Source: Acidithiobacillus marinus
Lineage (GTDB): Bacteria; Pseudomonadota; Gammaproteobacteria; Acidithiobacillales; Acidithiobacillaceae
Assembly: GCF_002847505.1 (NCBI RefSeq)
Contig: NZ_MXAV01000040.1
Location: 1-64,000, forward strand
Direction of reading: 5' to 3'
DNA length: 64,000 bases
The translations under genes were made by a program, and so were the position numbers. This document shows positions 1 through 64,000 of the stretch, piece after piece. The notes under the pieces are model-generated. The model saw only the letters and a program-made list of their open reading frames with translations, was not told the DNA's origin and did no database searches. Position 1 is the stretch's first letter. Each line of letters starts with the position of its first letter.

Positions 1-433
1 GGGCTTCTGGCACATAGTGGTCAATCACCCGCCACAGGAGCGTGTCGGTCTCGCCGACTAGGCGGGCTACGGTCAATACCGGCATCTCCCGCACCAGGGT
101 CATGATCAGCGCTTCGAAGAGCAGGGTGAAATGCGAGCCTTCCCGTGCCCAGGGAACAGATATCTGATGCACTCCATGCTCCTGGCACTTCACACGAGGT
201 ACGCGGGCATGGAGATAGGCTTCATGCTGGAAGAAATCCATGTGCCGCCAAGTATGGTCACGGGTATCATGTACCGGACACTCCTCACCACAGACGGAGC
301 AAGCAAAGCGACTACCCTTGGGAAAGTTGATGTGCAGATCCAGGCGTTTCTCCTCCACCGTGAAAGTCACATGATCCACCAACCACGGCGGAACCAATCC
401 TAACGCGAGAGAAAACAGCTCTTCAGGGACCAT
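1..433 (-). CDS. ISL3-family transposase, N-terminal part (cut by window edge)
   Basis: Reading the minus strand from the ATG at 433 gives 144 open codons that run off the left edge. The translation has the N-terminal zinc-finger layout of ISL3/IS1167 transposases: a CxxC near residues 45-48, then CPVHD, a 'WRHMDFF' segment, 'VPRVKCQEHG' and 'VPWAREGSHFT'. The DDE catalytic core would lie outside the window. It sits just inside the IS end at about 506 and points away from the truncated GGDEF gene. The family assignment is firm; whether the element is intact cannot be judged here. Confidence 0.88.
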   Translation of the reverse strand, partial: MVPEELFSLALGLVPPWLVDHVTFTVEEKRLDLHINFPKGSRFACSVCGEECPVHDTRDHTWRHMDFFQHEAYLHARVPRVKCQEHGVHQISVPWAREGSHFTLLFEALIMTLVREMPVLTVARLVGETDTLLWRVIDHYVPEA

Positions 434-506
434 CAGCTAACTCCAATTCAGGGCACGACCGCTCCACAGCATTCTACCCCCTACCCACTCAATCTGACGA
501 AGAGCC
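1..506 (-). mobile_element. ISL3-family insertion sequence, one end
   Basis: The transposase N-terminus is followed outward by about 70 bases and then a terminal sequence at 491-506, which read inward is GGCTCTTCGTCAGATT. This matches the GGCTCTT-type inverted repeat known for ISL3 elements. Beyond 506 the sequence changes to protein-coding sequence of a GGDEF gene, so 506/507 is the inferred junction. ISL3 elements usually duplicate 8 bp of target, so 507-514 (TGATTGAG) is the expected duplication; the other copy lies outside the window. Confidence 0.75.
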
Positions 507-583
507 TGATTGAGAGCTCCAAGATTTTACTGGATTCCGATGGTGTTGATGGATCTGTATCCAGAACACTCAATAGCGGCAAT

Positions 584-2407
584 GTGCAATGTCAGTCTTT
601 ATCGATGGATACTTCCTATCGGGGTTGGTCAATTGCAGATGACAGCGTTTTTCATACCAGTCTCAGCGTACCTTATCGCAGTCTGGATGGGGCCAAGGGC
701 GTCATTGTTTTTTTTCTACCCAAACATGCGGAATTCGTTTCTCCCAATCATGCCTTGTGGTCGCGCCTTGCGGATGATTTTGCGGTTTATATGGAACGAC
801 GTAAAAATGCCGTCGATGTGAGTCGTATATCGAGTTATCAGTTAGCTGTAGTCGATTTGCTCAAAGATGTTTTGGAAGTGAAGGACATTTCGGCAGCACG
901 TAATCTGGTGCTAACGATTTTAACGACGCGGGCTGAGTCTTGTTGTGCCTGGATTACTGCTGTTGGGCAACAAGAAAACAGCTTGACGCGATCGTTATTG
1001 GCGGCACGAGGGAACATGCCGGATGCCACCCTTCGCCATTGGTTGGAAAATACACCTGTGGGTCAGCGGTGGTTGGATGAGACCATCCAGCGGATGTCTG
1101 CAAGAGGGCACGCCTTTATTGATTCAGTCAGAAGCCACTCGCGTCTGGAAGCTTGGTGTGACACCCAAGCAGACATGAAAAAAATTGCAGTGATAGGCGC
1201 ATGGCCATTATGGAATGAAGCGGGTCTGCAAGCGGTTTTGTTTGTCGGTAGTCATGACCCCGACTATTTCAGTACGCATATGCAGGTTTTTCTGCATCAG
1301 CTCGCAGAAATCCTGCATATGGCTGAACAGCAACTCCTTAATAAATCCGAGATTATCCGCCGTACCCGTTTGTATCAGGCGCTCTTGGATGAAGCCGATG
1401 CCGTGCTGAAAATGCAGTCAGAGCAGCCCTTGATTGAGGAGATCTGCAGAAGGTTAGTAGACAGCACGCTTTTTGAAGCGGCCTGGTTAGTACGCCCGGA
1501 CAAAAATGATTGTTTGATGACGCTGGCTGTTGTTTCGTCTATACCCCGAGCCAATAACCAGCAATCTGATGAGCTGACTACAGAATCAGCACAGAATCTA
1601 CTGTGGCATGTCTGGAAAACGGGTCAGGGAGTTTTCCCTTCTCCACCCCTACGGATCAAAGATGCATCCACTTTCAATTTTCCCATGGCTGTCTTGCCGG
1701 TGCTGCGTGGGTCGAGAATATGGGGAATATTGGCAGTCAGATGTCCCAGGGTGGAATACTTCAGTGCGGATGTGAACACACTCTTGCAACGGATTGTTTC
1801 TTTGTTAGGTCGTGGGCTGGATGAAATGGACCTCAAGAAACAATTGGCCAATGAACAGCATCGGCAAAGTTGGTTGGCCAGTCATGATGCACTCACAGGA
1901 TTGAATAATCGTCGTGGACTTGACGCTTTTTTTGCCCATGCGGTGTTACGTGCTCAACGAAATAAGATGTTGCTAGCGGTGATGATTATTGATCTGGATG
2001 ATTTCAAACCGGTCAATGATACTTATGGACATGAAGCGGGTGATCTACTGTTAGTGAAACTGGCCGAAGCACTGCAGGCAGCTGTTCGGAGTACGGATTT
2101 TCTGGTGCGTCTGGGAGGAGACGAGTTCGTCCTGTTGCTAGAGGGGTTACATAATACAGAGGATCTGCAACCGATTCTGGCCAGCATTCGCAGGGCAGTA
2201 GAAATGCCTGTATCGCTGGATGGAGGCATTGCGGTCTCCGTCGGCTGCAGTGCCGGACTCACCCTGTATCCTGAAGATGCCTCTCCTCCGGACCGGCTGT
2301 TGCGTCACGCTGATGAAGCCCTGTATGTTGCCAAACGCAGCAAACAGGAGCGCAGCCATTACTGGGTCAATTATCTGGATTTACCTGCCGCCGAAACAGA
2401 TAACTAA
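584..2407 (+). CDS. GGDEF diguanylate cyclase with GAF-like region, 5'-truncated by IS
   Basis: Would make cyclic di-GMP from two GTP. The C-terminal ~170 residues form a GGDEF domain: 'DLDDFKPVNDTYGH', an RSTD inhibitory I-site at about residues 502-505 and GGDEF at 511-515, with exact I-site spacing. Residues ~250-410 look like a GAF sensor domain. The GTG at 584 is only the first in-frame start after the break: the same frame stays open and protein-like upstream through 507, straight into the ISL3 end, so the natural N-terminus is missing. The catalytic part is complete, but expression would need an IS-derived or internal start. Probably a pseudogene, or a remnant expressed from the IS. 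Confidence 0.85.
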   Translation: MQCQSLSMDTSYRGWSIADDSVFHTSLSVPYRSLDGAKGVIVFFLPKHAEFVSPNHALWSRLADDFAVYMERRKNAVDVSRISSYQLAVVDLLKDVLEVKDISAARNLVLTILTTRAESCCAWITAVGQQENSLTRSLLAARGNMPDATLRHWLENTPVGQRWLDETIQRMSARGHAFIDSVRSHSRLEAWCDTQADMKKIAVIGAWPLWNEAGLQAVLFVGSHDPDYFSTHMQVFLHQLAEILHMAEQQLLNKSEIIRRTRLYQALLDEADAVLKMQSEQPLIEEICRRLVDSTLFEAAWLVRPDKNDCLMTLAVVSSIPRANNQQSDELTTESAQNLLWHVWKTGQGVFPSPPLRIKDASTFNFPMAVLPVLRGSRIWGILAVRCPRVEYFSADVNTLLQRIVSLLGRGLDEMDLKKQLANEQHRQSWLASHDALTGLNNRRGLDAFFAHAVLRAQRNKMLLAVMIIDLDDFKPVNDTYGHEAGDLLLVKLAEALQAAVRSTDFLVRLGGDEFVLLLEGLHNTEDLQPILASIRRAVEMPVSLDGGIAVSVGCSAGLTLYPEDASPPDRLLRHADEALYVAKRSKQERSHYWVNYLDLPAAETDN

Positions 2408-2411
2408 AGTT

Positions 2412-2431
2412 GACTCCCCCAAGCGGGAGTC
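2412..2431. terminator. Possible shared terminator hairpin
   Basis: A perfect 7-bp stem GACTCCC (2412-2418) / GGGAGTC (2425-2431) with a 6-nt loop lies between the convergent GGDEF gene (stop 2407) and the minus-strand gene ending at 2448. The following T-tract is weak on both strands, so termination strength is uncertain. Confidence 0.45.
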
Positions 2432-2447
2432 TTCAGGAGATGGCATT

Positions 2448-2780
2448 TTACTGTCGTTGTCGGATCAGTTCCTGATCAAAAGCGTTATCCAGCTCCTGGG
2501 AGAGTTTGAGGACCTTGCGGAACATGACCGGATCGGCGTCATCGGCCTGGGCGCGCAGACGTAGGCGCGCCAGTCCGTCAAAGCTGTGGGCCCGGTCAAC
2601 GGGATCATTCACCGACTGGCACTGGTTGCCCTGATAAATTGCGTTCAGTATCTCTGCTGTCAGGGGATCATCCAGGGTATTGCCCCGGGCGGCTTCCAAG
2701 GCGGCGGCAGGACTGGATTCGTTTAGAAATGGATAGCCCAGGTGCTGGTTGAGAAATATTACCAATTCTTCATAAGTCAT
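2448..2780 (-). CDS. Conserved hypothetical protein, 110 aa
   Basis: A small acidic, soluble, mostly helical-looking protein beginning 'MTYEELVIFLNQHLGYPFL'. No catalytic motif, signal peptide or membrane segment is visible and I do not recognise a family. I chose the ATG at 2780 because GGAG at 2787-2790 is six bases upstream of it; an ATG one codon earlier and a TTG at 2792 are alternatives. It ends convergently with the GGDEF gene and lies downstream of the GST-fold gene on the same strand. Confidence 0.6.
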   Translation of the reverse strand: MTYEELVIFLNQHLGYPFLNESSPAAALEAARGNTLDDPLTAEILNAIYQGNQCQSVNDPVDRAHSFDGLARLRLRAQADDADPVMFRKVLKLSQELDNAFDQELIRQRQ

Positions 2781-2810
2781 CATGCACTCCAAAAGTCATA
2801 GGGACAAATA

Positions 2811-3503
2811 TTACAGCGACTGGCTCATGCCGTCGTTCAGCGAAAGCTGGCAGGCGTCGCTGACACGTTGAAAATAATATTGCAGATCCAGAGGAATGGT
2901 CACGCCATCCAGCAAGCGGAGCAAATGCAGATCTGCGGTCAGGACAATGTCTATTAAAGACAGCTGACCCGTATAAAAACGCTGACGGGCGAGAATTCTG
3001 CCCAATTCGCGCAAGCGCCCCCGGCTTTCAAGTTGTTGATAGGCTCCGTAACGATCATTGGCCAGGGCCTCCACAGACTGCTGGAAGCGGCGTTCGCACT
3101 CGTTGCGGTAGAATGCCATATCTTCTTCTTGATGACAGATTTCATCATAGGCCGGCAGAACCGGAGCGATCAATCTTTCCAGGAGCGGTGTCAGACTGCT
3201 CCGCCACTGGCAGAATGCCGTCCACTCGGCTTCGCCAATCGGGGCATGCAAGGGCAGCGTTTCCGGATAACGCTGATCCAGCGCGGCCAGTTCGGGCAGC
3301 GTGCCTTGTTGCTTGCATCCGTCGGTGTGAATCAATACAGGGAGGTCGCCATAACCGAGATCAAAAGCCGTTTCCTGATCCCGTAATGCACAGGGATGGT
3401 CCTGCCACTGCAAATTTTTGGCGCTCAGCACCATGCGCAGCATCTGCCCGGAGGCGGAAGACCAGCGGTGATACAGGTGCAGGTTGTTAGCTGAATCGAT
3501 CAT
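2811..3503 (-). CDS. Glutathione S-transferase-fold protein
   Basis: A 230-residue protein of GST architecture. The N-terminal ~85 residues fit a thioredoxin-like glutaredoxin fold, including 'GYGDLPVLIHTDGCKQQG' at the usual cis-Pro/glutathione-binding place. The C-terminal ~140 residues are all-helical, with 'LSLIDIVLTADLHLLRLL' resembling the conserved N-capping region of GST C-domains. The catalytic residue and substrate cannot be assigned. Its ATG overlaps the stop of the upstream EVE-domain gene by 4 nt (3500-3503), so the two are probably translationally coupled. Confidence 0.72.
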   Translation of the reverse strand: MIDSANNLHLYHRWSSASGQMLRMVLSAKNLQWQDHPCALRDQETAFDLGYGDLPVLIHTDGCKQQGTLPELAALDQRYPETLPLHAPIGEAEWTAFCQWRSSLTPLLERLIAPVLPAYDEICHQEEDMAFYRNECERRFQQSVEALANDRYGAYQQLESRGRLRELGRILARQRFYTGQLSLIDIVLTADLHLLRLLDGVTIPLDLQYYFQRVSDACQLSLNDGMSQSL

Positions 3504-3967
3504 GATGCTTCAGTATGCTCAGCAAGCTGCAGCACATGCTGCCATTGGCTTTCTGTGATGGGCAGGATCGATAGGCGATTCCCTTTGCGGACTAGAGGGC
3601 TCTCTGCAAATTCTGGCATATGGCGCAGGCTTTCGAGGGAAATACACTGTGCGAAACTGCAACGATAGGCGACATCCACGAGATCCCAGCGCGGCTTTTC
3701 GAGACTGGAACCGGGATCGTAATAATGACTTTGCGGATCAAACTGGGTGGGATCCGGGCGGGCCGTACTGGCCACTGTGGCCGCCCCGACAATCCCCGGC
3801 ACAGCAACCCGGGAGTGATAAATGAAAACCCCATCGCCTACGGCCATGCTGCGAATGAAATTGCGTGCCTGGTAATTGCGGATACCATCCCAGGGTTCCT
3901 GACCTCGCGCTTGCAGGTCTTCCAGAGAAAAAGCCTCGGGTTCAGTTTTCATCAACCAGTAAGCCAT
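3500..3967 (-). CDS. EVE domain-containing protein
   Basis: A 155-residue single-domain EVE (former DUF55, THYN1-like) protein. The family signature opens the protein: 'MAYWLMKTEPEAFSLEDL', then 'WDGIRNYQARNFIRSM' and 'GDGVFIYHS'. These build the PUA-like pocket that in relatives binds modified bases in DNA or RNA. Length is typical. Whether this one reads a DNA modification or acts in RNA metabolism is not shown by sequence. It is followed by the GST-fold gene (4-nt overlap) and preceded, 4 bases away, by cyaY. Confidence 0.88.
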   Translation of the reverse strand: MAYWLMKTEPEAFSLEDLQARGQEPWDGIRNYQARNFIRSMAVGDGVFIYHSRVAVPGIVGAATVASTARPDPTQFDPQSHYYDPGSSLEKPRWDLVDVAYRCSFAQCISLESLRHMPEFAESPLVRKGNRLSILPITESQWQHVLQLAEHTEAS

Positions 3968-3971
3968 GACT

Positions 3972-4286
3972 TCAGTCCAGATTGACCGGTTCAGGCAAAC
4001 GCCGGCTGAGCAGTCGCCCCAGCGCCGCTGTCAGAGTTTCCCCACTCTGGCTGTCCACCCATTGATCTTCCTGCGCAGAAAAACGCGCAGGGCCATCACT
4101 GCAAGCCAGCCAGATTTGCTGGACGGCTTCCTGACGGTTGATGATGATCTGGCTATCATCGGGCAGCAGCAGGGTCAGGACGCTGTCCACCAGATCACAT
4201 TCCACATCAGGCGCCCGCTCTTCAATGCGGGTCAGCAGGTCGGTCAGGGTATTTTCGACAGCAACGGCAAAGCTTTTTTCATTCAT
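3972..4286 (-). CDS. cyaY: Frataxin-like iron-binding protein CyaY
   Basis: 104 residues, the normal CyaY length. Frataxin features are the acidic N-terminal helix ('VENTLTDLLTRIEERAPDVECDLVDSV' spans it), the beta strand 'SQIIINRQEAVQQIWLA', and the ending 'LTAALGRLLSRRL'. CyaY binds iron and modulates IscS in Fe-S cluster assembly, so it connects functionally to the isc operon at 55-60 kb. The ATG at 4286 has upstream GAGGG and GGA; an in-frame start five codons earlier has weaker support. It appears to lead a short operon with the EVE and GST genes. Confidence 0.9.
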   Translation of the reverse strand: MNEKSFAVAVENTLTDLLTRIEERAPDVECDLVDSVLTLLLPDDSQIIINRQEAVQQIWLACSDGPARFSAQEDQWVDSQSGETLTAALGRLLSRRLPEPVNLD

Positions 4287-4370
4287 TCCGGATTCCCTCA
4301 AATTTTCCCTATGATGGGGCCGGACCCGCTGCAGGGCAAGTTTTCACAACGGGCTGTTGCGGTTCATCCT

Positions 4371-6179
4371 TCAGGACTGCGCATCATGGCTCTGTAATAT
4401 GGCGAGGAATGAGTCTCCATAAGCCGCCAGTTTGCGTTCACCCACTCCAGGGATATGGGCCAGGCCGGCCAGACTGCGGGGCCGTTGCCGGAGCATCTCC
4501 ATGAGCGTGGCGTCATGAAAAATCACATAGGGAGGTACGCCCTGGGCTTGTGCCAGCTCACGACGATGCTGGCGTAAGGCTTCCCAAAGCGCCTGGTCGG
4601 CGGGCTGAATTTCCTGGTTTTTTTCCTTTTTGCGGGAAGGGCTGTTTTCATGCTGGCGCAGGGTAAGCGTTTCCTCGCCGCGCAATACAGCGCGACTCAG
4701 TGGACTGAGGCGCAGACCTCCATGCCCTTCACTGTCCACTTCTACCAGACCCCGAAGCAGCAGATGCCGGAACAATGCCCGCCAGGCATTAGCGGACAAA
4801 TCCTTGCCAAGACCAAATACGGCAAGACGATGATGCCCCCATTGCTGGATGCGGGGATCATCCCTGGCCAGCAATACATCCACCAGGTATTGCACCCCAA
4901 AGCGCTGACCGGTGCGATAAACGGTGGATAACGCTTTTTGGGCGGCGATAGTCGCATCCCAGGTAGCGGGGGGGGTCAGGCAGTTATCACAGTTACCACA
5001 AGGAATGGCCAGCGTCTCACCAAAATAGTCGAGTAAGGTCTGGCGTCGGCAGGTAATGGTTTCACACAGCGCAAGCATGGCATCCAGTTTGTGTCCCTCC
5101 ATTTGTTTGCGTTGCTGATCGGCTTCCGATTGTTGAATCATCTGCCGCAGCTGCACCACATCCTGGAGACCGTAATGCATCCAGGCTTCAGCGGGCAAAC
5201 CATCACGCCCGGCACGGCCGGTTTCCTGGTAATAGGCCTCGATGCTTTTGGGCAGGTTCAGATGCGCCACAAAGCGGACATTGGGTTTGTCGATGCCCAT
5301 ACCGAAGGCAATGGTGGCGACAATAATGACCCCCTCATCGCGCTGAAAGCGTTGTTGATGACGGCGGCGCTCCTCGGCGCCCAGGCCGGCATGATAGGGT
5401 AGGGCGTCCAGGTGTTCGTCCTGCAACCAGGCCGCGATTTCTTCGACACGTTTGCGCGAGAGGCAATAGACAATGCCCGCTTCGCCATCATGGCGATCGC
5501 GGATGAAGCGCAGCAGGGCCTGGCGTGCGCCCTGGCTGCCGCTGTGAATGTGGTAGCGGATATTGGGGCGATCAAAAGATCGGCTGAATATGCGCGCCCG
5601 CTGCAAGGCCAGGCGCTCGATGATTTCCACCCGGGTTTTCGGATCAGCTGTTGCAGTCAGGGCGATGCGCGGAATGGTCGGAAAGCGTTCGTGGAGGAGT
5701 TTCAGTTGCAGATATTCCGGGCGGAAATCATGGCCCCACTGAGATACGCAATGGGCTTCATCAATGGCAAACAGATTGATAGAGCATTGCTGCAAAAGAC
5801 GCAGGGTGCGCTCTTGCAGCAGCCGTTCCGGGGCAATATAGAGCAAATCCAGTTGTCCCTGGCGCAGCGCCTCTTCAGTAGCACGTATATCTTCAGCAGA
5901 AACGCTGGAATTCAGCGCAGCTGCCGCCACTCCCGCCTGGCGCAGTGCATTTACCTGGTCTTCCATCAAGGCAATCAGTGGCGATACCACCACTCCCGCA
6001 CCGGGCTTCGCCATGGCGGGGATCTGAAAACATAAAGATTTCCCGCCACCGGTGGGCATCAGGACCAGTGCGTCCTGCGCCTGCATGAGTGTCTCAATCA
6101 CTTCCTGCTGGGGCGGGCGAAACTGCTCGTAGCCAAAAGTGTGGCGGAGAATATCGAGGGGAGAGCGGGCGGCTTGCAT
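4371..6179 (-). CDS. recQ: ATP-dependent DNA helicase RecQ
   Basis: A 602-residue superfamily-2 3'-5' helicase acting in RecF-type recombination and fork repair. Visible: Walker A 'LMPTGGGKS', motif II DEAH in '[17 protein letters not shown]', the motif VI region '[10 protein letters not shown]', the zinc-binding cysteines in 'CETITCRRQ...CGNCDNC', a winged helix, and a C-terminal HRDC domain ending '[17 protein letters not shown]'. Length matches E. coli RecQ (about 610). I prefer the ATG at 6179 to a TTG seven codons upstream. It stands between cyaY and apaH on the same strand. Confidence 0.95.
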
Positions 6180-6248
6180 GTTGCCAGAGGATAGCCGCAA
6201 AAGCGGACAGGGCCAACTGTATCTCGTGGACTTATCGGCGGGAGGTCA

Positions 6249-7091
6249 TTATTCCTTGGTGCTGGGCTGGGCATATATGGGGCAGTCGATCTGATGAATT
6301 TCCGGAGTTTCCAGATCGATGCGGGCGGCACTCAGCTGGCGTCCCCAGACGCAGCCGCTATCCAGAGCCAGTAAACGTTCATGCACCAGCAAGCCTTGGG
6401 TAGCCCAGTGTCCGCAGATAATGGCACCTTCGTTCTGCCGTTCAAAAAACCAGGTATGCCAGGGTGCATAAGCCGAAGCACCCTCTTTGGGCAGGGTGCT
6501 GGGCCAGTTGAATTGCCCCTCGGCCGTCACATAGCGCGCGCGGGTGAACACGGCTACCCGAAAGCGCTGGGCATCGTCTTCATCGCGGCAATCTGCCCAG
6601 CGATTAGGCGCCGGTGCCGCCCACAGCATTTTCAAAAAGCGTTTCCATTGCCGCCCGCTTAAGGCGTTCTGCACCTCCTGGGCGTGGGCGGTGGCGGTGG
6701 CAATATCCCAATCGGGGTGAATGGCGGCATGGACCATAGTCCAGCCCAAGTCGCTGTCATGATGGAGCAGGGGCATCTGCCGTAACCAGTCCAGCCAGTC
6801 CCCGGCATTTTTATCGCCAAGCAAGTTGCCCAAGGTGTCACTTTTTTTGGTAGGAACGATGCCCCCCCAGCGGGAAAGCGCATATAAATCATGGTTTCCT
6901 AGCACTATTTGTAAGTGATCCTGCCACTGGAACAGTCTTTTAAGTAAAGATCGGCTGTCTGGCCCTCGATTGAGCAGGTCTCCAGCCAGCCACAAGCGAT
7001 CTTCTTTAACATTAAAGTCTAATTTTTCTAGTAAGCTATTGAAAGGCGTACAACAGCCCTGCAGATCACCCATGGCATAAATGGCGGCCAT
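6249..7091 (-). CDS. apaH: Bis(5'-nucleosyl)-tetraphosphatase, symmetrical (ApaH)
   Basis: Hydrolyses Ap4A to two ADP and can decap Np4-RNAs. The calcineurin-like metallophosphatase motifs are clear: 'MGDLQGC' near the N-terminus, 'LAGDLLNRGPDS', 'VLGNHD', and further on 'HAAIHPDWD' and 'CGHWATQG'. 280 residues is the usual length. The first motif has GDLQGC where many homologues have GDxHG, which is normal for ApaH. Its stop is 70 bases from recQ; the DsrE-like gene is 4 bases upstream, so the two are probably cotranscribed. Confidence 0.95.
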   Translation of the reverse strand: MAAIYAMGDLQGCCTPFNSLLEKLDFNVKEDRLWLAGDLLNRGPDSRSLLKRLFQWQDHLQIVLGNHDLYALSRWGGIVPTKKSDTLGNLLGDKNAGDWLDWLRQMPLLHHDSDLGWTMVHAAIHPDWDIATATAHAQEVQNALSGRQWKRFLKMLWAAPAPNRWADCRDEDDAQRFRVAVFTRARYVTAEGQFNWPSTLPKEGASAYAPWHTWFFERQNEGAIICGHWATQGLLVHERLLALDSGCVWGRQLSAARIDLETPEIHQIDCPIYAQPSTKE

Positions 7092-7095
7092 GATT

Positions 7096-7443
7096 TTAGA
7101 GAGGGATGACCTGATCGGACATTTTCATCTGGCGGATCAGGGTTTTCATGCTGGCTGCCTCAATGCTCGCATTGAGCAGGGATTTTTCTGTCTGATGCAG
7201 CCACTCCAGCCCCACGACAAAGATCCTGGCGCCCAGCTCTTGCAACTCATGTATAAGGTCCTGCTGAACTTTTTGTTTGGCACCGGCATGTTCATCCTGA
7301 AAGGCTAAAGAAATAGCTTCTTGAGACAGAAAAATGCTGATCTCAACTTCATCCGCCAAAGCCGAAGCGGCCATGCGCAGCCCGTGAAGGACAGGATTAC
7401 CCTTGGCTTCAGGGTCAGATTTAAGAAGAATAGTCCAGTGCAT
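7096..7443 (-). CDS. DsrE-family protein
   Basis: 115 residues if started at the ATG at 7443 (an ATG at 7461 and an earlier start at 7479 are in frame). It has the DsrE/F flavodoxin-like layout: 'WTILLKSDPEAKGNPVLHGLRMAASALAD' (an opening strand then helix), 'ISIFLSQEAI' and 'LGARIFVVGLEWL'. Members handle sulphur or act as small regulators. No conserved active-site cysteine of the DsrE persulphide carriers is visible, so a sulphur-transfer role is doubtful. It directly precedes apaH. Confidence 0.7.
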   Translation of the reverse strand: MHWTILLKSDPEAKGNPVLHGLRMAASALADEVEISIFLSQEAISLAFQDEHAGAKQKVQQDLIHELQELGARIFVVGLEWLHQTEKSLLNASIEAASMKTLIRQMKMSDQVIPL

Positions 7444-7620
7444 GTTGATGAGCTCTTTCATGTAATTTTGCCAAGACATTGTTTGTTTGATTTGTCCAGC
7501 AGCTTTAATGGTTACTTGCTAGATAATTATAGCATGATTTTCTATGGAGAAAGAATCGCTGCGAAAGTGAGTAGATTCGCCATTTTTCTGGAAGATTCTG
7601 TCTTCTTTGTTATTCGCCTT

Positions 7621-9141
7621 TCATTCAAATAGGGATAATTGCTGACTGGATGGCGGCGATCTCCGTGCCCTGGACTTCCGACTTCCGTGACGACCAAGAA
7701 TCTCGCGACTCTGGGCGCGGGCTTGTGGATCACCATAAGCCTGGCGTAAACGTTGACGGGCGACTCTGGCGGCTTTTTCATGATCGACAATGGGCAACGG
7801 ATAATCAACGCCGATACGACATTGATATACCTGTTGAATCATCTCAGGCATGCGCCAGGGCTCATGAATCCAATCATGAGGTACCTGTGCCAGTTCAGGA
7901 ATCCAACGACGAATGAATTGACCTGAAGGATCCTGTTCATAGGATTGTTTGACCGGATTATATATGCGAAAGGCATTGATACCGGTACTTCCTGACTGCA
8001 TCTGCATTTGGCTCCAGTGGATACCGGGTTCATAGTCAATAAAGAGGCGGGCCAAATGAAGTCCTGCCGCCTGCCAAGGCTGCCAAAGATGATAACAGGC
8101 AAAGGCTGCAAGCATGGCGCGCATGCGGAAATTGATCCAGCCAGTAGTGTGGAGCATGCGCATGCAGGCATCCACCAGCGGAAAACCGGTTTGTCCTTGG
8201 GACCAAGCAGAAAAGAGGATCGGGTCAATATGCTGCCTTTGATCTGCAAGCGCAGGATGCAGGTTGCGAAACTCCAGTTCCGGCTCGGATTCCAACTTTT
8301 GAATGAAGTGACTTTGCCAGGCAAGTCGGGCCTCGAACGCCCGGAGATTGCAAGCCCAACCCTTTGCTGCGGTAACTTCTCTATTTTTAAGGGCGTGGAA
8401 GACCTCCCGGACCGAGATTGTGCCATAAGCCAAATGCGGAGAAAGGCGAGAGCAGACCGACGCAGCGCTCAGGGGTGAAGACATGCCCCGGGCATAATTA
8501 GCAGCGCGTTGCTGCAAAAAATTCTCGAGCAGACGCATGGCCTCGCGACGTCCGCCCGCTTGGGCTTTTGCACACGCGTCTGGTCTGGTAATAAAAAGAG
8601 CCTGAACCTGCTCCTGCACCTGAGGCCAGGAATCAGAAGATAGCGGCGCGACGGTCAGATTGGCTGGCGGAGAAATCAACGCTGCTGAGGTAAACTTTTT
8701 CCAGGCTGTAGACCAGCCATTACGCGACTTCAGGCCACGAATGACTCCATTCTGTTGATATTCCCGCCAAGGGATTCCTTGTTTTTTAGTCCAGATACCG
8801 ACGGACCGATCCCGGGCATAGCTCCAAGCATTTCCTGTTTCTTGATGGGACCATAGACCCAATATGGCTGTTTGGCGGTGGATGGCTTCCAATACTGGGA
8901 TGATGTCCCCAACCCGCAGCACCAAGCCGCTGCCACTCCGTTCCTTGAGGGCTTGATCCAGTTCACCAAGGCTCTGCCATACGAAATGCCAATGCCGGGG
9001 TGCGGCATCTGCCTGACGCAAAGCCTCGGGTTCAACAACATAAAGGGGTAGAACCATACCCATGGCAGCAGCCTCGGCAAGGGGTTGATGGTCCGATAGA
9101 CGCAAATCACGTTTGAACCAGACGACATGGATTCCGTGCAT
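7621..9141 (-). CDS. phr: Deoxyribodipyrimidine photolyase / cryptochrome family
   Basis: 506 residues. The N-terminal alpha/beta antenna domain opens 'IHVVWFKRDLRLSDHQPL'; the C-terminal FAD domain contains 'SRLSPHLAYGTISVREV', 'TGFPLVDACMRMLHTTGWINFRMR' and 'RIYNPVKQSYEQDPSGQFIRRW'. It repairs UV cyclobutane dimers using blue light, although repair and signalling members cannot be separated by eye. The start at 9141 has GGAGG eight bases upstream. The C-terminus is a basic, Ser-rich tail ending in a QLSLF pentapeptide (7627-7641), identical to the bacterial sliding-clamp-binding consensus. Confidence 0.93.
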   Translation of the reverse strand: MHGIHVVWFKRDLRLSDHQPLAEAAAMGMVLPLYVVEPEALRQADAAPRHWHFVWQSLGELDQALKERSGSGLVLRVGDIIPVLEAIHRQTAILGLWSHQETGNAWSYARDRSVGIWTKKQGIPWREYQQNGVIRGLKSRNGWSTAWKKFTSAALISPPANLTVAPLSSDSWPQVQEQVQALFITRPDACAKAQAGGRREAMRLLENFLQQRAANYARGMSSPLSAASVCSRLSPHLAYGTISVREVFHALKNREVTAAKGWACNLRAFEARLAWQSHFIQKLESEPELEFRNLHPALADQRQHIDPILFSAWSQGQTGFPLVDACMRMLHTTGWINFRMRAMLAAFACYHLWQPWQAAGLHLARLFIDYEPGIHWSQMQMQSGSTGINAFRIYNPVKQSYEQDPSGQFIRRWIPELAQVPHDWIHEPWRMPEMIQQVYQCRIGVDYPLPIVDHEKAARVARQRLRQAYGDPQARAQSREILGRHGSRKSRARRSPPSSQQLSLFE

Positions 9142-9256
9142 GACAGAGACCTCCACTAGTCATGATGACAAGCTCCCTGCCATTGCGCAAGGCCAGGTGT
9201 TTTGGCATCGTGGCACTATTATGGATGTCCGTCAGCTGGCGAAAAATGAGGTCTGC

Positions 9257-9637
9257 ATGGAAAAGAATGTACTCGATACGGAATTACAGATTTGTAGCAA
9301 TCGCCCCCGGACAGGATTTTACCGAGATGGTCTTTGTCGGGCCGGCGATGACGACCTGGGAACGCATACTGTTTGCGCGGTGGTCACCGAGGAGTTTCTG
9401 GAGTATACCCGGGATCGCGGCAACGATCTGATAAGTGCACGGCCTGAGTATGACTTTCCTGGTCTGCGACCCGGCGATCGCTGGTGTCTTTGTGCCCTTC
9501 GCTGGGAAGAGGCGCGCCTTGCTGGAAAGGCGCCTCTCATTGTTCTGGAAGCAACACACCAGCGAACACTGGAGCTGGTCGACTATGCCGAGCTGATTCA
9601 GTATGCCTGGCGTGGCTCTCTGCGAAGACCAGAATAG
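9257..9637 (+). CDS. DUF2237 family protein
   Basis: 126 residues, typical for DUF2237. The signature regions are present: 'NVLDTELQICSNRPRTGFYRDG', 'DLGTHTVCAVVTEEFL', 'RGNDL' and 'FPGLRPGDRWCLCALRWEEA', with conserved cysteines including CLC. The function of the family is unknown. I chose the ATG at 9257 because GAGG lies five bases upstream; earlier in-frame ATGs at 9221 and 9113 would add residues absent from the family. It is divergent from the photolyase and 34 bases upstream of modB. Confidence 0.85.
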   Translation: MEKNVLDTELQICSNRPRTGFYRDGLCRAGDDDLGTHTVCAVVTEEFLEYTRDRGNDLISARPEYDFPGLRPGDRWCLCALRWEEARLAGKAPLIVLEATHQRTLELVDYAELIQYAWRGSLRRPE

Positions 9638-9671
9638 GCGGATCATACTTTGGTATTACTAGATTCATGAT

Positions 9672-10484
9672 GTGTCTGAACAACAAATGACTGCCAGGCG
9701 TGGTAAAAAGCGACGAGAGGGTAACGCCTGGTTGAGCCGGGTTCTGGCGGTGGGTGTTTTTGTTTTTTTGCTGGCGCCGTTTGCGGCCCTGTTTTTTGCG
9801 ACGGACTGGGCGGATTTTCACTTTGCCCAGGGCGATCTGGGCGCCATCCGCACATCGCTGCTCTACAGCGGGTTAGCAGTGCTCCTGGCGGTACTGGCCG
9901 GGACGCCCCTAGCCTGGTGGCTGGCGCGGGGACACTGGCGCGGCAAGTGGGTCCTTGATGCGCTGCTCATGTTACCCCTGCTGACCCCGCCCTTGGCGTT
10001 GGGCATTTTGCTCAGTAGTTTTTACGGGCCTTATTCTCCGGTAGGTAGTGTCTTCAGTCAGGCGGGTATTTATCTGACCAATACCGCACCCGCCTTCATT
10101 CTCGCCCAGATATACGGTGCCATGCCTTACTACATCATCGCCGCCCGAGCCGCTTTTGAGGGGGTTCCCCGGGAGCTGGAGCAGATCAGCCGCACCCTGG
10201 GACGCAATCGTCTGCAGACGTTTTGGCAGGTGACTCTACCCTTGGCACGCATCGGTCTTTCGGCAGGAGTGGCCCTGGCCTGGGTGCGGGCCATGGGAGA
10301 GTTTGGCATTGTCCTGATTGTCGCCTATTTTCCCCAGGGCATCCCCGTCAAATTATGGGTGAATCTCCAGGATATCGGACTCGATGCCGTGTACCCCCTG
10401 CTGTGGATATTTTTTCTGGTCGCAGTTCCTCTGCCCCTCTGGATCGGGTTGCGCGCCAGGCGTCAGACCCAGGCCCTGTTTTGA
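9672..10484 (+). CDS. modB: Molybdate/tungstate ABC transporter permease ModB
   Basis: A 270-residue inner-membrane permease with about six hydrophobic segments and a BPD-transport EAA loop near residues 165-190 ('GVPRELEQISRTLGR'), where the ATPase docks. 'LTPPLALGILLSSFYGP' and 'GIVLIVAYFPQGIPVKLWV' are ModB/CysU-like. The GTG at 9672 or the ATG at 9687 may be the start. No modA (periplasmic binding protein) is in the window, which is unusual because modA normally precedes modB. Molybdate versus tungstate cannot be decided. Confidence 0.85.
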   Translation: MSEQQMTARRGKKRREGNAWLSRVLAVGVFVFLLAPFAALFFATDWADFHFAQGDLGAIRTSLLYSGLAVLLAVLAGTPLAWWLARGHWRGKWVLDALLMLPLLTPPLALGILLSSFYGPYSPVGSVFSQAGIYLTNTAPAFILAQIYGAMPYYIIAARAAFEGVPRELEQISRTLGRNRLQTFWQVTLPLARIGLSAGVALAWVRAMGEFGIVLIVAYFPQGIPVKLWVNLQDIGLDAVYPLLWIFFLVAVPLPLWIGLRARRQTQALF

Positions 10485-11521
10485 ATCAGGCACCCGCAGC
10501 GCTGGACCTGCGCTGTCAACTGACGCAGCCCGTCGCTCTCGACTTGCGTCTGCAGGTCAGGGGTTTTACGGTGCTGCTGGGTGTTTCCGGGGCAGGCAAG
10601 ACTTCATTGCTCCAAGCCATTGCCGGACTGCTGCCGGCCCGGGTCAGCCCGTTTGGCGATCTGCCGGTGGAACAGCGCCCCATTGGTTATCTTCCTCAGG
10701 GCTATGCGCTTTTTCCCCATCTGCGCGCCTGGGAAAACGTGGCATTTCCTTTGCCCCGTTCGGCCCGGCGCCAGACCGAAGCGTTGGCATTACTGCAGCG
10801 AGTGGGGCTGAAAGAGCTGGCAGAGCGTTTTCCTGCTGAATTATCCGGCGGCCAGAAACAGCGGGTGGCCCTGGCCCGGGCTTTGGCACGCAAACCGCAG
10901 TTGTTATTACTGGACGAGCCGACTTCGGCGCTGGATATGGCTACCCGCGACGAAGTTCTGGATGAGCTCATCCGTGAGGTACATGCTTTTGGGATTCCTC
11001 TGCTGGCGGTCAGTCATGACCCGCATCTGGCGATGCTTGCCGATCACATGGCCATTTTGCGCGAAGGCCGCATCGTTCAGGAAGGCCCCCCTGTCGAAGT
11101 TTTTGCCCGGCCCCATCACCAGACTACCGCGCGGCTGCTGGGTTTTCGTAATTTTCTGTCTGGCCATGTTGACGCACAGGAAAACGCTATCCTGCGGGTT
11201 GCCGGTGCTGGCTGGCAGTTGCAGGCTGAATCCCGCTCCAGCTTGCCCATGGGAACCCCGGTACAGTTGACCTGGCGGGCCGAAGACCTCTTTCTGGAAG
11301 AAGCATCAGGACTGCCCTGTCCCAATCGTCTGGTGGTCCGGGTGCGGGCCAGTCGTGCTGAAGGGTTGTCTACCCGCATTTACCTGGAAGGTCCCGCTCC
11401 CCTGGAAATGCTGCTTTCCCGCCAGCAGGCCGAAGCCGCGCAAATTAATCCGGGAAGCCTCCTGAAAGTCTGCGTACAGCCCCGGCATGTACAGATAATG
11501 ATAGAGGAAGTCTCCAGCTAG
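10481..11521 (+). CDS. modC: Molybdate/tungstate ABC transporter ATP-binding protein ModC
   Basis: 346 residues. Walker A 'GVSGAGKTSLL', signature '[15 protein letters not shown]', Walker B 'LLLLDEPTSALD' and the H-loop 'AVSHDP' are all intact. About 110 C-terminal residues form the MOP/TOBE-like oxyanion-sensing region of ModC. A TTG at 10481 overlaps the modB stop (TTGA) and fits translational coupling; the frame is also open far upstream within modB, but that part is antisense-like shadow sequence. It pairs with modB as the energising subunit. Confidence 0.85.
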   Translation: MNQAPAALDLRCQLTQPVALDLRLQVRGFTVLLGVSGAGKTSLLQAIAGLLPARVSPFGDLPVEQRPIGYLPQGYALFPHLRAWENVAFPLPRSARRQTEALALLQRVGLKELAERFPAELSGGQKQRVALARALARKPQLLLLDEPTSALDMATRDEVLDELIREVHAFGIPLLAVSHDPHLAMLADHMAILREGRIVQEGPPVEVFARPHHQTTARLLGFRNFLSGHVDAQENAILRVAGAGWQLQAESRSSLPMGTPVQLTWRAEDLFLEEASGLPCPNRLVVRVRASRAEGLSTRIYLEGPAPLEMLLSRQQAEAAQINPGSLLKVCVQPRHVQIMIEEVSS

Positions 11522-11594
11522 CTTTGACATAGCTCCAGGTTTTTTTTACCTTGTGGTAAGGAATTTATACAAAGTAATACGACTCGGGGGGCTT

Positions 11595-11852
11595 ATGCAT
11601 TCATCTACATCTTCGATGACCAGTAAGGGGCAGATTACCATCCCAAAAACAATCCGTGACCGGCTCCATCTGGATCAAGGGGATAAGGTGGAATTTATTT
11701 TTAATGAAAACAATGAGGTGTTGATAAAGCCCATAACCAGAAAGGTTGCCGATGTGGCCGGAAGACTGAGCACCTATAAAAAGGATGCGGCCATCTCGAC
11801 CGAGGCCATGCATGATGCGATCAAAAAACGCATCCAGAAAAAACGGTTATGA
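11595..11852 (+). CDS. AbrB/MazE-type antitoxin
   Basis: 85 residues with the swapped-hairpin AbrB/SpoVT fold at residues ~8-50: 'MTSKGQITIPKTIRDRLHLDQGDKVEF' (27 residues) is the family hallmark. The basic C-terminal tail probably wraps the toxin. The ATG at 11595 follows a run of G (GGGGGGC) that serves as ribosome-binding site. The last four bases overlap the PIN toxin start (ATGA), the usual coupled layout. It probably represses its own promoter with the toxin. Confidence 0.9.
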   Translation: MHSSTSSMTSKGQITIPKTIRDRLHLDQGDKVEFIFNENNEVLIKPITRKVADVAGRLSTYKKDAAISTEAMHDAIKKRIQKKRL

Positions 11853-12247
11853 GAGGACTTGATACGAATGTACTGGTAAGATTCTTGGTTCAGGATGATC
11901 CGCAACAAGCGACCACCGTGCGTCACCTGCTGGAAGAGGCGGAAATCCAGCAAAACAGATTCTATATCAGTTTGCTGGTCGTTATGGAGCTTATCTGGGT
12001 GCTCGAAAGCGTATATGAGGTGTCAAGAGTAGACTTGCTGAATAGTCTCTCTGAGTTGATGTCCATGCCCATCCTGCAATTTGAACAGCAAGCGCTTTGC
12101 CGCAGGTTTGTTCAAGTGGCGCGGACGAATACATTTGACCTCGCTGACCTGCTGATTGGTCTTGCCGCCCAGGCTGGTGATTGTTCGAGCACTCTGACCT
12201 TTGATAAAAAAGCAGCTAAATCACCTTATTTTGAGTGGATAGGGTAA
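11849..12247 (+). CDS. PIN-domain ribonuclease toxin (VapC-like)
   Basis: 132 residues. The PIN acidic residues are visible: D5 in 'GLDTNVLVRFL', E46-region 'VVMELIWVLES', and 'FDLADLLIGLAA' plus 'TLTFDKKAA' near the C-terminus. VapC toxins cleave tRNA or rRNA; the target here is unknown. Start is within the 4-nt overlap with the AbrB antitoxin. All catalytic positions look intact, so the pair is probably functional. Confidence 0.9.
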   Translation: MRGLDTNVLVRFLVQDDPQQATTVRHLLEEAEIQQNRFYISLLVVMELIWVLESVYEVSRVDLLNSLSELMSMPILQFEQQALCRRFVQVARTNTFDLADLLIGLAAQAGDCSSTLTFDKKAAKSPYFEWIG

Positions 12248-12268
12248 TTCGATCCAATGGATAATCCA

Positions 12269-12296
12269 TTGACAGCGTTGCAAGAAAGTGTAGAAT
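12269..12296 (+). promoter_or_regulatory. Sigma70-type promoter of rpsT
   Basis: TTGACA at 12269-12274 and TAGAAT at 12291-12296 are separated by 16 bases. Transcription would start near 12303, giving a leader of about 50 nt before the TTG start of rpsT. Confidence 0.75.
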
Positions 12297-12351
12297 TCCG
12301 AGCTTGAATTTTCTGCACTGACCTGCAATGCAAATACACGGAGAGTAAAAC

Positions 12352-12630
12352 TTGGCGAATACAGCTCAGGCGCGCAAGCGCGTTCTACAAAATGAAAAGC
12401 ATCGCTTGCACAATGCCAGCATGCGTTCACGTCTGCGTACCTATGTGAAAAAGGTGCTCAAGGCCGTGCATGACGGTAATCAGGAAGAAGCCCGCGTCGC
12501 GCTACGCACGGCGGAATCGGTGATCGACAAGTCTGCCGGTAAAGGCGTGGTGCATCGCAATGCTGCATCCCGGACCAAGAGCCGACTTTCTGCACGGGTC
12601 AAGGCCATGGGTTCTGTCGCCGCGCACTGA
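12352..12630 (+). CDS. rpsT: 30S ribosomal protein S20
   Basis: 92 residues, very basic: 'MANTAQARKRVLQNEKHRLHN' opens as bS20 does, and the rest is helical ('RLRTYVKKVLKAVHDGNQEEA', 'KGVVHRNAASRTKSRLSARVKA'). It binds 16S rRNA early in 30S assembly. The start codon is TTG, preceded by GGAG. A TTG start is also used by E. coli rpsT, where the weak start takes part in autoregulation by S20; the same may hold here (inference). Confidence 0.96.
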   Translation: MANTAQARKRVLQNEKHRLHNASMRSRLRTYVKKVLKAVHDGNQEEARVALRTAESVIDKSAGKGVVHRNAASRTKSRLSARVKAMGSVAAH

Positions 12631-12658
12631 GCAGACAGCGCTGTACTGCTTCAAGCAA

Positions 12659-12680
12659 GGGGCTATCTTTGGATAGCCCC
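12659..12680. terminator. Terminator hairpin between rpsT and rep
   Basis: A perfect 9-bp stem GGGGCTATC (12659-12667) / GATAGCCCC (12672-12680) with a 4-nt loop sits between the convergent rpsT and rep. T-rich bases follow only weakly, so it may serve both strands. Confidence 0.7.
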
Positions 12681-12703
12681 TTGGAGTATAGGGCTGAAAA
12701 CGC

Positions 12704-14686
12704 TCACTGTTTCCCCAATATATCGCGTAAACGCGCAAAGGCTGTGGCCGGATCCATTTCCGGCTCCGCGCTTTGCTCACCCTGCCAGTCCAGGTGCTCC
12801 TTAGGAATCTCTTGCAGAAAGCGCGAGGCCTTGGGATTCACGTCCTGTCCATAACGCCGCCTTTTGCGGCAGCGGCTCAGGGTCAAGCGAAAGCGGGCGC
12901 GGGTCATGCCCACATAAAACAGGCGGCGCTCCTCGGCAATTTGTTCCGGGGTTTCGCTGTTGCGATGGGGGAGTAACTCCTCTTCGGCACCCACCAGAAA
13001 AACCTGAGGAAATTCCAGGCCCTTGGCGGCATGGAGGGTGGACAGGCGCAGCACATCGCGGTCATCGTCCTCCTCCCGTTCCAGAACATTGAAGAGCATC
13101 AGACGGTTGAGGATTTCCACCAGTGTTTGCGGGCCATCTTCCTGCTCCTGCAAGCGCTTTATCCAGGTCAGCAGCTCCTGGATGTTTTCCCAGCGCCGGG
13201 AGGCATCTTTTTCATCCCCCTCATTGTGCAGATACTGCAAATAGCCGATGTCATCGGGCAAGCTCTGCAAGGCCGGAAGCAGTTCAGCCTTTTGCAGCTC
13301 ATCGGCCTTCAGGTTGACCCAACCCGCGAAGCTGCGCAGGGCGTTCCGGCCTTTATCGGGGATATCGAGGCCTTCTTCCCAGACCGCCGCGAACAAGGAC
13401 AGGTTCTGGTTTTTGGCAAACTCCCCGAGCTTCTCCAAAGTACTGCTACCAATTCCCCGGCGTGGTGTATTTACCGCCCGCAAAAAAGCCGGATCATCAT
13501 CGGGATTACTCAGCAAGCGCAAATAGGCGAGAAAGTCCTTGATTTCGCTACGCTCAAAAAACGACAACCCCCCCGAAATCTGATACGGAATGCGCGCATT
13601 GCGCAACGCCGCTTCAAAAGGCCGGGACTGATGATTGCTGCGATACAAAATCGCATAATCCCGATATTCCCCCTGACGTTGAAAACGATCACGGAGAATG
13701 GCATTGACCACCTGTTCGGCCTCGTCACTTTCATCGGCACAATTGAGCACACGAATGGCATGACCGTCTCCCAGGGTGCTCCACAGGCGCTTTTCAAACA
13801 GGTGGGGATTTTGCGCGATCACCGCATTGGCGGACTGCAGAATACGGCCTGTCGAGCGATAATTCTGCTCCAGCTTGATGACTTTCAGGGTAGGAAAATC
13901 CTGGGCCAGGCGGTGCAAATTGTCGGCTGCCGCCCCCCGCCAGGAATAAATGCTCTGATCATCATCCCCCACCGCCGTCAGATTATGACGCACCCCCAGC
14001 AGATTGCGGATCAGACGATACTGGGCGCCGTTACTGTCCTGATATTCATCCACCAACAAGTAGCGAATCCGGTCCTGCCAGGCCAGGCGGGCTTCTTCAT
14101 TTTCCTGGAGCAGGCGGGTGGGCAGCAGAATCAGATCATCCAGATCCACGGCATTGCAGGCGCTCAATGCCCGTTGATAGGGCTTGTAGATGGCCGCCGC
14201 CTCCTGCCCCAGTCGATCATCGGCCTGGGCCTCCTGGGGCAGAAAACCATCATTCTTGAAGCGGGAAATGCGCGCCTGAATAGCCTCAGCCAGATCGCTG
14301 GGGCCGTTGGCATCGCGCAGCAGGTTGCGGACCATGCTCAGGCTATCGCCCGGATCAATCACGCTGAAATTGTCGCGATAGCCCAAACGGGTAATGTCCT
14401 TGCGCAAAATATCCAGACCCAGGCGATGAAAGGTCGATACCATCAGACCCCGGCTGTTCTGACCCTGCAAGGACTGGCTCACCCGGCTTTTCATTTCGCG
14501 GGCGGCCTTGTTGGTAAAAGTCACCGCGCAGATATGTTTGGGCGCGACCTGCTGCTCGCGAATCAAGTGGACAATTTTCCGGGTGATGACCCGGGTTTTG
14601 CCCGATCCGGCCCCTGCCAGCACCAGCAGGGGACCATGCACATGCCGGACGGCTTCCTGTTGCGGTGCGTTGAGTTCATCAGCCAC
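12704..14686 (-). CDS. rep: ATP-dependent DNA helicase Rep (UvrD/Rep superfamily 1)
   Basis: 660 residues. Superfamily-1A motifs: 'LNAPQQEAVRHV' (Q motif), Walker A 'GAGSGKTRVI', 'AVTFTNKAAREMKSRV' (Ia), 'STFHRLGLDI', 'LLVDEYQDSN' (II), 'VGDDDQSIYSWRGA' (III), 'QNYRST' (IV), 'TLHAAKGLEFPQVF' (V) and 'RLFYVGMTRARF' (VI). 'RGLMVSTFHRLGLDILRK' resembles Rep more than UvrD, as does the length (E. coli Rep is 673). It moves 3'-5' and clears replication forks. lgt lies 30 bases upstream on the same strand. Confidence 0.92.
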   Translation of the reverse strand: MADELNAPQQEAVRHVHGPLLVLAGAGSGKTRVITRKIVHLIREQQVAPKHICAVTFTNKAAREMKSRVSQSLQGQNSRGLMVSTFHRLGLDILRKDITRLGYRDNFSVIDPGDSLSMVRNLLRDANGPSDLAEAIQARISRFKNDGFLPQEAQADDRLGQEAAAIYKPYQRALSACNAVDLDDLILLPTRLLQENEEARLAWQDRIRYLLVDEYQDSNGAQYRLIRNLLGVRHNLTAVGDDDQSIYSWRGAAADNLHRLAQDFPTLKVIKLEQNYRSTGRILQSANAVIAQNPHLFEKRLWSTLGDGHAIRVLNCADESDEAEQVVNAILRDRFQRQGEYRDYAILYRSNHQSRPFEAALRNARIPYQISGGLSFFERSEIKDFLAYLRLLSNPDDDPAFLRAVNTPRRGIGSSTLEKLGEFAKNQNLSLFAAVWEEGLDIPDKGRNALRSFAGWVNLKADELQKAELLPALQSLPDDIGYLQYLHNEGDEKDASRRWENIQELLTWIKRLQEQEDGPQTLVEILNRLMLFNVLEREEDDDRDVLRLSTLHAAKGLEFPQVFLVGAEEELLPHRNSETPEQIAEERRLFYVGMTRARFRLTLSRCRKRRRYGQDVNPKASRFLQEIPKEHLDWQGEQSAEPEMDPATAFARLRDILGKQ

Positions 14687-14716
14687 TGGATCGCAACTCC
14701 CGTGAAGATGCAGTAA

Positions 14717-15556
14717 TCAGTGTTCGCGGACGGTTTTGATGCTGGCGGTGGATTCTGCAGGGGAGGGGGATTCGGCAAAGCCGCCCTTATAGGCCCACCA
14801 GATGATGACCGGACCAAGAATGATCATGGGCACCGACAAGACCTGGCCCATGGTAAAAGGCCCAAATACAAAGCCCAACTGAATATCGGGCTGGCGGGCA
14901 AATTCGGCAACAAAGCGGAAAATACCGTAAAACAGCACGAACATCCCGCCAATGGCCCCGGCCGGACGGGGTTTGCGGCTGTATATGGCCAGAATCAGAA
15001 AAAGCAGGACGCCTTCCAGCAGAAACTCGTAAATCTGCGAAGGTTGTCGTGGTTGCGGCCCCCCCGCCGGAAACACCATAGCCCAGGGCAGATGACTGAC
15101 CCGTCCAAACAACTGGTCATTGATGAAATTCGCTAATCGCCCCAGGCCCAGACCAATGGGCACCGCCGGGGCAATAAAATCCAGGGTCGGCAGAAAGCTG
15201 TGATCCTTGTGGGATCGGGCAAAGGCCCAGCAGGCCAGCACCACCCCCAGCAGTCCGCCATGAAAAGACATGCCACCATCCCAGATATACAGCATCTTGA
15301 CCGGCTGACTGAGATAATAAGGCAGGTTGTACCAGATGATATAGCCGACTCGGCCGCCGAGAATGGCCCCCACCGCCACATAAAACTCCAGATCGACGAC
15401 CTGCTCCTTGCGCCAGTGCCAGTGCGGCATTTTACCGCGCCTGATCAGCCACAGGGTGGCAATGACGAAACTGATGATTTCCAGCAACCCATACCAGTGA
15501 ATGGTGATGGGGCCCAAGGGAAAGCCAACGGTATTGATATCCGGAAAATGCAGCAT
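14717..15556 (-). CDS. lgt: Prolipoprotein diacylglyceryl transferase
   Basis: 279 residues, multi-pass inner membrane. Transfers diacylglycerol from phosphatidylglycerol to the lipobox cysteine of prolipoproteins. Seen: 'HWYGLLEIISFV', 'GGMSFHGGLLGV' and the Lgt signature 'GRLANFINDQLFGR' near residues 135-148. The ATG at 15556 has GAGG six bases upstream and fits the usual start 'MLHFPDINTVGFPLGP'; the frame runs 13 codons further upstream without support. A likely client is the lipoprotein at 33713. Confidence 0.95.
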   Translation of the reverse strand: MLHFPDINTVGFPLGPITIHWYGLLEIISFVIATLWLIRRGKMPHWHWRKEQVVDLEFYVAVGAILGGRVGYIIWYNLPYYLSQPVKMLYIWDGGMSFHGGLLGVVLACWAFARSHKDHSFLPTLDFIAPAVPIGLGLGRLANFINDQLFGRVSHLPWAMVFPAGGPQPRQPSQIYEFLLEGVLLFLILAIYSRKPRPAGAIGGMFVLFYGIFRFVAEFARQPDIQLGFVFGPFTMGQVLSVPMIILGPVIIWWAYKGGFAESPSPAESTASIKTVREH

Positions 15557-15763
15557 GGAGGTCCTCACAATTTCCCGCAACCATGGCCGAGGCACTGCTT
15601 TCTGTCAAGCGGCCTGATGGGCTGTAAACTTTCTATTCTGTCTTTCTGCTGATTGACGATGCCAGCCAAGGTCTCGCGGATGTTGCTGTAGGCAAGGTCA
15701 AGGATGCGCAGACTCGTAATATCTGCTGTTCAGTTTCCGGCCTGATTCAGGCAGAATCCATCT

Positions 15764-17014
15764 ATGGCCCACCATCCCTCAGTCATTGTCTTAGGTGCCG
15801 GCATTGTCGGCGTCTCTATCGCCCTGCAATTGCAACTGCGCGGGCGGCAGACTCTGCTGCTCGACCGGCAGGGACCGGGGGAGGGGACTTCTTTTGGAAA
15901 TGCCGGCCTGATTCAGCGCGAAGCCGTCATGCCCCATCCTTTCCCCCGTGCCCTGGCACAAATGCTGAGTTATGCCCGCAATCATTCCACGGAAGCCTAT
16001 TATCGCGGCACCATGCTGCCCCGCCTCGCCATCCCGTTCATGCAGTACTGGTACAACTCCCAGCAAGAACGCCATCGCGCTATTGCCCGCCACTATGCGG
16101 CCCTCATTGCTCACTGTCTGGACGATCATTTGGCTCTGGCCGGGTTGGCCGGGGCGACGGATCTGTTCCATTCAGGAGGATGGTTACAGGTGCATGCCCA
16201 TCAGGAATCTCTGGATCACGCTTTACAGGAAGCCACTTACAAGGCTGAACATTTTGGGGTGGCCTATACCGCCCTGGATACGGCGCAGGTGGCACAGATG
16301 GAATCCAGCTTGCGGCCCGGCCTGGCGGGCGGTATTCACTGGACCCAACCTCTGGCGGTGACCGACCCCCACGCTCTGACCCGTTCCTATCTGAATTACT
16401 TTACGCAGCTTGGCGGCGAATTTCGTACCGGCAATGCCCAAAGTATTCTGCGGGACCAGGCCGCCTGGCGGGTGCAAACTGCCCATGGCCCTATCGAAGC
16501 AGCGGAACTGGTCATCGCCCTGGGGGCCTGGTCACCGGATTTGACCCGCGCCCTGGGCTTTCATCCCCCGCTTTTTGTCAAGCGCGGTTACCACATGCAT
16601 TACAGCCAAGCGGCCACGCCGCTCTGTCATCCGGTGCTGGATGCCGATCAGGGCTATGTGCTGGCACCCATGCAACGCGGCATTCGCCTGACCACCGGCG
16701 CCGAGTTCGCCCACCGTGATGCACCCCGCTCCGCCGTGCCCCTGACCCGCGCCGAAGCCCAGGCCCGGCAACTATTACCCGGTCTCGGTACCCGTCTGGA
16801 CCCGGAAGCCTGGATGGGCGTGCGCCCCTGCACCCCCGACATGCTCCCCATCATCGGCCCCGCCCCCGGCCAGAATGGCCTCTGGTACGCCTTCGGCCAT
16901 TGTCATCAGGGCCTTACCCTCGGTCCCACCACCGGCCGCCTGCTCGCCGAAATGATGGGCGGAGAAACACCGTTCACCGATCCGTTGCCGTATCGGCCGG
17001 AGCGGTTTGCGTAG
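15764..17014 (+). CDS. dadA: D-amino-acid dehydrogenase-like FAD oxidoreductase
   Basis: 416 residues of the DAO superfamily. The dinucleotide-binding loop is 'VIVLGAGIVGVSIALQL' at residues 7-23; 'GTSFGNAGLIQ' follows as in DadA; the C-terminal FAD contact is 'GVRPCTPDMLPIIGPAPG' and 'FGHCHQGLTLGPTTGRL'. It would oxidise a D-amino acid and pass electrons to the quinone pool. The substrate is not predictable from sequence; the symbol is by resemblance. It stands alone, with 160 upstream bases showing no obvious operator. Confidence 0.82.
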   Translation: MAHHPSVIVLGAGIVGVSIALQLQLRGRQTLLLDRQGPGEGTSFGNAGLIQREAVMPHPFPRALAQMLSYARNHSTEAYYRGTMLPRLAIPFMQYWYNSQQERHRAIARHYAALIAHCLDDHLALAGLAGATDLFHSGGWLQVHAHQESLDHALQEATYKAEHFGVAYTALDTAQVAQMESSLRPGLAGGIHWTQPLAVTDPHALTRSYLNYFTQLGGEFRTGNAQSILRDQAAWRVQTAHGPIEAAELVIALGAWSPDLTRALGFHPPLFVKRGYHMHYSQAATPLCHPVLDADQGYVLAPMQRGIRLTTGAEFAHRDAPRSAVPLTRAEAQARQLLPGLGTRLDPEAWMGVRPCTPDMLPIIGPAPGQNGLWYAFGHCHQGLTLGPTTGRLLAEMMGGETPFTDPLPYRPERFA

Positions 17015-17019
17015 TTGCT

Positions 17020-17345
17020 TCAAAACAGCTCAGAATGGGTACCGCAACGTACGAATACCACTAATCCGCTCTTGCTGGAGTCATCGAGCCTGTAGATTAG
17101 CAGGAAGTCTCCGCCAATGTGGCACTCACGATGGCCTGCCCAATCGCCCGCCAGCAGGTGATTGAGCCATTCAGGCGGAGAGGTCTGTCATTGGCGATGA
17201 GTAGCGTCATGGCCTTTTTCAGGCGGTTCATGTCGTACCGGCCGGAGTGGGACAGGCGCTGCCAGTCTTTGAGGAAGTTCTTTGTATAATCTGACGCGCG
17301 GGGCAGACTTGTCCGTTTACTTGCGGCTGGCTTCTTCGAGGTCAT
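17020..17345 (-). pseudogene. YafQ-type RNase toxin, frameshifted
   Basis: The minus-strand frame from 17345 gives a RelE/YafQ N-terminus ('LPRASDYTKNFLKDWQRLSH', 'YDMNRLKKAMTLLIANDRPL') but then reads nonsense to 17097. Shifting one base near 17180-17165 restores the family C-terminus: 'LAGDWAGHRECHIGGDF', 'LLIYRLDDSSKSGLVV', 'VRCGTHSELF' and a stop at 17020. The total, 326 bases, is one short of 109 codons, so a single base is missing in the PL-PPEWL region. The catalytic C-terminal residues are lost in the shifted product. Its start overlaps the dinJ end by 29 bases. Confidence 0.82.
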
Positions 17346-17598
17346 TCAGCAGGGTATCGGCGTTCGCGAAGCGGGCGCGACGGCTCTTGATAATTTGGTC
17401 GGCCTCTGCGATGGCAACGAGACTGGTGGCATTCGGCGCTTTGATAGCGAAAGGCATTTCCTTTTCGGCGACAACGCGGGTCAGGAACACGCGGATTGCA
17501 TCGGATACGCTTAGACCCATCGAGGCCAGCGTTTCCGCAGCCTGCGCCTTGATGTTCTCGTCCACGCGAACGTGAATCATGGTGGTGGTAGCAGTCAT
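17317..17598 (-). CDS. RelB/DinJ-family antitoxin
   Basis: 93 residues. The ribbon-helix-helix is visible: 'MIHVRVDENIKAQAAETLASMGLSVSDAIRVFLTRV' covers residues 7-42, as in DinJ; the C-terminus 'ANADTLLNDLEEASRK' is the toxin-wrapping part. The ATG at 17598 has GGAGG at the right spacing (AAGGAGGATGAC). Its partner toxin downstream is frameshifted, so this antitoxin is now an orphan, perhaps kept as a repressor. Confidence 0.88.
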   Translation of the reverse strand: MTATTTMIHVRVDENIKAQAAETLASMGLSVSDAIRVFLTRVVAEKEMPFAIKAPNATSLVAIAEADQIIKSRRARFANADTLLNDLEEASRK

Positions 17599-17640
17599 GT
17601 CATCCTCCTTTTTGGCTGAATGAGATACATTGTATCTCAC

Positions 17641-17890
17641 GCCATCCTCCGTTTCAAAATAATTTGAGGGGGGTTGCTCGAAAACCTTCTCTCCTGGTAT
17701 TGCTTCGTCTTGCGGCCTGTGGCTTCGGCCAGAGCGGATATTGACTGTGGCTTCGTCTCCATGATGACCTTTAACAATGCGCGATTCTCATCCCTCAGCA
17801 CTTCGGCGAGTGATTTCATGAAGGTGAACTAGACCTTGGGTTCTCCAGGTTTGGGTCTGTACTCGCCACGCGCAACCGCCAGCACCCGTG
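17641..17890 (-). pseudogene. HTH regulator of HVO_A0114/MarR-like type, broken
   Basis: On the minus strand the frame reads 'VLAVARGEYRPKPGEPKV', then a TAG where relatives have Trp, then 'FTFMKSLAEVLRDENRALL' and 'ETKPQSISALAEATGRKT', which is the helix-turn-helix of proteins coded beside small toxins. After 'GRKT' the frame is lost and the recognition helix (normally SNLSRTLK) is missing. So there is a nonsense codon, a frameshift or deletion, and 5' truncation. The surviving 60-codon frame 17637-17819 is not a functional gene. Confidence 0.6.
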
Positions 17891-17970
17891 TTCGGAGTGG
17901 ATTTTAATTGCGTTTTGGTATCATTTTCATACAATGGGTGCGTTGATAGATTTTTATGGAGATATATCAA

Positions 17971-18228
17971 ATGGCAAATGTGAATGTCAGAAATCTGCCC
18001 GATGAGGTACATCGGGCCATCCGAATCCAGGCCGCCCATCATGGTCGCAGCACCGAGGCGGAAATCCGCGACATCCTGGAGCGGGCGGCTAAGCCGGAGG
18101 GGCGCGTGAAGCTTGGCTCGTTTCTGGCCTCTATCGCTCGCGAGGCGAGCGGTTTAACAGATGAAGAAGCCGCCATCTTCGAGAGCGCGCGCATCAAGAC
18201 CCCAGCCCGAGCAGCGAACTTTGAATGA
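17971..18228 (+). CDS. FitA-like ribbon-helix-helix antitoxin
   Basis: 85 residues. 'ANVNVRNLPDEVHRAIRIQAAHHGRSTEAEIRDIL' is the Arc/FitA ribbon-helix-helix; the tail would neutralise the PIN toxin. The ATG at 17971 follows GGAG by nine bases; an upstream ATG (17956) is in frame but is not part of the family. Its end overlaps the toxin start by ATGA. Confidence 0.9.
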   Translation: MANVNVRNLPDEVHRAIRIQAAHHGRSTEAEIRDILERAAKPEGRVKLGSFLASIAREASGLTDEEAAIFESARIKTPARAANFE

Positions 18229-18677
18229 TTCTACTCGATACCAACGTCATTTCGGAGCCGCAGCGCCCGGCTCCGAATACCCATGTCCTTAAATGGCTCG
18301 ACGCGCAAGCGCTGGAAACACTTTACCTGTCTGCGATCACGGTAGCCGAGTTGCGTGCGGGTATCGCGCTGATATCGGCCGGAAAGCGTCGGGACAGCCT
18401 GCATGAAAATTTGGAAAAGCGCTTATTACCGATGTTCGCCAACCGGGTATTGTCGTTCGATATGGCTTGCACGAAAGCCTATGCTGAGCTGCTGGCCAAG
18501 TCCCGCGCTATCGGCTTGGCGATAGAAACGGCCGACGCCTTCATTGCAGCCGTCGCCCTCGCCAACGGCTTCACCGTTGCCACCCGCGACACCAGTCCTT
18601 ATGAAGCTGCCGGGGTGAACGTCATCAATCCATGGGAGGCAAAGCAATCACCCGGGGTACGAAACCCCCGGCTTTAG
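18225..18677 (+). CDS. FitB-like PIN-domain toxin
   Basis: 150 residues. The PIN acidic set is intact: D5 in 'ILLDTNVISEP', E44-region 'ITVAELRAGI', 'IETADAFIAAVA' and 'VATRDTSPYEAAG'. FitB homologues normally end near 'NPWEA'; here about ten more residues ('KQSPGVRNPRL') are encoded by sequence that looks like an IS200/IS605 end, so the tail probably came from an insertion-deletion. The pair should still be functional. Confidence 0.88.
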   Translation: MILLDTNVISEPQRPAPNTHVLKWLDAQALETLYLSAITVAELRAGIALISAGKRRDSLHENLEKRLLPMFANRVLSFDMACTKAYAELLAKSRAIGLAIETADAFIAAVALANGFTVATRDTSPYEAAGVNVINPWEAKQSPGVRNPRL

Positions 18678-18985
18678 CCGTGGGTAGGCTCAGGGCATCC
18701 TTTATCACACATGGAGCTGCGCGTCGGGTCCAGGTAACAACGCCAGACGCCCAAAGCGGTTCGTGAGCAGATCGATAAGCGTTCAGCGAACCCACCCAGC
18801 GAGTAGTTGCTGATCAGGCTAGTGCCGGATTTTTCCAGTCTGTCTCATCCCGCTGCAGGGGGTGACGCGGGAAATAGGTACACCGACCCACTGATATTGG
18901 GACTCCTGCCGATAAAGGGGCGGATGATCCACATGTTTGGCGGTCAAACTAAAGCTCCCGGCTTTGTCGGGAGATATTTACTCAT
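18652..18985. mobile_element. IS200/IS605-like end remnants, no transposase
   Basis: This ~310-base gap without a gene holds two hairpins of the type seen at IS200/IS605 right ends: one at about 18657-18677 around CCCCCGGCTTTAGCCGTGGG and one at about 18954-18973 around CTCCCGGCTTTGTCGGGAG. Nothing between them encodes TnpA or TnpB. It may be the scar of a deleted element. The assignment rests on hairpin similarity only. Confidence 0.35.
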
Positions 18986-18989
18986 TGTG

Positions 18990-20219
18990 CTAATCAGGTT
19001 TTGATTTTAGATAATTAATATCATTTATTATTTTTAAAGCTGAACTTTCACCAAAATACTCACTTAATATGGGTATGTTATTAACATGATCCCGATTGAT
19101 GGTTAATTCATTGATGATCGCGGCGGCAAATTGCTCAGGAGTGTCTGCAATTATAAACAGATTTTTTATTTTCTCAGGCAATCCTAACAAGCTGTTTGAG
19201 CGGGCTATCATAGGTCTACCATGCTTGGCCATTTCTATATTTTTCAACTGTATTCCACCAGCGGATTCTACAGGATTTAAATATATTTGCCCATTTGAAA
19301 GTGCCAAAGAAGAGTCAGGAGGGTTTTCGTATAGTTTTATTTGTCCGTGTTTTGATATTTCGTGTATCAATTTTTTTGGGGGGTTTGATCCAGATATGAT
19401 CAGGTTGACGCTACTACGTGTTTTCCAAACTATAGGCATTACTTTTGTGATAAGCCACATTATTCCGTTGACATTGTTTAAGGTATTAAGATTGCCCATA
19501 AATGAAAGGTTGAATTCTGGGGTTTCATTTATTAGGATTTCTTCATTTAGGTCTATGAAGGGAAGTATTGTTTTTCCTTTTTGATCGCCAAGGCGTTTAA
19601 AAAAATTGCAATCATTATCAGATATGTAATAATTAATATATGAATTATTGATGATTTTTAACTCAAAGGATTTTAAATGAAGGCAGCTAATTAAATTTAC
19701 TATCTTTGCTCTTATGCTTTTTGCGTATCTGCCTTGGTTCTTGATATAAAGAAACTCAATATTGTGCGACCTATAAAATATCGGTGCTTTAGTTTTTTTA
19801 TGAAGATGAAAAGCTAGAAGGGCACCATACCAGCCATGTAGAAATATAATATCAGGATCAAATCTTATCGTTTCTTCGGATATGGTAACTAATTGGTTTT
19901 TTTGGGGCCATCGAATGTTGGCAAACCATGGGTTTTGGAGTAAGAGGTGTGCTCGCTTTAATCTAAATAAAAACTTCCTTGATAGTTTAATAAGATGATG
20001 TATTTCGCAAACGGACAGGATGATGTTGTTATTATTAATGTTAAGCTCCTTGTCGTCCCATGAAATCATTTGTATTCGAGCGCCTGCTTTTGATAAAAGT
20101 ACCAAACTATTCCACATATCAAGTTTTCCTCCATGAATAGGAGGGTATGGTGTATTATGGCACAAGACTAAGATTTTTACCTGAGAAATCTCTGTGTTTA
20201 TGCTGTAATCAGTATTCAT
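18990..20219 (-). CDS. Glycosyltransferase (GT-B, family 4-like)
   Basis: 409 residues. N-terminal 'ILVLCHNTPYPPIHGGKLD' is the glycine-rich loop of sugar transferases that build exopolysaccharide or O-antigen; 'FYRSHNIEFLY' and C-terminal 'NPVESAGGIQLKNIEMAKHGRPMIA' are the nucleotide-sugar binding region of GT4 enzymes. The DNA is AT-rich with many AAT/ATA codons, unlike the flanking genes, which suggests horizontal acquisition. It ends a minus-strand group with the methyltransferase and flippase. Confidence 0.8.
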   Translation of the reverse strand: MNTDYSINTEISQVKILVLCHNTPYPPIHGGKLDMWNSLVLLSKAGARIQMISWDDKELNINNNNIILSVCEIHHLIKLSRKFLFRLKRAHLLLQNPWFANIRWPQKNQLVTISEETIRFDPDIIFLHGWYGALLAFHLHKKTKAPIFYRSHNIEFLYIKNQGRYAKSIRAKIVNLISCLHLKSFELKIINNSYINYYISDNDCNFFKRLGDQKGKTILPFIDLNEEILINETPEFNLSFMGNLNTLNNVNGIMWLITKVMPIVWKTRSSVNLIISGSNPPKKLIHEISKHGQIKLYENPPDSSLALSNGQIYLNPVESAGGIQLKNIEMAKHGRPMIARSNSLLGLPEKIKNLFIIADTPEQFAAAIINELTINRDHVNNIPILSEYFGESSALKIINDINYLKSKPD

Positions 20220-20220
20220 G

Positions 20221-21026
20221 TTAACTCTTCATCGCTATGATTGCATATACTAAATATGCTCTTGAGATATCGTTTCGCTCATCAAGTGAATAGGCTAACG
20301 GGCCAGTATAAATTATTTTAACCTCCTTAAATCCAACCCACTGTAATAGAAATACCAAATATTCCTGAGTGATTGGGCGCACATGGGTTGGGTCTGTGTA
20401 GAACGCATTAAATGCAAATTTGTTTTTTGGGTTGATGGTTTCAATGAGAATAATCCCGTCTTTTGTGAGTGAGTTGTATATTCCTTTTAGTAAATTTAAA
20501 ATGTCATCGCTCGGTATGTGTTCAATCACCTCAATAAGTGAAACGCCTGAAAACTGTGTTGAATTGTTGCAAAAAACTCTAAAGCATTTGCCCTGATAAC
20601 ATTAATGTTATTATTTTGAGCCCTTACTACCTCTTGTTCATTTTCATCGATTCCAATAGCTTGTATTCCATTGGAAGTTAAAAAACTTAAAAATTCACCT
20701 GCACCGCAGCCAACATCGACAAAAATTTTTTTTGTGTTTCTTGGGATATGTGGTAGATATGTCTCATATTGCTGATGTAATCCGTTTTCATAACCATCTT
20801 CCCATATTTCACTAAAATAGCTATAGAACTGCTCTTTGCTTCGCTCTGGATCTGGTGGATGGCCAATGCGTGAGATAGCGCGATCCAAAAAAGGCTCTGC
20901 TAGGATAGTGGAGGTAAAAGGGAGAGGAAAGCTGCTCCTCCCCAGTAATGCTGCTAGCCATTTAACTGGTATAAAGAAAGGGGTCTTTCGCAAAATATAT
21001 TTAATTTTTTTCATGTATTCAATCAT
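20221..21026 (-). pseudogene. SAM-dependent methyltransferase, frameshifted
   Basis: Two frames together make one class-I methyltransferase. The first (21026-20526) carries motif I, 'FVDVGCGAGEFLSFL', and stops after 'ALEFFATIQHS'. The second picks up as 'STQFSGVSLIEVIEHIPSDD' and runs to 20221 with 'GIILIETINPKNK'. Adding one T to a run of six T near 20570 joins them cleanly. So either one base was lost or the sequence has an error in the homopolymer. It probably modified a cell-surface sugar. It is AT-rich like its neighbour. Confidence 0.75.
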
Positions 21027-21030
21027 CTAT

Positions 21031-22497
21031 TCATGAGTGTTTTGATATGATGGAGGTTCTTTTCCAGAAGGATAAATTAATGCGTTGTGCCTCTGGTAGC
21101 AGGTAATATGAGATGCCTAGTGAAACTGCAAGAACCATAACTCCTGTTAAAATATAAATAGTGACTGTTAGCGATGAGGAAGCTATGATTGTGGCGGAGA
21201 TAATAGGCGTCAATGTCAGGCTAGTTGCCCGTCCGAAAGTTTTGATGGTGCGGGTGGCTATAAAGCAAAAAACTGCATCTGCTCCGCTCCGCAGCGCCCA
21301 AGCTACTGCGGCACCGACAATTCCTTGCCAAGCGATGAGTGTCCATAAGATAAGTAAAAATGGCAGAAGCTCTGCAAGATAGAACTTAGTCATGAGGTCC
21401 GGTCTCCCTCGAGCAGGCATGTAGGTATAGGGTATTAATGAGGGCCCATTAATCCATATTCCTAGTAACAAAATGATGGCTACTGGAGTCATCTTCGCCG
21501 CCAAAGTTGCGCCAATCCAGAGTGTAAGAAATGGGTGTATGACCAGTATGGCAAGGACGATAAAGGGGGTCTGTAAGGCTGCGAGGGCCGTGACTGCCTG
21601 ATGCAAGAGTTCTTTGGCATCTTCCTCTTTTGCTTGCGAGAACCGTGGGAAGAGGGTGGTGCTAAGGGCATAAGGCAGGTAGCTGAGGCGCTGGGTAAGA
21701 TTGAAAGGAACGGTGTAAGCGGTGACTGCAATGGCACCAAGACGGCTACCAATGATCAGTCTATCAATGATAGTAAGCAACGGGATAACGGCACCGGAAA
21801 CGCTTACCCAGCCACCGAATCGTAACAGAGGTCCGATTTCAGCACGATGCAGGGTAGGCCAACCCGCAAAGGGCAATCTGAGCGCGGTCAACCAGAACAT
21901 GACCAACACTCCTGTTAAACGTCCGGCTAGAGCCGCTGCAATGAGGGCGGCGATACTGCCATGATCCAGGGCAACACTGAGTAGAGGGAAAGTCTGTAGG
22001 CTGATGACGCCGACGATCTGGCTCGCATTGAGGGAAAAAAATGCCTGACGGGCTTCGAGAGTGCCAGCAAGGACGGAGATTACGGCAATGAGAGGAACGA
22101 TGGCAGCAAGCCACGGGATGGCCTTTTGGGCTTCGCTGCGCAACGCCGCAGGAATCTGAAAAATATCGGCAAAGAGCCAGTGACCGAGAAAATAAAGAAT
22201 GATTCCTCCCAGCGCACCCATGCCTGCGCTGATAAGAAACGCGGTCCAGAAAGTCCGGTTGCGTTCTTCACTGCTTTCCTGCCGGGCGATCCGCTGAGCT
22301 ACAGCCCGACCCAGCCCGAGGTCAAAGGCGCCGAAATAGCCAAGCAAGGTAAAGGCAAGGAGCAAGACTCCATAGCGAATTTCACCGATCCAGCGCAGAT
22401 ATAGGGGTACAGTGGCTAATGAAACTAAAGTTGGTATCACTAAACCTGCAAGATTGATGAATGTGGAGCGGGCGATGCGCGGGTGAGGGGTAGTCAT
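21031..22497 (-). CDS. Polysaccharide flippase, Wzx/MATE-like
   Basis: 488 residues with 12-14 hydrophobic segments spread over the whole length. The N-terminal stretch 'TFINLAGLVIPTLVSLATVPLYLRWIGEIRYGVLLL' is typical of Wzx and related exporters, and 'FDLGLGRAVAQRIAR' is the conserved cytosolic loop. It would flip lipid-linked oligosaccharides across the inner membrane. It leads the minus-strand group with the methyltransferase and glycosyltransferase. No polymerase gene (wzy) is present here. Base composition is closer to the chromosome average than that of its two neighbours. Confidence 0.82.
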   Translation of the reverse strand: MTTPHPRIARSTFINLAGLVIPTLVSLATVPLYLRWIGEIRYGVLLLAFTLLGYFGAFDLGLGRAVAQRIARQESSEERNRTFWTAFLISAGMGALGGIILYFLGHWLFADIFQIPAALRSEAQKAIPWLAAIVPLIAVISVLAGTLEARQAFFSLNASQIVGVISLQTFPLLSVALDHGSIAALIAAALAGRLTGVLVMFWLTALRLPFAGWPTLHRAEIGPLLRFGGWVSVSGAVIPLLTIIDRLIIGSRLGAIAVTAYTVPFNLTQRLSYLPYALSTTLFPRFSQAKEEDAKELLHQAVTALAALQTPFIVLAILVIHPFLTLWIGATLAAKMTPVAIILLLGIWINGPSLIPYTYMPARGRPDLMTKFYLAELLPFLLILWTLIAWQGIVGAAVAWALRSGADAVFCFIATRTIKTFGRATSLTLTPIISATIIASSSLTVTIYILTGVMVLAVSLGISYYLLPEAQRINLSFWKRTSIISKHS

Positions 22498-22615
22498 GAC
22501 CAGGTCTTGGAAGTTATTTTATCAAGGACTAATAGATTATCCGCTTCCAAGTGGAAACTTTCTGAATGCCGCCGGTAGATGATACCGGTATGTTTAGCGC
22601 TAATACGCATGACCT

Positions 22616-23182
22616 TCAATCCACCCACAGCCCAGAAAGATCAAGAGTAACAGCGGCAAAGGGATCAATGGCGACCTGATCATCCCCTGCCCAGGTTCCC
22701 AGCAGCAGCCAGTGACCATCCTGATTGATATAAGCCTCCAGAGTGCGTATGTCGGGATCAATTAGCCAGCAGTGCGCGACTCCTGCGGCAGCATAGCGCG
22801 GCAGCTTGAGGGCTCGATCAGGGCAGGCGGTAGCGGGGGAGAGCACTTCGCAGACCCAATCGGGGGCCATTTCGAACCAGGCCGTCTTGGGGAGGGCAGG
22901 CATCCGCTCCCGACGCCATCCGGCCAGGTCGGGGACGAAAATATCTGCACCCAGGTGCAGCTCGGGTTCATCCAGAATCCACCAGCCACCGGGGCCACCC
23001 GCGCCTTGGTCAAAGGGACTGCCGACCTTGTTGCCTAAGGCCGAAGAAGCGCGGACATGGCCTGGGGCGGGTCGAGGGTGGGTGTGTAGCTGTCCGTCAA
23101 TAATCTCCCCTACCATGTTTTCAGGCAGGTTGAAAAGATCTTCATAGCGCGCAAGGCGTTCTGTTTTCAAGCGGCTATACAT
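22616..23182 (-). CDS. Uma2-family (DUF820) putative restriction endonuclease-fold protein
   Basis: 188 residues. Uma2 features: 'YEDLFNLPENMVGEIIDGQLHTHPRP', 'LGADIFVPDLAGWRRERMP' and 'PDWVCEVLSPATACPDRALKLPRYAAAGVAHCWLIDP', giving the D...ExK-like PD-(D/E)XK core. The biological role of the family is unknown. The ATG at 23182 follows GGGAG by six bases and overlaps the HicB-like gene stop by 8 nt. Internally deleted copies of the same gene occur at 26137 and 27149. Confidence 0.85.
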   Translation of the reverse strand: MYSRLKTERLARYEDLFNLPENMVGEIIDGQLHTHPRPAPGHVRASSALGNKVGSPFDQGAGGPGGWWILDEPELHLGADIFVPDLAGWRRERMPALPKTAWFEMAPDWVCEVLSPATACPDRALKLPRYAAAGVAHCWLIDPDIRTLEAYINQDGHWLLLGTWAGDDQVAIDPFAAVTLDLSGLWVD

Positions 23183-23534
23183 GGTGCTCCCGCCTCCCCA
23201 GACCTTCCGCAAGGAAGGTCAACACCAGGCTATTGAGGGAGACCCCCTCAGCTTTGGCTCGCGTTGTCAGTTGCGCGTGGATCGTTTTGGGCACGCGGGC
23301 GACAAACTTGCCTGACGCCACGCCGCCGCTGTTAGGTGCGGGGACCGGAAAACCTTTTGCCTCCAGTGCGGTGATCGTGGCCACAAGGGCATCATGGCCG
23401 TTGGAGATGGCTTCCTCAACGGTTTCACCGTCAGAAATGCACTCGGAAAAATCCGGATAAGAGATGAGATAGCCACCGCCCTCTGCTTCGGACAGTGGGC
23501 GAATTTCGAAGGGATACTCGTCAAGATTTTTCAT
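23175..23534 (-). CDS. HicB-family antitoxin-like protein
   Basis: About 119 residues from the ATG at 23534. The HicB partial RNase-H fold is seen in 'YPFEIRPLSEAEGGGYLISYPDFSECISDGETVEEAISNGHDAL', and the C-terminal DNA-binding ribbon-helix-helix is 'GKFVARVPKTIHAQLTTRAKAEGVSLNSLVLTFLAEGL'. No hicA toxin gene is adjacent; the neighbours are a Uma2 gene (8-nt overlap) and an MNT stub. It may be an orphan antitoxin, or it may regulate the Uma2 gene. The start is uncertain (23573 is also possible). Confidence 0.8.
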   Translation of the reverse strand: MKNLDEYPFEIRPLSEAEGGGYLISYPDFSECISDGETVEEAISNGHDALVATITALEAKGFPVPAPNSGGVASGKFVARVPKTIHAQLTTRAKAEGVSLNSLVLTFLAEGLGRREHHV

Positions 23535-23559
23535 GGGTATGATAGTGTTACGTGTAATA

Positions 23560-23697
23560 TCATATGTCAACATCGATACCCCCGCCCCGCTTGCTGTCAT
23601 CCACCCGCGAACCAATAAACCAAACCCGCGCCTCGGGGCCGAAGCTTTCCTCGGCGGACTGGCGGATGAGGGCGACTTGCTCGGAGCTGAGGCGCAT
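23560..23697 (-). pseudogene. MNT nucleotidyltransferase stub, 45 codons
   Basis: The minus strand from the ATG at 23697 encodes 'MRLSSEQVALIRQSAEESFG' and 'GSRVDDSKRGGGIDVDI' then stops. This is only the shared 5' module of the MNT genes upstream in the array; the first catalytic Asp is Gly and nothing of the variable part remains. It lies 4 bases after the fourth HEPN gene, exactly where a fifth full MNT gene would be expected. Confidence 0.8.
23581..23697 (-). repeat. MNT 5' module, copy 5 (in stub)
   Basis: One of five dispersed copies of a ~118-bp segment spanning codons 1-39 of the MNT genes. Other copies: 24405-24522, 25215-25332, 26005-26122 and 27026-27143. By eye they match at most positions, while the sequence immediately beyond them differs between copies. 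This copy is the most diverged. Confidence 0.85.
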
Positions 23698-23701
23698 GGG
23701 G

Positions 23702-24223
23702 TTATTCCTTACCCGTTAAGATCATGAGCTCAGGTTTCCAGCCGGGAATGCGCGTTGCGCGGTGCTGGAGTTCGATATAGGTGGCTTGCAGTACCGGGAT
23801 GAAGTGGTGGGCTCGCTCTAGACTGGCCAGCATGACTTCTGGACCCGGCAGGTATTCGTGTACCAATCGGTTACGGAGGGCGCGCATCTCCATCCAGTCC
23901 TGGGCTTGCTCGATGATGCCCAGTGCTTCGGCACGATTAAGATGATCAATGACGCTGCCAGTGGGTTCGAGGACAGCCTGGAGATATGTCGGTAAAGCCT
24001 TACCCATGAGGGTATCCTGCATCCGTCCGAACTTGGCGCCAAAGGATTCCAGCCGGTCGATACCCTCGGGCGTGGTGAGAATGCTGTCGAGCCAGGCATC
24101 GTCGAGTCGGCTATGATCGTCGAAAAGGCGGCGGGTAACCCCTTGAAGCAGCGTGTCCTCCCGCTCCAGGGTGACCAGGATCAGAGCGAGGCGTTGGAGA
24201 ACGTCGCTGGGTATGCGAATCAT
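23702..24223 (-). CDS. HepT-like HEPN toxin (array member 4)
   Basis: 173 residues, all-helical. The HEPN motif RX4HXY is present as RNRLVHEY at residues 117-124, the same motif whose tyrosine is modified by MntA in the Shewanella HepT-MntA system. It shares with the other members a mid-protein 'FGRMQDTLMGKALP' block. Sequence outside these blocks differs strongly from the other copies. Its ATG overlaps the preceding MNT gene stop by 4 nt (24220-24223). Expected activity: RNA cleavage, inferred from family. Confidence 0.82.
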   Translation of the reverse strand: MIRIPSDVLQRLALILVTLEREDTLLQGVTRRLFDDHSRLDDAWLDSILTTPEGIDRLESFGAKFGRMQDTLMGKALPTYLQAVLEPTGSVIDHLNRAEALGIIEQAQDWMEMRALRNRLVHEYLPGPEVMLASLERAHHFIPVLQATYIELQHRATRIPGWKPELMILTGKE

Positions 24224-24522
24224 GTAAGAGGGATCCCTGTGCGGCGGGCGATCTGGTGGATGGCTTGGGGGGTGCTGTCTGCGGCCCGGATGACAATATC
24301 TATGCGTTGTTCTCCCAATCGGCGTTGCAGCAGGCTCCAGAACTTCAATTGTTGATCAAGGGCATCTGCGCTGGGTTGGGGGCTCTCTATATAGAGGTCG
24401 ATATCCCCGCCCCGCTTGCTGTCATCCACCCGCGATCCAAAAAGCCAGACGCGGGCCTCGGGGCCGAAGCTTTCTGCGGCGGCCTGGCGGATGATGGCGA
24501 CTTGCTCGGGGCTGAGGCGCAT
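24220..24522 (-). CDS. MNT-domain nucleotidyltransferase antitoxin (array member 4)
   Basis: 100 residues. Minimal nucleotidyltransferase: 'MRLSPEQVAIIRQAAAESFG', then GS at 29-30 and DID at 40-42 (GSX9DXD), then a third acidic site in 'IDIVIRA'. MntA-type proteins silence HEPN toxins by AMPylating the HXY tyrosine. The first ~40 codons are nearly identical to the other MNT genes of the array; the remaining 60 are unrelated to them beyond fold. Start ATG 24522, 4 bases after the previous HEPN stop; the toxin start overlaps its stop. Confidence 0.87.
   Translation of the reverse strand: MRLSPEQVAIIRQAAAESFGPEARVWLFGSRVDDSKRGGDIDLYIESPQPSADALDQQLKFWSLLQRRLGEQRIDIVIRAADSTPQAIHQIARRTGIPLT
24405..24522 (-). 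repeat. MNT 5' module, copy 4
   Basis: Second copy of the ~118-bp shared segment; ends at the start codon of its MNT gene and covers the GSX9DXD motif. Confidence 0.85.
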
Positions 24523-24526
24523 GTGG

Positions 24527-25042
24527 TTACTCGGTATCCGGCATGGTTTCGGCGGATGCTGCTGAGCGGTCCATGCCGGAGAGCAATCCATATTTTTGGC
24601 ACACGCCTGCAAACTTCTCGACGATAGCAATCAGGACATCCATGTTGTCGTACAGTGCATTGAGGTATCTGACTGCTGCCTGTGCGTCCAGATCATAGTC
24701 GTGGGTCAGTTGATTCCTCAGCGTGCGCAGCTCCAGCCAGACTTCCGGGCTGGTAATGATGCCCTCGTGTGCCATCCAGGTGATGACGTCGAAAAAGGTC
24801 CGGTACCGCTCACCCAGCATGGTGTGGGCGTGGCGCAGGGCGCCGGCAAGCTGATCTTGCAACTTGGCGAAGCGGTCGTTGAGCGCGGCCAGTCGCTCGG
24901 CGGCTTCCGGGTCGTCGAGGTCGGTGGCGGTAATCGGCCAGCGCAGCCGACTGGCGGAAAAGCGTAAACCGTCTCGCAGGCGTCGCAGCACCGCGAGCTG
25001 GCGCCCCAGAAGTGCCTGTTGTTCTTGATAGAGCGTGGTCAT
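24527..25042 (-). CDS. HepT-like HEPN toxin (array member 3)
   Basis: 171 residues, helical. RX4HXY is RNQLTHDY at residues 109-116, preceded by 'VWLELRTL'. A 'FAKLQDQLAGALR' block matches the position of 'FGRMQD' in the other copies. The N-terminal 30 residues are distinct from the other members. The ATG overlaps the upstream MNT stop by 4 nt, and the next MNT gene starts 4 bases after its stop, so the array reads as one polycistron. Confidence 0.8.
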   Translation of the reverse strand: MTTLYQEQQALLGRQLAVLRRLRDGLRFSASRLRWPITATDLDDPEAAERLAALNDRFAKLQDQLAGALRHAHTMLGERYRTFFDVITWMAHEGIITSPEVWLELRTLRNQLTHDYDLDAQAAVRYLNALYDNMDVLIAIVEKFAGVCQKYGLLSGMDRSAASAETMPDTE

Positions 25043-25332
25043 GTCAGGCGTATCCCTGTCATTCGGGCGATGTTGGCAATCGGTCCCGCTTGGTGGCCCG
25101 GCGTTTGGACCACGAGATCGGTAGGCAAGCGCAGTGCGTATTCTATGCGTGCCTGGGTACGCAGCAGGGCCTGTACCGGCAGATCCTGGTCATTTTCGAC
25201 AAACAGGTCGACATCGCCGCCAAGCTTGTCATCATCCACCCGCGAACCAAACAGCCAGACGCGGGCCTCGGGGCCGAAGCTTTCTTCGGCGGCCTGACAG
25301 ATGATGGCGACTTGCTCGGGGCTGAGGCGCAT
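25039..25332 (-). CDS. MNT-domain nucleotidyltransferase antitoxin (array member 3)
   Basis: 97 residues from the ATG at 25332. The shared 5' module gives 'MRLSPEQVAIICQAAEESFG' and GS...GGDVDLFVEN (GSX9DXD intact). The rest ('QALLRTQARIEYALRLPTDLVVQTPG') is private to this copy and carries the third Asp at 'TDLVV'. Coupled to the HEPN gene 24527-25042 by a 4-nt overlap; predicted to neutralise that toxin specifically. Confidence 0.85.
   Translation of the reverse strand: MRLSPEQVAIICQAAEESFGPEARVWLFGSRVDDDKLGGDVDLFVENDQDLPVQALLRTQARIEYALRLPTDLVVQTPGHQAGPIANIARMTGIRLT
25215..25332 (-). repeat. MNT 5' module, copy 3
   Basis: Third copy; a few substitutions at its inner end (AAGCTTGTCATC in place of CCGCTTGCTGTC), otherwise the same as the others. 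Confidence 0.85.
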
Positions 25333-25337
25333 GGGGT

Positions 25338-25826
25338 TCAAGACCAGGAAATGAGGCCGCGCTTGGCCAGGTCATTCAACAAGGCGTGGGCGGCGTCGGT
25401 AAGGATGTGAAGATGCGCGTGAGCGGTCTGCAGAGCGTTCGCGAGCACCATGGGGTCTTCTATATAGTCGTGGATCATCTGGTTGCGGAGTTGCCGTAGA
25501 GTGAGCCAGAGATCGGCAGAATCGATGAGGCCCAGCCGTTCTGCCCGATCCAGATTGTCGGTCATGGTGGCGGGATCTTCGCCCACGGCGCTGCGCCATG
25601 CCGGGAGGAGTTTGTCACCCACCGTATCCTGCAGGCGCCCGAAGCGGCTGACAAAAGCGTCCACCATTTCCGCGAGCTCGGGGTTGTCCTCAAGACTGCG
25701 TGCATTTTCCACCGTGAAGCCGGAGACAAAAAGACGTTGATCGGTGCTTCGCAAATGCAGGGTTTCGCGATCGACCACCCGTGCCAGAAATTGGAGGCGC
25801 TCCTGCAACTTGCGGGGGATGCTCAT
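25338..25826 (-). CDS. HepT-like HEPN toxin (array member 2)
   Basis: 162 residues, helical. RX4HXY is RNQMIHDY at residues 114-121. 'FVSRFGRLQDTVGDKLLPAW' is the block shared with members 1 and 4. Start overlaps the MNT gene 25823-26122 by 4 nt; the following MNT gene begins 5 bases beyond its stop. All motif residues are intact. Confidence 0.82.
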   Translation of the reverse strand: MSIPRKLQERLQFLARVVDRETLHLRSTDQRLFVSGFTVENARSLEDNPELAEMVDAFVSRFGRLQDTVGDKLLPAWRSAVGEDPATMTDNLDRAERLGLIDSADLWLTLRQLRNQMIHDYIEDPMVLANALQTAHAHLHILTDAAHALLNDLAKRGLISWS

Positions 25827-26122
25827 AAAAGCAGACCTTCGCTCTTGGCAATATCGTGGATGGGAAGGTGACGGAGATTGGGTGCAAGGAGCAGGACATC
25901 GACCTTGCGTCCGTGCATCCTTCGCTGCAAGCGAGCGGATAGGTTGGCGGCGAGAAAGGCGGGAGCGTCGATAGGGCTGCCTGATTCCACCATAATATCC
26001 ACGTCGCCGCCCCGCTTGCTGTCATCCACCCGCGAACCAAACAGCCAGACGCGGGCCCCGGGGCCGAAGCTTTCTGCGGTGGCTTGGCGGATGATGGCGA
26101 CTTGCTCGGGGCTGAGGCGCAT
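25823..26122 (-). CDS. MNT-domain nucleotidyltransferase antitoxin (array member 2)
   Basis: 99 residues: the shared 5' module (26005-26122) encodes 'MRLSPEQVAIIRQATAESFG' and GSRVDDSKRGGDVDI, then a private C-terminal part ('AFLAANLSARLQRRMHGRKVDVLLLAPN') with the third Asp at KVDVL. Overlaps its HEPN partner by 4 nt. Preceded 14 bases upstream by a Uma2 deletion relic. Confidence 0.86.
   Translation of the reverse strand: MRLSPEQVAIIRQATAESFGPGARVWLFGSRVDDSKRGGDVDIMVESGSPIDAPAFLAANLSARLQRRMHGRKVDVLLLAPNLRHLPIHDIAKSEGLLL
26005..26122 (-). repeat. MNT 5' module, copy 2
   Basis: Fourth copy. With the Uma2 relic at 26129-26304 it forms a larger direct repeat of about 300 bp with 27026-27326. 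Confidence 0.85.
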
Positions 26123-26136
26123 AATTTTTAGTCCAC

Positions 26137-26283
26137 CTATAGCCCGGCGAGGGCGAGGGTGCCAGCATGGCCAGACGTCGGTCGGAGATGGGTATGTAAC
26201 TGGCCGTCAATAATCTCCCCCACCACATTTTCAGGCAGGTCGAAAAGGTCTTCATAGTGCGCAAGGCGTTCGGCGGCAGTCAT
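26137..26283 (-). pseudogene. Uma2 relic with internal deletion and nonsense codon
   Basis: From the ATG at 26283 the minus strand encodes the Uma2 N-terminus ('ERLAHYEDLFDLPENVVGEI') to about residue 40, then jumps to the C-terminal 'TLALAGL' and a TAG where the sister relic has TGG (Trp). About 140 codons of the Uma2 core, including the PD-(D/E)XK residues, are gone. It shares its deletion junction with the relic at 27149-27304. Confidence 0.75.
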
Positions 26284-26361
26284 GGGACTAGCGTAGGAGG
26301 TGCCGAGGGATGCTGTCAATGTTTTGGGTGACATCGCTTGTGAGTGAGATGCACTCAGAAA

Positions 26362-26847
26362 TCATGCGGTTAAGTCCGGGAAATGCTGTTCGATTTTCCG
26401 GGAAAGCGCCTCCAGAATTTCCAGCGCTCTTTGAGAAGCGTTGAGCGCCATTTGCAGTCGGGCGAAACGTTCCGCGACGGTATCAGGGTAATCATGGGGG
26501 AATTCATTGCGAATGCGGCGAAGATCCGACCATTCGTCGGCTGACGGCAGCCAGCCGAGTTGTTCCAGGCGGTTGAGACGATCCGCAACGGACATTGTGG
26601 CGATGTCTTCTTCCATGGCCCGCAGTATGGCGGGCAGGAGCCTTGCACCGATGTCGTCTTGCAGGCGGGTGTAGCGATAGGCGAACTGGTCGAGGATGCG
26701 CCGGTCCTCCTTGGAAAGATGGGAGATGTCCTGAATCTGGAGGTTCCGCAGTTGCAAATCGGCCAGGGCTTCGCCCAGGATCTGGGCATGGCCCCGACAA
26801 CTGGCATACGTTTGTTGCAGCGCGAGAATCTCCGGTTTCTGACTCAT
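26362..26847 (-). CDS. HepT-like HEPN toxin (array member 1)
   Basis: 161 residues, helical. RX4HXY is RNEFPHDY at residues 113-120; the proline between R and H is unusual for HEPN. The 'YRYTRLQDDIGARLLPAIL' block matches the other members. Start overlaps the MNT gene 26844-27143 by 4 nt. Downstream is the Uma2 relic, then the second MNT gene. Confidence 0.8.
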   Translation of the reverse strand: MSQKPEILALQQTYASCRGHAQILGEALADLQLRNLQIQDISHLSKEDRRILDQFAYRYTRLQDDIGARLLPAILRAMEEDIATMSVADRLNRLEQLGWLPSADEWSDLRRIRNEFPHDYPDTVAERFARLQMALNASQRALEILEALSRKIEQHFPDLTA

Positions 26848-27143
26848 AACCGGACCCCGGTATGATGGGCGACGCGAACAATGGGTCGCGTGTCGCCGGG
26901 ATTTTCGATAACGACATCGATCTTACGCTCACCCAAGGTTTTTTCCAGTTTGCCCAAGAAACGGATTTTCGCCATGAGGCCGTTCTCCGCAGACAGCTTG
27001 TCCACTTGAATCAGCAGGTCGATATCCCCGCCCCGCTTGCTGTCATCCACCCGCGAACCAAAAAGCCAGATACGGGCCTCAGGACCGAAGCTTTCCTGGG
27101 CGGCCTGACGGATGATGGCGACTTGCTCGGGGCTGAGGCGCAT
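26844..27143 (-). CDS. MNT-domain nucleotidyltransferase antitoxin (array member 1)
   Basis: 99 residues from the ATG at 27143. Shared 5' module: 'MRLSPEQVAIIRQAAQESFG', GSRVDDSKRGGDIDL. Private part: 'LMAKIRFLGKLEKTLGERKIDVVIENPG', third Asp in KIDVV. Pairs by a 4-nt overlap with the HEPN gene downstream. A Uma2 relic lies just upstream, as for member 2. Confidence 0.86.
   Translation of the reverse strand: MRLSPEQVAIIRQAAQESFGPEARIWLFGSRVDDSKRGGDIDLLIQVDKLSAENGLMAKIRFLGKLEKTLGERKIDVVIENPGDTRPIVRVAHHTGVRL
27026..27143 (-). repeat. MNT 5' module, copy 1
   Basis: Fifth copy, the most upstream in transcription order. Part of the ~300-bp direct repeat shared with 26005-26304. Confidence 0.85.
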
Positions 27144-27148
27144 GTGGT

Positions 27149-27304
27149 TCAGTCCATCCACAGTCCTGCGAGGGCGAGGGTGCCAGCATAGCCAGGCGTC
27201 GGCCGGAGATGGGTATGTAACTGGCCGTCAATAATCTCCCCGACCATATTTTCAGGCAGGTCCAAAAGATCTACATAGCGCGCAAGGCGTTTGGCGGCAG
27301 TCAT
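27149..27304 (-). pseudogene. Uma2 relic with internal deletion
   Basis: A 51-codon open frame joining the Uma2 N-terminus ('LARYVDLLDLPENMVGEIID') directly to its C-terminal tail ('TLALAGLWMD'). Compared with the full gene at 22616-23182, about 140 codons are absent. The reading frame is intact across the junction, so a mini-protein could be made, but it lacks the nuclease-fold core. Very similar DNA occurs at 26129-26304. Confidence 0.72.
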
Positions 27305-27358
27305 GGGGCTAGCGTAGGAGGGCGGATTGAATGCTGTCAAGCGGGGTGGGGCTGTTCA

Positions 27359-27928
27359 TTACGCACGCTCGGCATCGTAATAAATATCGTCCAGGAATAG
27401 ATCCATATCCAGGCATTGCAGGTGGATGCTGCCTTCGACGTAGCTTTCATGTTGCCAGCCATCCGTTGTGCGGCGATACAGGTCTAGCTGACGATGGTCC
27501 TGGGCTATCAACAGGTATTCTTGCAGGCTTGGCAGACCACCGGTGTAGGCATAGAGCTTCTCGCGCCGGTCGATGCGCTCGGTATTTTCCGACAGGACTT
27601 CGATAATCAGGCAGGGTCGGGTGCTGAAATAGGTTTCCCGATCTTCGGGGTCACAACTGAGCAACAAATCAGGATAATAGTAGCTTTCTTCACCGGCTTG
27701 CTGGATACGTACTTTCATGTCATTGTTGAAGAGCTGAGAATCGTGCTTTCTGGCCTCGGGACCCAGCAAGAGGGTAAGGGCAGTGACCATCAGCGCATGG
27801 CGGCGACTGGCACCAGCCATGGCATAGACATTGCCGGCAACATATTCATGTCGAAGCTCGCCGTCTCGTTCCCCAGCAAGATAGTCATTGACGCTCAATC
27901 GGGGATGTGCTGCACCCAAGGGGGTCAT
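27359..27928 (-). CDS. Uma2-family (DUF820) protein
   Basis: 189 residues; a different subtype from the gene at 22616. Seen: 'LSVNDYLAGERDGELRHEYVAGNVYAMAGAS', 'VRIQQAGEESYYYPDLLLSCDP', 'PCLIIEVLSENTERIDRREKLYAYTGLPSLQEYLLI'-type core (here interrupted by an extra G), giving the D...EVxS...K PD-(D/E)XK arrangement. The ATG at 27928 has GGAGG six bases upstream; earlier ATGs lack support. It stands first in the minus-strand array and is probably its leader gene. Function unknown. Confidence 0.87.
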   Translation of the reverse strand: MTPLGAAHPRLSVNDYLAGERDGELRHEYVAGNVYAMAGASRRHALMVTALTLLLGPEARKHDSQLFNNDMKVRIQQAGEESYYYPDLLLSCDPEDRETYFSTRPCLIIEVLSENTERIDRREKLYAYTGGLPSLQEYLLIAQDHRQLDLYRRTTDGWQHESYVEGSIHLQCLDMDLFLDDIYYDAERA

Positions 27929-28127
27929 GAAAACCTCCATATTACGCAAGACATTCTTCATTATTCATGATGTTAGCCTGAGAGTACAGGATGCAGCTGT
28001 CAATACATAGGCTGTGAATGGTTTGCACGCTTTGAATCAAGGTCTGTTGAAAGTCGCAAATGGGTATTCGTGCAAGTAGTGGCCTGCGGGATTGACGCCC
28101 CTGCGGGGAGGTTCTAGCATCGCAGGG

Positions 28128-28328
28128 ATGCAAATACAGGTAAATGGTGCGGCCCGCGAGGTGCCGGAGCAAATCACAGTGCTGACCCTGCTGGCTGAAC
28201 TGGGCTGGGCTGACCGTCGGGTGGCGGTGGAGCGTAACGGCGAAATCGTCCCGCGCAGTACCCATGCCCAGGCCGTCATCGAAGCCGGGGATCGTCTGGA
28301 GATCATTCAGGCGGTGGGCGGTGGTTGA
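28128..28328 (+). CDS. thiS: Sulphur carrier protein ThiS
   Basis: 66 residues, beta-grasp. Begins 'MQIQVNGAAREVPEQITVLTLL' and ends 'IIQAVGGG', the C-terminal glycines that become a thiocarboxylate for thiazole synthesis. The ATG at 28128 is family-consistent. A 7-bp inverted repeat, CCCTGCG (28099-28105) and CGCAGGG (28121-28127), ends right at the start codon and encloses GGGGAGG, so initiation may depend on RNA folding. No TPP riboswitch motif is visible. thiG follows after 39 bases. Confidence 0.92.
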   Translation: MQIQVNGAAREVPEQITVLTLLAELGWADRRVAVERNGEIVPRSTHAQAVIEAGDRLEIIQAVGGG

Positions 28329-28367
28329 TGCACCGGCCCGATTATCCTTGTTGAGGTGAAATAAATC

Positions 28368-29156
28368 ATGACGATGCAAAAAGATCCCCTGGTCATCGCG
28401 GGGCGGGCGTACCAGTCCAGATTGTTGGTGGGTACGGGCAAGTACAAGGATTTTGCGGAAACTCGGGTGGCAGTGGATGCGGCGGGCGCGGAAATCATTA
28501 CCGTGGCTCTGCGCCGGGTGAATCTGGGCCAGGACAAGGACGCGCCCAACCTGCTCGATGTCCTGCCCCCGGATCGCTTTACCATTCTGCCCAATACGGC
28601 GGGTTGTTATACGGCGGAGGACGCCGTGCGTACCTGTCGTCTGGCCCGCGAGCTGGGCGACTGGAAACTGGTCAAGCTGGAAGTCATCGGTGATCCCCAG
28701 ACCCTCTACCCCGACATGCGGCAAACCTACGAGGCGGCTAAGGTGCTCATTGCCGAGGGTTTTGAGGTGATGGTGTACAGTGTCGATGATCCGGTGGCCT
28801 GCAAAACCTTTGCGGAAATGGGCTGCGTGGCGGTCATGCCTTTGGCGGCACCTATCGGTTCGGGACTGGGTATTCGCAATCCCTATAATTTGCGCATCAT
28901 TCTGGAGCAGGCGACGGTGCCGATTCTGGTGGATGCCGGGGTGGGTACGGCCTCTGATGTAGCTGTCGCCATGGAACTGGGCTGCGATGGGGTACTCCTG
29001 AATACCGCCATCGCCGCCGCCAAAGACCCCATATTGATGGCCGAAGCCATGCGTTTGGGAGTGGATGCCGGACGCAAGGCTTTTCTGGCAGGGCGGATGC
29101 CGCGCAAGCTCTATGCCAGTGCCAGCAGCCCGGTGGATGGAACCTTCTTTGAATAG
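28368..29156 (+). CDS. thiG: Thiazole synthase ThiG
   Basis: 262 residues, TIM barrel. Makes the thiazole phosphate of thiamine from DXP, ThiS thiocarboxylate and dehydroglycine. Seen: '[13 protein letters not shown]', the imine lysine in '[12 protein letters not shown]', '[12 protein letters not shown]' and '[14 protein letters not shown]' plus 'GVLLNTAIA' for phosphate binding. Length is normal. The downstream gene overlaps its end. Confidence 0.95.
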
Positions 29157-29727
29157 CCAGGACGCGCTGGAAATGGCCCGGAGTGCCGCCCTCGATCAAC
29201 GCTATCTGGAGCAGGTCGAAACCCTGGTCATGGGTTCTCCTCCGGGGAGTCCCATTCCGGATTACGCCGAAGACTGGGATGAGGCAGAACGCCTGATTGC
29301 CCGCCTGGGCGATCAGGGGGTCGGTGTGCGCCTCGAATTCATGTCTGATGAAAAAGGCCAGCGCTGGCATGTGTATATGGACTGGCAGGAAACGATCAGT
29401 CATGAGTGGCAGTTGACCGAGGTGGAAGAGGCGACAGCCGCCCAGGCCATTACCCGGGGTGCCCTGGTCTGGTATTTTCAGCAGGAACTGGCTGCCGCCA
29501 GCGCCCAGCCCCCCGACGGTTGGGCCTATTTCGAGGTGGTGGAGCGTCTGGGCATGGCCCGGGACATGCTCGCCCGATCCCTCGACGATCATCCGGTGCT
29601 GGCCGAAGAAGAGGCGCTCATGAGCCACTATCAGGAGTTGCTTGAAAAATTTACGGCCATGTTTGAACTGGCCAACCAGATGCTCGACCAGCGTTTGGGC
29701 GCGCCCTCCCGCAGTACCATGCATTAA
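29137..29727 (+). CDS. Conserved hypothetical protein, ~196 aa
   Basis: An acidic soluble protein with no signal or membrane segment: '[46 protein letters not shown]' in the middle, helical C-terminus ('[21 protein letters not shown]'). I do not recognise a family. The start could be the ATG at 29137, a TTG at 29149 that overlaps the thiG stop, or the ATG at 29173; all imply coupling to thiG. mpl follows 6 bases later. The context gives no clear function. Confidence 0.65.
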
Positions 29728-29733
29728 CTACCC

Positions 29734-31128
29734 ATGCATATTCATGTCCTCGGAATCTGCGGGACTTTTATGGGGGGCATTGCCTTGCTGGCCCGGGCGG
29801 CCGGGCATCGGGTAACTGGTTCAGATACCCACACCTATCCCCCCATGAGCGATCTGCTGGCCCGTGAGAGGATTGTGGTGCATGAGGGCTATGACCCCGA
29901 GCAGCTGCAGCCTGTCCCGGACCTGGTGATTATCGGCAATGCCCTGTCCCGGGGCAATCCCTGTGTGGAAGCCGTTTTGGATCGGCAAATCCCGTATGAT
30001 TCCGGTCCCGGCTGGCTGTATAGGGAAATACTGGCCAATCGTTGGGTGCTGGCGGTGGCGGGTACGCACGGAAAAACCACCACCACCTCTATCTTGACCT
30101 GGATTTTGCAGGAGGCAGGCCTTAATCCGGGTTTTCTGATTGGCGGCGAAGCCCGCAATTTCGGGGTGTCAGCGCGTCTCACCGATAGTCCTTTTTTCGT
30201 GATCGAAGCTGATGAGTACGATACGGCTTTTTTCGATAAGCGCTCCAAATTTGTGCATTATCATCCCCGCACCCTGATCCTGAATAATCTGGAATATGAT
30301 CATGCCGATATATTTCCAGATCTGGCGGCCATCATCACCCAGTTCCATCATTTGGTCCGCACTGTGCCCGGAACTGGCATACTGCTGGTGAATGCCGCAG
30401 CCTCCGCCTTGCAGCAGGTGCTGGACAAGGGCTGCTGGACGCCGGTACTGCGCTTTGCCGGAGGAGAGAGAGACACTGGCGATGCGGACTGGCAGGTGCG
30501 CCTGGATAGCGCCGATGGCAGGCGTTTCAGCGTCCTGGAGCAGGGTCAGCTGCGTGGCCGGGTGCAATGGGAGATGGCCGGGGTTTTCAATGCCGAAAAT
30601 GCTCTGGCGGCCTTGCTGGCCGCCCGCCATGCTGGGGTGCCTTTGGACGTGGGTTGCGATGCCTTGAGCCGTTTTCAGGGCGTGCGCCGGCGTCTGGAGT
30701 TGCGTGGTACGGTGGCCGGGGTGGCGGTATATGATGATTTTGCCCATCATCCGACCGCCATTGCTGCTACCATTGCCGCCCTGCGCGGGCGTATGGGTGA
30801 TGCTGGTCGTTTGATTGCTGTCTTGGAGCCGCGTTCCAACACCATGAAGCTGGGGGTGCATCAGCAGACTCTGGGTGCCAGTCTGGAAGGGGCGGATCAG
30901 GCTTTGGTGTTTGCTCCTGGGGATATCGGCTGGGACGTGGCTACAGCCTTGGCGGGGAAGGCGGCGGTATACGCAGACATGGACGCGCTACTGCAAGATC
31001 TTGTGCAGAGTCTGCAAGCGGGTGATCAGGTATTGGTGATGAGCAACGGGGCTTTTGCAGGCATTCACGGTCGCATCTTGGCGGGACTGGCGCACCGGGA
31101 AGCGGAAATGACGGGAGAATCAGCATGA
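29734..31128 (+). CDS. mpl: UDP-MurNAc:L-Ala-gamma-D-Glu-mDAP ligase Mpl
   Basis: 464 residues. Recycles the murein tripeptide by ligating it to UDP-N-acetylmuramic acid. N-terminal '[31 protein letters not shown]' is typical of Mpl rather than MurC; ATP loop '[13 protein letters not shown]'; '[21 protein letters not shown]', the Mpl substrate region; C-terminal '[10 protein letters not shown]'. ubiX overlaps its stop by 4 nt. Confidence 0.95.
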
Positions 31129-31751
31129 AAGAACGACGCGCCCAGTACCGGGACCGGATTTGTGTAGCCATGACCGGGGCATCAGGAGCCGCCTATGGTA
31201 TACGCCTGGTGGAGGTGTTGCTGACTGCCGGGGTGCAGGTGTACCTGCTGATTTCCGACGCGGCCCGGGTGGTCTGCCGGGAGGAGTTGGGGCTGGATTT
31301 GCCCGAAAAGCCCGAGGCGGTGGCCCAGTTTCTGCATGCCCATTTTGGCCTGGAAGAGCCCGGTCTGCTGTCTGTGTATGCCCCCCATGACTGGTATGCG
31401 CCAGTGGCTTCAGGCTCCAACGCCCCCCGGGCCATGGTGATTTGTCCCTGTTCCGGGGGTACTCTCGCCGCCATAGCCCATGGCTTGTCCGACAACCTGA
31501 CTGAGCGGGCCGCCGATGTCATGCTCAAGGAAGGGCGCAAACTGGTGCTGGTGCCCAGGGAGAGCCCGGTGTCCACCATTCACCTGGAAAACATGCTGAG
31601 TCTGGCGCGGATGGGGGTGCGCATACTGCCTGCCAGTCCGGGTTTTTATCACCGTCCTCAGCGCATTGAAGATCTGGTGGATTTTATGGTGGCGCGGGTG
31701 CTGGATCAGATTGGTATCGCCAATCAAATCAGCCAGCGCTGGGGAGACTAG
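31125..31751 (+). CDS. ubiX: Flavin prenyltransferase UbiX
   Basis: 208 residues. Makes the prenylated FMN cofactor used by UbiD in ubiquinone synthesis. Seen: '[19 protein letters not shown]', '[32 protein letters not shown]', '[18 protein letters not shown]' and '[11 protein letters not shown]', all UbiX signatures. It overlaps mpl by ATGA and its last 23 bases overlap the convergent ABC ATPase gene. Confidence 0.95.
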
Positions 31752-32535
31752 GCAGCTCACCCGAAGCGCGTAGGCTGTTGAGCAGTCTTTCGCCGCGTTC
31801 GCCATGAAAAAATGCGCGAATATAGGGGTGATCGACGGCTTGAACTTCACGGAGTGGCCCCACGGTCAGCACCTGATGATCGGCGAGTACCGCTACCCGG
31901 CTGGCGGTGGCGGCCAGGCTGTCGAGGTCATGGCTGACCATGACGACGGTAAAGCCAATATCGGCATGGACCTGACGGAGCAGGGCGTCAAAATCCGAGG
32001 CGGCAATGGGGTCGAGCCCGGAAGTGGGCTCGTCCAGAAAGAGAATTTCCGCTTCCATGGCCAGGGCCCGGGCCAGCGCTACCCGTTTGATCATGCCTCC
32101 CGAGAGTTCTGCCGGGAGTTTCCAGGCATCGCTGGGTTTGAGTCCTACCATCTGTAACTTGAGAGTGACCAGATCATTGATTTCGGTGCGGGTCAGGTGT
32201 CCCCATTCGCGCAGGGGAAAGGCAATATTTTCGAAAACCGTCAGGGCGCTGAACAGGGCACCTTGTTGAAAGAGCACCCCCCAGCGCTGACGCAGGGCGG
32301 TTTGTGCACGCAGGGTCAGGGTTTGGGGGTTTTCGCCGAGTATGGTCAACTGCCCTTCAGCAATGGGAACCAGCCCCATCATGGCCCGTAATAGGGTGGT
32401 TTTGCCGGTGCCGCTACCGCCGACGATGGCAAGAATTTCGCCGCACTGCACCTTGAGATCGAGATGGCGATGTATCCAGTAATCCCCGAAGCGGGTACCG
32501 ATATTATCCATGATGATGGCGTCGGGACGTTCCAT
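31729..32535 (-). CDS. mlaF: Lipid-transport ABC ATPase, MlaF-like
   Basis: 268 residues. Walker A '[11 protein letters not shown]', signature '[15 protein letters not shown]' (the M-I-K variant is typical of MlaF), Walker B '[12 protein letters not shown]', H-loop 'MVSHDLDSL'. It energises the permease encoded just upstream (1-nt overlap of ATG and TGA). MlaFE complexes keep phospholipid asymmetry in the outer membrane. No mlaD, mlaC or mlaA is present nearby. Confidence 0.87.
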
Positions 32536-33641
32536 CAGGTGATTCCTGTATTGGCGAATGCCAGCGCCAGAATGGCATCAATGAGAATGACCAAAGTAAT
32601 GGAAAACACCACCGAATTAGTGGTTTCCCGACTTAGGCTGGTGGTGTTGGGTTGGACTTTCAGGCCATGAAAACCGGCAATCCACGCAATCAGAATCCCG
32701 AAAAGAGCCCCTTTGACAATGCCCAGCCACAAATTGAAGCTGGGTACGGCGACGGGCATTTCCTGGATGAAAAAGTGATAACTGATGCCCAGGTTGGCTT
32801 TGGCCACCAGCATGGCTCCAAGAATGCCGACCATGTCTGTCCACAGGACCAGCAGGGGGACGACGATGGCGAGGGCGATGACCTTGGGCAGCACCAGACG
32901 GCGAATGGGGGGGATGCCAAAGGTGCGCAGGGCATCCAGTTCTTCGGTGACGCGCATGGCCCCAATCTGGGCGGTAAAGGCCGAACCCGAACGCCCGGAA
33001 AGAATGATCGCTGTGATCAAGGGACCAAACTCCCGCAAAATACTCAGCCCGGCAATATTGACGATGTAAATGTTGGCGCCATATTGCGCCAACGTCGAGG
33101 CCGACTGAAAGGAAATCACAATACCGATCAGAAAGCCGATGAGGGTCAAAATGGGCAGGGAACTGGGGCCGGTGTTGACAATGGTGGCGGAAATTTCCCG
33201 CCAGGGAAAACTGCGGGGATGACGCAGACCACGTCCAAATTCCAGAATCAGCGCCCCCATCAGCAGAAAAATGCCCCAGAGGTCACGGCCAGTTTCGATG
33301 AGAAAGGCGCCGAGCGCATCCAGAAACTGAAAAGGATGGCGCGGGGGATGGGCCAGGGGCTGCAGATCGGCCAGTCGGGAAAATACCGCCCGATGGTGAT
33401 CATTCAGTTCCAGTTGTTCGGGCAGGCGATTACCCCACACCTGCCAGAGCAGCAGCGCGCCGGCACTATCCATCGCTTCCACAGCGCGTAAGTCCCAGAC
33501 CAAATTACCCTGTATATTGCGCAGCATGGCTTGCTGGCGGGCAAAGTTCCCGCCCAGCCGACGCAGAGTCCAGCGTCCACTCAGGGTGATGGTCTGATCC
33601 TCAAGCTGCCAGTGAGGTTGTTGCGGTTTTTTTTCGGTCAT
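32535..33641 (-). CDS. mlaE: MlaE-family permease with N-terminal STAS domain
   Basis: 368 residues. Residues 1-~95 form a STAS (MlaB-like) domain ('ITLSGRWTLRRLGG', 'LVWDLRAVEAMDSAGALLLWQV'); residues ~105-368 are the MlaE permease with five to six membrane segments, including 'ILTLIGFLIGIVISFQSASTL', 'LREFGPLITAIILSGRSGSAFTAQIG' and the EELDALRTFGI loop. In E. coli MlaB is a separate subunit, so this is a natural fusion. Precedes mlaF. Confidence 0.88.
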   Translation of the reverse strand: MTEKKPQQPHWQLEDQTITLSGRWTLRRLGGNFARQQAMLRNIQGNLVWDLRAVEAMDSAGALLLWQVWGNRLPEQLELNDHHRAVFSRLADLQPLAHPPRHPFQFLDALGAFLIETGRDLWGIFLLMGALILEFGRGLRHPRSFPWREISATIVNTGPSSLPILTLIGFLIGIVISFQSASTLAQYGANIYIVNIAGLSILREFGPLITAIILSGRSGSAFTAQIGAMRVTEELDALRTFGIPPIRRLVLPKVIALAIVVPLLVLWTDMVGILGAMLVAKANLGISYHFFIQEMPVAVPSFNLWLGIVKGALFGILIAWIAGFHGLKVQPNTTSLSRETTNSVVFSITLVILIDAILALAFANTGIT

Positions 33642-33712
33642 GCGCGATTTCGGGCTTTTATGGGGTATTCCTTGGGTTATACTCGGTCACGGACATTTTC
33701 TGGAGTGGACTG

Positions 33713-34219
33713 ATGGGTATTGTGACACGAAGTAATGCCTTGTCCCAAAGTTTTTGGCGTTGGCCCCTGTTGACGCTGATGGCTTTGCTCTTGTCTGCCT
33801 GCAGTGCATTTCCAGCCCACGCTCCGCAGGTACAGTTGGAGAATATTCATCCACAAACGCTGGGTTTGGTTTCTCAGACATTTGTTCTGGATCTGAAAAT
33901 CAGCAATCCCAACAGTTCGGCGCTGAGCGCCAAGGCGGGTGAGGCACGGCTCTACGTGCAAAACCGGCAGGTAGCTTTTGGTTTGCTGAGCAAACCGGTA
34001 CATATTCCTGCCTATGGCAGCCGCATGGTTTCTGTCCCGGTCACCGGTAATCTTTTACCCCTGCTGGGCGATCTGGGCAGTGTGGGTAGCCAGCAGGGAT
34101 TACCTTATGCAGTCAAGGGGTATCTGGTGACGGGAATGCTCAACACGCGGATCCCTTTTAAGGTGACGGGTGCCTTGCATCTGCCCCTGTCTGCGAATGC
34201 CAGCGCAGCCGCGCCTTGA
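33713..34219 (+). CDS. LEA14-like lipoprotein
   Basis: 168 residues. A signal peptide ('WPLLTLMALLLSAC') ends in a lipobox LSAC, so the mature protein is predicted to start at Cys ~30 and be lipid-anchored. The body, 'LGLVSQTFVLDLKISNPNSSALSAKAGEARLYVQNRQVAFGLLS', matches the WHy/LEA type-2 beta-sandwich. It is divergent from the mlaFE pair, and could be a periplasmic partner of that system (inference). The 3' end overlaps the convergent EEP gene by 62 bases. Confidence 0.8.
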   Translation: MGIVTRSNALSQSFWRWPLLTLMALLLSACSAFPAHAPQVQLENIHPQTLGLVSQTFVLDLKISNPNSSALSAKAGEARLYVQNRQVAFGLLSKPVHIPAYGSRMVSVPVTGNLLPLLGDLGSVGSQQGLPYAVKGYLVTGMLNTRIPFKVTGALHLPLSANASAAAP

Positions 34220-34940
34220 GGGCCAGATGATCAGAAAGGGGGGTGCCGATACTTTCGATTTCGGTGAATTCCAGGTCCGGGCTGCAGAAAATATGATCAA
34301 AGGAAAAACGTGGTGACCAGCTCGGAAAGGTGGGCGGATTCCAGGGTGGCGCCTGCAGGCCACTTTCAGCCAGCAGCAGGCGGATTTCCGGAGAGCGCGC
34401 CGTGCAGTTCAGATCACCCATGAGAATGAGGGAGTGGCGCTGACCCAGGCGCTGGGCCAGATCGCGGATTTGACTGAAGCGAGCATGTCGGCTTAATCCC
34501 AAGTGGGTTATGACCACAGTCAGGGGACGTCCGTTGACATCGGTGCGGGTTTCCAGCATGCCCCGGCCTTTCATGAAGCTCGGCAGGGAGTGCGGTTTGC
34601 TGTGGGCAATGGGCCAGCGCGACAACACACTGTTGCTGTGCTGGGCCAGCTCGCCAAAATCCCGGGTACGTTGCTGGGCCCAGTAGGGAAACTGGGCGCG
34701 TTCGGCCAGAAAACCGGCCTGATTCACATACTGACTGCGAAAAGAGCCGGCATCCACTTCATTCAGACCGGCGATGTCGGCTTCGCGGAGAATCTCGGCA
34801 ATACGTTCCAGATTGCGCAGACTCTGGCCGTGGGGCATGACATATTTCCAGCCATGCAGAAGCATGTGCCGGGCGCGGTGCGAGCCAATACCGACCTGAA
34901 TATTGAAGGACATGACGGAAAAATCGTCGCGCTCAGTCAT
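34158..34940 (-). CDS. Endonuclease/exonuclease/phosphatase-family hydrolase
   Basis: 260 residues. EEP motifs are 'SFNIQVGIG', 'EILREADIAGLNEVD' (metal Glu), 'VVITHLGLS', 'LILMGDLNC' (GDLN) and a final 'RFSFDHIFCSPDLE...LSDHLALKARL' (DH...SDH). It hydrolyses phosphodiester bonds of nucleic acids or lipids; the substrate is unknown. The ATG at 34940 overlaps the upstream gene stop (ATGACTGA). Last gene of a four-gene minus-strand operon. Confidence 0.87.
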   Translation of the reverse strand: MTERDDFSVMSFNIQVGIGSHRARHMLLHGWKYVMPHGQSLRNLERIAEILREADIAGLNEVDAGSFRSQYVNQAGFLAERAQFPYWAQQRTRDFGELAQHSNSVLSRWPIAHSKPHSLPSFMKGRGMLETRTDVNGRPLTVVITHLGLSRHARFSQIRDLAQRLGQRHSLILMGDLNCTARSPEIRLLLAESGLQAPPWNPPTFPSWSPRFSFDHIFCSPDLEFTEIESIGTPLSDHLALKARLRWHSQTGADARHPSP

Positions 34941-35298
34941 TGTCCAGCACGATGAGGTTTTCCTGCCAGTCCTGTCCGCTGTCCCGGGTATAGGCGCGCA
35001 GAACAATCACCCCACGTATGTCGGTAGCCAGCCGGAGCTGATAGGGTGGATCAAGAGGGGATGGGGCGGTTTGCGGCAGGGTCGGGGTGGGATCCTGGGG
35101 CGCTGCCGCGTAGCAGGCAAACAGATTTTCGCCCCGGCTGGTCAGCATTTCCAGGGCGCTGACTTGTTGATCACCCTGCGCCGGATACACCGAGCAGGGG
35201 CGTCCGTGCAGAGATCCCACCAGGCCTTCGCCCTGACCCGATTGCAGATCACTGAGCAGGGCATTGGCGAGGGTGCGAGGTAGACGGAGAGTACTCAT
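34933..35298 (-). CDS. Degenerate JAB/MPN-like (M67) protein
   Basis: 121 residues from 'MSTLRLPRTLANALLSDL'. The length, the opening helix, 'GEGLVGSLHGRPCSVYP' and 'LFACYAAAP...PSPLDPPYQLRLATDIRGVIVLRAYTRD' follow the M67 JAMM layout, where 'EVCGLLAGR' and the zinc motif HSHP would stand. But HxH and the downstream Asp are absent, so a zinc isopeptidase is not possible. It is coded directly after the E1-like gene (4-nt overlap), the usual place for a JAB partner. This is my inference from layout, not a clear hit. Confidence 0.45.
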   Translation of the reverse strand: MSTLRLPRTLANALLSDLQSGQGEGLVGSLHGRPCSVYPAQGDQQVSALEMLTSRGENLFACYAAAPQDPTPTLPQTAPSPLDPPYQLRLATDIRGVIVLRAYTRDSGQDWQENLIVLDND

Positions 35299-36053
35299 GC
35301 GCAGACTTCGCAGGCCGGATCGCGACGCAGTTGTACCTGTCGCCACTGCCAGTGGAGGGCATCCAGCAGCATCAACTGTCCGCTCAGGGGGGAATCATGC
35401 CCACTGAGCAGGCGGATGGCCTCAACGGCCTGCATGCTGCCGAGGATGCCCAGTACAGGACCCAGAACGCCGTTACGGGAACAACTGTCTTCCGTGCTGT
35501 CGGTACTTTCTTCAGGATAGAGGCAGGCGTAACAGGCCGTATCGGTCTGGCGAAAATCAAAAACGCTGATTTGTCCTTCCCAGCGAATGGCAGCGGCGCT
35601 GATCAGTGGCTTACGCGCCGCACGGCAGGCGCGGTTGATGAGATGGCGGCTCTGGAAATTGTCGGTGCAATCCAGCACCAGATCATGGGTCTCCAGAGCG
35701 ATTCCCAGGGATTCGGCCTGGGCATGCTCGGTCCAGGCACTCACGCGAATCTGGGGATTCAGGGCCAGCAGGCGTTCCCGGGCGACGTTGGCTTTACTGC
35801 GGCCTGCATCCTCTTCGCGATAGAGAATCTGGCGTTGCAAGTTGCTGGATTCGATTTGGTCACCATCACAAAGCGTCAGCTGCCCGATCCCTGCTGCAGC
35901 CAGATACTGGGCAGCGGGGCATCCCAGTCCGCCCAAGCCGATAATGAGCACCCGGCTGTGCAGCAGTTTTTCCTGACCGGCCAGGTCTATCTCGGGCAGC
36001 AGTATCTGACGGGAGTAGCGCAACAGGCTGGCATCATCGAGAGTCTCAGTCAT
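35295..36053 (-). CDS. E1-like sulphur-carrier adenylyltransferase (MoeB/ThiF family)
   Basis: 252 residues. 'LLRYSRQILLPEIDLAGQEKL' opens as in MoeB/ThiF; ATP site 'VLIIGLGGLGCPAAQYLAAAGI' with 'DGDQIESSNLQRQILY'; 'LVLDCTDNFQSRHLINRACRAARKPLISAA'; two zinc CxxC pairs as 'CYACLYP' and C-terminal 'CEVCA'. It adenylates the C-terminal glycine of MoaD or ThiS; it could serve the ThiS at 28128, which lacks a thiF beside it. The ATG at 36053 overlaps the upstream stop. Confidence 0.9.
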   Translation of the reverse strand: MTETLDDASLLRYSRQILLPEIDLAGQEKLLHSRVLIIGLGGLGCPAAQYLAAAGIGQLTLCDGDQIESSNLQRQILYREEDAGRSKANVARERLLALNPQIRVSAWTEHAQAESLGIALETHDLVLDCTDNFQSRHLINRACRAARKPLISAAAIRWEGQISVFDFRQTDTACYACLYPEESTDSTEDSCSRNGVLGPVLGILGSMQAVEAIRLLSGHDSPLSGQLMLLDALHWQWRQVQLRRDPACEVCA

Positions 36054-36489
36054 TGTTGAAATCATAGTCGATGTCATTGTCCTCCACCGCCATTCCCGGC
36101 ACAGCTTGATACGTCCCTTGCTGACGATCCAGGCGGACGTGATAGCGTTCGCGGATGGCGTCCAGCATCCAGAGAATCTCGCTGGGATGTCCGGCGTGGG
36201 TACCATGCAAGAGATGGCGCAGATAGAGGGCGTCGGCATCGACTTTGATGAGCAGCGGTAGGGGCAAGTCGAGAGGCAGAACATGCTGGTGCACGACCCA
36301 TTCGATGGGGGTCGGCGGATGGCTTGGAGCTATACGGGTGTCTATCCGAAAATGCCCGCCGCCACCGGGTTGCTCCAGCAACTCCTTGAAATACTGATCC
36401 GGGAACCCGCGATGGACGATGAGCGTACGTCCATTGAAACGCTTCAGAAATTGTTCTTGCAGATGTATAGGCGATATGGAGTTAGGCAT
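36046..36489 (-). CDS. Hypothetical protein, 147 aa, leads E1-like operon
   Basis: I do not recognise a family. It begins 'MPNSISPIHLQEQFLKRFNG', has a Pro-rich middle ('SHPPTPIEWVVHQHVLPLDLPL') and 'HGTHAGHPSEILWMLDAIRERY' before a very acidic tail rich in Asp and Asn. No cysteine occurs, no signal peptide, no membrane segment. It overlaps the E1-like gene by 8 nt and so is probably cotranslated with it. Confidence 0.6.
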   Translation of the reverse strand: MPNSISPIHLQEQFLKRFNGRTLIVHRGFPDQYFKELLEQPGGGGHFRIDTRIAPSHPPTPIEWVVHQHVLPLDLPLPLLIKVDADALYLRHLLHGTHAGHPSEILWMLDAIRERYHVRLDRQQGTYQAVPGMAVEDNDIDYDFNND

Positions 36490-36514
36490 ATTTCAAGTGT
36501 AGCAACGCAAGGCA

Positions 36515-37687
36515 TTATCGGCCACTGTTGGTCTCTCCCAAGGCCAGACGGCCACCATAACCGGTCATCTCCAGATAGCCCTTACCCAGCGTTTTTCCCT
36601 GATGGATGGCGCGGACAGCACCTTCCCAGTAGAGGGTGCCGCTGCTATGGCTGGCATTGAATTCCTGGTCATCCATCAACGGCGCGATGGTAAATTTCTG
36701 TTTCCCTACCTGAATGCGCCAACGCACCGGATAGCGGATGCCGGTTTGGGGAGAGTGCCACCATCCGGTGGCCTGCATGTGAATCTGGTCGCCATGAAAA
36801 TACTGCACCTGACCATTGCCCAGACGTTGGGTGGCTGACAGCCAGAGCGGGCTGCCGTCGGCCCGGCGCATCATGAAGACCATCAGTGCGCCACCATGGT
36901 CGAGATTGAGCCCCAGCCAGTCCCAGCCGACCGCCGAGGGCGGCAGATAAGCCGCAGACCATTCATGATCCAGCCAGGCTTCGCCTTTGACAGCTTCGGT
37001 TTTGCCCTGAATGCGGAGTTGCCCGCTGACTTGCAGGTGCGGGATGCTGTAATAGTAACTGGCATTATGGGGATGGGGACCTTTCTGGCTGATGCCCAGG
37101 GGACCTTCCAGCAGGGGCGGCTGTGTCTGGTGGAATTGTAGGGCATAACCCATGTTTTTCCCCTGAATATCGGCGTGGTAGCCATCAGGAGTCTGGCGCA
37201 GAAACCAGTGACGAATCCAGACCTGGGTATGGTCGCGGTCAGCTCCGGCCAGCCCCAGTCCGGCCCTGGCAATACGCTGGGCGGTCAGCAGATGACCAAC
37301 ATCCGGATCGCTGATGGCGGCTTCGGCAAATATCAGCTGGTGCGGGTTGAAAGCGCTGGGATTCGCCCAGATCTTGTTGGGCCGCACCCGGAAAAAAGTC
37401 AACTGAAAGCCGAGAGGATGCCCTGCACGGTTCGTGAGCCAACCAGTGATATACCACCATTCGATAGGAAAATGTGGGTGACTGCCATAGGCATTGGGAA
37501 ATTGCAGGGGATGCTGCGGCGTCACTTGCACCTGGGGCGTGGGCTGCAAGGGCAGCACGGCGGGCGGCAGCCCGGCAGCCCGGACCGTCATGGGGCTCAG
37601 TAGCAGAAGCGTCATCAGAAGAAACACATGTCCAGTGTTGTGTCCCCTGTTTTGGCGTAAGGATGTCAGCAAATGCAGTTTAGTCAT
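36515..37687 (-). CDS. AttH/CrtC-like lipocalin-fold secreted protein
   Basis: 390 residues. Signal peptide 'VFLLMTLLLLSPMTVRAAG' (residues ~20-38). The body matches the AttH/CrtC double-calycin family: 'FPNAYGSHPHFPIEWWYITGWL', 'GFQLTFFRVRP', 'GEAWLDHEWSAAYLPPSAVGWDWLGLNLD', 'LMVFMMRRADGS' and 'TGIRYPVRWRIQVG'. Its function is not established; AttH genes typically stand with an ABC exporter of the LolCDE/MacB kind, as here. Overlaps the FtsX-type gene by 8 nt. Confidence 0.85.
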   Translation of the reverse strand: MTKLHLLTSLRQNRGHNTGHVFLLMTLLLLSPMTVRAAGLPPAVLPLQPTPQVQVTPQHPLQFPNAYGSHPHFPIEWWYITGWLTNRAGHPLGFQLTFFRVRPNKIWANPSAFNPHQLIFAEAAISDPDVGHLLTAQRIARAGLGLAGADRDHTQVWIRHWFLRQTPDGYHADIQGKNMGYALQFHQTQPPLLEGPLGISQKGPHPHNASYYYSIPHLQVSGQLRIQGKTEAVKGEAWLDHEWSAAYLPPSAVGWDWLGLNLDHGGALMVFMMRRADGSPLWLSATQRLGNGQVQYFHGDQIHMQATGWWHSPQTGIRYPVRWRIQVGKQKFTIAPLMDDQEFNASHSSGTLYWEGAVRAIHQGKTLGKGYLEMTGYGGRLALGETNSGR

Positions 37688-40187
37688 CGCGTATCACCGC
37701 CGAGCTGTGGCGCAGAGCTCGGCGTCCGGCGAGGATCATGGTGCCGGTGCTCGCTATCCACAGAATGAGACTGAGCAGTCCCAACAAGGACCAGGGAGGC
37801 TGGAAGCCCATGTGCCAATGAAAGGATTCAGGGTTGACCACCATAATCAGGATGATGCTGATGGCGAGGCCCAGAGCGCCGCCGATGACAATACCCGACA
37901 GGGAGAGAACACTGCCTTCGGCAAAAAGAATGGTCAGCAGATCGCGCTGCCGCAGGCCAATATGACGGAGCATGGCAAATTCGTTGCGGCGCATCAGCGT
38001 TTGCGCGCCAAACCCACTACTTACGCCGAGAAGGCCGATGACCATGGCAACTGCCTCCAGAGCATAGGTCGCGGCAAAACTCTGGTTGAATATCTTCAAA
38101 CTGCGCTGCCGAATTTCCCGGGGCGTGGCGATCAAGAATTGTCGGGAATCAGGAATTTGCTGATGCAGTTGCGTGAGTGCCGCAGCTATTGACACATGGG
38201 GGCGCAACCACAGGGCGACACCATTGACGCCCTGGTCATGGGACCACTGGCGATATTCCTGAATGGGCATGGAAATGGATCCTTCCTGATAGGCATAGTC
38301 TCGATAAATACCGGCGATACTGACGCTGCGCTGCTGTCCGCCCAAGGGGATCTGCACCTGCTGACCCAAATGCCAGTGACTAATGCCTGCCAGAATATCC
38401 GATATCCATACCGGTGGCGCGCTCAGACTTTTGAGCGGAACAGCGCTGATGATCTGGATTTCCCGTCCGGGATTGTGCAAATTCATGCCACGAGCCAGTA
38501 AAGTGACGGGCGGATGGCCGGGCAAAAGATTGATACTCACCCGACGCAGCGGCGAGCATTGACTGACAACCGCAAGCTGGCAGAGAGACTTGGCACTGTC
38601 CGCCGGGAGCAGCGCGTCCTTGTTCATCCCTGCCTGCACATACAAATCAGCACGGAGAATATCACCGAGCCAGTTGGCGACAGAATCCCGAAAGGATCCC
38701 ACCATGATCGCCATGGCCACTACCAGACTGAAGGCAACTACCACCGCCGCCAGGCTTTGCGCTGCCCGCCCCGGAGCCCCGCGTAACTGTTGCAGCGCCA
38801 GGCGCCATAAAGTCGCTCCGGGGAGGGGGATGAGATGAATGATCAGGCGGAGTAAGGGGGTCAATAAAAAAAGCAGGGCAAAAAGTAGACAGGCAATGGC
38901 GCCGTAAGCCAGGTAGGGAATACCGTGGATGGCAGGTGCCAGTGCCCCCATGAGGGCAAGGAGCAGGAGCAGGAAACCCATATAGGGATGTTGCCGATGT
39001 AGGGTGGACTGTTCTTCGGCACCGGCGCGCAGAGCTTGAGCTGGCATGGCCTGACTGGTTTCCCAGGCGGGTAGAAACGCACCGATTAACGCAGCAGTGA
39101 GTCCTGCTGTAAAAAACAGCAGCATCAGCAAGGGGTGCCAGTGTAACTGCAGGGCCGATCCGCTGAAATAACCGGCCCCCAGATCACCACCCAGATGCGC
39201 CAGCGCCAGCCCGGCGGTGAGTACCCCCAAGGGCAAGCCCAGCAGGGCGCCGGGAATCCCCAACGTCAAACCCTGCAACATGACCGCAAAAATGATTTCC
39301 CGGCGGCGCAAACCCAACACCCGTAAAAGGGCGAGCTGTTGCCGCTGGCGTACAACCCCCATCGCCAGGGTGGCATATACCAGAAAGGCGCCGGTAAACA
39401 GAGCGACCAGAGAAAGTACCAGCAGATTGACGCGATAGGCTCGGGACGCATCGGCAGCAACCCGCCCCTGTTGGACCGGAGTTTCCAGCAGCGCACCGGG
39501 CGGCAGCAGGGGCCGCCATTTTTGTTCAAAGGCAGCATTGCTGATACCCGGTCGCAGTCGCAAGTCGATCTGATTGATCTGATTTCCCCGTCCCCATAAC
39601 CATTGGACAGCGGCAATATCCATGACGCCTATGGCACCGATGCCGGGGATATCCGGCAGCTCGCCGATGATATGAAGACGGCGTGGGTGACCAGCAGCGT
39701 TGACAGTCAACGTGTCGCCCACCTTTAAGCCCAAGGTCCGCATGGCGGAGGGGCTCAGCACCATACTCAGGGGATTCAGGAGTGCCAAGGGGCTATGTAG
39801 ATGGAGAGGAAGCAATGGCTGTCCCATGCGGACTGCCTGAAAGGCGTCTATCCCCAGAATGTGCAGCGGGGCTTTACGAGCCGGCTGGATGATTGCCGCC
39901 TGCAGGTGGATTTCCGGCGCGGCGACAGCCACTCCCGGCGCCATGCTCAGACGGGTATACCAAGAATCGGCGAAGCCTGGTCCGGGAGCACTAAGCGTCA
40001 GATCGGCCTGCCCTGCCATGCGCCGCAGACCGGCCGAAAAATCGCTCACGGCCTGCACGTTGATGAGCGCTATGGCCAGACCCAGAGCTACCCCCAAAGC
40101 GATTCCCACGATGGCGAGGATGGTTGCGCCGGGACGTTGTCGCAGCGGGCGCCAGACCGCTGCCTGCCAGGGAATGCGCGTGATCAC
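37680..40187 (-). CDS. FtsX-like ABC permease, two-domain
   Basis: 835 residues. About ten membrane helices in the FtsX/MacB pattern: one at residues ~22-45, a long periplasmic domain, three helices around 270-400, a second block of four near 410-500, another periplasmic domain and three final helices ('MVIGLLGVSSGFGAQTLM', 'AEGSVLSLSGIVIGGALGLA', 'GLLSLILWIASTGTMIL'). It should export or extract lipids or lipoproteins with the ATPase upstream (4-nt overlap) and AttH downstream. Confidence 0.88.
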   Translation of the reverse strand: MITRIPWQAAVWRPLRQRPGATILAIVGIALGVALGLAIALINVQAVSDFSAGLRRMAGQADLTLSAPGPGFADSWYTRLSMAPGVAVAAPEIHLQAAIIQPARKAPLHILGIDAFQAVRMGQPLLPLHLHSPLALLNPLSMVLSPSAMRTLGLKVGDTLTVNAAGHPRRLHIIGELPDIPGIGAIGVMDIAAVQWLWGRGNQINQIDLRLRPGISNAAFEQKWRPLLPPGALLETPVQQGRVAADASRAYRVNLLVLSLVALFTGAFLVYATLAMGVVRQRQQLALLRVLGLRRREIIFAVMLQGLTLGIPGALLGLPLGVLTAGLALAHLGGDLGAGYFSGSALQLHWHPLLMLLFFTAGLTAALIGAFLPAWETSQAMPAQALRAGAEEQSTLHRQHPYMGFLLLLLALMGALAPAIHGIPYLAYGAIACLLFALLFLLTPLLRLIIHLIPLPGATLWRLALQQLRGAPGRAAQSLAAVVVAFSLVVAMAIMVGSFRDSVANWLGDILRADLYVQAGMNKDALLPADSAKSLCQLAVVSQCSPLRRVSINLLPGHPPVTLLARGMNLHNPGREIQIISAVPLKSLSAPPVWISDILAGISHWHLGQQVQIPLGGQQRSVSIAGIYRDYAYQEGSISMPIQEYRQWSHDQGVNGVALWLRPHVSIAAALTQLHQQIPDSRQFLIATPREIRQRSLKIFNQSFAATYALEAVAMVIGLLGVSSGFGAQTLMRRNEFAMLRHIGLRQRDLLTILFAEGSVLSLSGIVIGGALGLAISIILIMVVNPESFHWHMGFQPPWSLLGLLSLILWIASTGTMILAGRRALRHSSAVIRDD

Positions 40188-40858
40188 TTTGAATGAAACC
40201 CCTGGGCATCAAAACGCAGCAGACGTTGGGCCCGCTGGGCAGCGGCTGGAGAGTGGGTAACCAGCAGGACCGCCGGTCCTTCGTTTTCCAGGGCGGTATA
40301 AAGCAGGGTCATGACCGATTCAGCAGACTCTGCATCCAGGCTTCCCGTGGGTTCATCCGCCAGAATCAGGGCAGGGCGATGGACAATCGCCCGAGCCACG
40401 GCCACTCTTTGCATTTCCCCCCCCGACAGCTCCCTTGGCCACGCCTGTAGACGGTCAACTATCCCCAATTGTTCGGCAAGCTGCTGAACGCGCAGGGACA
40501 ACTCCTTGCGCGGCAACCCATTGAGACGCCAGGGCAGAGCGATATTTTCCGCCACGTTCAGTTGCGGGATCAGATGAAATGCCTGAAACACAAAGCCCAT
40601 TTGCCGACGACGCAGTAGGGTGCGGCTATCGTCATCCAGCGCGTTCAGGTTCTGGTTCTGAAAATGCATTTGGCCTGCATCGGAACGTTCGAGCCCGGCG
40701 ATAATGTGCAGCAAGGTACTTTTCCCGACCCCGCTTTCTCCCATGATAGCCACAAAATCACCCGAGTAGACTTCCAGGCTGGCGTCTCGAAACAACCACT
40801 TATCCGGAGCTCCGGGAAGACGTTTGGCTAAATCCTGTAAAACCAGAAGGGCTGTCAC
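40184..40858 (-). CDS. ABC ATPase, LolD/MacB-like
   Basis: 224 residues from a GTG at 40858 (a TTG at 40906 would add 16 codons). Walker A '[17 protein letters not shown]', signature '[15 protein letters not shown]', Walker B '[12 protein letters not shown]', H-loop 'LVTHSP'. '[21 protein letters not shown]' is characteristic of the LolD/MacB class that powers mechanotransmission permeases rather than solute channels. First of the three-gene AttH operon. Confidence 0.9.
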
Positions 40859-40983
40859 GAGAGCTTTTCTCCAAGGACTGGACGGAAATAGATTAGCATA
40901 TTGCAATACTACATGTTCAGACGCTCAAAGCTCTGGAAAATTCGTTGTGGGATCCATGGCTGTTCTGGTGGGCTCTTCAGTCT

Positions 40984-41013
40984 TTGACCTCCACCCGAAC
41001 AAGGGAGTATTAT
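40984..41013 (+). promoter_or_regulatory. Promoter of tRNA-Ser gene
   Basis: TTGACC at 40984-40989 and TATTAT at 41008-41013 with an 18-base spacer; the tRNA begins 10 bases after the -10. Confidence 0.65.
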
Positions 41014-41022
41014 CTGCCCATC

Positions 41023-41115
41023 GGAGAGATGGCCGAGCGGCTGAAGGCGCTCCCCTGCTAAGGGAGTATGGGGCTAAACACTCCATCGAGGGTTCGAATC
41101 CCTCTCTCTCCGCCA
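41023..41115 (+). tRNA. tRNA-Ser(GCU)
   Basis: Acceptor stem GGAGAGA (41023-41029) pairs with TCTCTCC (41105-41111). The anticodon loop is CTGCTAA, anticodon GCT, for AGC/AGU serine codons. A long variable arm is present, as in class II tRNAs, and GGTTCGAATCC forms the T-arm. The CCA end is encoded (41113-41115). Confidence 0.97.
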
Positions 41116-41180
41116 CTTCATGTTATTCGTGATTCAATCCTGTCCGTGGTCTGATCAATACTTCACTAAATGGCATGGTG

Positions 41181-41423
41181 TCATTCACTTTTCTCGAGTT
41201 TGAGGTGAATAGCGGCAATGAGCTGGAGCTTGTTGCTCCCCACGTCAAACACAGACTTGTCACCCAGCTTGAACCCCACAGCAAAGCAGGCTTTCACTGC
41301 AAAAATCACATTAATATGCCGCCCAAGCCGACAGCAGGCCAGCATTGATCGGGCCATGCTTCTCGAACAAAAAAACCATGGTTCACGCATTCCAAAGCCG
41401 GTGTCTGGGCAACTTACTTGCAT
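41181..41423 (-). pseudogene. Possible HigB/RelE-like toxin remnant
   Basis: In the ~470-base gap between tRNA-Ser and trxA, the minus strand carries 'VKACFAVGFKLGDKSVFDVG' followed by 'SNKLQLIAAIHLKLEK'. This resembles the middle of HigB mRNA interferases (VFNIGGNKYRLIAAIH), but there is no proper start or C-terminus and no antitoxin. Adjacent to a tRNA gene, a common integration site. The rest of the gap holds only the trxA leader with a GAGGAGC ribosome-binding site. Confidence 0.4.
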
Positions 41424-41586
41424 CCTATGCTTAAAGTGCTATGCTTTCCTCACCTTCAATTGAAAGAAGAGCAAACCTGCAAGCGCCGTCCGGTGCGATA
41501 GAGTTTGGGATTATCCCACATGAACCAAAACTGATGACTTTCCACCCTAGGCGCTATACCAATCTGAAACAGAGGAGCTATCTCCC

Positions 41587-41913
41587 ATGAGCGATGCTAT
41601 TATGTATGTGTCTGACGACAGTTTCGAGACGGATGTACTGCAATGTTCCAAACCGGTTCTGGTCGATTTTTGGGCAGAATGGTGTGGTCCTTGCAAAATG
41701 ATCGCCCCGATTCTTGAAGAAGTAGCGGTTGAATATGCTGAAAAGTTACAAATTGCTAAGTTTAACATCGACGAAAATCCCAACACCCCTCCTCAGTATG
41801 GTATTCGTGGTATCCCTACCTTGTTGCTGTTCAAAAATGGAAAATTGGAAGCAACAAAAGTGGGTGCCTTGAGTAAAGCCCAGCTGACGGCCTTTCTGGA
41901 TAGCCAACTTTGA
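41587..41913 (+). CDS. trxA: Thioredoxin
   Basis: 108 residues, cytosolic disulphide reductase. Active site WCGPC at residues 32-36 in '[19 protein letters not shown]', the catalytic Asp in 'VDFW', and the cis-Pro loop '[11 protein letters not shown]'. Length and layout match E. coli TrxA. The stop codon overlaps a TTG of the rho frame (41910); trxA-rho is a common pair. Confidence 0.97.
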
Positions 41914-42026
41914 ATACACCACGTCCCCGCCGTAAATCGCCCCGTACACCCAAGTCCTTTCCCAACGAAGATATTCTGATCGAAGAAGAAGAGTCTTTGC
42001 TGTTGCCCAACCCGGGTGCGTCAGCT

Positions 42027-43283
42027 ATGAATCTCACTGATTTGAAAAGAAAAACTGCCGCTGAACTGGCTATCATTTGTCAGGATATGGGGCTGGATGG
42101 CACTGCCCGTCAGAAAAAACAGGAAATTATTTTCAATATCCTGAAAGCCCATGCCCGCAATGGCGACGCGATTTATGGTGAGGGCGTGCTGGAAATCCTG
42201 CAAGATGGTTTCGGGTTTTTGCGAGCAGCCTCAGGGTCTTATATGGCTGGACCCGATGACATTTATGTTTCTCCTTCGCAAATTCGCCGCTTTCATTTGC
42301 AGACTGGTGACACGGTATCCGGACAAATTCGGCCACCCAAGGAAGGGGAGCGCTATTTTGCTTTGCTCAAAGTGGAAAGCATCAATTTTGAATCTCCCGA
42401 AGCGACCCGCAACAAGGTCAACTTTGATGATTTGACCCCTTTGTTTCCCGATGAGCCCCTGCGTTTGGAGTATGACGGAGTGGCTTACGGGGAAGTGGCG
42501 CCGCGCATCATTGATCTGGTGTCGCCCATCGGCAAAGGGCAGCGCGGCTTGATTGTGGCACCACCGAAAACCGGTAAGACGGTATTATTACAGCAGATTG
42601 CCCACGCCATTACGGCCAATCATCCTGAATGCTACCTGATTGTGTTGCTGATTGATGAACGCCCCGAAGAAGTGACGGACATGCAGCGCTCAGTCAAAGG
42701 GGAAGTGGTTTCCTCCACTTTTGACGAACCGGCCACCCGCCACACTCAGGTCGCTGAAATTGTGCTTGAAAAAGCCAAGCGGCTGGTAGAGCACAAGCAC
42801 GATGTGGTCATTCTGCTGGATTCCATTACCCGCCTGGCCAGAGCCTTCAATACCGTGGTGCCGTCATCGGGTAAGGTGTTGACGGGTGGTGTGGACGCCA
42901 ATGCTCTGCAGAAGCCCAAGCGTTTTTTTGGTGCCGCTCGGAATATTGAAGAGGGTGGTAGCCTGACCATTATCGCTACGGCTCTGGTTGAAACCGGTTC
43001 CAAGATGGACGAAGTGATTTTTGAGGAGTTCAAGGGTACCGGCAATATGGAAGTGCATCTGGATCGCCGCCTGGCGGAAAAGCGCACCTATCCGGCCATT
43101 AACCTCAATAAATCCGGAACACGTCGGGAAGAACTGCTGGTCCCGGCAGACTTGCTCAGCAAAATGTGGGTGTTGCGCAAACTGCTGGCGCCTATGGATT
43201 CCCTGGAGTCCATGGAGTTTCTGCTGGACAAGGTCCGCGCGACCAAAAATAATGCGGAGTTTTTTGACTCCATGAACCGCTGA
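42027..43283 (+). CDS. rho: Transcription termination factor Rho
   Basis: 418 residues from the ATG at 42027, matching E. coli Rho (419). N-terminal '[22 protein letters not shown]', OB-fold RNA-binding part '[29 protein letters not shown]', Walker A '[16 protein letters not shown]', '[14 protein letters not shown]', '[20 protein letters not shown]', Q-loop/R-loop region and arginine finger part '[25 protein letters not shown]'. The frame is open from 41910, giving an alternative 39-residue charged N-terminal extension started at TTG. Confidence 0.95.
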
Positions 43284-43291
43284 GGATTGGC

Positions 43292-43320
43292 TGGACGCCT
43301 GCCCCCTCTATCCCTATAAT
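43292..43320 (+). promoter_or_regulatory. Promoter of rpmE
   Basis: A perfect -10 TATAAT at 43315-43320 with TGGACG at 43292-43297 as -35, spacer 17. It lies in the rho-rpmE gap and gives a ~30-nt leader. Confidence 0.6.
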
Positions 43321-43357
43321 TCGCCTCTTTGTATTCAGGCCCGAGAGTAGCTTAACT

Positions 43358-43564
43358 ATGAAATCCGAAATTCATCCCAAGTACGAAGAAATCACGGTCA
43401 CCTGCAGTTGCGGGAATGTGTTCAAAACCCGTTCAACTGCCAATCGTGATCTGCACATCGATTTGTGCTCCGAATGTCATCCGTTTTACACCGGCAAGCA
43501 GCGTAATGTGTCCGCCGCTGGTCAGGTTGAAAAATTCCGCAAGCGTTACGGCGGCGGTCAATAA
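43358..43564 (+). CDS. rpmE: 50S ribosomal protein L31, zinc-binding form
   Basis: 68 residues. '[20 protein letters not shown]' with cysteines at 16, 18, 37 and 40 (C-x-C ... C-x-x-C), so this is the C+ form that binds zinc; the C-terminus '[20 protein letters not shown]' is characteristic of bL31. It bridges 50S and 30S. Start follows GAGAG. Confidence 0.97.
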
Positions 43565-43570
43565 GTTTTC

Positions 43571-44809
43571 ATGGAAGCCACGGAAGCCCAGGCAGAATTG
43601 CGACGGAGGGCCCTGGAGTATCATTCCCGGCCCCCCGCTGGCAAGCTGGCGGTCATTCCCAGCAAGTCTTGCAAAAGCCAGGATGATTTGTCTTTGGCTT
43701 ACACGCCGGGAGTCGCGGCCCCGGTGCGGGAAATCGCCGCCAATCCGGAAAAAGCCTATGACTATACGGGCAAAGGTAATCTGGTCGCTGTGGTCAGTAA
43801 TGGTACCGCCGTGCTGGGGCTGGGCAATGTCGGCCCGCTGGCTGGCAAACCGGTCATGGAAGGCAAGGCGCTGTTGTTCAAACATTTTGCCGATATTGAT
43901 GCTTTTGATATCGAAGTCCAGACGCGTAATGCCGAACATTTGATTGATGTGGTTGCTGCCATTGCGCCGGGTTTTGGTGGGATCAATCTGGAAGATATTG
44001 CCGCTCCCCTGTGTTTCCAGGTGGAAGAAGCCCTGCAGAAAATGCTGGATATTCCGGTGTTCCATGACGATCAGCATGGTACTGCCGTGATTGTGGCGGC
44101 GGCTTTGCAAAATGCCCTGGAATTACAAAACAAGACGTTCAATACCATCAAGGTCGCTATCGTCGGCGCCGGAGCTGCCGGTCTGGCCATAGCGCGTATG
44201 CTGCGTGCACTGGGAGTTACGGCTGTTTATTTGAGTGATGTCCACGGAGTGTTGCATGAAGGGCGGAATGATCTGACCCATTGGCACCATGCTTTTGCTA
44301 CAGCCCCGGCGCACTGGACATTGGATGATATGTTGGAGGGCGCTGATGTGCTGATTGGTGTCTCCGTGCGCGGCGCGATTCCCGAAAGTGCTTTGCCCGG
44401 ATTGGCGCCGCGACCAGTGATATTTGCCCTGGCAAATCCTGACCCGGAAATTGATCCTGCCGTTGTCAAACACCTTCGCCCTGACGCCATCATGGCAACC
44501 GGACGCTCGGATATGCCCAATCAGGTCAATAATGTGCTGGGCTTTCCCTTTTTGTTTCGGGGTGCTCTGGATTGTCGGGCCCGGCAGATCAATCAGGCGA
44601 TGCTGCTGGCTGCGGTGGATGCCCTGGCCCGCCTGGCCAGAGAACCTGTGCCGGACGAAGTCCAGCAGGCTTATGGGTTTTCAGAACCTGCAATACTGCA
44701 ATTCGGTCCGGAGTATTTTATTCCCAAACCCTTGGATCCGCGTCTGCGACAATGGGTGGCGGGTGCAGTGACTGCTGCCGCGCGTAAAAGCGGCGTCGCC
44801 CGGATTTAG
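43571..44809 (+). CDS. Malic enzyme (oxaloacetate-decarboxylating malate dehydrogenase)
   Basis: 412 residues, the short bacterial form without a phosphotransacetylase domain. Seen: '[16 protein letters not shown]', '[31 protein letters not shown]', the metal and catalytic region '[21 protein letters not shown]', '[12 protein letters not shown]', the NAD(P) loop '[17 protein letters not shown]' and '[28 protein letters not shown]'. Converts malate to pyruvate and CO2. The cofactor preference is not assigned. Confidence 0.93.
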
Positions 44810-44815
44810 CTGCAT

Positions 44816-45868
44816 ATGCGCATCGCGGATCTGACGGTTCGCGATCTGCGCCTCGCCTTTGGGCAGCTATTCGCGGCGCTGCTGTTTTTTGTTCTGGTCT
44901 GGAAAATTCTTTCTCCCTTTTTACCGGCGCTTGTCTGGGCGGCTATTCTGGTATACGCAACCTGGCCTCTGACCCTGTCATTGCGCCGTCACTGGCCGCC
45001 CTTTCTGGCTGCTGGCGGGGCCACCTTGATGCTGGCACTGATTTTTATTCTACCCGTATTGTTTCTGAGTATTACCTTGGGTACGGAACTGCATCATGTG
45101 CTGACGAGGCTGGCGCAGCACGACGCGCAAACCCTCATCAGCCAGTCATTGAGCAATCACGCCTGGCTTCAGGATCTCTTCAAACAGCTACCCGCTTCCT
45201 GGAGGGCTCAGTGGCGCCCCGCCGCTCTGTCACCGGATTTGTCGGCCTGGGCGGGACGTATCGGTATGCTGGCAGGGAGTGTTGGCCGGCTGGCAGCCCT
45301 GTTGATGCTGGTGCTGATTACGGCGTTTTTCTTTTATCGCTATGGGCTGGAGCTTCTGGAACAATTGCGCCGCTTCGTGCATCAGGTATTGGGACAGCGT
45401 GGGGACGCCTATCTGCAAACCGTAGCCAGCACCATTCGTGCGGTCATTTATGGAATTCTGGCCACAGCGGTGGCCCAGGGTGCCCTGGCAGGGCTGGGCT
45501 ATTGGGCGACGGGCCTGCATGCACCGGTGTTGCTCGCGGTGGTGACACTATTGTTTTCCTTTTTGCCTTTTGGAACGCCCCTGGTCTGGGGTTCAGCCAG
45601 CATCTGGCTGCTGGTCCAGGGGCATACCTGGGCGGGAATAGGGCTGGCCTTGTGGGGAGCTTTGGTGGTGAGCTGGATTGACAATCTTATTCGCCCACTG
45701 GTGATATCCAGTGCGGTGCATATTCCTTTTCTGCTGGTGCTTTTTGGGGTACTCGGCGGCATTCTGGCATTCGGGTTACTGGGACTGTTTCTGGGGCCGG
45801 TCATTCTGGCGATCCTGCTGGCTATCTGGCGCGAATGGCTGCAGCCTGCTCAGAAGAGCGAGGTCTGA
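44816..45868 (+). CDS. AI-2E family transporter (UPF0118, PerM-like)
   Basis: 350 residues, about seven or eight membrane helices. N-terminal 'FGQLFAALLFFVLVWKILSPFLPALVWAAILVY', the C-terminal 'LPFGTPLVWGSASIWLLVQG' and 'SWIDNLIRPLVISSAVHIPFLLVLFGVLGGILAFGLLGLFLGPVIL' are signatures of the family. Members export autoinducer-2-like molecules or act as antiporters; the substrate is unknown. Starts 6 bases after the malic enzyme stop. Confidence 0.88.
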   Translation: MRIADLTVRDLRLAFGQLFAALLFFVLVWKILSPFLPALVWAAILVYATWPLTLSLRRHWPPFLAAGGATLMLALIFILPVLFLSITLGTELHHVLTRLAQHDAQTLISQSLSNHAWLQDLFKQLPASWRAQWRPAALSPDLSAWAGRIGMLAGSVGRLAALLMLVLITAFFFYRYGLELLEQLRRFVHQVLGQRGDAYLQTVASTIRAVIYGILATAVAQGALAGLGYWATGLHAPVLLAVVTLLFSFLPFGTPLVWGSASIWLLVQGHTWAGIGLALWGALVVSWIDNLIRPLVISSAVHIPFLLVLFGVLGGILAFGLLGLFLGPVILAILLAIWREWLQPAQKSEV

Positions 45869-45951
45869 CCTTGGCCCTGCACCCCTTGCCCTGCAACTGA
45901 TTGCGGCGGGATGCCGCTCTCAGGGGAGATAACCGCACGGGTGGTTGCGCC

Positions 45952-45980
45952 TTGGCCTCAGGGGCGCTTGGTTCTATACT
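45952..45980 (+). promoter_or_regulatory. Possible promoter of ilvD
   Basis: TTGGCC at 45952-45957 and TATACT at 45975-45980, spacer 17. It would give a ~100-nt leader before the ilvD ATG; no leader peptide of the attenuator type is evident. Confidence 0.45.
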
Positions 45981-46085
45981 CGACAGACACTGACTGAATG
46001 GCGGGCTGGAGATCTATCCTCCTGTCGTGTCGTTTCCGGGTCTCGTCGCCGGATAGGGCCCCCCTGAATATACCCCGAGGTTGAT

Positions 46086-47762
46086 ATGCGCTCTGATATG
46101 ATCAAAAAAGGTTTTGAACGGACTCCCCATCGCTCCTTGCTAAAGGCTTGCGGGATTACTGACAGCGACATGGACAAGCCCTTTATCGGTGTGGCCAATT
46201 CCTACATTGATATTATTCCCGGTCATGTGCATTTGCAGGAATTTGGCCGGATCGTCAAGGAAAATATTCGTGCAGCCGGGGGTATTCCCTTTGAGTTCAA
46301 TACCATTGGCGTGGATGACGGCATCATCATGGGTCATGATGGCATGCGCTACTCGTTGCCAAGCCGGGAGTTGATTGCCGATTCCATTGAAACCGTGGTC
46401 CAGGCCCATCATCTCGACGCGCTGATTTGTATTCCCAACTGCGACAAAATCGTCCCGGGAATGATCATGGGTGCTTTGCGTTGTGACGTGCCAACGGTAT
46501 TTGTTTCCGGTGGTCCAATGGAGGCAGGCAAGCTTTCCGACGGAACTTCCATTGATCTGGTGACGGCTTTTGAAGCGGTGGGACAGTTCAAGCGCGGCCA
46601 GATTACGGAAATCCGCCTCAAGGAAATCGAAGACAAGGCTTGTCCTACTTGTGGTTCCTGTTCGGGTATGTTCACCGCCAACAGCATGAACTGTCTGATG
46701 GAGGTGCTGGGTATTGCCCTGCCGGGTAATGGTACCATTCTCGCCACAGCGGCAGGGCGTCGCGATCTGGTACGACAGGCCGCAGATCGGGTGGTAGCGT
46801 TAGCTATGGCCGGTGGTCCCACCATGCGCCAATTGGTCGATTTTGAAGCCATTGATAATGCCTTCATCCTCGACATGGCCATGGGAGGTTCTACCAATAC
46901 GGTATTACATACCCTCGCCATCGCCCGCGAAGCCGGTATCCAGTATCCCCTGGCCCGTCTCAACGATCTGGCCCAGCAAGTGGCTTATCTGGCCAAGGTG
47001 TCACCAGCCCTGTCGACAGTGCATATTGAGGATATTGGACGAGCGGGGGGTATTCCCGCCATTCTCCATGAAGTCCACAAGCGCAATCCCGATGTGCTGC
47101 ATCTGGATAAGCCCACCGTCAGTGGCCAGAGTCTGCGGGAAATTGTCACAGCAGCCAGTGTCAAAGACAGTAAAATCATTCGGTTGGCCAATGATCCCAT
47201 TGCGCCTACCGGTGGCCTGCGGGTGGTTTTCGGGAATCTGGCGCCGGAGGGTGGCATTGTCAAAATTGGCGCGGTGATACCGGAAATGCGGCGCTTCTCC
47301 GGCCCGGCAAAAATCTTCGAAAGCATGGATAGTGCCGCTGAAGGCATCCTCGCCGGTGAGGTCAAGGCCGGTGATGTGGTGGTCATTCGTTATGAAGGCC
47401 CCAAGGGGGGGCCCGGTATGCCGGAAATGCTGACGCCTACGGCCAACATCATGGGCATGGGGTTGGGAGAAAGCGTAGCGCTGATTACCGACGGACGCTT
47501 CAGCGGTGCGACACGGGGTGCCTGTATAGGGCATATTTCGCCGGAAGCGGCGGAAGGTGGACCAATTGGGCTGCTGAAGGCGGGAGACATCATTTCACTG
47601 GATCTGGATAATGGTAAAATTCATGTGGATCTCAGTGATGAAGAACTGGCCGAACGGCGTAAACATTGGGTACCCATTGAAAAACCATTGTCTTCATCCT
47701 GGTTGCGTCGCTATCGCAAACTGGTCACCAATGCGGCCAACGGTGCCATTCTGGAGTCATAA
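46086..47762 (+). CDS. ilvD: Dihydroxy-acid dehydratase
   Basis: 558 residues. Fe-S dehydratase of valine, leucine and isoleucine synthesis. Cluster cysteines: '[17 protein letters not shown]' (Cys ~118) and '[20 protein letters not shown]' (~190). Also '[26 protein letters not shown]', 'GGSTNTVLH', '[13 protein letters not shown]' and '[31 protein letters not shown]'. Length normal. Its cluster would be supplied by the isc system at 55-60 kb. The NYN gene follows after 6 bases. Confidence 0.97.
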
Positions 47763-47768
47763 CTATTC

Positions 47769-48722
47769 ATGAGTAATGGTGAATTGCATATTGGCGTGTA
47801 TGTGGATGCGGAAAATGTCCGTTATAACGGTGGCTATGCCATGCGTTATGACGTGCTGCGTCGTTTTGCCGCGCGTGAGGATCAGGCCCGTCTGCTGCGT
47901 CTCAATACCTATATGGCTGTCGATGGCGAACGAATGAAAAGTGACCGCGAATATCGGGAAGGTATTCGCAGTTATCAACAGGCGGTGCGTGATCTTGGCT
48001 GGAAAATCATCGAAAAGCCGGTGCGCTGGTTTGTGGATGACGAGGGTAACCGGGTCTCCAAAGCCAATGCCGATCTGGATCTGGCCGTGGATGTCATGCT
48101 TCAGTCCGAACGCCTCGATCAGTTACTGCTGGTGACCGGAGATGGAGACTTCCTGCAGGTCGTCAGAGCCTTGCAAAACAAGGGCTGTCGTGTGGAAGTT
48201 TTGGCATTTCGTAATGTTTCTAGAGAATTGCAGCATGAAGCGGATGCTTTTTATTCGGGTTATCTGGTGCCGGGTTTGTTACCCACCCGGGGAGATATGC
48301 GCGTTCCCTGGGGAGAAATGGGCTCGCGTATTCGTGGTATTTGCATCCGCTGGGAAGCCGATCGTGGATTTGGTTTTATTCGCTTTTTGACTGGTATTTC
48401 GGCCCGTCTCTGGGTTACCGATACTCGGCATGAAGATTCTCCTTATGACTCGGCTTTTGTGCATATATCTGATTTGCCACGTGAACTGGATACGGACGAT
48501 CTGCCCAGCCGGGATATCATTCTGGAGTTTGATATTGAACCCAGCGAGACCGAAAAAGGGGGATTTATTGCCCGGCGCTGCAGTGTCGTCAATCGTTATG
48601 ATGGCCGCAATGGTGGGATGAGCAAACTCAGCGACAGACCGACGGCAGCGGATGAGGAAGAGGCCGCTGTGGAGATTCCCGAGCTTGACGCAGCGCCTCT
48701 GGAAGTAGAGACAAGCGCATAG
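47769..48722 (+). CDS. NYN-domain (LabA/DUF88) protein with C-terminal cold-shock-like region
   Basis: 317 residues. Residues 1-~170 are a NYN/PIN-like ribonuclease domain: 'IGVYVDAENVRYNGGYAMRYD', 'NADLDLAVDVMLQSERLDQLLLVTGDGDFLQVVRALQNKGCRVEVL' with the expected acidic residues. Residues ~195-285 ('IRGICIRWEADRGFGFIRF', 'SAFVHISDL') resemble a cold-shock OB fold binding RNA. The arrangement suggests an RNA-processing enzyme; the target is unknown. The C-terminal 35 residues are acidic and probably disordered. Follows ilvD by 6 bases. Confidence 0.85.
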   Translation: MSNGELHIGVYVDAENVRYNGGYAMRYDVLRRFAAREDQARLLRLNTYMAVDGERMKSDREYREGIRSYQQAVRDLGWKIIEKPVRWFVDDEGNRVSKANADLDLAVDVMLQSERLDQLLLVTGDGDFLQVVRALQNKGCRVEVLAFRNVSRELQHEADAFYSGYLVPGLLPTRGDMRVPWGEMGSRIRGICIRWEADRGFGFIRFLTGISARLWVTDTRHEDSPYDSAFVHISDLPRELDTDDLPSRDIILEFDIEPSETEKGGFIARRCSVVNRYDGRNGGMSKLSDRPTAADEEEAAVEIPELDAAPLEVETSA

Positions 48723-48732
48723 ACTGGTGAAC

Positions 48733-50040
48733 TCAGAGATCCTGAAAAAATACCTGGCTGCGGCGCTGAAAATTATACAGTTGTTGCCGGGGTACCGGCA
48801 GTTCTGCAAGTGTTCCCTGGCGGAATTTACGTTCCAGAAACCAATGGGTTGTTTGCGTGCTCAGGACAAAAATCCGGGATAACTGCCTCTCCCTGGCCCA
48901 GTTCTCACAGAAAGCCAGCAGGCTCTCACCGCGTCCTTGCCGGCGATAGAGGCTGTCTACGGCCAGGCAGGCCACTTCTGCCATGCCCTGTTCTGGGTAG
49001 GGATAAATGGCGGCGCAACCGATAATCTTGCCATCGCGCTCCATGACCACGAAATGATCAGCTTCCATTTCCAGTCGTTCCCGATTGCGTTTGACCAGAA
49101 TCCCTTTTTTTTCCAAAGGGCGAATCAAGGCGAGGATGCCGGGAATATCGGTGACCGTGGCCATGCGCATATGTTCAAAGGAATCCCGGGAAATCAGGGT
49201 GCCCAGCCCGTCACGGGTAAACAGTTCGCGGAGCAGGGCACCATCCACATGCCGGGAAATCAGGTGGACGCGTTCAACGCCCTTGGCACAGGCCGTTGCG
49301 GCACTATGCAGGTGCTCGTGGACCTCTGCAGGTAGGTCCGGGCGCTTTTGCAGAGTCGGAATTTCTGAAGCGGTGAGCTGCCGCAACAGATTGCCTTGTG
49401 CATCGAAAATGCCCTCTGCATCCATATAAAACACCAGCTTCGCAGCTCCCAGCGCAATGGCGGCCGCCACCGCTACTTCCTCGGCACGAATATTGAACAA
49501 GGTACCTGTTGGCGACACGCCAATGGGTGAGAGCAGTACAATTTCGTCGGCAGCGAGATGGCGTTCCATGGCTTCGCTGGCGACCCGCCGGACCTTGCCG
49601 GTACTTTGGTAATCCACCCCGTCCAGAATGCCCAGAGGCTGGGCGATGATGAAGTTGCCGCTGATCACCTGTAGTCCGGCATGAGCCATGGGCGAGCCCA
49701 TCTGCCCTTCGGACAGGGCCGCTTCCACGACCAGGCGGGCACCGCCCACAGCTTCGCGCAGCACCTGCATGGCTTCCGGGCTGGTGATGCGTTTGCCATG
49801 GATGCGTTGAGTTTGTAATCCATGGAGTTGCAGAGCTGCATCGATTTGCGGTCCGGCACCATGCACCAGTACCACATTAATACCCAGACTGTTGAGCAGG
49901 GCAATATCATGGGCGAGCACACGGATGCTGCCATCGGCAATGGCATCGCCGCCAAAATTGATGACGAAGGTCTGCCCCCGGAAGCGGTGGATGTACGGGG
50001 AGGATTCGCGAAAACTGCGCACAAAACTATCGGCCGGCAT
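48733..50040 (-). CDS. argA: Amino-acid N-acetyltransferase (N-acetylglutamate synthase)
   Basis: 435 residues. An N-terminal amino-acid-kinase-like domain ('TFVINFGGDAIADGSIRVLAHDIALLNSLGINVVLVHGAGPQID', 'VLLSPIGVSPTGTLFNIRAEEVAVAAAIALGAAKLVFY') is the arginine-sensing part; the C-terminal GNAT domain from ~285 has 'AEVACLAVDSLYRRQGRGESLLAFCENWARE' (acetyl-CoA loop RRQGRG). It makes the first step of arginine synthesis. Convergent with the NYN gene, with 10 bases between stops. Confidence 0.95.
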   Translation of the reverse strand: MPADSFVRSFRESSPYIHRFRGQTFVINFGGDAIADGSIRVLAHDIALLNSLGINVVLVHGAGPQIDAALQLHGLQTQRIHGKRITSPEAMQVLREAVGGARLVVEAALSEGQMGSPMAHAGLQVISGNFIIAQPLGILDGVDYQSTGKVRRVASEAMERHLAADEIVLLSPIGVSPTGTLFNIRAEEVAVAAAIALGAAKLVFYMDAEGIFDAQGNLLRQLTASEIPTLQKRPDLPAEVHEHLHSAATACAKGVERVHLISRHVDGALLRELFTRDGLGTLISRDSFEHMRMATVTDIPGILALIRPLEKKGILVKRNRERLEMEADHFVVMERDGKIIGCAAIYPYPEQGMAEVACLAVDSLYRRQGRGESLLAFCENWARERQLSRIFVLSTQTTHWFLERKFRQGTLAELPVPRQQLYNFQRRSQVFFQDL

Positions 50041-50108
50041 GCGTTTATCCTGCCAGTTCTAGGGCAAATGGGGCGTGCGGCGCAATCAATACGGTTTGTC
50101 CGGGCGCT

Positions 50109-50420
50109 TTACTGGGTATTGAGGGAGATGGTTCGGCGCGGAGCTTTGGGCTGATTCAGCGCAGCAAATTCTTCGGGCGTATAGGCTTTTACGGCCAAAG
50201 CATGCATCTGGTCACGAACCGACTCGGTGGCGGCATTGACCAGTCGATGCCGGGCCAGGGGTGCCATCCCTGCAAACTGGGCGCAGACAATGCGGAGCTC
50301 ATAGTGTCCACCGCCATCGGACTGCTCATGTTCACTATGGGCTTCCGTACGATCCTTCACTTCCATAAATTCGGGATGGAGGGCATCTTCCAGTAATTGT
50401 TCCAGTTGTTGCTTGTTCAT
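50109..50420 (-). CDS. BolA-family protein
   Basis: 103 residues. 'LEQLLEDALHPEFMEVKDRTEAHSEH', 'GGHYELRIVCAQFAGMAPLARHRLVNAATESV' and 'MHALAVKAYTPEEFAALN' are BolA: the FxG and the conserved 'RHR.V' and 'IHAL'-like (MHAL) helices are there. BolA proteins bind glutaredoxin-held Fe-S clusters and may bind DNA. The YciI gene overlaps by 4 nt upstream. Confidence 0.92.
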   Translation of the reverse strand: MNKQQLEQLLEDALHPEFMEVKDRTEAHSEHEQSDGGGHYELRIVCAQFAGMAPLARHRLVNAATESVRDQMHALAVKAYTPEEFAALNQPKAPRRTISLNTQ

Positions 50421-50719
50421 GGCAAAAATACTCCTTTATAGGGGCGCACGCTGACATCGGCATAGACCCCGGCGCTGAGATAGGGTTCGGCAGCCGCCCA
50501 GGCGTGGGCTTCGTCCAGGGAATCAAAGCGGGCAATAATCAGGCTACCGGTGAACCCCGCTTCACCGGGTTCTTCCGTATCCAGGGCAGGGAAGGGGCCT
50601 GCGGTCAGTAGTCGTCCTTCGGATTGCAGCTGATGCAGGCGTGCCAGGTGATCGGCGCGGGCCGTCTGTCGTTTGCTCAGGGAATGGGGGTTGTCGGTAC
50701 CAATGATGCAGTAATACAT
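50417..50719 (-). CDS. yciI: YciI-family protein
   Basis: 100 residues. 'MYYCIIGTDNPHSLSKRQTARADHLARLHQLQSEGRLLTAGPFPALD' and 'GSLIIARFDSLDEAHAWAAAEPYLSAGVYADVSVRPYKGVF' give the ferredoxin-like fold with conserved His24 and Asp near the cleft. The function of the family is not settled. Lies with yciB and bolA as is common in gammaproteobacteria; stop overlaps the bolA start. Confidence 0.93.
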   Translation of the reverse strand: MYYCIIGTDNPHSLSKRQTARADHLARLHQLQSEGRLLTAGPFPALDTEEPGEAGFTGSLIIARFDSLDEAHAWAAAEPYLSAGVYADVSVRPYKGVFLP

Positions 50720-50763
50720 AGTGTTGTCCTGTCAATAAAGAGAGTCTGGCCTCTGTACAGTAG

Positions 50764-51315
50764 TCATGAGTCACCGTCTTTCACTTCCTGGGGTAGCGCC
50801 CGAGAAATGAGCACCGCCTGGAACAGTACAAAAATGATGGTAATGCCCAGCATACCGAATAGCTTGTAATCCACCCAGATGCCCGTGGAAAAACTATAGG
50901 CTACCACCAGATTCAGTATCGCACTGAAAAGAAAAAAAATGATCCAGTATGCGTTGAGACGGCGCCAGAATGACTGGGGCAGGGTTGCGGGCAATTGCCC
51001 ACCCATGAGGCGTTCCAGTAAAGGCTTTTCTCGCCAGTGGGTGAAAAGCAGTACTCCCGCAAAAAGCAGATAGAGAATGCTGGGCTTTACCTTGATAAAG
51101 GTGTCATTATGAAAATAAAGCGTCAGTCCACCAAAAACAAGGATCAATAGGGTGGATACCCAGGTCATGGTCTCGATGTGCCCGCGACGCCACCACTGCC
51201 AGGCCATGAGGATAATGGCGGCCACAATCAGCACTTCCGTGGCCGTGTAAATGCCATGAATCTTGTAAGCAATAAAAAACAGGATAATGGGTAGAAAGTC
51301 GGTAAACAGTTTCAT
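50764..51315 (-). CDS. yciB: Inner-membrane-spanning protein YciB (septation protein A family)
   Basis: 183 residues with five membrane helices. The signature opens the protein: 'MKLFTDFLPIILFFIAYKIHGIYTATEVLIVAA'; then 'HNDTFIKVKPSILYLLFAGVLLF' and 'WRRLNAYWIIFFLFSAILNLVVAYSFSTGIWVDYKLFG'. Linked to cell-envelope maintenance and division. yciI starts 44 bases downstream on the same strand. Confidence 0.95.
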   Translation of the reverse strand: MKLFTDFLPIILFFIAYKIHGIYTATEVLIVAAIILMAWQWWRRGHIETMTWVSTLLILVFGGLTLYFHNDTFIKVKPSILYLLFAGVLLFTHWREKPLLERLMGGQLPATLPQSFWRRLNAYWIIFFLFSAILNLVVAYSFSTGIWVDYKLFGMLGITIIFVLFQAVLISRALPQEVKDGDS

Positions 51316-51379
51316 GGCAGGACGCAGTTAAGATAAAGTAGTTCAGAACTATCTAATCACAGAAAGGAGTTTAAGGACA

Positions 51380-52243
51380 GTGGAACGTCAGCATTTACTG
51401 GAAGGTTTGGCTGCGCTGCTGGGAGATAGCAGTAGTCATCCGCTGCCCGATTTTGCTCAGGTGAAGGCGGCGCGTTGGCGCCATTTGCCGCTGGGCGGGC
51501 GGCTGGAAGGCGTGACCCGGGTGGATTTGCCGGAAATGGACGAGCTTCTGGGTATCGATGAAACCAAGGCGGCCCTGGATCTGAATACACGTCAGTTTGT
51601 GGCGGGATATCCTGCCAATGATGCCCTGCTCTGGGGCGGCAGAGGGACGGGAAAATCTTCTCTGGTCAAAGCCCTGCTGCAGCGTTACGCCGAGCAGGGG
51701 CTGCGCCTCATTGAAATGGATGCCGATGGCATTCTCGATTTACCGGAGATTTTGGCGGCATTGCAGGCCGCTGATCCGGAACAACGCTATCACTTTGCCC
51801 TGTTTTGTGATGATTTGTCTTTCAGTTCCGACGATCCAGGTTACAAGGCGCTCAAATCCCTTCTGGATGGCGGTGTCGAGGCGCGTCCTGATAATGTCCT
51901 CCTCTATGCTACCAGTAACCGCCGTCATCTCATGCCCCGGCACTTTTCCGACAATGAAGAATATCATCGCCACGGGGAAGAGATTATTGCCGGGGAAACC
52001 GCCGAGGAAAAAATCAGCCTGTCCGAGCGCTTTGGGCTATGGTTGGGTTTTTATCCCTTCGATCAGGCCATGTATCTGGATATTTGTGCGATCCATCTGC
52101 GCCGCCTGGAGGTGACTGCAGATGCCGGAGAGTGGCGGGAAGAGGCCTTGCGCTGGGCTCTGCAGAGAGGATCACGCAGTGGTCGGGTGGCACGGCAGTT
52201 TGCCCGGCACTGGGCCGGGTCGCGGGCATTGGCGGCACAGTAA
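51380..52243 (+). CDS. DUF815 family AAA-type ATPase
   Basis: 287 residues, GTG start at 51380. Walker A 'WGGRGTGKSSLVKALL' near residue 90, Walker B 'FALFCDDLSFSSDD', sensor region 'NVLLYATSNRRHLMPRHFSDNEEYHRHGEEI', and 'LSERFGLWLGFYPFDQAMYLDI'. These are the DUF815 hallmarks; the role of the family is unknown. Divergent from yciB. Confidence 0.9.
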   Translation: MERQHLLEGLAALLGDSSSHPLPDFAQVKAARWRHLPLGGRLEGVTRVDLPEMDELLGIDETKAALDLNTRQFVAGYPANDALLWGGRGTGKSSLVKALLQRYAEQGLRLIEMDADGILDLPEILAALQAADPEQRYHFALFCDDLSFSSDDPGYKALKSLLDGGVEARPDNVLLYATSNRRHLMPRHFSDNEEYHRHGEEIIAGETAEEKISLSERFGLWLGFYPFDQAMYLDICAIHLRRLEVTADAGEWREEALRWALQRGSRSGRVARQFARHWAGSRALAAQ

Positions 52244-52279
52244 GCATCAGAAACGCTGACGGCCTCGACGCGCTGCTGT

Positions 52280-53077
52280 TCAGGCTTGGGGTTTGTTGAT
52301 TTCCTGGCTGATAATGTGGAGCATTTGCGCATGTACGCGGAGATTCCCGGCGATAATGTTGCCGCTGTCCAGATACCCTTGTTCACCGGTGAAGTCAGTG
52401 GCAATGCCACCCGCTTCCTGTACCAGTAATGCTCCCGCTGCCAGATCCCAGGGCTTGAGATTGAACTCCCAGAATCCGTCATAGCGTCCGGCCGCGACAT
52501 AAGCCAGATCTAACGCAGCGGAACCAGGGCGGCGGATACCTGCAGTCTTGAGCATGAAGGCCTTGAATGTCGCCATATAGGTGTCGAGGTAGGAAAAATC
52601 CCGGAACGGAAAACCAGTCCCGAGCAGAGCACCCTCCAGATCCTTGCGCTGGGCAATACGCAGGCGGCGGTCATTGAGGTGGGCGCCGGCACCGCGAGAG
52701 GCCGTGAACAGTTCATCATGAATGGGATTGTACACGACCGCATGTTCCAGACGATCAAAGTGCTTGATACCAATGGATACGCAAAGTTGCGGCATGCCGT
52801 GAATGAAATTGGTGGTACCGTCGAGGGGGTCGATGATCCACTCGAATTCCTTGTCGGCGATGCGACTGCCTTCCTCGGCCAAAATGCCATGCTCGGGATA
52901 GGCGCGACGGATGATGTCGACGATGGCCGCTTCGGCGCGCTGGTCCACGTCGGTCACAAAATCGTTATGGGCCTTGGGGGTGATGGTGATTTCATTGACC
53001 CGGGCAAAGCTGCGGTTGATGATGTCGCCGGCTTTACGGGCGGCACGAATGGCGGTTACAAGAATGGGATGCTGCAT
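52280..53077 (-). CDS. suhB: Inositol-1-monophosphatase SuhB
   Basis: 265 residues. Metal motifs: 'AEEGSR' and 'WIIDPLDGTTNFIHGMP' (DPLDGTxNF), then 'RRPGSAALDLAYVAAGRYDGFWEFNLKPWDLAAGALLVQEAGG' (WDxAAG). SuhB also joins rRNA antitermination complexes with Nus factors. The ATG at 53077 fits the family start and follows AGGG; the frame continues open for 109 codons upstream, but that part is only the palindromic element and intergenic sequence. Confidence 0.95.
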   Translation of the reverse strand: MQHPILVTAIRAARKAGDIINRSFARVNEITITPKAHNDFVTDVDQRAEAAIVDIIRRAYPEHGILAEEGSRIADKEFEWIIDPLDGTTNFIHGMPQLCVSIGIKHFDRLEHAVVYNPIHDELFTASRGAGAHLNDRRLRIAQRKDLEGALLGTGFPFRDFSYLDTYMATFKAFMLKTAGIRRPGSAALDLAYVAAGRYDGFWEFNLKPWDLAAGALLVQEAGGIATDFTGEQGYLDSGNIIAGNLRVHAQMLHIISQEINKPQA

Positions 53078-53164
53078 GGGAACCCTATGGGAAAACAGAA
53101 TGGATGTTTGCCAGTATAAAGGAGAACGACAACGACCGCACGATTGCCCTTGAAAGTGGTGTCT

Positions 53165-53355
53165 GGAAGCGGTGGCTGGGAGAGAGGCTTTCAGCGACTT
53201 TGGCCCGCGCCGTTGTTGTTCTTGGCAAAATCCTGCGCCCGGCAGGCGAACTGTCTGAACCCGAAGGGTGAGTTTTCGCCTGCCAGCAGGATGAGCCCCA
53301 GAACAACAGGCAAGGGCCGTTGGAGCTGAAAGCCTCTCTCCCAGCCACCGCTTCC
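53165..53355. repeat. Palindromic element, copy A
   Basis: 191 bp between suhB and trmJ. The outermost 31 bases (53165-53195) are a perfect inverted repeat of 53325-53355. Inside are nested stems: 53214-53222/53300-53308, 53230-53236/53286-53292 and 53241-53250/53275-53284, closing on CCC-GAA-GGG. The inner ~128 bases recur at 61819-61947; the outer arms do not. It could be a structured RNA or a mobile palindrome. Translations of it on either strand are not genes. Confidence 0.88.
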
Positions 53356-53407
53356 AAATCGTTAGGTAAAGTAATGCGACGACCAAGATGATCAGGAGTA
53401 ACACATT

Positions 53408-54175
53408 GTGAGTGCAGAGATTTTACAGGGTTTGCGGGTGGTGCTGGTGGAAACCAGCCATCCGGGGAATATCGGTGCCACGGCCCGCGCCATGAAAGTC
53501 ATGGGCTTACAACATCTGGTGCTGGTAAACCCGCGCTACTTTCCCCATCCCGAAGCCACTGCCCTGGCTTCGGGAGCGGAGGATATTCTCGACCGGGCCC
53601 AGGTCACGACGGATCTGGCCACTGCCTTGCAGGGGTGTCACAGGGTCTATGGCACCAGTGCCCGGGACCGGCGTATTCAGTGGCCGGTACTGGATGCCCG
53701 GGAGGCGGCGCTGGACGTGGTGCAGGAGTTGACTGGCGGCCAATGTGCCCTGGTTTTTGGCCGGGAGCGTACCGGACTGAGTAATGAAGAATTGGATTAC
53801 TGTCAGGTGCTGGTCAATATTCCTACTGCCGAATTGTATCATTCATTGAATTTAGGTCAGGCCGTTCAGGTGCTGGCTTACGAGTTACACATGGCGACGC
53901 TGGCCAAGCCTGCAGACCTGCCTGCCGAAGATTCTGCTGCGCTGCTGGAGGCGCCTGCCCCCAAGGAAGACATGGAGGGTTTTTATCAGCATCTGGAGCA
54001 AGTGCTGCGGCAAAGCGGTTTTCTCCAGGAGCTGCGTGCCACTCGCATGATGCGTCGCTTGCGGCGACTGTATGACCGGGCGCGACCCAGCGTCAATGAA
54101 GTCAATATCCTGCGCGGTATTCTTACGGAAATACAACGTTGGGCGACGAATAGTAGACAAAAAGGGTCGGGATAG
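53408..54175 (+). CDS. trmJ: tRNA (cytidine/uridine-2'-O-)-methyltransferase TrmJ
   Basis: 255 residues, SPOUT class. 'LRVVLVETSHPGNIGATARAMKVMGL', 'SGAEDIL', 'CALVFGRERTGLSNEELDYCQ', 'IPTAELYHSLNLGQAVQVLAYEL' form the trefoil-knot SAM site; a C-terminal helical extension from ~170 dimerises. It methylates position 32 of tRNAs. trmJ directly upstream of cysE and isc genes is a common gammaproteobacterial order. Confidence 0.94.
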   Translation: MSAEILQGLRVVLVETSHPGNIGATARAMKVMGLQHLVLVNPRYFPHPEATALASGAEDILDRAQVTTDLATALQGCHRVYGTSARDRRIQWPVLDAREAALDVVQELTGGQCALVFGRERTGLSNEELDYCQVLVNIPTAELYHSLNLGQAVQVLAYELHMATLAKPADLPAEDSAALLEAPAPKEDMEGFYQHLEQVLRQSGFLQELRATRMMRRLRRLYDRARPSVNEVNILRGILTEIQRWATNSRQKGSG

Positions 54176-54224
54176 TCTTTAATGCGGGCTGAGAAAAGTC
54201 GGCGAAACACAAGGGGGCAAAGGA

Positions 54225-54995
54225 ATGACTGGTCATTGGCGGGCTGACCTGGATGCTGTTTTTGCCCGGGATCCTGCCGCCCGCAACCGACTTGAGGTAT
54301 TGCTGACTTACCCCGGAGTCCATGCCCTGTTCTTGCATCGTGTGGCGCATAGCCTGTGGAAACGTCGCTGGCGCTTGCTGGCCCGGAGTATTGCCGCCTT
54401 TTCACGATTCTGGACTGGGATTGAAATTCATCCCGGGGCCTGTATTGGCCGACGTTTTTTTATCGATCACGGGATGGGTGTGGTGATTGGTGAAACGGCG
54501 GAAATTGGCGATGATTGTACGCTTTATCATGGGGTTACCCTGGGAGGCACTTCCTGGCAGCCAGGCAAGCGCCACCCCACGCTGGGAAACGGGGTGATTG
54601 TGGGGGCCGGTGCCAAAGTGCTGGGGCCTATAATCGTGGGGGATCAGGTCCGAATCGGTTCCAATGCGGTGGTGGTCAAAGCGGTTCCTGCTGGAGCCAC
54701 GGTAGTGGGTATTCCCGGGCGTGTGGTGAACAAGGCCGAGCAACATCCCGATAGTTTTGAGGCCTATGGCCTGACCGGGCAGATGCCGGATCCGGTGGCC
54801 AGGGCCATCGAATGCATGCTCGAACACATGCATCGTCAGGATGCTGAATTGGCCCAGCTCAGAGAGGGCTTGCAGCAGTTACAGCCCAAGCAGAATTTGC
54901 TGCCGGTCGAGGAAATTGTTTGTTCTTTAGAACCGGATTCAGGTGATTCGGAGCAGGCGGCTTCGGGGCCAGGAACTTCCTCTGACAATACTTGA
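54225..54995 (+). CDS. cysE: Serine O-acetyltransferase CysE
   Basis: 256 residues. '[36 protein letters not shown]' is the N-terminal SAT domain; the left-handed beta-helix follows with '[45 protein letters not shown]'. It supplies O-acetylserine for cysteine, the sulphur source of IscS. The C-terminal 60 residues are an extension with a coiled-coil part. Its stop lies inside the iscR promoter, so the two units are tightly packed. Confidence 0.95.
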
Positions 54996-55019
54996 CTAAT
55001 TTAGTAGAGATAGTAGGAT
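54988..55019 (+). promoter_or_regulatory. iscR promoter with IscR-type operator
   Basis: TTGACT (54992-54997) and TAGGAT (55014-55019) are 16 bases apart. 54988-55009 (ATACTTGACTAATTTAGTAGAG) is 22 bases that match the type-1 IscR site consensus at most fixed positions: the central AATTT and flanking TAG and GAC parts. So IscR with its cluster would cover the -35 and repress the operon, as in E. coli. Confidence 0.6.
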
Positions 55020-55040
55020 GTGTCACAGAGGTATTTCGAT

Positions 55041-55532
55041 ATGAAATTGACGACAAAGGGCCGCTATGCCGTAACCGCTATGCTGGACTTGGCTCTACAT
55101 CAGCAGGGCGGGGTGGTGACGGTGGCAGATGTTTCCCGGCGTCAGCAGATTTCAGTGGCTTATCTGGAACAGTTGTTTGGACGTATGCGGCGTGTGGGGC
55201 TAATTGAAAGTGTGCGCGGCCCTGGTGGTGGTTACCGGCTGGCGCTCCCGGATTCGCAGATTTCCCTCACTCGTATTGTCGAGGCGGTCAACGAATCCAT
55301 CAGCACTACCCAGTGTGGTGGCGAACCGCAGAATTGCTGCAAGGGTGACGGGCAGCAGTGCCTGACCCATGATCTTTGGGAAGAGTTGGGTGACCTGATA
55401 GCCGGATTTCTCGGGAGTATCACCCTGGGTGATCTGGTTGCGCGGCACTTGAAGAAGGAATCAGCGCAGGGTGCGCTGGTTCATATGCAAAATCGCCATA
55501 CGTTGCGTACGGCAACGCATGATACCGCTTGA
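55041..55532 (+). CDS. iscR: Fe-S cluster-sensing regulator IscR
   Basis: 163 residues. Rrf2-family winged helix: 'MKLTTKGRYAVTAMLDLALH', 'QQISVAYLEQLFGRMRRVGLIESVRGPGGGYRL'. The cluster-binding cysteines are in 'TTQCGGEPQNCCKGDGQQCLTHDLW' (three of the Cys, with the His of THDLW). The ATG at 55041 is preceded by AGAGG; a start seven codons earlier is in frame but is not family-like. Represses the operon when holo. Confidence 0.95.
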   Translation: MKLTTKGRYAVTAMLDLALHQQGGVVTVADVSRRQQISVAYLEQLFGRMRRVGLIESVRGPGGGYRLALPDSQISLTRIVEAVNESISTTQCGGEPQNCCKGDGQQCLTHDLWEELGDLIAGFLGSITLGDLVARHLKKESAQGALVHMQNRHTLRTATHDTA

Positions 55533-55565
55533 AACCACTTGATACCGTGAGGTGAGGTGCAGGAT

Positions 55566-56831
55566 ATGAATTCATCGCAAATTATCGAACTGGACAGCAA
55601 GAAGCCCTTGCTTATTGATCCGGATCGTCCCATTTATCTGGACTACCAAGCAACCACGCCGGTGGATCCGCAGGTACTGGAGCAGATGCTGCCTTACCTG
55701 ACCCATGATTTCGGGAATGCGGCGAGTCGTTCTCATGCCTACGGCTGGACTGCGGAAAAAGCCGTGGATAAAGCGCGGCAGCAGGTCGCCGACGCCATTC
55801 ATGCGGACCCCCGTGAGGTTGTCTGGACCTCGGGAGCCACTGAGTCCACTAACCTGGCTTTAAAGGGTGCTGCCCATTTTTACTCTGGCAAGGGCAAACA
55901 CATCATTACCTTGCGGACCGAGCACAAGGCGACTCTGGATACCTGTCGGCAGTTGGAACGGGAAGGTTTTGAAGTGACCTATCTCGAAGTTCAGGAAGAC
56001 GGTCTCGTTGACCTGAAAGCTTTTGAAGCTGCCATTCGTCCGGATACCATCGTGGCTTCGGTACTCTTCGTGAATAACGAGATTGGAGTCATCCAGCCCA
56101 TGGCCGAAATCGGCCGGATATTGCGGGCACACAAGGTGCTGTTTCATGTGGATGCAGCCCAGGCGCTGGGCAAGGTTCCTGTAGATGTGGAAGCCATTCA
56201 GGCGGACATGATGAGTTTGTCTGGTCACAAGATGTATGGTCCCAAAGGGATTGGCGCTTTATACGTGCGGCGTAAGCCTCGGGTACGGGTGGAAGCCCAG
56301 GTGCATGGTGGTGGTCATGAACGGGGCATGCGTTCGGGCACGTTGCCCACCCACCAGATTGTCGGGATGGGTGCAGCGGCGGAATTGGCGGTGCAGCTCA
56401 TGGACAGCGACGCCCAACGAATCGGCAAGCTGCGTGATCGTCTGCTCAAGGGCATTCAGGAGCGCGTTGAGGAAACCTACATCAATGGCAGCATGGAGCA
56501 TCGGGTACCCCATAACCTGAATATCAGTTTTGCCTTTGTTGAAGGGGAATCCCTGATCATGGCCCTCAAGGAAATCGCAGTTTCCAGTGGTTCAGCCTGT
56601 ACTTCGGCCAGTCTGGAGCCGTCTTATGTGCTCCGGGCCCTGGGTAAATCCGATGAGTTGGCCCACAGTTCCATTCGTTTCGGTATCGGTCGCTTTACGA
56701 CAGAAGCCGAAATTGATGCCACCATTGAGTTGATTGCCGGCAAGGTAGGAAAGTTGCGGGAATTGTCCCCGCTCTGGGAAATGCATCAGGAAGGCATTGA
56801 TCTTAACAGTATTCAGTGGGCCGCACATTAA
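55566..56831 (+). CDS. iscS: Cysteine desulfurase IscS
   Basis: 421 residues. PLP enzyme that takes sulphur from cysteine. Seen: '[23 protein letters not shown]', '[16 protein letters not shown]', the PLP lysine in '[21 protein letters not shown]', and the mobile-loop catalytic cysteine in '[19 protein letters not shown]'. The N-terminal ~18 residues are longer than in E. coli IscS. Supplies IscU, MnmA (downstream) and others. Confidence 0.97.
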
Positions 56832-56855
56832 GGCCCTCAAGCAAGGAGAACAGTC

Positions 56856-57287
56856 ATGGCATACAGCGAAAAAGTGATCGACCATTATGAAAATCCCCGT
56901 AATGTCGGGGCGATGAACAAGGAAGACGGTGGTGTAGGTACCGGCATGGTAGGCGCTCCTGCCTGCGGTGATGTGATGCGTCTGCAGATCAAGGTAAACG
57001 CCCAGGGCATTATCGAAGATGCCAAATTCAAAACCTATGGTTGTGGTTCAGCCATTGCCTCCAGCTCTCTGGTGACGGAATGGGTGAAGGGAAAAACTCT
57101 GGATGAGGCGATGACTATCAAAAACAGTCACATTGCCGAAGAGCTGGAGCTGCCTCCGGTCAAGATTCACTGTTCCGTACTGGCCGAAGATGCCATCAAA
57201 GCGGCGGTAGAAGATTATCGCAGCAAGCAGGGCGCTGCCCAGTCCAGTCAGGGTGGTGAAGCAGTGTCCGCTCAGGTGGCGCACTGA
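56856..57287 (+). CDS. iscU: Fe-S scaffold protein IscU
   Basis: 143 residues. The three ligand cysteines are in '[11 protein letters not shown]', '[13 protein letters not shown]' and '[13 protein letters not shown]', and the HscA-recognised LPPVK sits before the third ('[10 protein letters not shown]'). Builds 2Fe-2S clusters on IscS. The C-terminal ~15 residues are a variable tail. Starts 24 bases after iscS. Confidence 0.97.
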
Positions 57288-57297
57288 GGACGTCGCT

Positions 57298-57621
57298 ATG
57301 GCTTTGACTTTGTCAGAAAGTGCTGTTCAGCAGGTACGCAAGAGCATAGCCAAGCGGGGAAAGGGCTTGGGCATTCGTATCGGGGTAAAAACCAGCGGAT
57401 GTTCTGGTTTGTCCTATGTCATGGAGTTTGTGGATGCCCCCCACCCTGAGGACGTGGTTTTTCCACATGACGATGTCAGCCTCTTTGTGGACCCCAAGAG
57501 CCTGATTTATCTGGACGGAACCCAGCTTGATTTTACCCGCGAAGGACTCAATGAGGGATTTCGTTTCAATAATCCCAATGTCAAGGATTCCTGCGGCTGC
57601 GGCGAAAGTTTCACCACCTGA
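57298..57621 (+). CDS. iscA: Iron-sulphur cluster assembly protein IscA
   Basis: 107 residues, A-type carrier. Cysteines in '[15 protein letters not shown]' (Cys ~35) and 'SCGCGESF' (Cys ~99 and 101). The ATG at 57298 comes after 'GAGGACGTCGCT'; the frame is open upstream inside iscU, which is shadow. The hscB ATG overlaps its stop by one base. Confidence 0.97.
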
Positions 57622-58238
57622 TGCCGAATTCCTGTATTCAGTGCGGGGCGGAACTCAATTTCCCTCCCGCATTTTGTCATGCTTGCGGCACTGTCCAGCC
57701 TTTTCGTCCGGAGTTATCCCTCTTTGAGGTGGTTGGCCTCCCAGCAAGCTTTGCCTTGGATCCGCAGACCCTGCGGCAACGGGTGCTGGATTTGCAGAAA
57801 ATGCTCCATCCCGATCGTTTTGCCCATGCCGATGGGACCGCGCGACGATATTCGCTGGAATGGAGTACGCGGCTCAACGAGGCGCTGGCGATACTGCGTG
57901 ATCCACTGAAACGCGCTGATTATCTTCTTCAGGCTCAGGGTGTAGATGCCCTGGGGGAGAATGTCAAGGTTGCTGATCCGGCATTGTTGATGTCTCAGAT
58001 GATGTATCGGGAGCGTCTGGAAGACCTGGTGGCGGCCAAGGACCAGCAGGGGCTGGAGGATCTGCGCACCGAGGTGGATGCTGCGGCTAATGCGGCCGTT
58101 GAAAAGCTTGGCATTCTGCTGAAAACCCTGCCCTGTTCCCAGAGCGATGCTGCCGCAGCGCTGCTGCGTGAACTGCAGTTTCTGGACAAGCTTCAGGATG
58201 AAATCGACCGCAGTGAAGAATCCTCGCAAAACCTCTGA
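57621..58238 (+). CDS. hscB: Co-chaperone HscB with N-terminal zinc ribbon
   Basis: 205 residues. Residues ~30-100 are a J-domain (HPD in 'LQKMLHPDRFAH'), ~120-200 the C-terminal three-helix bundle that holds IscU. The N-terminal ~30 residues contain two CxxC motifs ('CIQCGAELNFPPAFCHACG'), a zinc-ribbon extension present in mitochondrial HSC20 but absent from E. coli HscB. It delivers IscU to HscA and stimulates its ATPase. Confidence 0.94.
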   Translation: MPNSCIQCGAELNFPPAFCHACGTVQPFRPELSLFEVVGLPASFALDPQTLRQRVLDLQKMLHPDRFAHADGTARRYSLEWSTRLNEALAILRDPLKRADYLLQAQGVDALGENVKVADPALLMSQMMYRERLEDLVAAKDQQGLEDLRTEVDAAANAAVEKLGILLKTLPCSQSDAAAALLRELQFLDKLQDEIDRSEESSQNL

Positions 58239-58278
58239 TACCAGAGGGATATCCCATTAATAAACAGGGTGTTATGGT

Positions 58279-60144
58279 ATGGCTTTAATGCAAATTGCAG
58301 AACCGGGAATGACCGCAGATCCGCACCAACGGCGTTTGGCCATTGGTATTGATCTGGGGACGACCCATTCATTGGTGGCTTCCGTGCTGTCGGCGGTGCC
58401 CACCGTCATGGGTGATCATGATGGAAAGTACTTACTGCCTTCGGTGGTGCGTTATCTGGAAAACGACGAGATTTCTGTAGGTTATCCAGCGCTGGCTGCT
58501 GCCGGTCAGGATCCTCATAACACCATTGCATCGGTCAAGCGCTTCATGGGCCGTGGTCATGGAGATGTCCAGAAGCTGGCGGGACATTTGCCCTATGATC
58601 TGGTTCCCGGTGAGGGCATGCTGCGTTTGCGGACCCGAGCGGGCGAAAAATCGCCAGTAGAAGTCTCTGCCGAAATTCTCAGGGTGCTCAAAGCCCTGGC
58701 AGTGGAAACCCTGGGCGGTGAACCGGAAGGGGCAGTGATTACCGTGCCCGCCTACTTTGATGAAGCGCAGCGGCAAGCGACCAAGGATGCGGCCCGTCTG
58801 GCTGGCCTGAAGGTCCTGCGCCTGCTGGCTGAGCCGACGGCGGCGGCGGTAGCCTATGGGCTGGATAAAAAAAGTGAGGGCCTTTTCGCCATTTATGATT
58901 TGGGTGGTGGCACTTTTGACATTTCCATTTTGCGCTTGCAGGCGGGGGTGTTTGAAGTGCTGGCCACGGCCGGAGATACCGCATTGGGTGGGGATGATAT
59001 GGATCACGCCATCGCTGAGTGGCTGATTGCCGAGTCCGACACGCGCCAAGAGGATCCCGTCTGGCGGCGTCAGCTCTTGCAGCAAGCCCGCCAGGCCAAG
59101 GAGGCGCTGACAGCGCAGGAACAGGTACAGATCAAACTGGAGCCTGAAGCGGGCAACTCCCGCGAACTGACTTTGTCGCGCAAACAGTTTGAAGAGCTGA
59201 TCCAGCCGGTGCTGCAACGTACTTTGCCAGCCTGTCGCCGCGCCCTGCGCGATGCGGGTCTTAAAGTGAGTGATTTGGATGGTGTGGTGCTGGTGGGTGG
59301 GGCTACCCGGGTACCCGCCTTGCGTCGGGTTGTCGCTGAGTTTTTTCAACAGCCGCCGCTGACGGATATTGATCCTGACCAGGTCGTTGCCCTGGGTGCT
59401 GCTATCCAGGCAGATGCGCTGGTGGGCAACCAGCGCGAAGACCTGTTGTTGATGGATGTCCTGCCCCTTTCGTTAGGCCTGGAAACCATGGGCGGTCTGG
59501 TGGAAAAAATCATTCCGCGCAATACGCCCATCCCTGCTGCCAAAGCGCAGGAGTTCACGACCTTCAAGGACGGGCAGACGGCCATGAGTATCCATGTGCT
59601 CCAAGGCGAGCGGGATCTGGTGCAGGACTGTCGTTCCCTGGCACGCTTCAGTTTACGTGGGATTCCTCCCCTGGTGGCCGGAGCAGCTCGTATTCGCGTG
59701 ACTTTTCAGGTGGACGCCGATGGCTTGTTGACCGTAACAGCGGAAGAGGGGAGCACAGGGGTGCGCTCGGAAGTGATCGTCAAGCCCAGTTTTGGTCTGG
59801 ATGATGCGGAAATTGCCCGCATGCTCCAGGAATCTTTTGCGCATGGTGCCGAAGATGTGGCCCAGCGGCGCCTCTCGGAAGCGCGGGTGGAGGGAGAACG
59901 GGTGCTTGAGGCCTTGCAGGGGGCATTGCAAAGCGACGCAGCTTTGCTGGATAGCACAGAACAAGCCCGCCTGGATGCCGCACGTCAGGATCTGGAGCAA
60001 TTTCTTGCCGGCAGCGATGCAGATGCCATTCAAAAAGCGGCCGAGGCGGTTGAAGCGGCAGCAGAACCTCTGGTACAACGGCGCATGGATAGTGCCTTGC
60101 AGCGCGCTATTGCTGGCCGTTCCATAGATGATCTGGGAGATTAA
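58279..60144 (+). CDS. hscA: Fe-S assembly chaperone HscA
   Basis: 621 residues. Hsp70 family: '[17 protein letters not shown]', '[17 protein letters not shown]', '[14 protein letters not shown]', '[17 protein letters not shown]'; the linker and substrate domain follow from ~390 ('[24 protein letters not shown]'). Specific to the IscU LPPVK motif. hscB precedes by 40 bases; fdx starts directly after its stop. Confidence 0.97.
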
Positions 60145-60483
60145 ATGACGAAAATACAAGTCCTACCCAACGCCGAATTGTGTCCCGAAGGGGCGGAATT
60201 CGAGGCAGAGCCGGGGGAAAGCATCATTGCTGCTGCCATGCGCCATCATATTGCCATTGAGCATGCCTGTGAGATGTCCTGTGCCTGTACCACCTGCCAT
60301 GTCATTTTGCGGGAAGGTTTTGACAGCCTCGAAGCCGCAGAAGAAAAAGAAGAAGACCTCTTGGACAAGGCCTGGGGACTGGAGCCGACTTCGCGCCTGA
60401 GTTGTCAGGCCAAAGTGGCGGATACGCCCCTGGTCATTGAAATACCCAAATATACCATCAATCTGGAAAAGGAGCGGCACTGA
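60145..60483 (+). CDS. fdx: [2Fe-2S] ferredoxin of the ISC system
   Basis: 112 residues. Adrenodoxin type: 'HACEMSCACTTCHVILREGFDSL' carries three cluster cysteines (C-x5-C-x2-C pattern), and the fourth is in 'RLSCQAKV'. Gives electrons for cluster assembly on IscU. Its stop overlaps the iscX start by one base. Confidence 0.97.
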   Translation: MTKIQVLPNAELCPEGAEFEAEPGESIIAAAMRHHIAIEHACEMSCACTTCHVILREGFDSLEAAEEKEEDLLDKAWGLEPTSRLSCQAKVADTPLVIEIPKYTINLEKERH

Positions 60484-60677
60484 TGCTGTGGAGCGATACC
60501 ATGGATATTGTTTTCGCGCTGGATGAGGCGCATCCCGACGCGGATGTGCAACTGTTGCGTTTCACAGATTTGCATCGCTGGATTGTGGAACTTCCAGATT
60601 TTGATGATGATCCCGAAAAGTCCAGTGAGGGTATTCTCGAAGCCATCCAGATGGCTTGGCTGGCTGAGAAGGACTGA
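60483..60677 (+). CDS. iscX: Fe-S assembly protein IscX
   Basis: 64 residues, acidic. 'WSDTMDIVFALDEAHPDADVQLLRFTDLHRWIVELPDFDDDPEKSSEGILEAIQMAW' is IscX throughout. Binds iron and IscS, modulating activity like CyaY does. mnmA follows 12 bases downstream. Confidence 0.96.
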   Translation: MLWSDTMDIVFALDEAHPDADVQLLRFTDLHRWIVELPDFDDDPEKSSEGILEAIQMAWLAEKD

Positions 60678-60689
60678 GGGCTACTGAAG

Positions 60690-61757
60690 ATGGCGGCACC
60701 CAAGGCGCTGGTGGCCCTTTCCGGTGGGGTGGATTCTGCGGTGGCCGCCATTCTCATGCAGGAACAAGGCTACGACCTGGTGGGTGTGACCATGCGTCTC
60801 TGGCCGAAAAGTCGCTGTTGTGACGAAAAAGATATTGAAGATGCGGCGGAAGTCTGTGCCCGTTTGCAGATTCCCTATCAGGTGCTGGATTATCGGGAGG
60901 CTTTCCGCCAGCAGGTCGTGGATGTGTTTGTCGCCGAATACCAGGCGGGACGTACGCCCAATCCCTGTGCGCGCTGCAATCAGTTTCTGAAGTTTGATGC
61001 TTTACTGGAAGAAGGCAAAAAACTGGGCGCGAGCATTCTGGCCACGGGCCACTATGCCCGACTTCTGGAAACGGAATCCGGCACCGCCCTGTTGCGCGGT
61101 GAAGATGCTGGCAAAGACCAGTCCTATTTTCTGTTTGCTCTGGGTGCCGGACTGCTGCCGCAGTTGCGTTTTCCGGTGGGTGCCATGCACAAGGATGCGG
61201 TCCGCGCCCTGGCCCGCAAACATGGCTTGCCGGTGGCGGCAAAACAGGATTCCCAGGATATATGCTTTGTGCCGGATGGTGACTACCGCCGTTTTCTCAC
61301 CGATTATGCCGGTCTGGATCTGGAGCAGGAAGGGGAGATGCTGGACAGCAGTGGTCAGGTTGTCGGTCATCATGCCGGCGTCCTCAATTTTACCGTGGGA
61401 CAACGCAAGGGATTGGGCGGAGGCAGTGGTCAGCCGCGCTATGTCCTGGCCTTGGACCCCGTCCGCAATCAGGTTCGGGTAGGCAGCGAAAAGGAGCTGT
61501 ACCAGACCCGGGCTTATTTGCAGGAATGTAACTGGCTGATGCCTGTGGATTCTTCCCAGGAATACTCGGTGACGGTGAAATTGCGCTATCGTTCCCGACC
61601 TGAACCGGGAGTTTTGTGTCTGAAAGACCATGGCCGTGCCGAAATCCATTTTGCCGAGGGGCAACGGGCTATCACTCCCGGACAAGCAGCTGTCTGTTAT
61701 GTAGGGGAGCGTTTGCTCGGCGGGGGCTGGATCAGTATCGCTGAAAATCCAGCGTAA
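60690..61757 (+). CDS. mnmA: tRNA-specific 2-thiouridylase MnmA
   Basis: 355 residues. PP-loop 'LVALSGGVDSAVAAIL'; catalytic cysteines in 'NPCARCNQFLKFD' and 'KQDSQDICFVPDGDY'; 'GKDQSYFLFAL' and the beta-barrel C-terminus. It adds sulphur to U34 of tRNAs for Lys, Glu and Gln, with sulphur from IscS. Placing it in the isc operon fits that supply chain. Confidence 0.96.
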   Translation: MAAPKALVALSGGVDSAVAAILMQEQGYDLVGVTMRLWPKSRCCDEKDIEDAAEVCARLQIPYQVLDYREAFRQQVVDVFVAEYQAGRTPNPCARCNQFLKFDALLEEGKKLGASILATGHYARLLETESGTALLRGEDAGKDQSYFLFALGAGLLPQLRFPVGAMHKDAVRALARKHGLPVAAKQDSQDICFVPDGDYRRFLTDYAGLDLEQEGEMLDSSGQVVGHHAGVLNFTVGQRKGLGGGSGQPRYVLALDPVRNQVRVGSEKELYQTRAYLQECNWLMPVDSSQEYSVTVKLRYRSRPEPGVLCLKDHGRAEIHFAEGQRAITPGQAAVCYVGERLLGGGWISIAENPA

Positions 61758-61791
61758 ATGGCAAGTAAAGTAAAAATCCTCTCATACTAAA

Positions 61792-61974
61792 GCGTCAGGG
61801 AGGGAGGTGATTTTTTGCGACTTTGGCCCGAGCCGTGGTTGTTCTTGGCAAAATCCCGCGCTCGGCAGGCGAACTGTCTGAACCCGAAGGGTGAGTTTTC
61901 GCCTGCCAGCGGGATGAGCCCCAGAACAACAGGCAAGGGACGTTGGAGCAAAAAATCACCTCCCTCCCCGACGC
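61792..61974. repeat. Palindromic element, copy B
   Basis: 183 bp in the 400-base gap between mnmA and rhlE. Outer arms 61792-61818 and 61948-61974 are inverted repeats with one mismatch (61797 against 61969) and have no similarity to the arms of copy A. The inner ~128 bases differ from copy A at about six positions, two of which are the two sides of one base pair (C61857-G61911 in place of T53234-A53288). The rest of the gap is the rhlE leader with no obvious gene. Confidence 0.88.
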
Positions 61975-62158
61975 TGTTGGGGTCGTTCGTTCCTGGACAA
62001 GGCTGTTCCTCGTATTTATGTGGATATTCTGATAAAGTCCATCCGCCGTCATGATACAGTCTGTGTGATGGTCGTTGCATTGGTCCCCACCTTGATGAAG
62101 CGTCTGCCCAGACTGGCGTCCTTGCGACGAGGCCGGTGTTTTCGGAGTAATTCCCTAT

Positions 62159-63436
62159 ATGTCTTCTGATTTTGCTTCACTCGGACTTTCCGAGCCCATT
62201 TGGCGCGCCGCTGCAGAACGCGGTTATACCACGCCTACCCCCATTCAGGCGCAAGCTATTCCTGCGGTATTGTCCGGCGTCGATTTACTGGCCGGCGCCC
62301 AAACTGGCACCGGTAAAACGGCAGCATTTGCCATGCCGATTCTCCATCAACTCGCCGCCACGGCGGCAACGGCCTTTCATGGTCCTTCCAGTGTGCGGGC
62401 ATTGATTCTCGTGCCGACGCGTGAACTGGCCGCCCAGGTGGAAGAAAGCGTACAACTCTACGGAAAAAACTTATCCCTGCGCTCCCTGATCCTCATTGGG
62501 GGTGTCAAAATCAACCCACAAATGCAGAAGTTGCGGCGCAGCGTGGATGTACTGGTGGCTACTCCCGGGCGTTTACTGGATCATATCCAGCAGCGCAGTG
62601 TGGACTTGTCCCATGTAGAGATTCTGGTGCTCGATGAAGCCGATCGCATGCTGGATATGGGTTTTATTCGCGATATTCGGCGGATTCTCGCCATACTCCC
62701 CAAAAAGCGGCAGAATCTGTTGTTTTCAGCGACTTTTTCGCCGGAAATCCGGACTCTGGCTGATGGCTTGCTGCATAATCCCGTCAGTGTCGAAGTAGCC
62801 AGCCGTAATGCCACAGCAGATACGGTAGCCCAACGTTTTTATGCAGTTGATCAAGAGCGCAAACGCGAGCTGCTGACCCACCTTATTCGCGAAGACCAAT
62901 GGCATCAGGTGTTGGTGTTTACCCGAACCAAGCATGGCGCGGATCGACTGGCCAAGCATCTTTCCCAGGACGGCATGCAGGCCATGGCGATTCATGGCAA
63001 CAAAAGTCAGGGCGCGCGGACACGAGCTCTGGCAGAATTCAAGGAAGGCAAGGTACGGGTACTGGTGGCCACCGATATCGCCGCACGCGGCATAGATATC
63101 AGTGAACTCCCCCATGTGGTGAATTTCGAGCTGCCGCATGTGCCGGAAGATTATGTGCATCGTATCGGTCGCACCGGTAGAGCCGGAAATAACGGGCAGG
63201 CGGTATCGCTGGTCAGTGTGGATGAACGCAAGCAGCTCGCTGATGTCGAGAAACTGCTGAAACGGTCGTTTGCCAAGGAAATCGTTGCGGGATTTGAACC
63301 CCGACAACATTTTCCCAGTCATCAGCCAGCAGCCCAGGCGCGCCGTCCATCGACTCCCGGAGCACAGCGCAGAGCGCCAAACCGTCCTGCAGCTGGCGGA
63401 AATCGCTTTCGGGAGCGGCCCAAAACTTCTGCATAG
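62159..63436 (+). CDS. rhlE: DEAD-box RNA helicase RhlE
   Basis: 425 residues. Motifs: '[31 protein letters not shown]' (Q), '[12 protein letters not shown]' (I), '[11 protein letters not shown]' (Ia), 'TPGRLLDH', '[14 protein letters not shown]' (DEAD), 'LLFSATFS' (SAT), '[11 protein letters not shown]', '[13 protein letters not shown]'. The ~45-residue basic Arg-rich tail is typical of RhlE, acting in ribosome assembly and mRNA turnover. Begins 120 bases after the palindromic region. Confidence 0.94.
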
Positions 63437-63531
63437 CTTTGGACGATTAACCCCGTGTTTGGCCTTGGCAGACCCCCCGCTGATCGGTCACAATGCTTTA
63501 CTAAAGAGCGTCAATCCGAGATTGGTCAGAT

Positions 63532-64000
63532 ATGGAAGAAGAAAAGGTCTCCTCAGCACGCATCTTAATTGTTGAGGATGAAGAAGGTATCCAAGAGCTT
63601 CTGCGCGTGGCGCTGCAACGCCACGGTTTTGACGTGTGTTGTGAAGGTAGCGTGGAAGCTGCGGAATCCGTCCTGAAAAGCTGGGCGCCGCAAATGATCA
63701 TTCTTGATTGGATGTTACCGGGAGAAAACGGGGTAGCCTGGTGCAGGCTTTTGCGACGGCGCGAGGAAACCCAGAAGTTGCCCATCATCCTCCTGACTGC
63801 ACGGGGTGAAGAGGGTGATCGGGTACATGGACTCGAATCCGGCGCCGACGATTATCTGGCCAAACCGTTCTCTCCCCGCGAACTGGTAGCGCGCGTCAAT
63901 GCACTGTTACGGCGCAGCTATGGGAATCATTCCGCAGGTGTGGTCAAGCTGGGTGAATTGCAGGTCGACCTGCGCGCCCATCGTGTGCATGTGCAAGATG
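63532..64000 (+). CDS. phoB: PhoB-like two-component response regulator, cut by window edge
   Basis: 156 codons before the window ends. Receiver domain: 'RILIVEDEEGIQELLRVALQRHGFDV', the phospho-acceptor Asp in 'MIILDWMLPGENGVAW', 'PIILLTARGEEGDRVHGLESGADDYLAKPFSPRELVARV'. The DNA-binding winged helix begins at 'VVKLGELQVDLRAHRV' and is truncated. The receiver and spacing resemble PhoB of phosphate starvation; the symbol is by resemblance. Confidence 0.85.
   Translation, partial: MEEEKVSSARILIVEDEEGIQELLRVALQRHGFDVCCEGSVEAAESVLKSWAPQMIILDWMLPGENGVAWCRLLRRREETQKLPIILLTARGEEGDRVHGLESGADDYLAKPFSPRELVARVNALLRRSYGNHSAGVVKLGELQVDLRAHRVHVQD

Follow-up and report, generated by a model that had tools for sequence, protein, structure and literature searches.

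How the core of a palindromic element can remain almost unchanged from one copy to another, while the arms enclosing it differ between copies and yet remain complementary to each other, is the question raised by a locus in Acidithiobacillus marinus. The window analyzed here is the whole 64,000-nucleotide stretch at the start of contig NZ_MXAV01000040.1, and it carries two copies of the element, A (about 53162-53358) and B (about 61791-61975). Copy A, read on the forward strand, consists of a left arm forming the terminal inverted repeat (53162..53193), in which the CCT end of the family is replaced by TCT, a conserved 133-nt core which is itself an imperfect hairpin (53194..53326), and a right arm complementary to the left one (53327..53358). 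The corresponding parts of copy B, also on the forward strand, are located at 61791..61816 (left arm), 61817..61949 (core), and 61950..61975 (right arm). The inverted repeat of A extends over 48 nt with 85% matching (53164-53211 with 53309-53356), the outer 31-32 bp or so being perfect, and that of B over 28 nt with 96% (61791-61818 with 61948-61975); the middle common to both copies is 143 nt long and 93% identical, at a spacing of 8623. The predicted folds of A (-144 kcal/mol, z -14.2) and B (-118 kcal/mol, z -10.3) were equaled by none of 200 shuffled sequences in either case. The inverted repeats, the shared middle, and the folding in comparison with shuffled sequences all bear out the description of A given in the initial annotation, namely self-complementary arms around a core recurring about 8.6 kb away. 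Copy A lies between two divergent genes, a suhB-like inositol monophosphatase gene (PF00459; 52280..53077, reverse strand) and a trmJ-like SpoU methylase gene (PF00588; 53408..54175, forward strand), and copy B lies between an upstream mnmA-like tRNA thiouridylase gene (PF03054; 60690..61757) and a downstream DEAD-box helicase gene (PF00270; 62159..63436), both on the forward strand. No Rfam family matched A or B at E values up to 10 when positions 50000-64000 were searched.

The search for the core in the genome itself and in its relatives, which the initial annotation had proposed, yielded a family. The genome of the window carries eight full copies, two of which are A and B, and one fragment; the core was found in nine of the 57 genomes searched, seven belonging to the genus of the window (its own included) and two to a sister genus. 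The numbers of copies per genome in the relatives are lower bounds (15-20 were scored in each). The 137 profile matches were reduced to 124 non-redundant near-full copies, 121 of which were used for the arm statistics. The matches listed in a scan of GTDB contigs include A. sulfurivorans, A. concretivorus, A. sp. HP-2, an A. ferrivorans MAG, A. montserratensis, A. sulfuriphilus, and one proteobacterial MAG; none of the stretches from other taxa (12 of the 115, among the matches listed) fits the core profile. Plasmid and phage collections gave only weak matches (E 0.6), none of which extended over more than 18% of the query, and a pattern scan of IMG/VR gave two matches, neither of which fits the core profile. 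Most of the genomes compared are draft assemblies, some contigs of which end at elements, and one (G004) is a single contig. Among the papers listed for Acidithiobacillus in a limited collection, no title or abstract opening describing the element was found. Copies A and B are members of a mobile, MITE-like palindrome family present in or next to Acidithiobacillus, the architecture of which consists of terminal inverted repeats of about 34 bp around a 133-nt folded core.

Insertion was studied by comparing three stretches of the single-contig genome with G001, G003, G005, and G011, which gave six element sites. At site R3s2, the empty allele CCCAATGAAGCGG corresponds to the occupied arrangement CCCA-ATGAA-element-ATGAA-GCGG, with a clean target duplication ATGAA, and site R3s1 shows an equally clean duplication, ATAAA. 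The data are consistent with a TTTAT duplication at R1s1, where one end of the element is eroded, and with an imperfect duplication (TTTCA/TTTAT) at R1s2, while R2s1 and R2s2 gave no readable duplication, so that the target duplication is clean at two of the six sites. Three features of a MITE are present: terminal inverted repeats, target-site duplication with empty sites, and a small size without any transposase gene. The fact that the empty alleles compared do not contain the arms of the element indicates that it arrives together with its arms. The orthologous suhB-trmJ gaps, the comparison of which had also been proposed, were compared with the locus of A: in 13 of the 16 same-genus genomes, both sides match on a single contig with just 30-74 bp between them, as compared with at least 245 bp in the window. 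The element is present in G009, where it retains the CCT...AGG ends, the region is split over two contigs in G010, and no match was obtained in G016.

The arms of a copy match one another better, on average, than they match those of other copies. The mean complementarity between the arms of a copy is 0.84 (121 copies); among the eight copies in the genome of the window, it amounts to 0.86 versus 0.35 between arms of different copies, and in every genome the own arms match better on average, the weakest contrast being that observed in G020 (0.74 versus 0.69). Further copies resemble A and B in this respect, with arms complementary beyond chance. The claim that the arms of the copies are unrelated holds for A and B, which look private, and does not wholly hold for the family: the arms in relatives have a loose terminal consensus in common, and recent copies share the terminal motif CCTRAAAACGGC at both ends and even have near-identical whole arms, whereas older copies have private arms that still pair. 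These recent copies in relatives match each other and not A or B. Since recent copies share the motif and whole arms, A and B most likely came to look private with age, by drift. The contrast initially drawn with MITEs, based on a constant interior and variable repeats, is not supported, recent copies having constant terminal repeats which become private only later on. Many arms terminate in an A-tract/T-tract, and the asymmetry at the inner junction between arm and core has been perfected in L104 and L131.

How the arms change was studied on 50 hand-picked pairs of orthologous copies, 45 with both flanks matching and five with only one. The pairs left out were one with a partly deleted, flipped core (L001/L038), those marked as odd, several in which a single flank matched, those that repeated others of their group, and L103/L146 and L112/L146, in both of which the core has the same orientation. 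In the 49 usable pairs, which share loci and are not independent, 1180 arm base pairs were unchanged; where both sides had changed, 80 base pairs were still paired and only one was unpaired, and the 64 one-sided changes comprised 26 involving G-U and 38 mismatches. Matching indels are present in both arms in L024/L092 (3 bp) and L030/L071 (4-5 bp). At orthologous sites, the mean identity (48 pairs) was 0.931 in the near flanks, 0.949 in the core, and 0.863 in the arms. The large excess of doubly changed positions that remain paired shows that the pairing is actively maintained while the arm sequence changes; these paired substitutions and the indels in both arms are the traces expected of template switching.

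The core behaves differently from the arms. Relative to the flanks, it has the same orientation in 25 of the 50 ortholog pairs and is inverted in the other 25, and 20 of the 31 locus groups hold both orientations. Flips occur even where the near flanks are 0.98-0.99 identical (L107/L125, L031/L062, and L106/L114), and the ortholog of copy A in G009 has an inverted core, part of which has been lost. Same and flipped orientations are equally frequent in all gene contexts (14 and 14 pairs between convergent genes, five and five between divergent genes, and five and five between tandem genes, in 48 pairs). The single-contig genome, the one finished genome with the element in the comparison, also shows flips with respect to the others; inversion of the spacer was thus found, subject to the quality of the assemblies. 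Two core subfamilies, which can be distinguished by ten diagnostic columns, replace each other at orthologous loci (L089 versus L106, L114, and L140; L030 versus L071). L103 and L115 have chimeric cores, within which the breakpoint lies, and the arms at L103 are identical to those at L112. The subfamily replacement, the chimeric cores, and these identical arms all point to conversion between loci that is limited to the core. When the orientation of the core itself is followed, the core pairs at A1 columns 49-179, 74-143, and 103-118 vary via G-U and seldom via A-C. Since G-U states outnumber A-C states when the core is read in its own frame, selection on a folded single strand may act in the core.

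Some copies are shortened or interrupted. In shortened elements (L272:568-680 and G003:C112:3186-3298), the terminal repeats are 96 bp apart instead of 182 bp. At L276, L274, part of L273 (near 782), and L303, only the arms are present, in the form of hairpins of about 28 bp with A- and T-tracts, which resemble compact bidirectional terminators and appear to have arisen when the sequence between direct repeats in the two arms was deleted. In G004, a fragment of an IS110-family transposase gene (PF02371) lies inside the core at CCTTA/TTAGAAC (L271:789-1848), and a short insert that shares its ends but lacks the gene occupies this core position at another locus (L310, in G001), which suggests that both inserts resulted from site-specific insertion into the core. 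The copy at L023, at a contig end in G011, has arms that do not match and ends 25 nt past the core; it is a probable assembly chimera.

Taken together, these data are probably best explained by MITE-like insertion followed by arm-to-arm copying of DNA, which would keep the arms paired while they drift and would also invert the core. A copy would insert whole, arms and core together, with a duplication of about 5 bp of an A/T-rich target, as seen cleanly at two sites, two others being in keeping with it, and the arms of a newborn copy would be ordinary terminal inverted repeats, as those shared by recent copies indicate. From then on, each copy would be a very small palindrome subject to gene conversion, in which one arm may serve as the template for the other when the DNA is replicated or repaired, via template switching or inverted-repeat recombination. 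Since one arm would template the other, mutations would be either erased or transferred to the partner arm, and the arms would remain complementary while drifting freely, which is the pattern observed. The same exchange might invert the 133-bp core, as the differences in orientation suggest. The core, which changes more slowly and, judging from the chimeric cores, is exchanged between loci, is probably held back by constraint and/or homogenization by ectopic conversion. The outcome would be a conserved core between private, self-complementary arms. As a rough estimate rather than a measurement, an arm mismatch of 4.7% would mean that copying is about 40 times as frequent as mutation per base, and the even split between orientations at about 5% divergence would require flips to be, again roughly, no less than some tens of times as frequent as mutation, so that a single process could produce both. 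Similar traces would be expected from recombination between the inverted repeats or from the action of an enzyme on the element. Several points weigh against the copying interpretation. Most of the genomes are drafts, so that some of the orientations could be assembly errors; the 133-bp spacer is far longer than the 2-5 bp of substitutions carried by inverted spacers in yeast; and ordinary homologous recombination would be inefficient between arms of about 30 bp. In addition, the preponderance of elements between convergent genes could be due to selection for termination, although an insertion preference would explain it as well, and the excess of G-U over A-C states in the core suggests that selection on a folded strand may act there.

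The initial annotation had suggested that selection might act on the stem, and a functional RNA or a bidirectional terminator, the arms of which are kept paired by selection for a hairpin in the transcript, would indeed account for the strong covariation (38 of the 68 predicted pairs over the whole hairpin show pair-keeping double changes in 43 copies) and for the A-tract/T-tract at many arm ends. It would also fit the location of the element, which lies between convergent genes in 56 of the 109 classified copies versus 10 of 48 baseline gaps (p=4e-4, orthologs being counted repeatedly), with the facing gene 3' ends at a median of 45 nt from the core edge. In this count of 124 copies, nine had too little flank and six had no clear neighbor, and mechanical ORFs of at least 100 aa over 15 copies were ignored. 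If RNA pairing were under selection, however, G-U states should outnumber A-C states, and this was not the case in the arms: the 131 mismatches in 2767 arm columns comprise 38 of the GU type, 38 of the AC type, and 55 others, and in tandem loci oriented by the neighboring genes, 11 GU and 11 AC were counted. In the RNase P RNA used as a control (24 distinct sequences from 25 genomes of the group, with the Rfam structure), pairs having a Watson-Crick commonest state showed 50 GU, 6 AC, and 13 others, and single-side changes between sequences numbered 1098 with G-U and 374 without. Transversions accounted for 33 of the 80 doubly changed pairs in the arms, 574 of 2179 in RNase P, and 292 of the 764 substitutions in the flanks. 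Arm pairing is equally good in all gene contexts (0.949 convergent, 0.941 tandem, 0.951 divergent), copy A itself being located between divergent genes. The absence of any G-U preference and the fact that the pairing is independent of the context make it unlikely that RNA selection keeps the arms paired. The flipping of the core in every gene context, the multi-base indels matched in both arms, and the absence of hits to described Rfam families in the elements (E values up to 10) also go against a functional RNA or terminator, and we regard this explanation as unlikely. It is somewhat less likely still that the flips are largely assembly artefacts and that only the private arms are real. Several contigs do break off within an element or beside one (L012, L023, L027, and L133), and one of these copies is the apparent chimera mentioned above, but flips were also seen against the single-contig genome. 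The word lengths commonly used by assemblers exceed the arms of about 34 bp, so that the path from flank to arm to core should be unambiguous in most assemblies.

The possibility that a dedicated enzyme, either a transposase or an invertase, acts on the core to invert it and to resolve a cruciform, arm copying being a by-product, would be in line with the mixed orientations found even between close genomes, with the conservation and strand-biased wobble of the core, and with the IS110-family fragment in the L271 core and the L310 insert, which has its ends and its core position in common with that fragment. The fragment looks, however, like an insertion into the core. When an autonomous partner was sought by its terminal pattern in G003, G004, G005, G011, and G017, with a single end mismatch tolerated, no longer element bearing a transposase was found: the search gave pairs of element size, short versions with the 96-bp spacing, ends lacking a partner, and a single longer copy (L271), and L277-L279 are single or partial ends with no visible transposon. 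The flip rate needed is, by rough inference, modest, and an enzyme is therefore unnecessary; we consider this explanation improbable. An invertible-hairpin system, in which a trans-acting enzyme would recognize the folded core and open the cruciform, each cycle inverting the core and re-templating one arm, seems equally improbable; if it exists, every locus would be a self-repairing palindrome with a sequence of its own. The least plausible of the explanations weighed is that the core is a mobile unit homing, in either orientation, into palindromes already present, as the initial annotation had also envisaged. Both orientations do occur at symmetric sites, and core subfamilies swap at loci with conserved arms. 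In addition, when host hairpins were sought at the insertion points (five sites, nine alleles), the R2s1 empty allele in G005 (L294) was found to place the insertion in a loop closed by a host stem of 8 bp, as do 3% of random positions. In the G003 allele of the same site, however, this stem has 4 bp only, an 8-bp hairpin lies merely beside the insertion point at R3s1 (14% of random positions), and at the remaining sites tested the stem at the insertion point measures 3-5 bp, none of these cases being rare for the stretch. The arms come with the insertion, being absent from the empty alleles, the arms-only hairpins (L276, L274, and L303) look like deletions between direct repeats, and the chimeric cores show partial tracts, so that homing is already disfavored and appears very improbable. 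The loop insertion at R2s1 might reflect a target preference, six sites being too few to judge.

REP/REPIN elements, which are associated with a RAYT transposase, are characterized by a GTAG/CGTC tag and a linked RAYT gene. Several systems resemble the present family in part. Like the prokaryotic MITEs described in a review (PMC10969869), in the main text of which Acidithiobacillus is mentioned zero times, the element is about 190-200 bp long, has no transposase gene, and is dispersed, with terminal inverted repeats, target-site duplication, and empty sites; it differs from them in that its arms become locus-private by paired change, its middle is conserved, and no autonomous partner was found in five genomes. 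According to a yeast study, template switching between inverted repeats results in arm homogenization and in a spacer inversion that is reversible, the inverted spacers carrying just 2-5 bp of substitutions in single genes (PMC8604942). Arm homogenization and spacer inversion are common to both systems, paired indels belong to the traces in the element and not to those reported from yeast, and here the spacer is far longer, the core of 133 bp flipping across a dispersed family of bacterial elements. Template switching has also been proposed to create and maintain RNA hairpins (PMC8794818), giving compensatory double changes from one DNA event as in the element; those hairpins belong to RNA genes, on which selection acts too, whereas the arm pairing of the element shows no sign of RNA selection. 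In the human Y palindromes, arm-to-arm conversion keeps the arms alike with occasional inversion, three inversions versus 56 conversions in 83 phased chromosomes and conversion on the kilobase scale being reported (PMC3723533), whereas the arms of the element are about 34 bp long and its orientations are close to an even split. Arm-to-arm copying, the best reading of these data, is a mechanism already known, which would operate here on a 133-bp spacer in the many copies of a dispersed family.

Double compensatory changes are usually taken as strong evidence for a functional RNA stem. Since the covariation in the arms is dense and yet neither the wobble test nor the gene-context test gives a sign of RNA selection, RNA discovery based on covariance could score this family as a new RNA. 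Because the palindrome occurs at many loci in several species, the family provides natural replicates, and the rates of arm copying and spacer inversion in bacteria could be measured from them with the orientation of the core and the sequence of the arms as read-outs.
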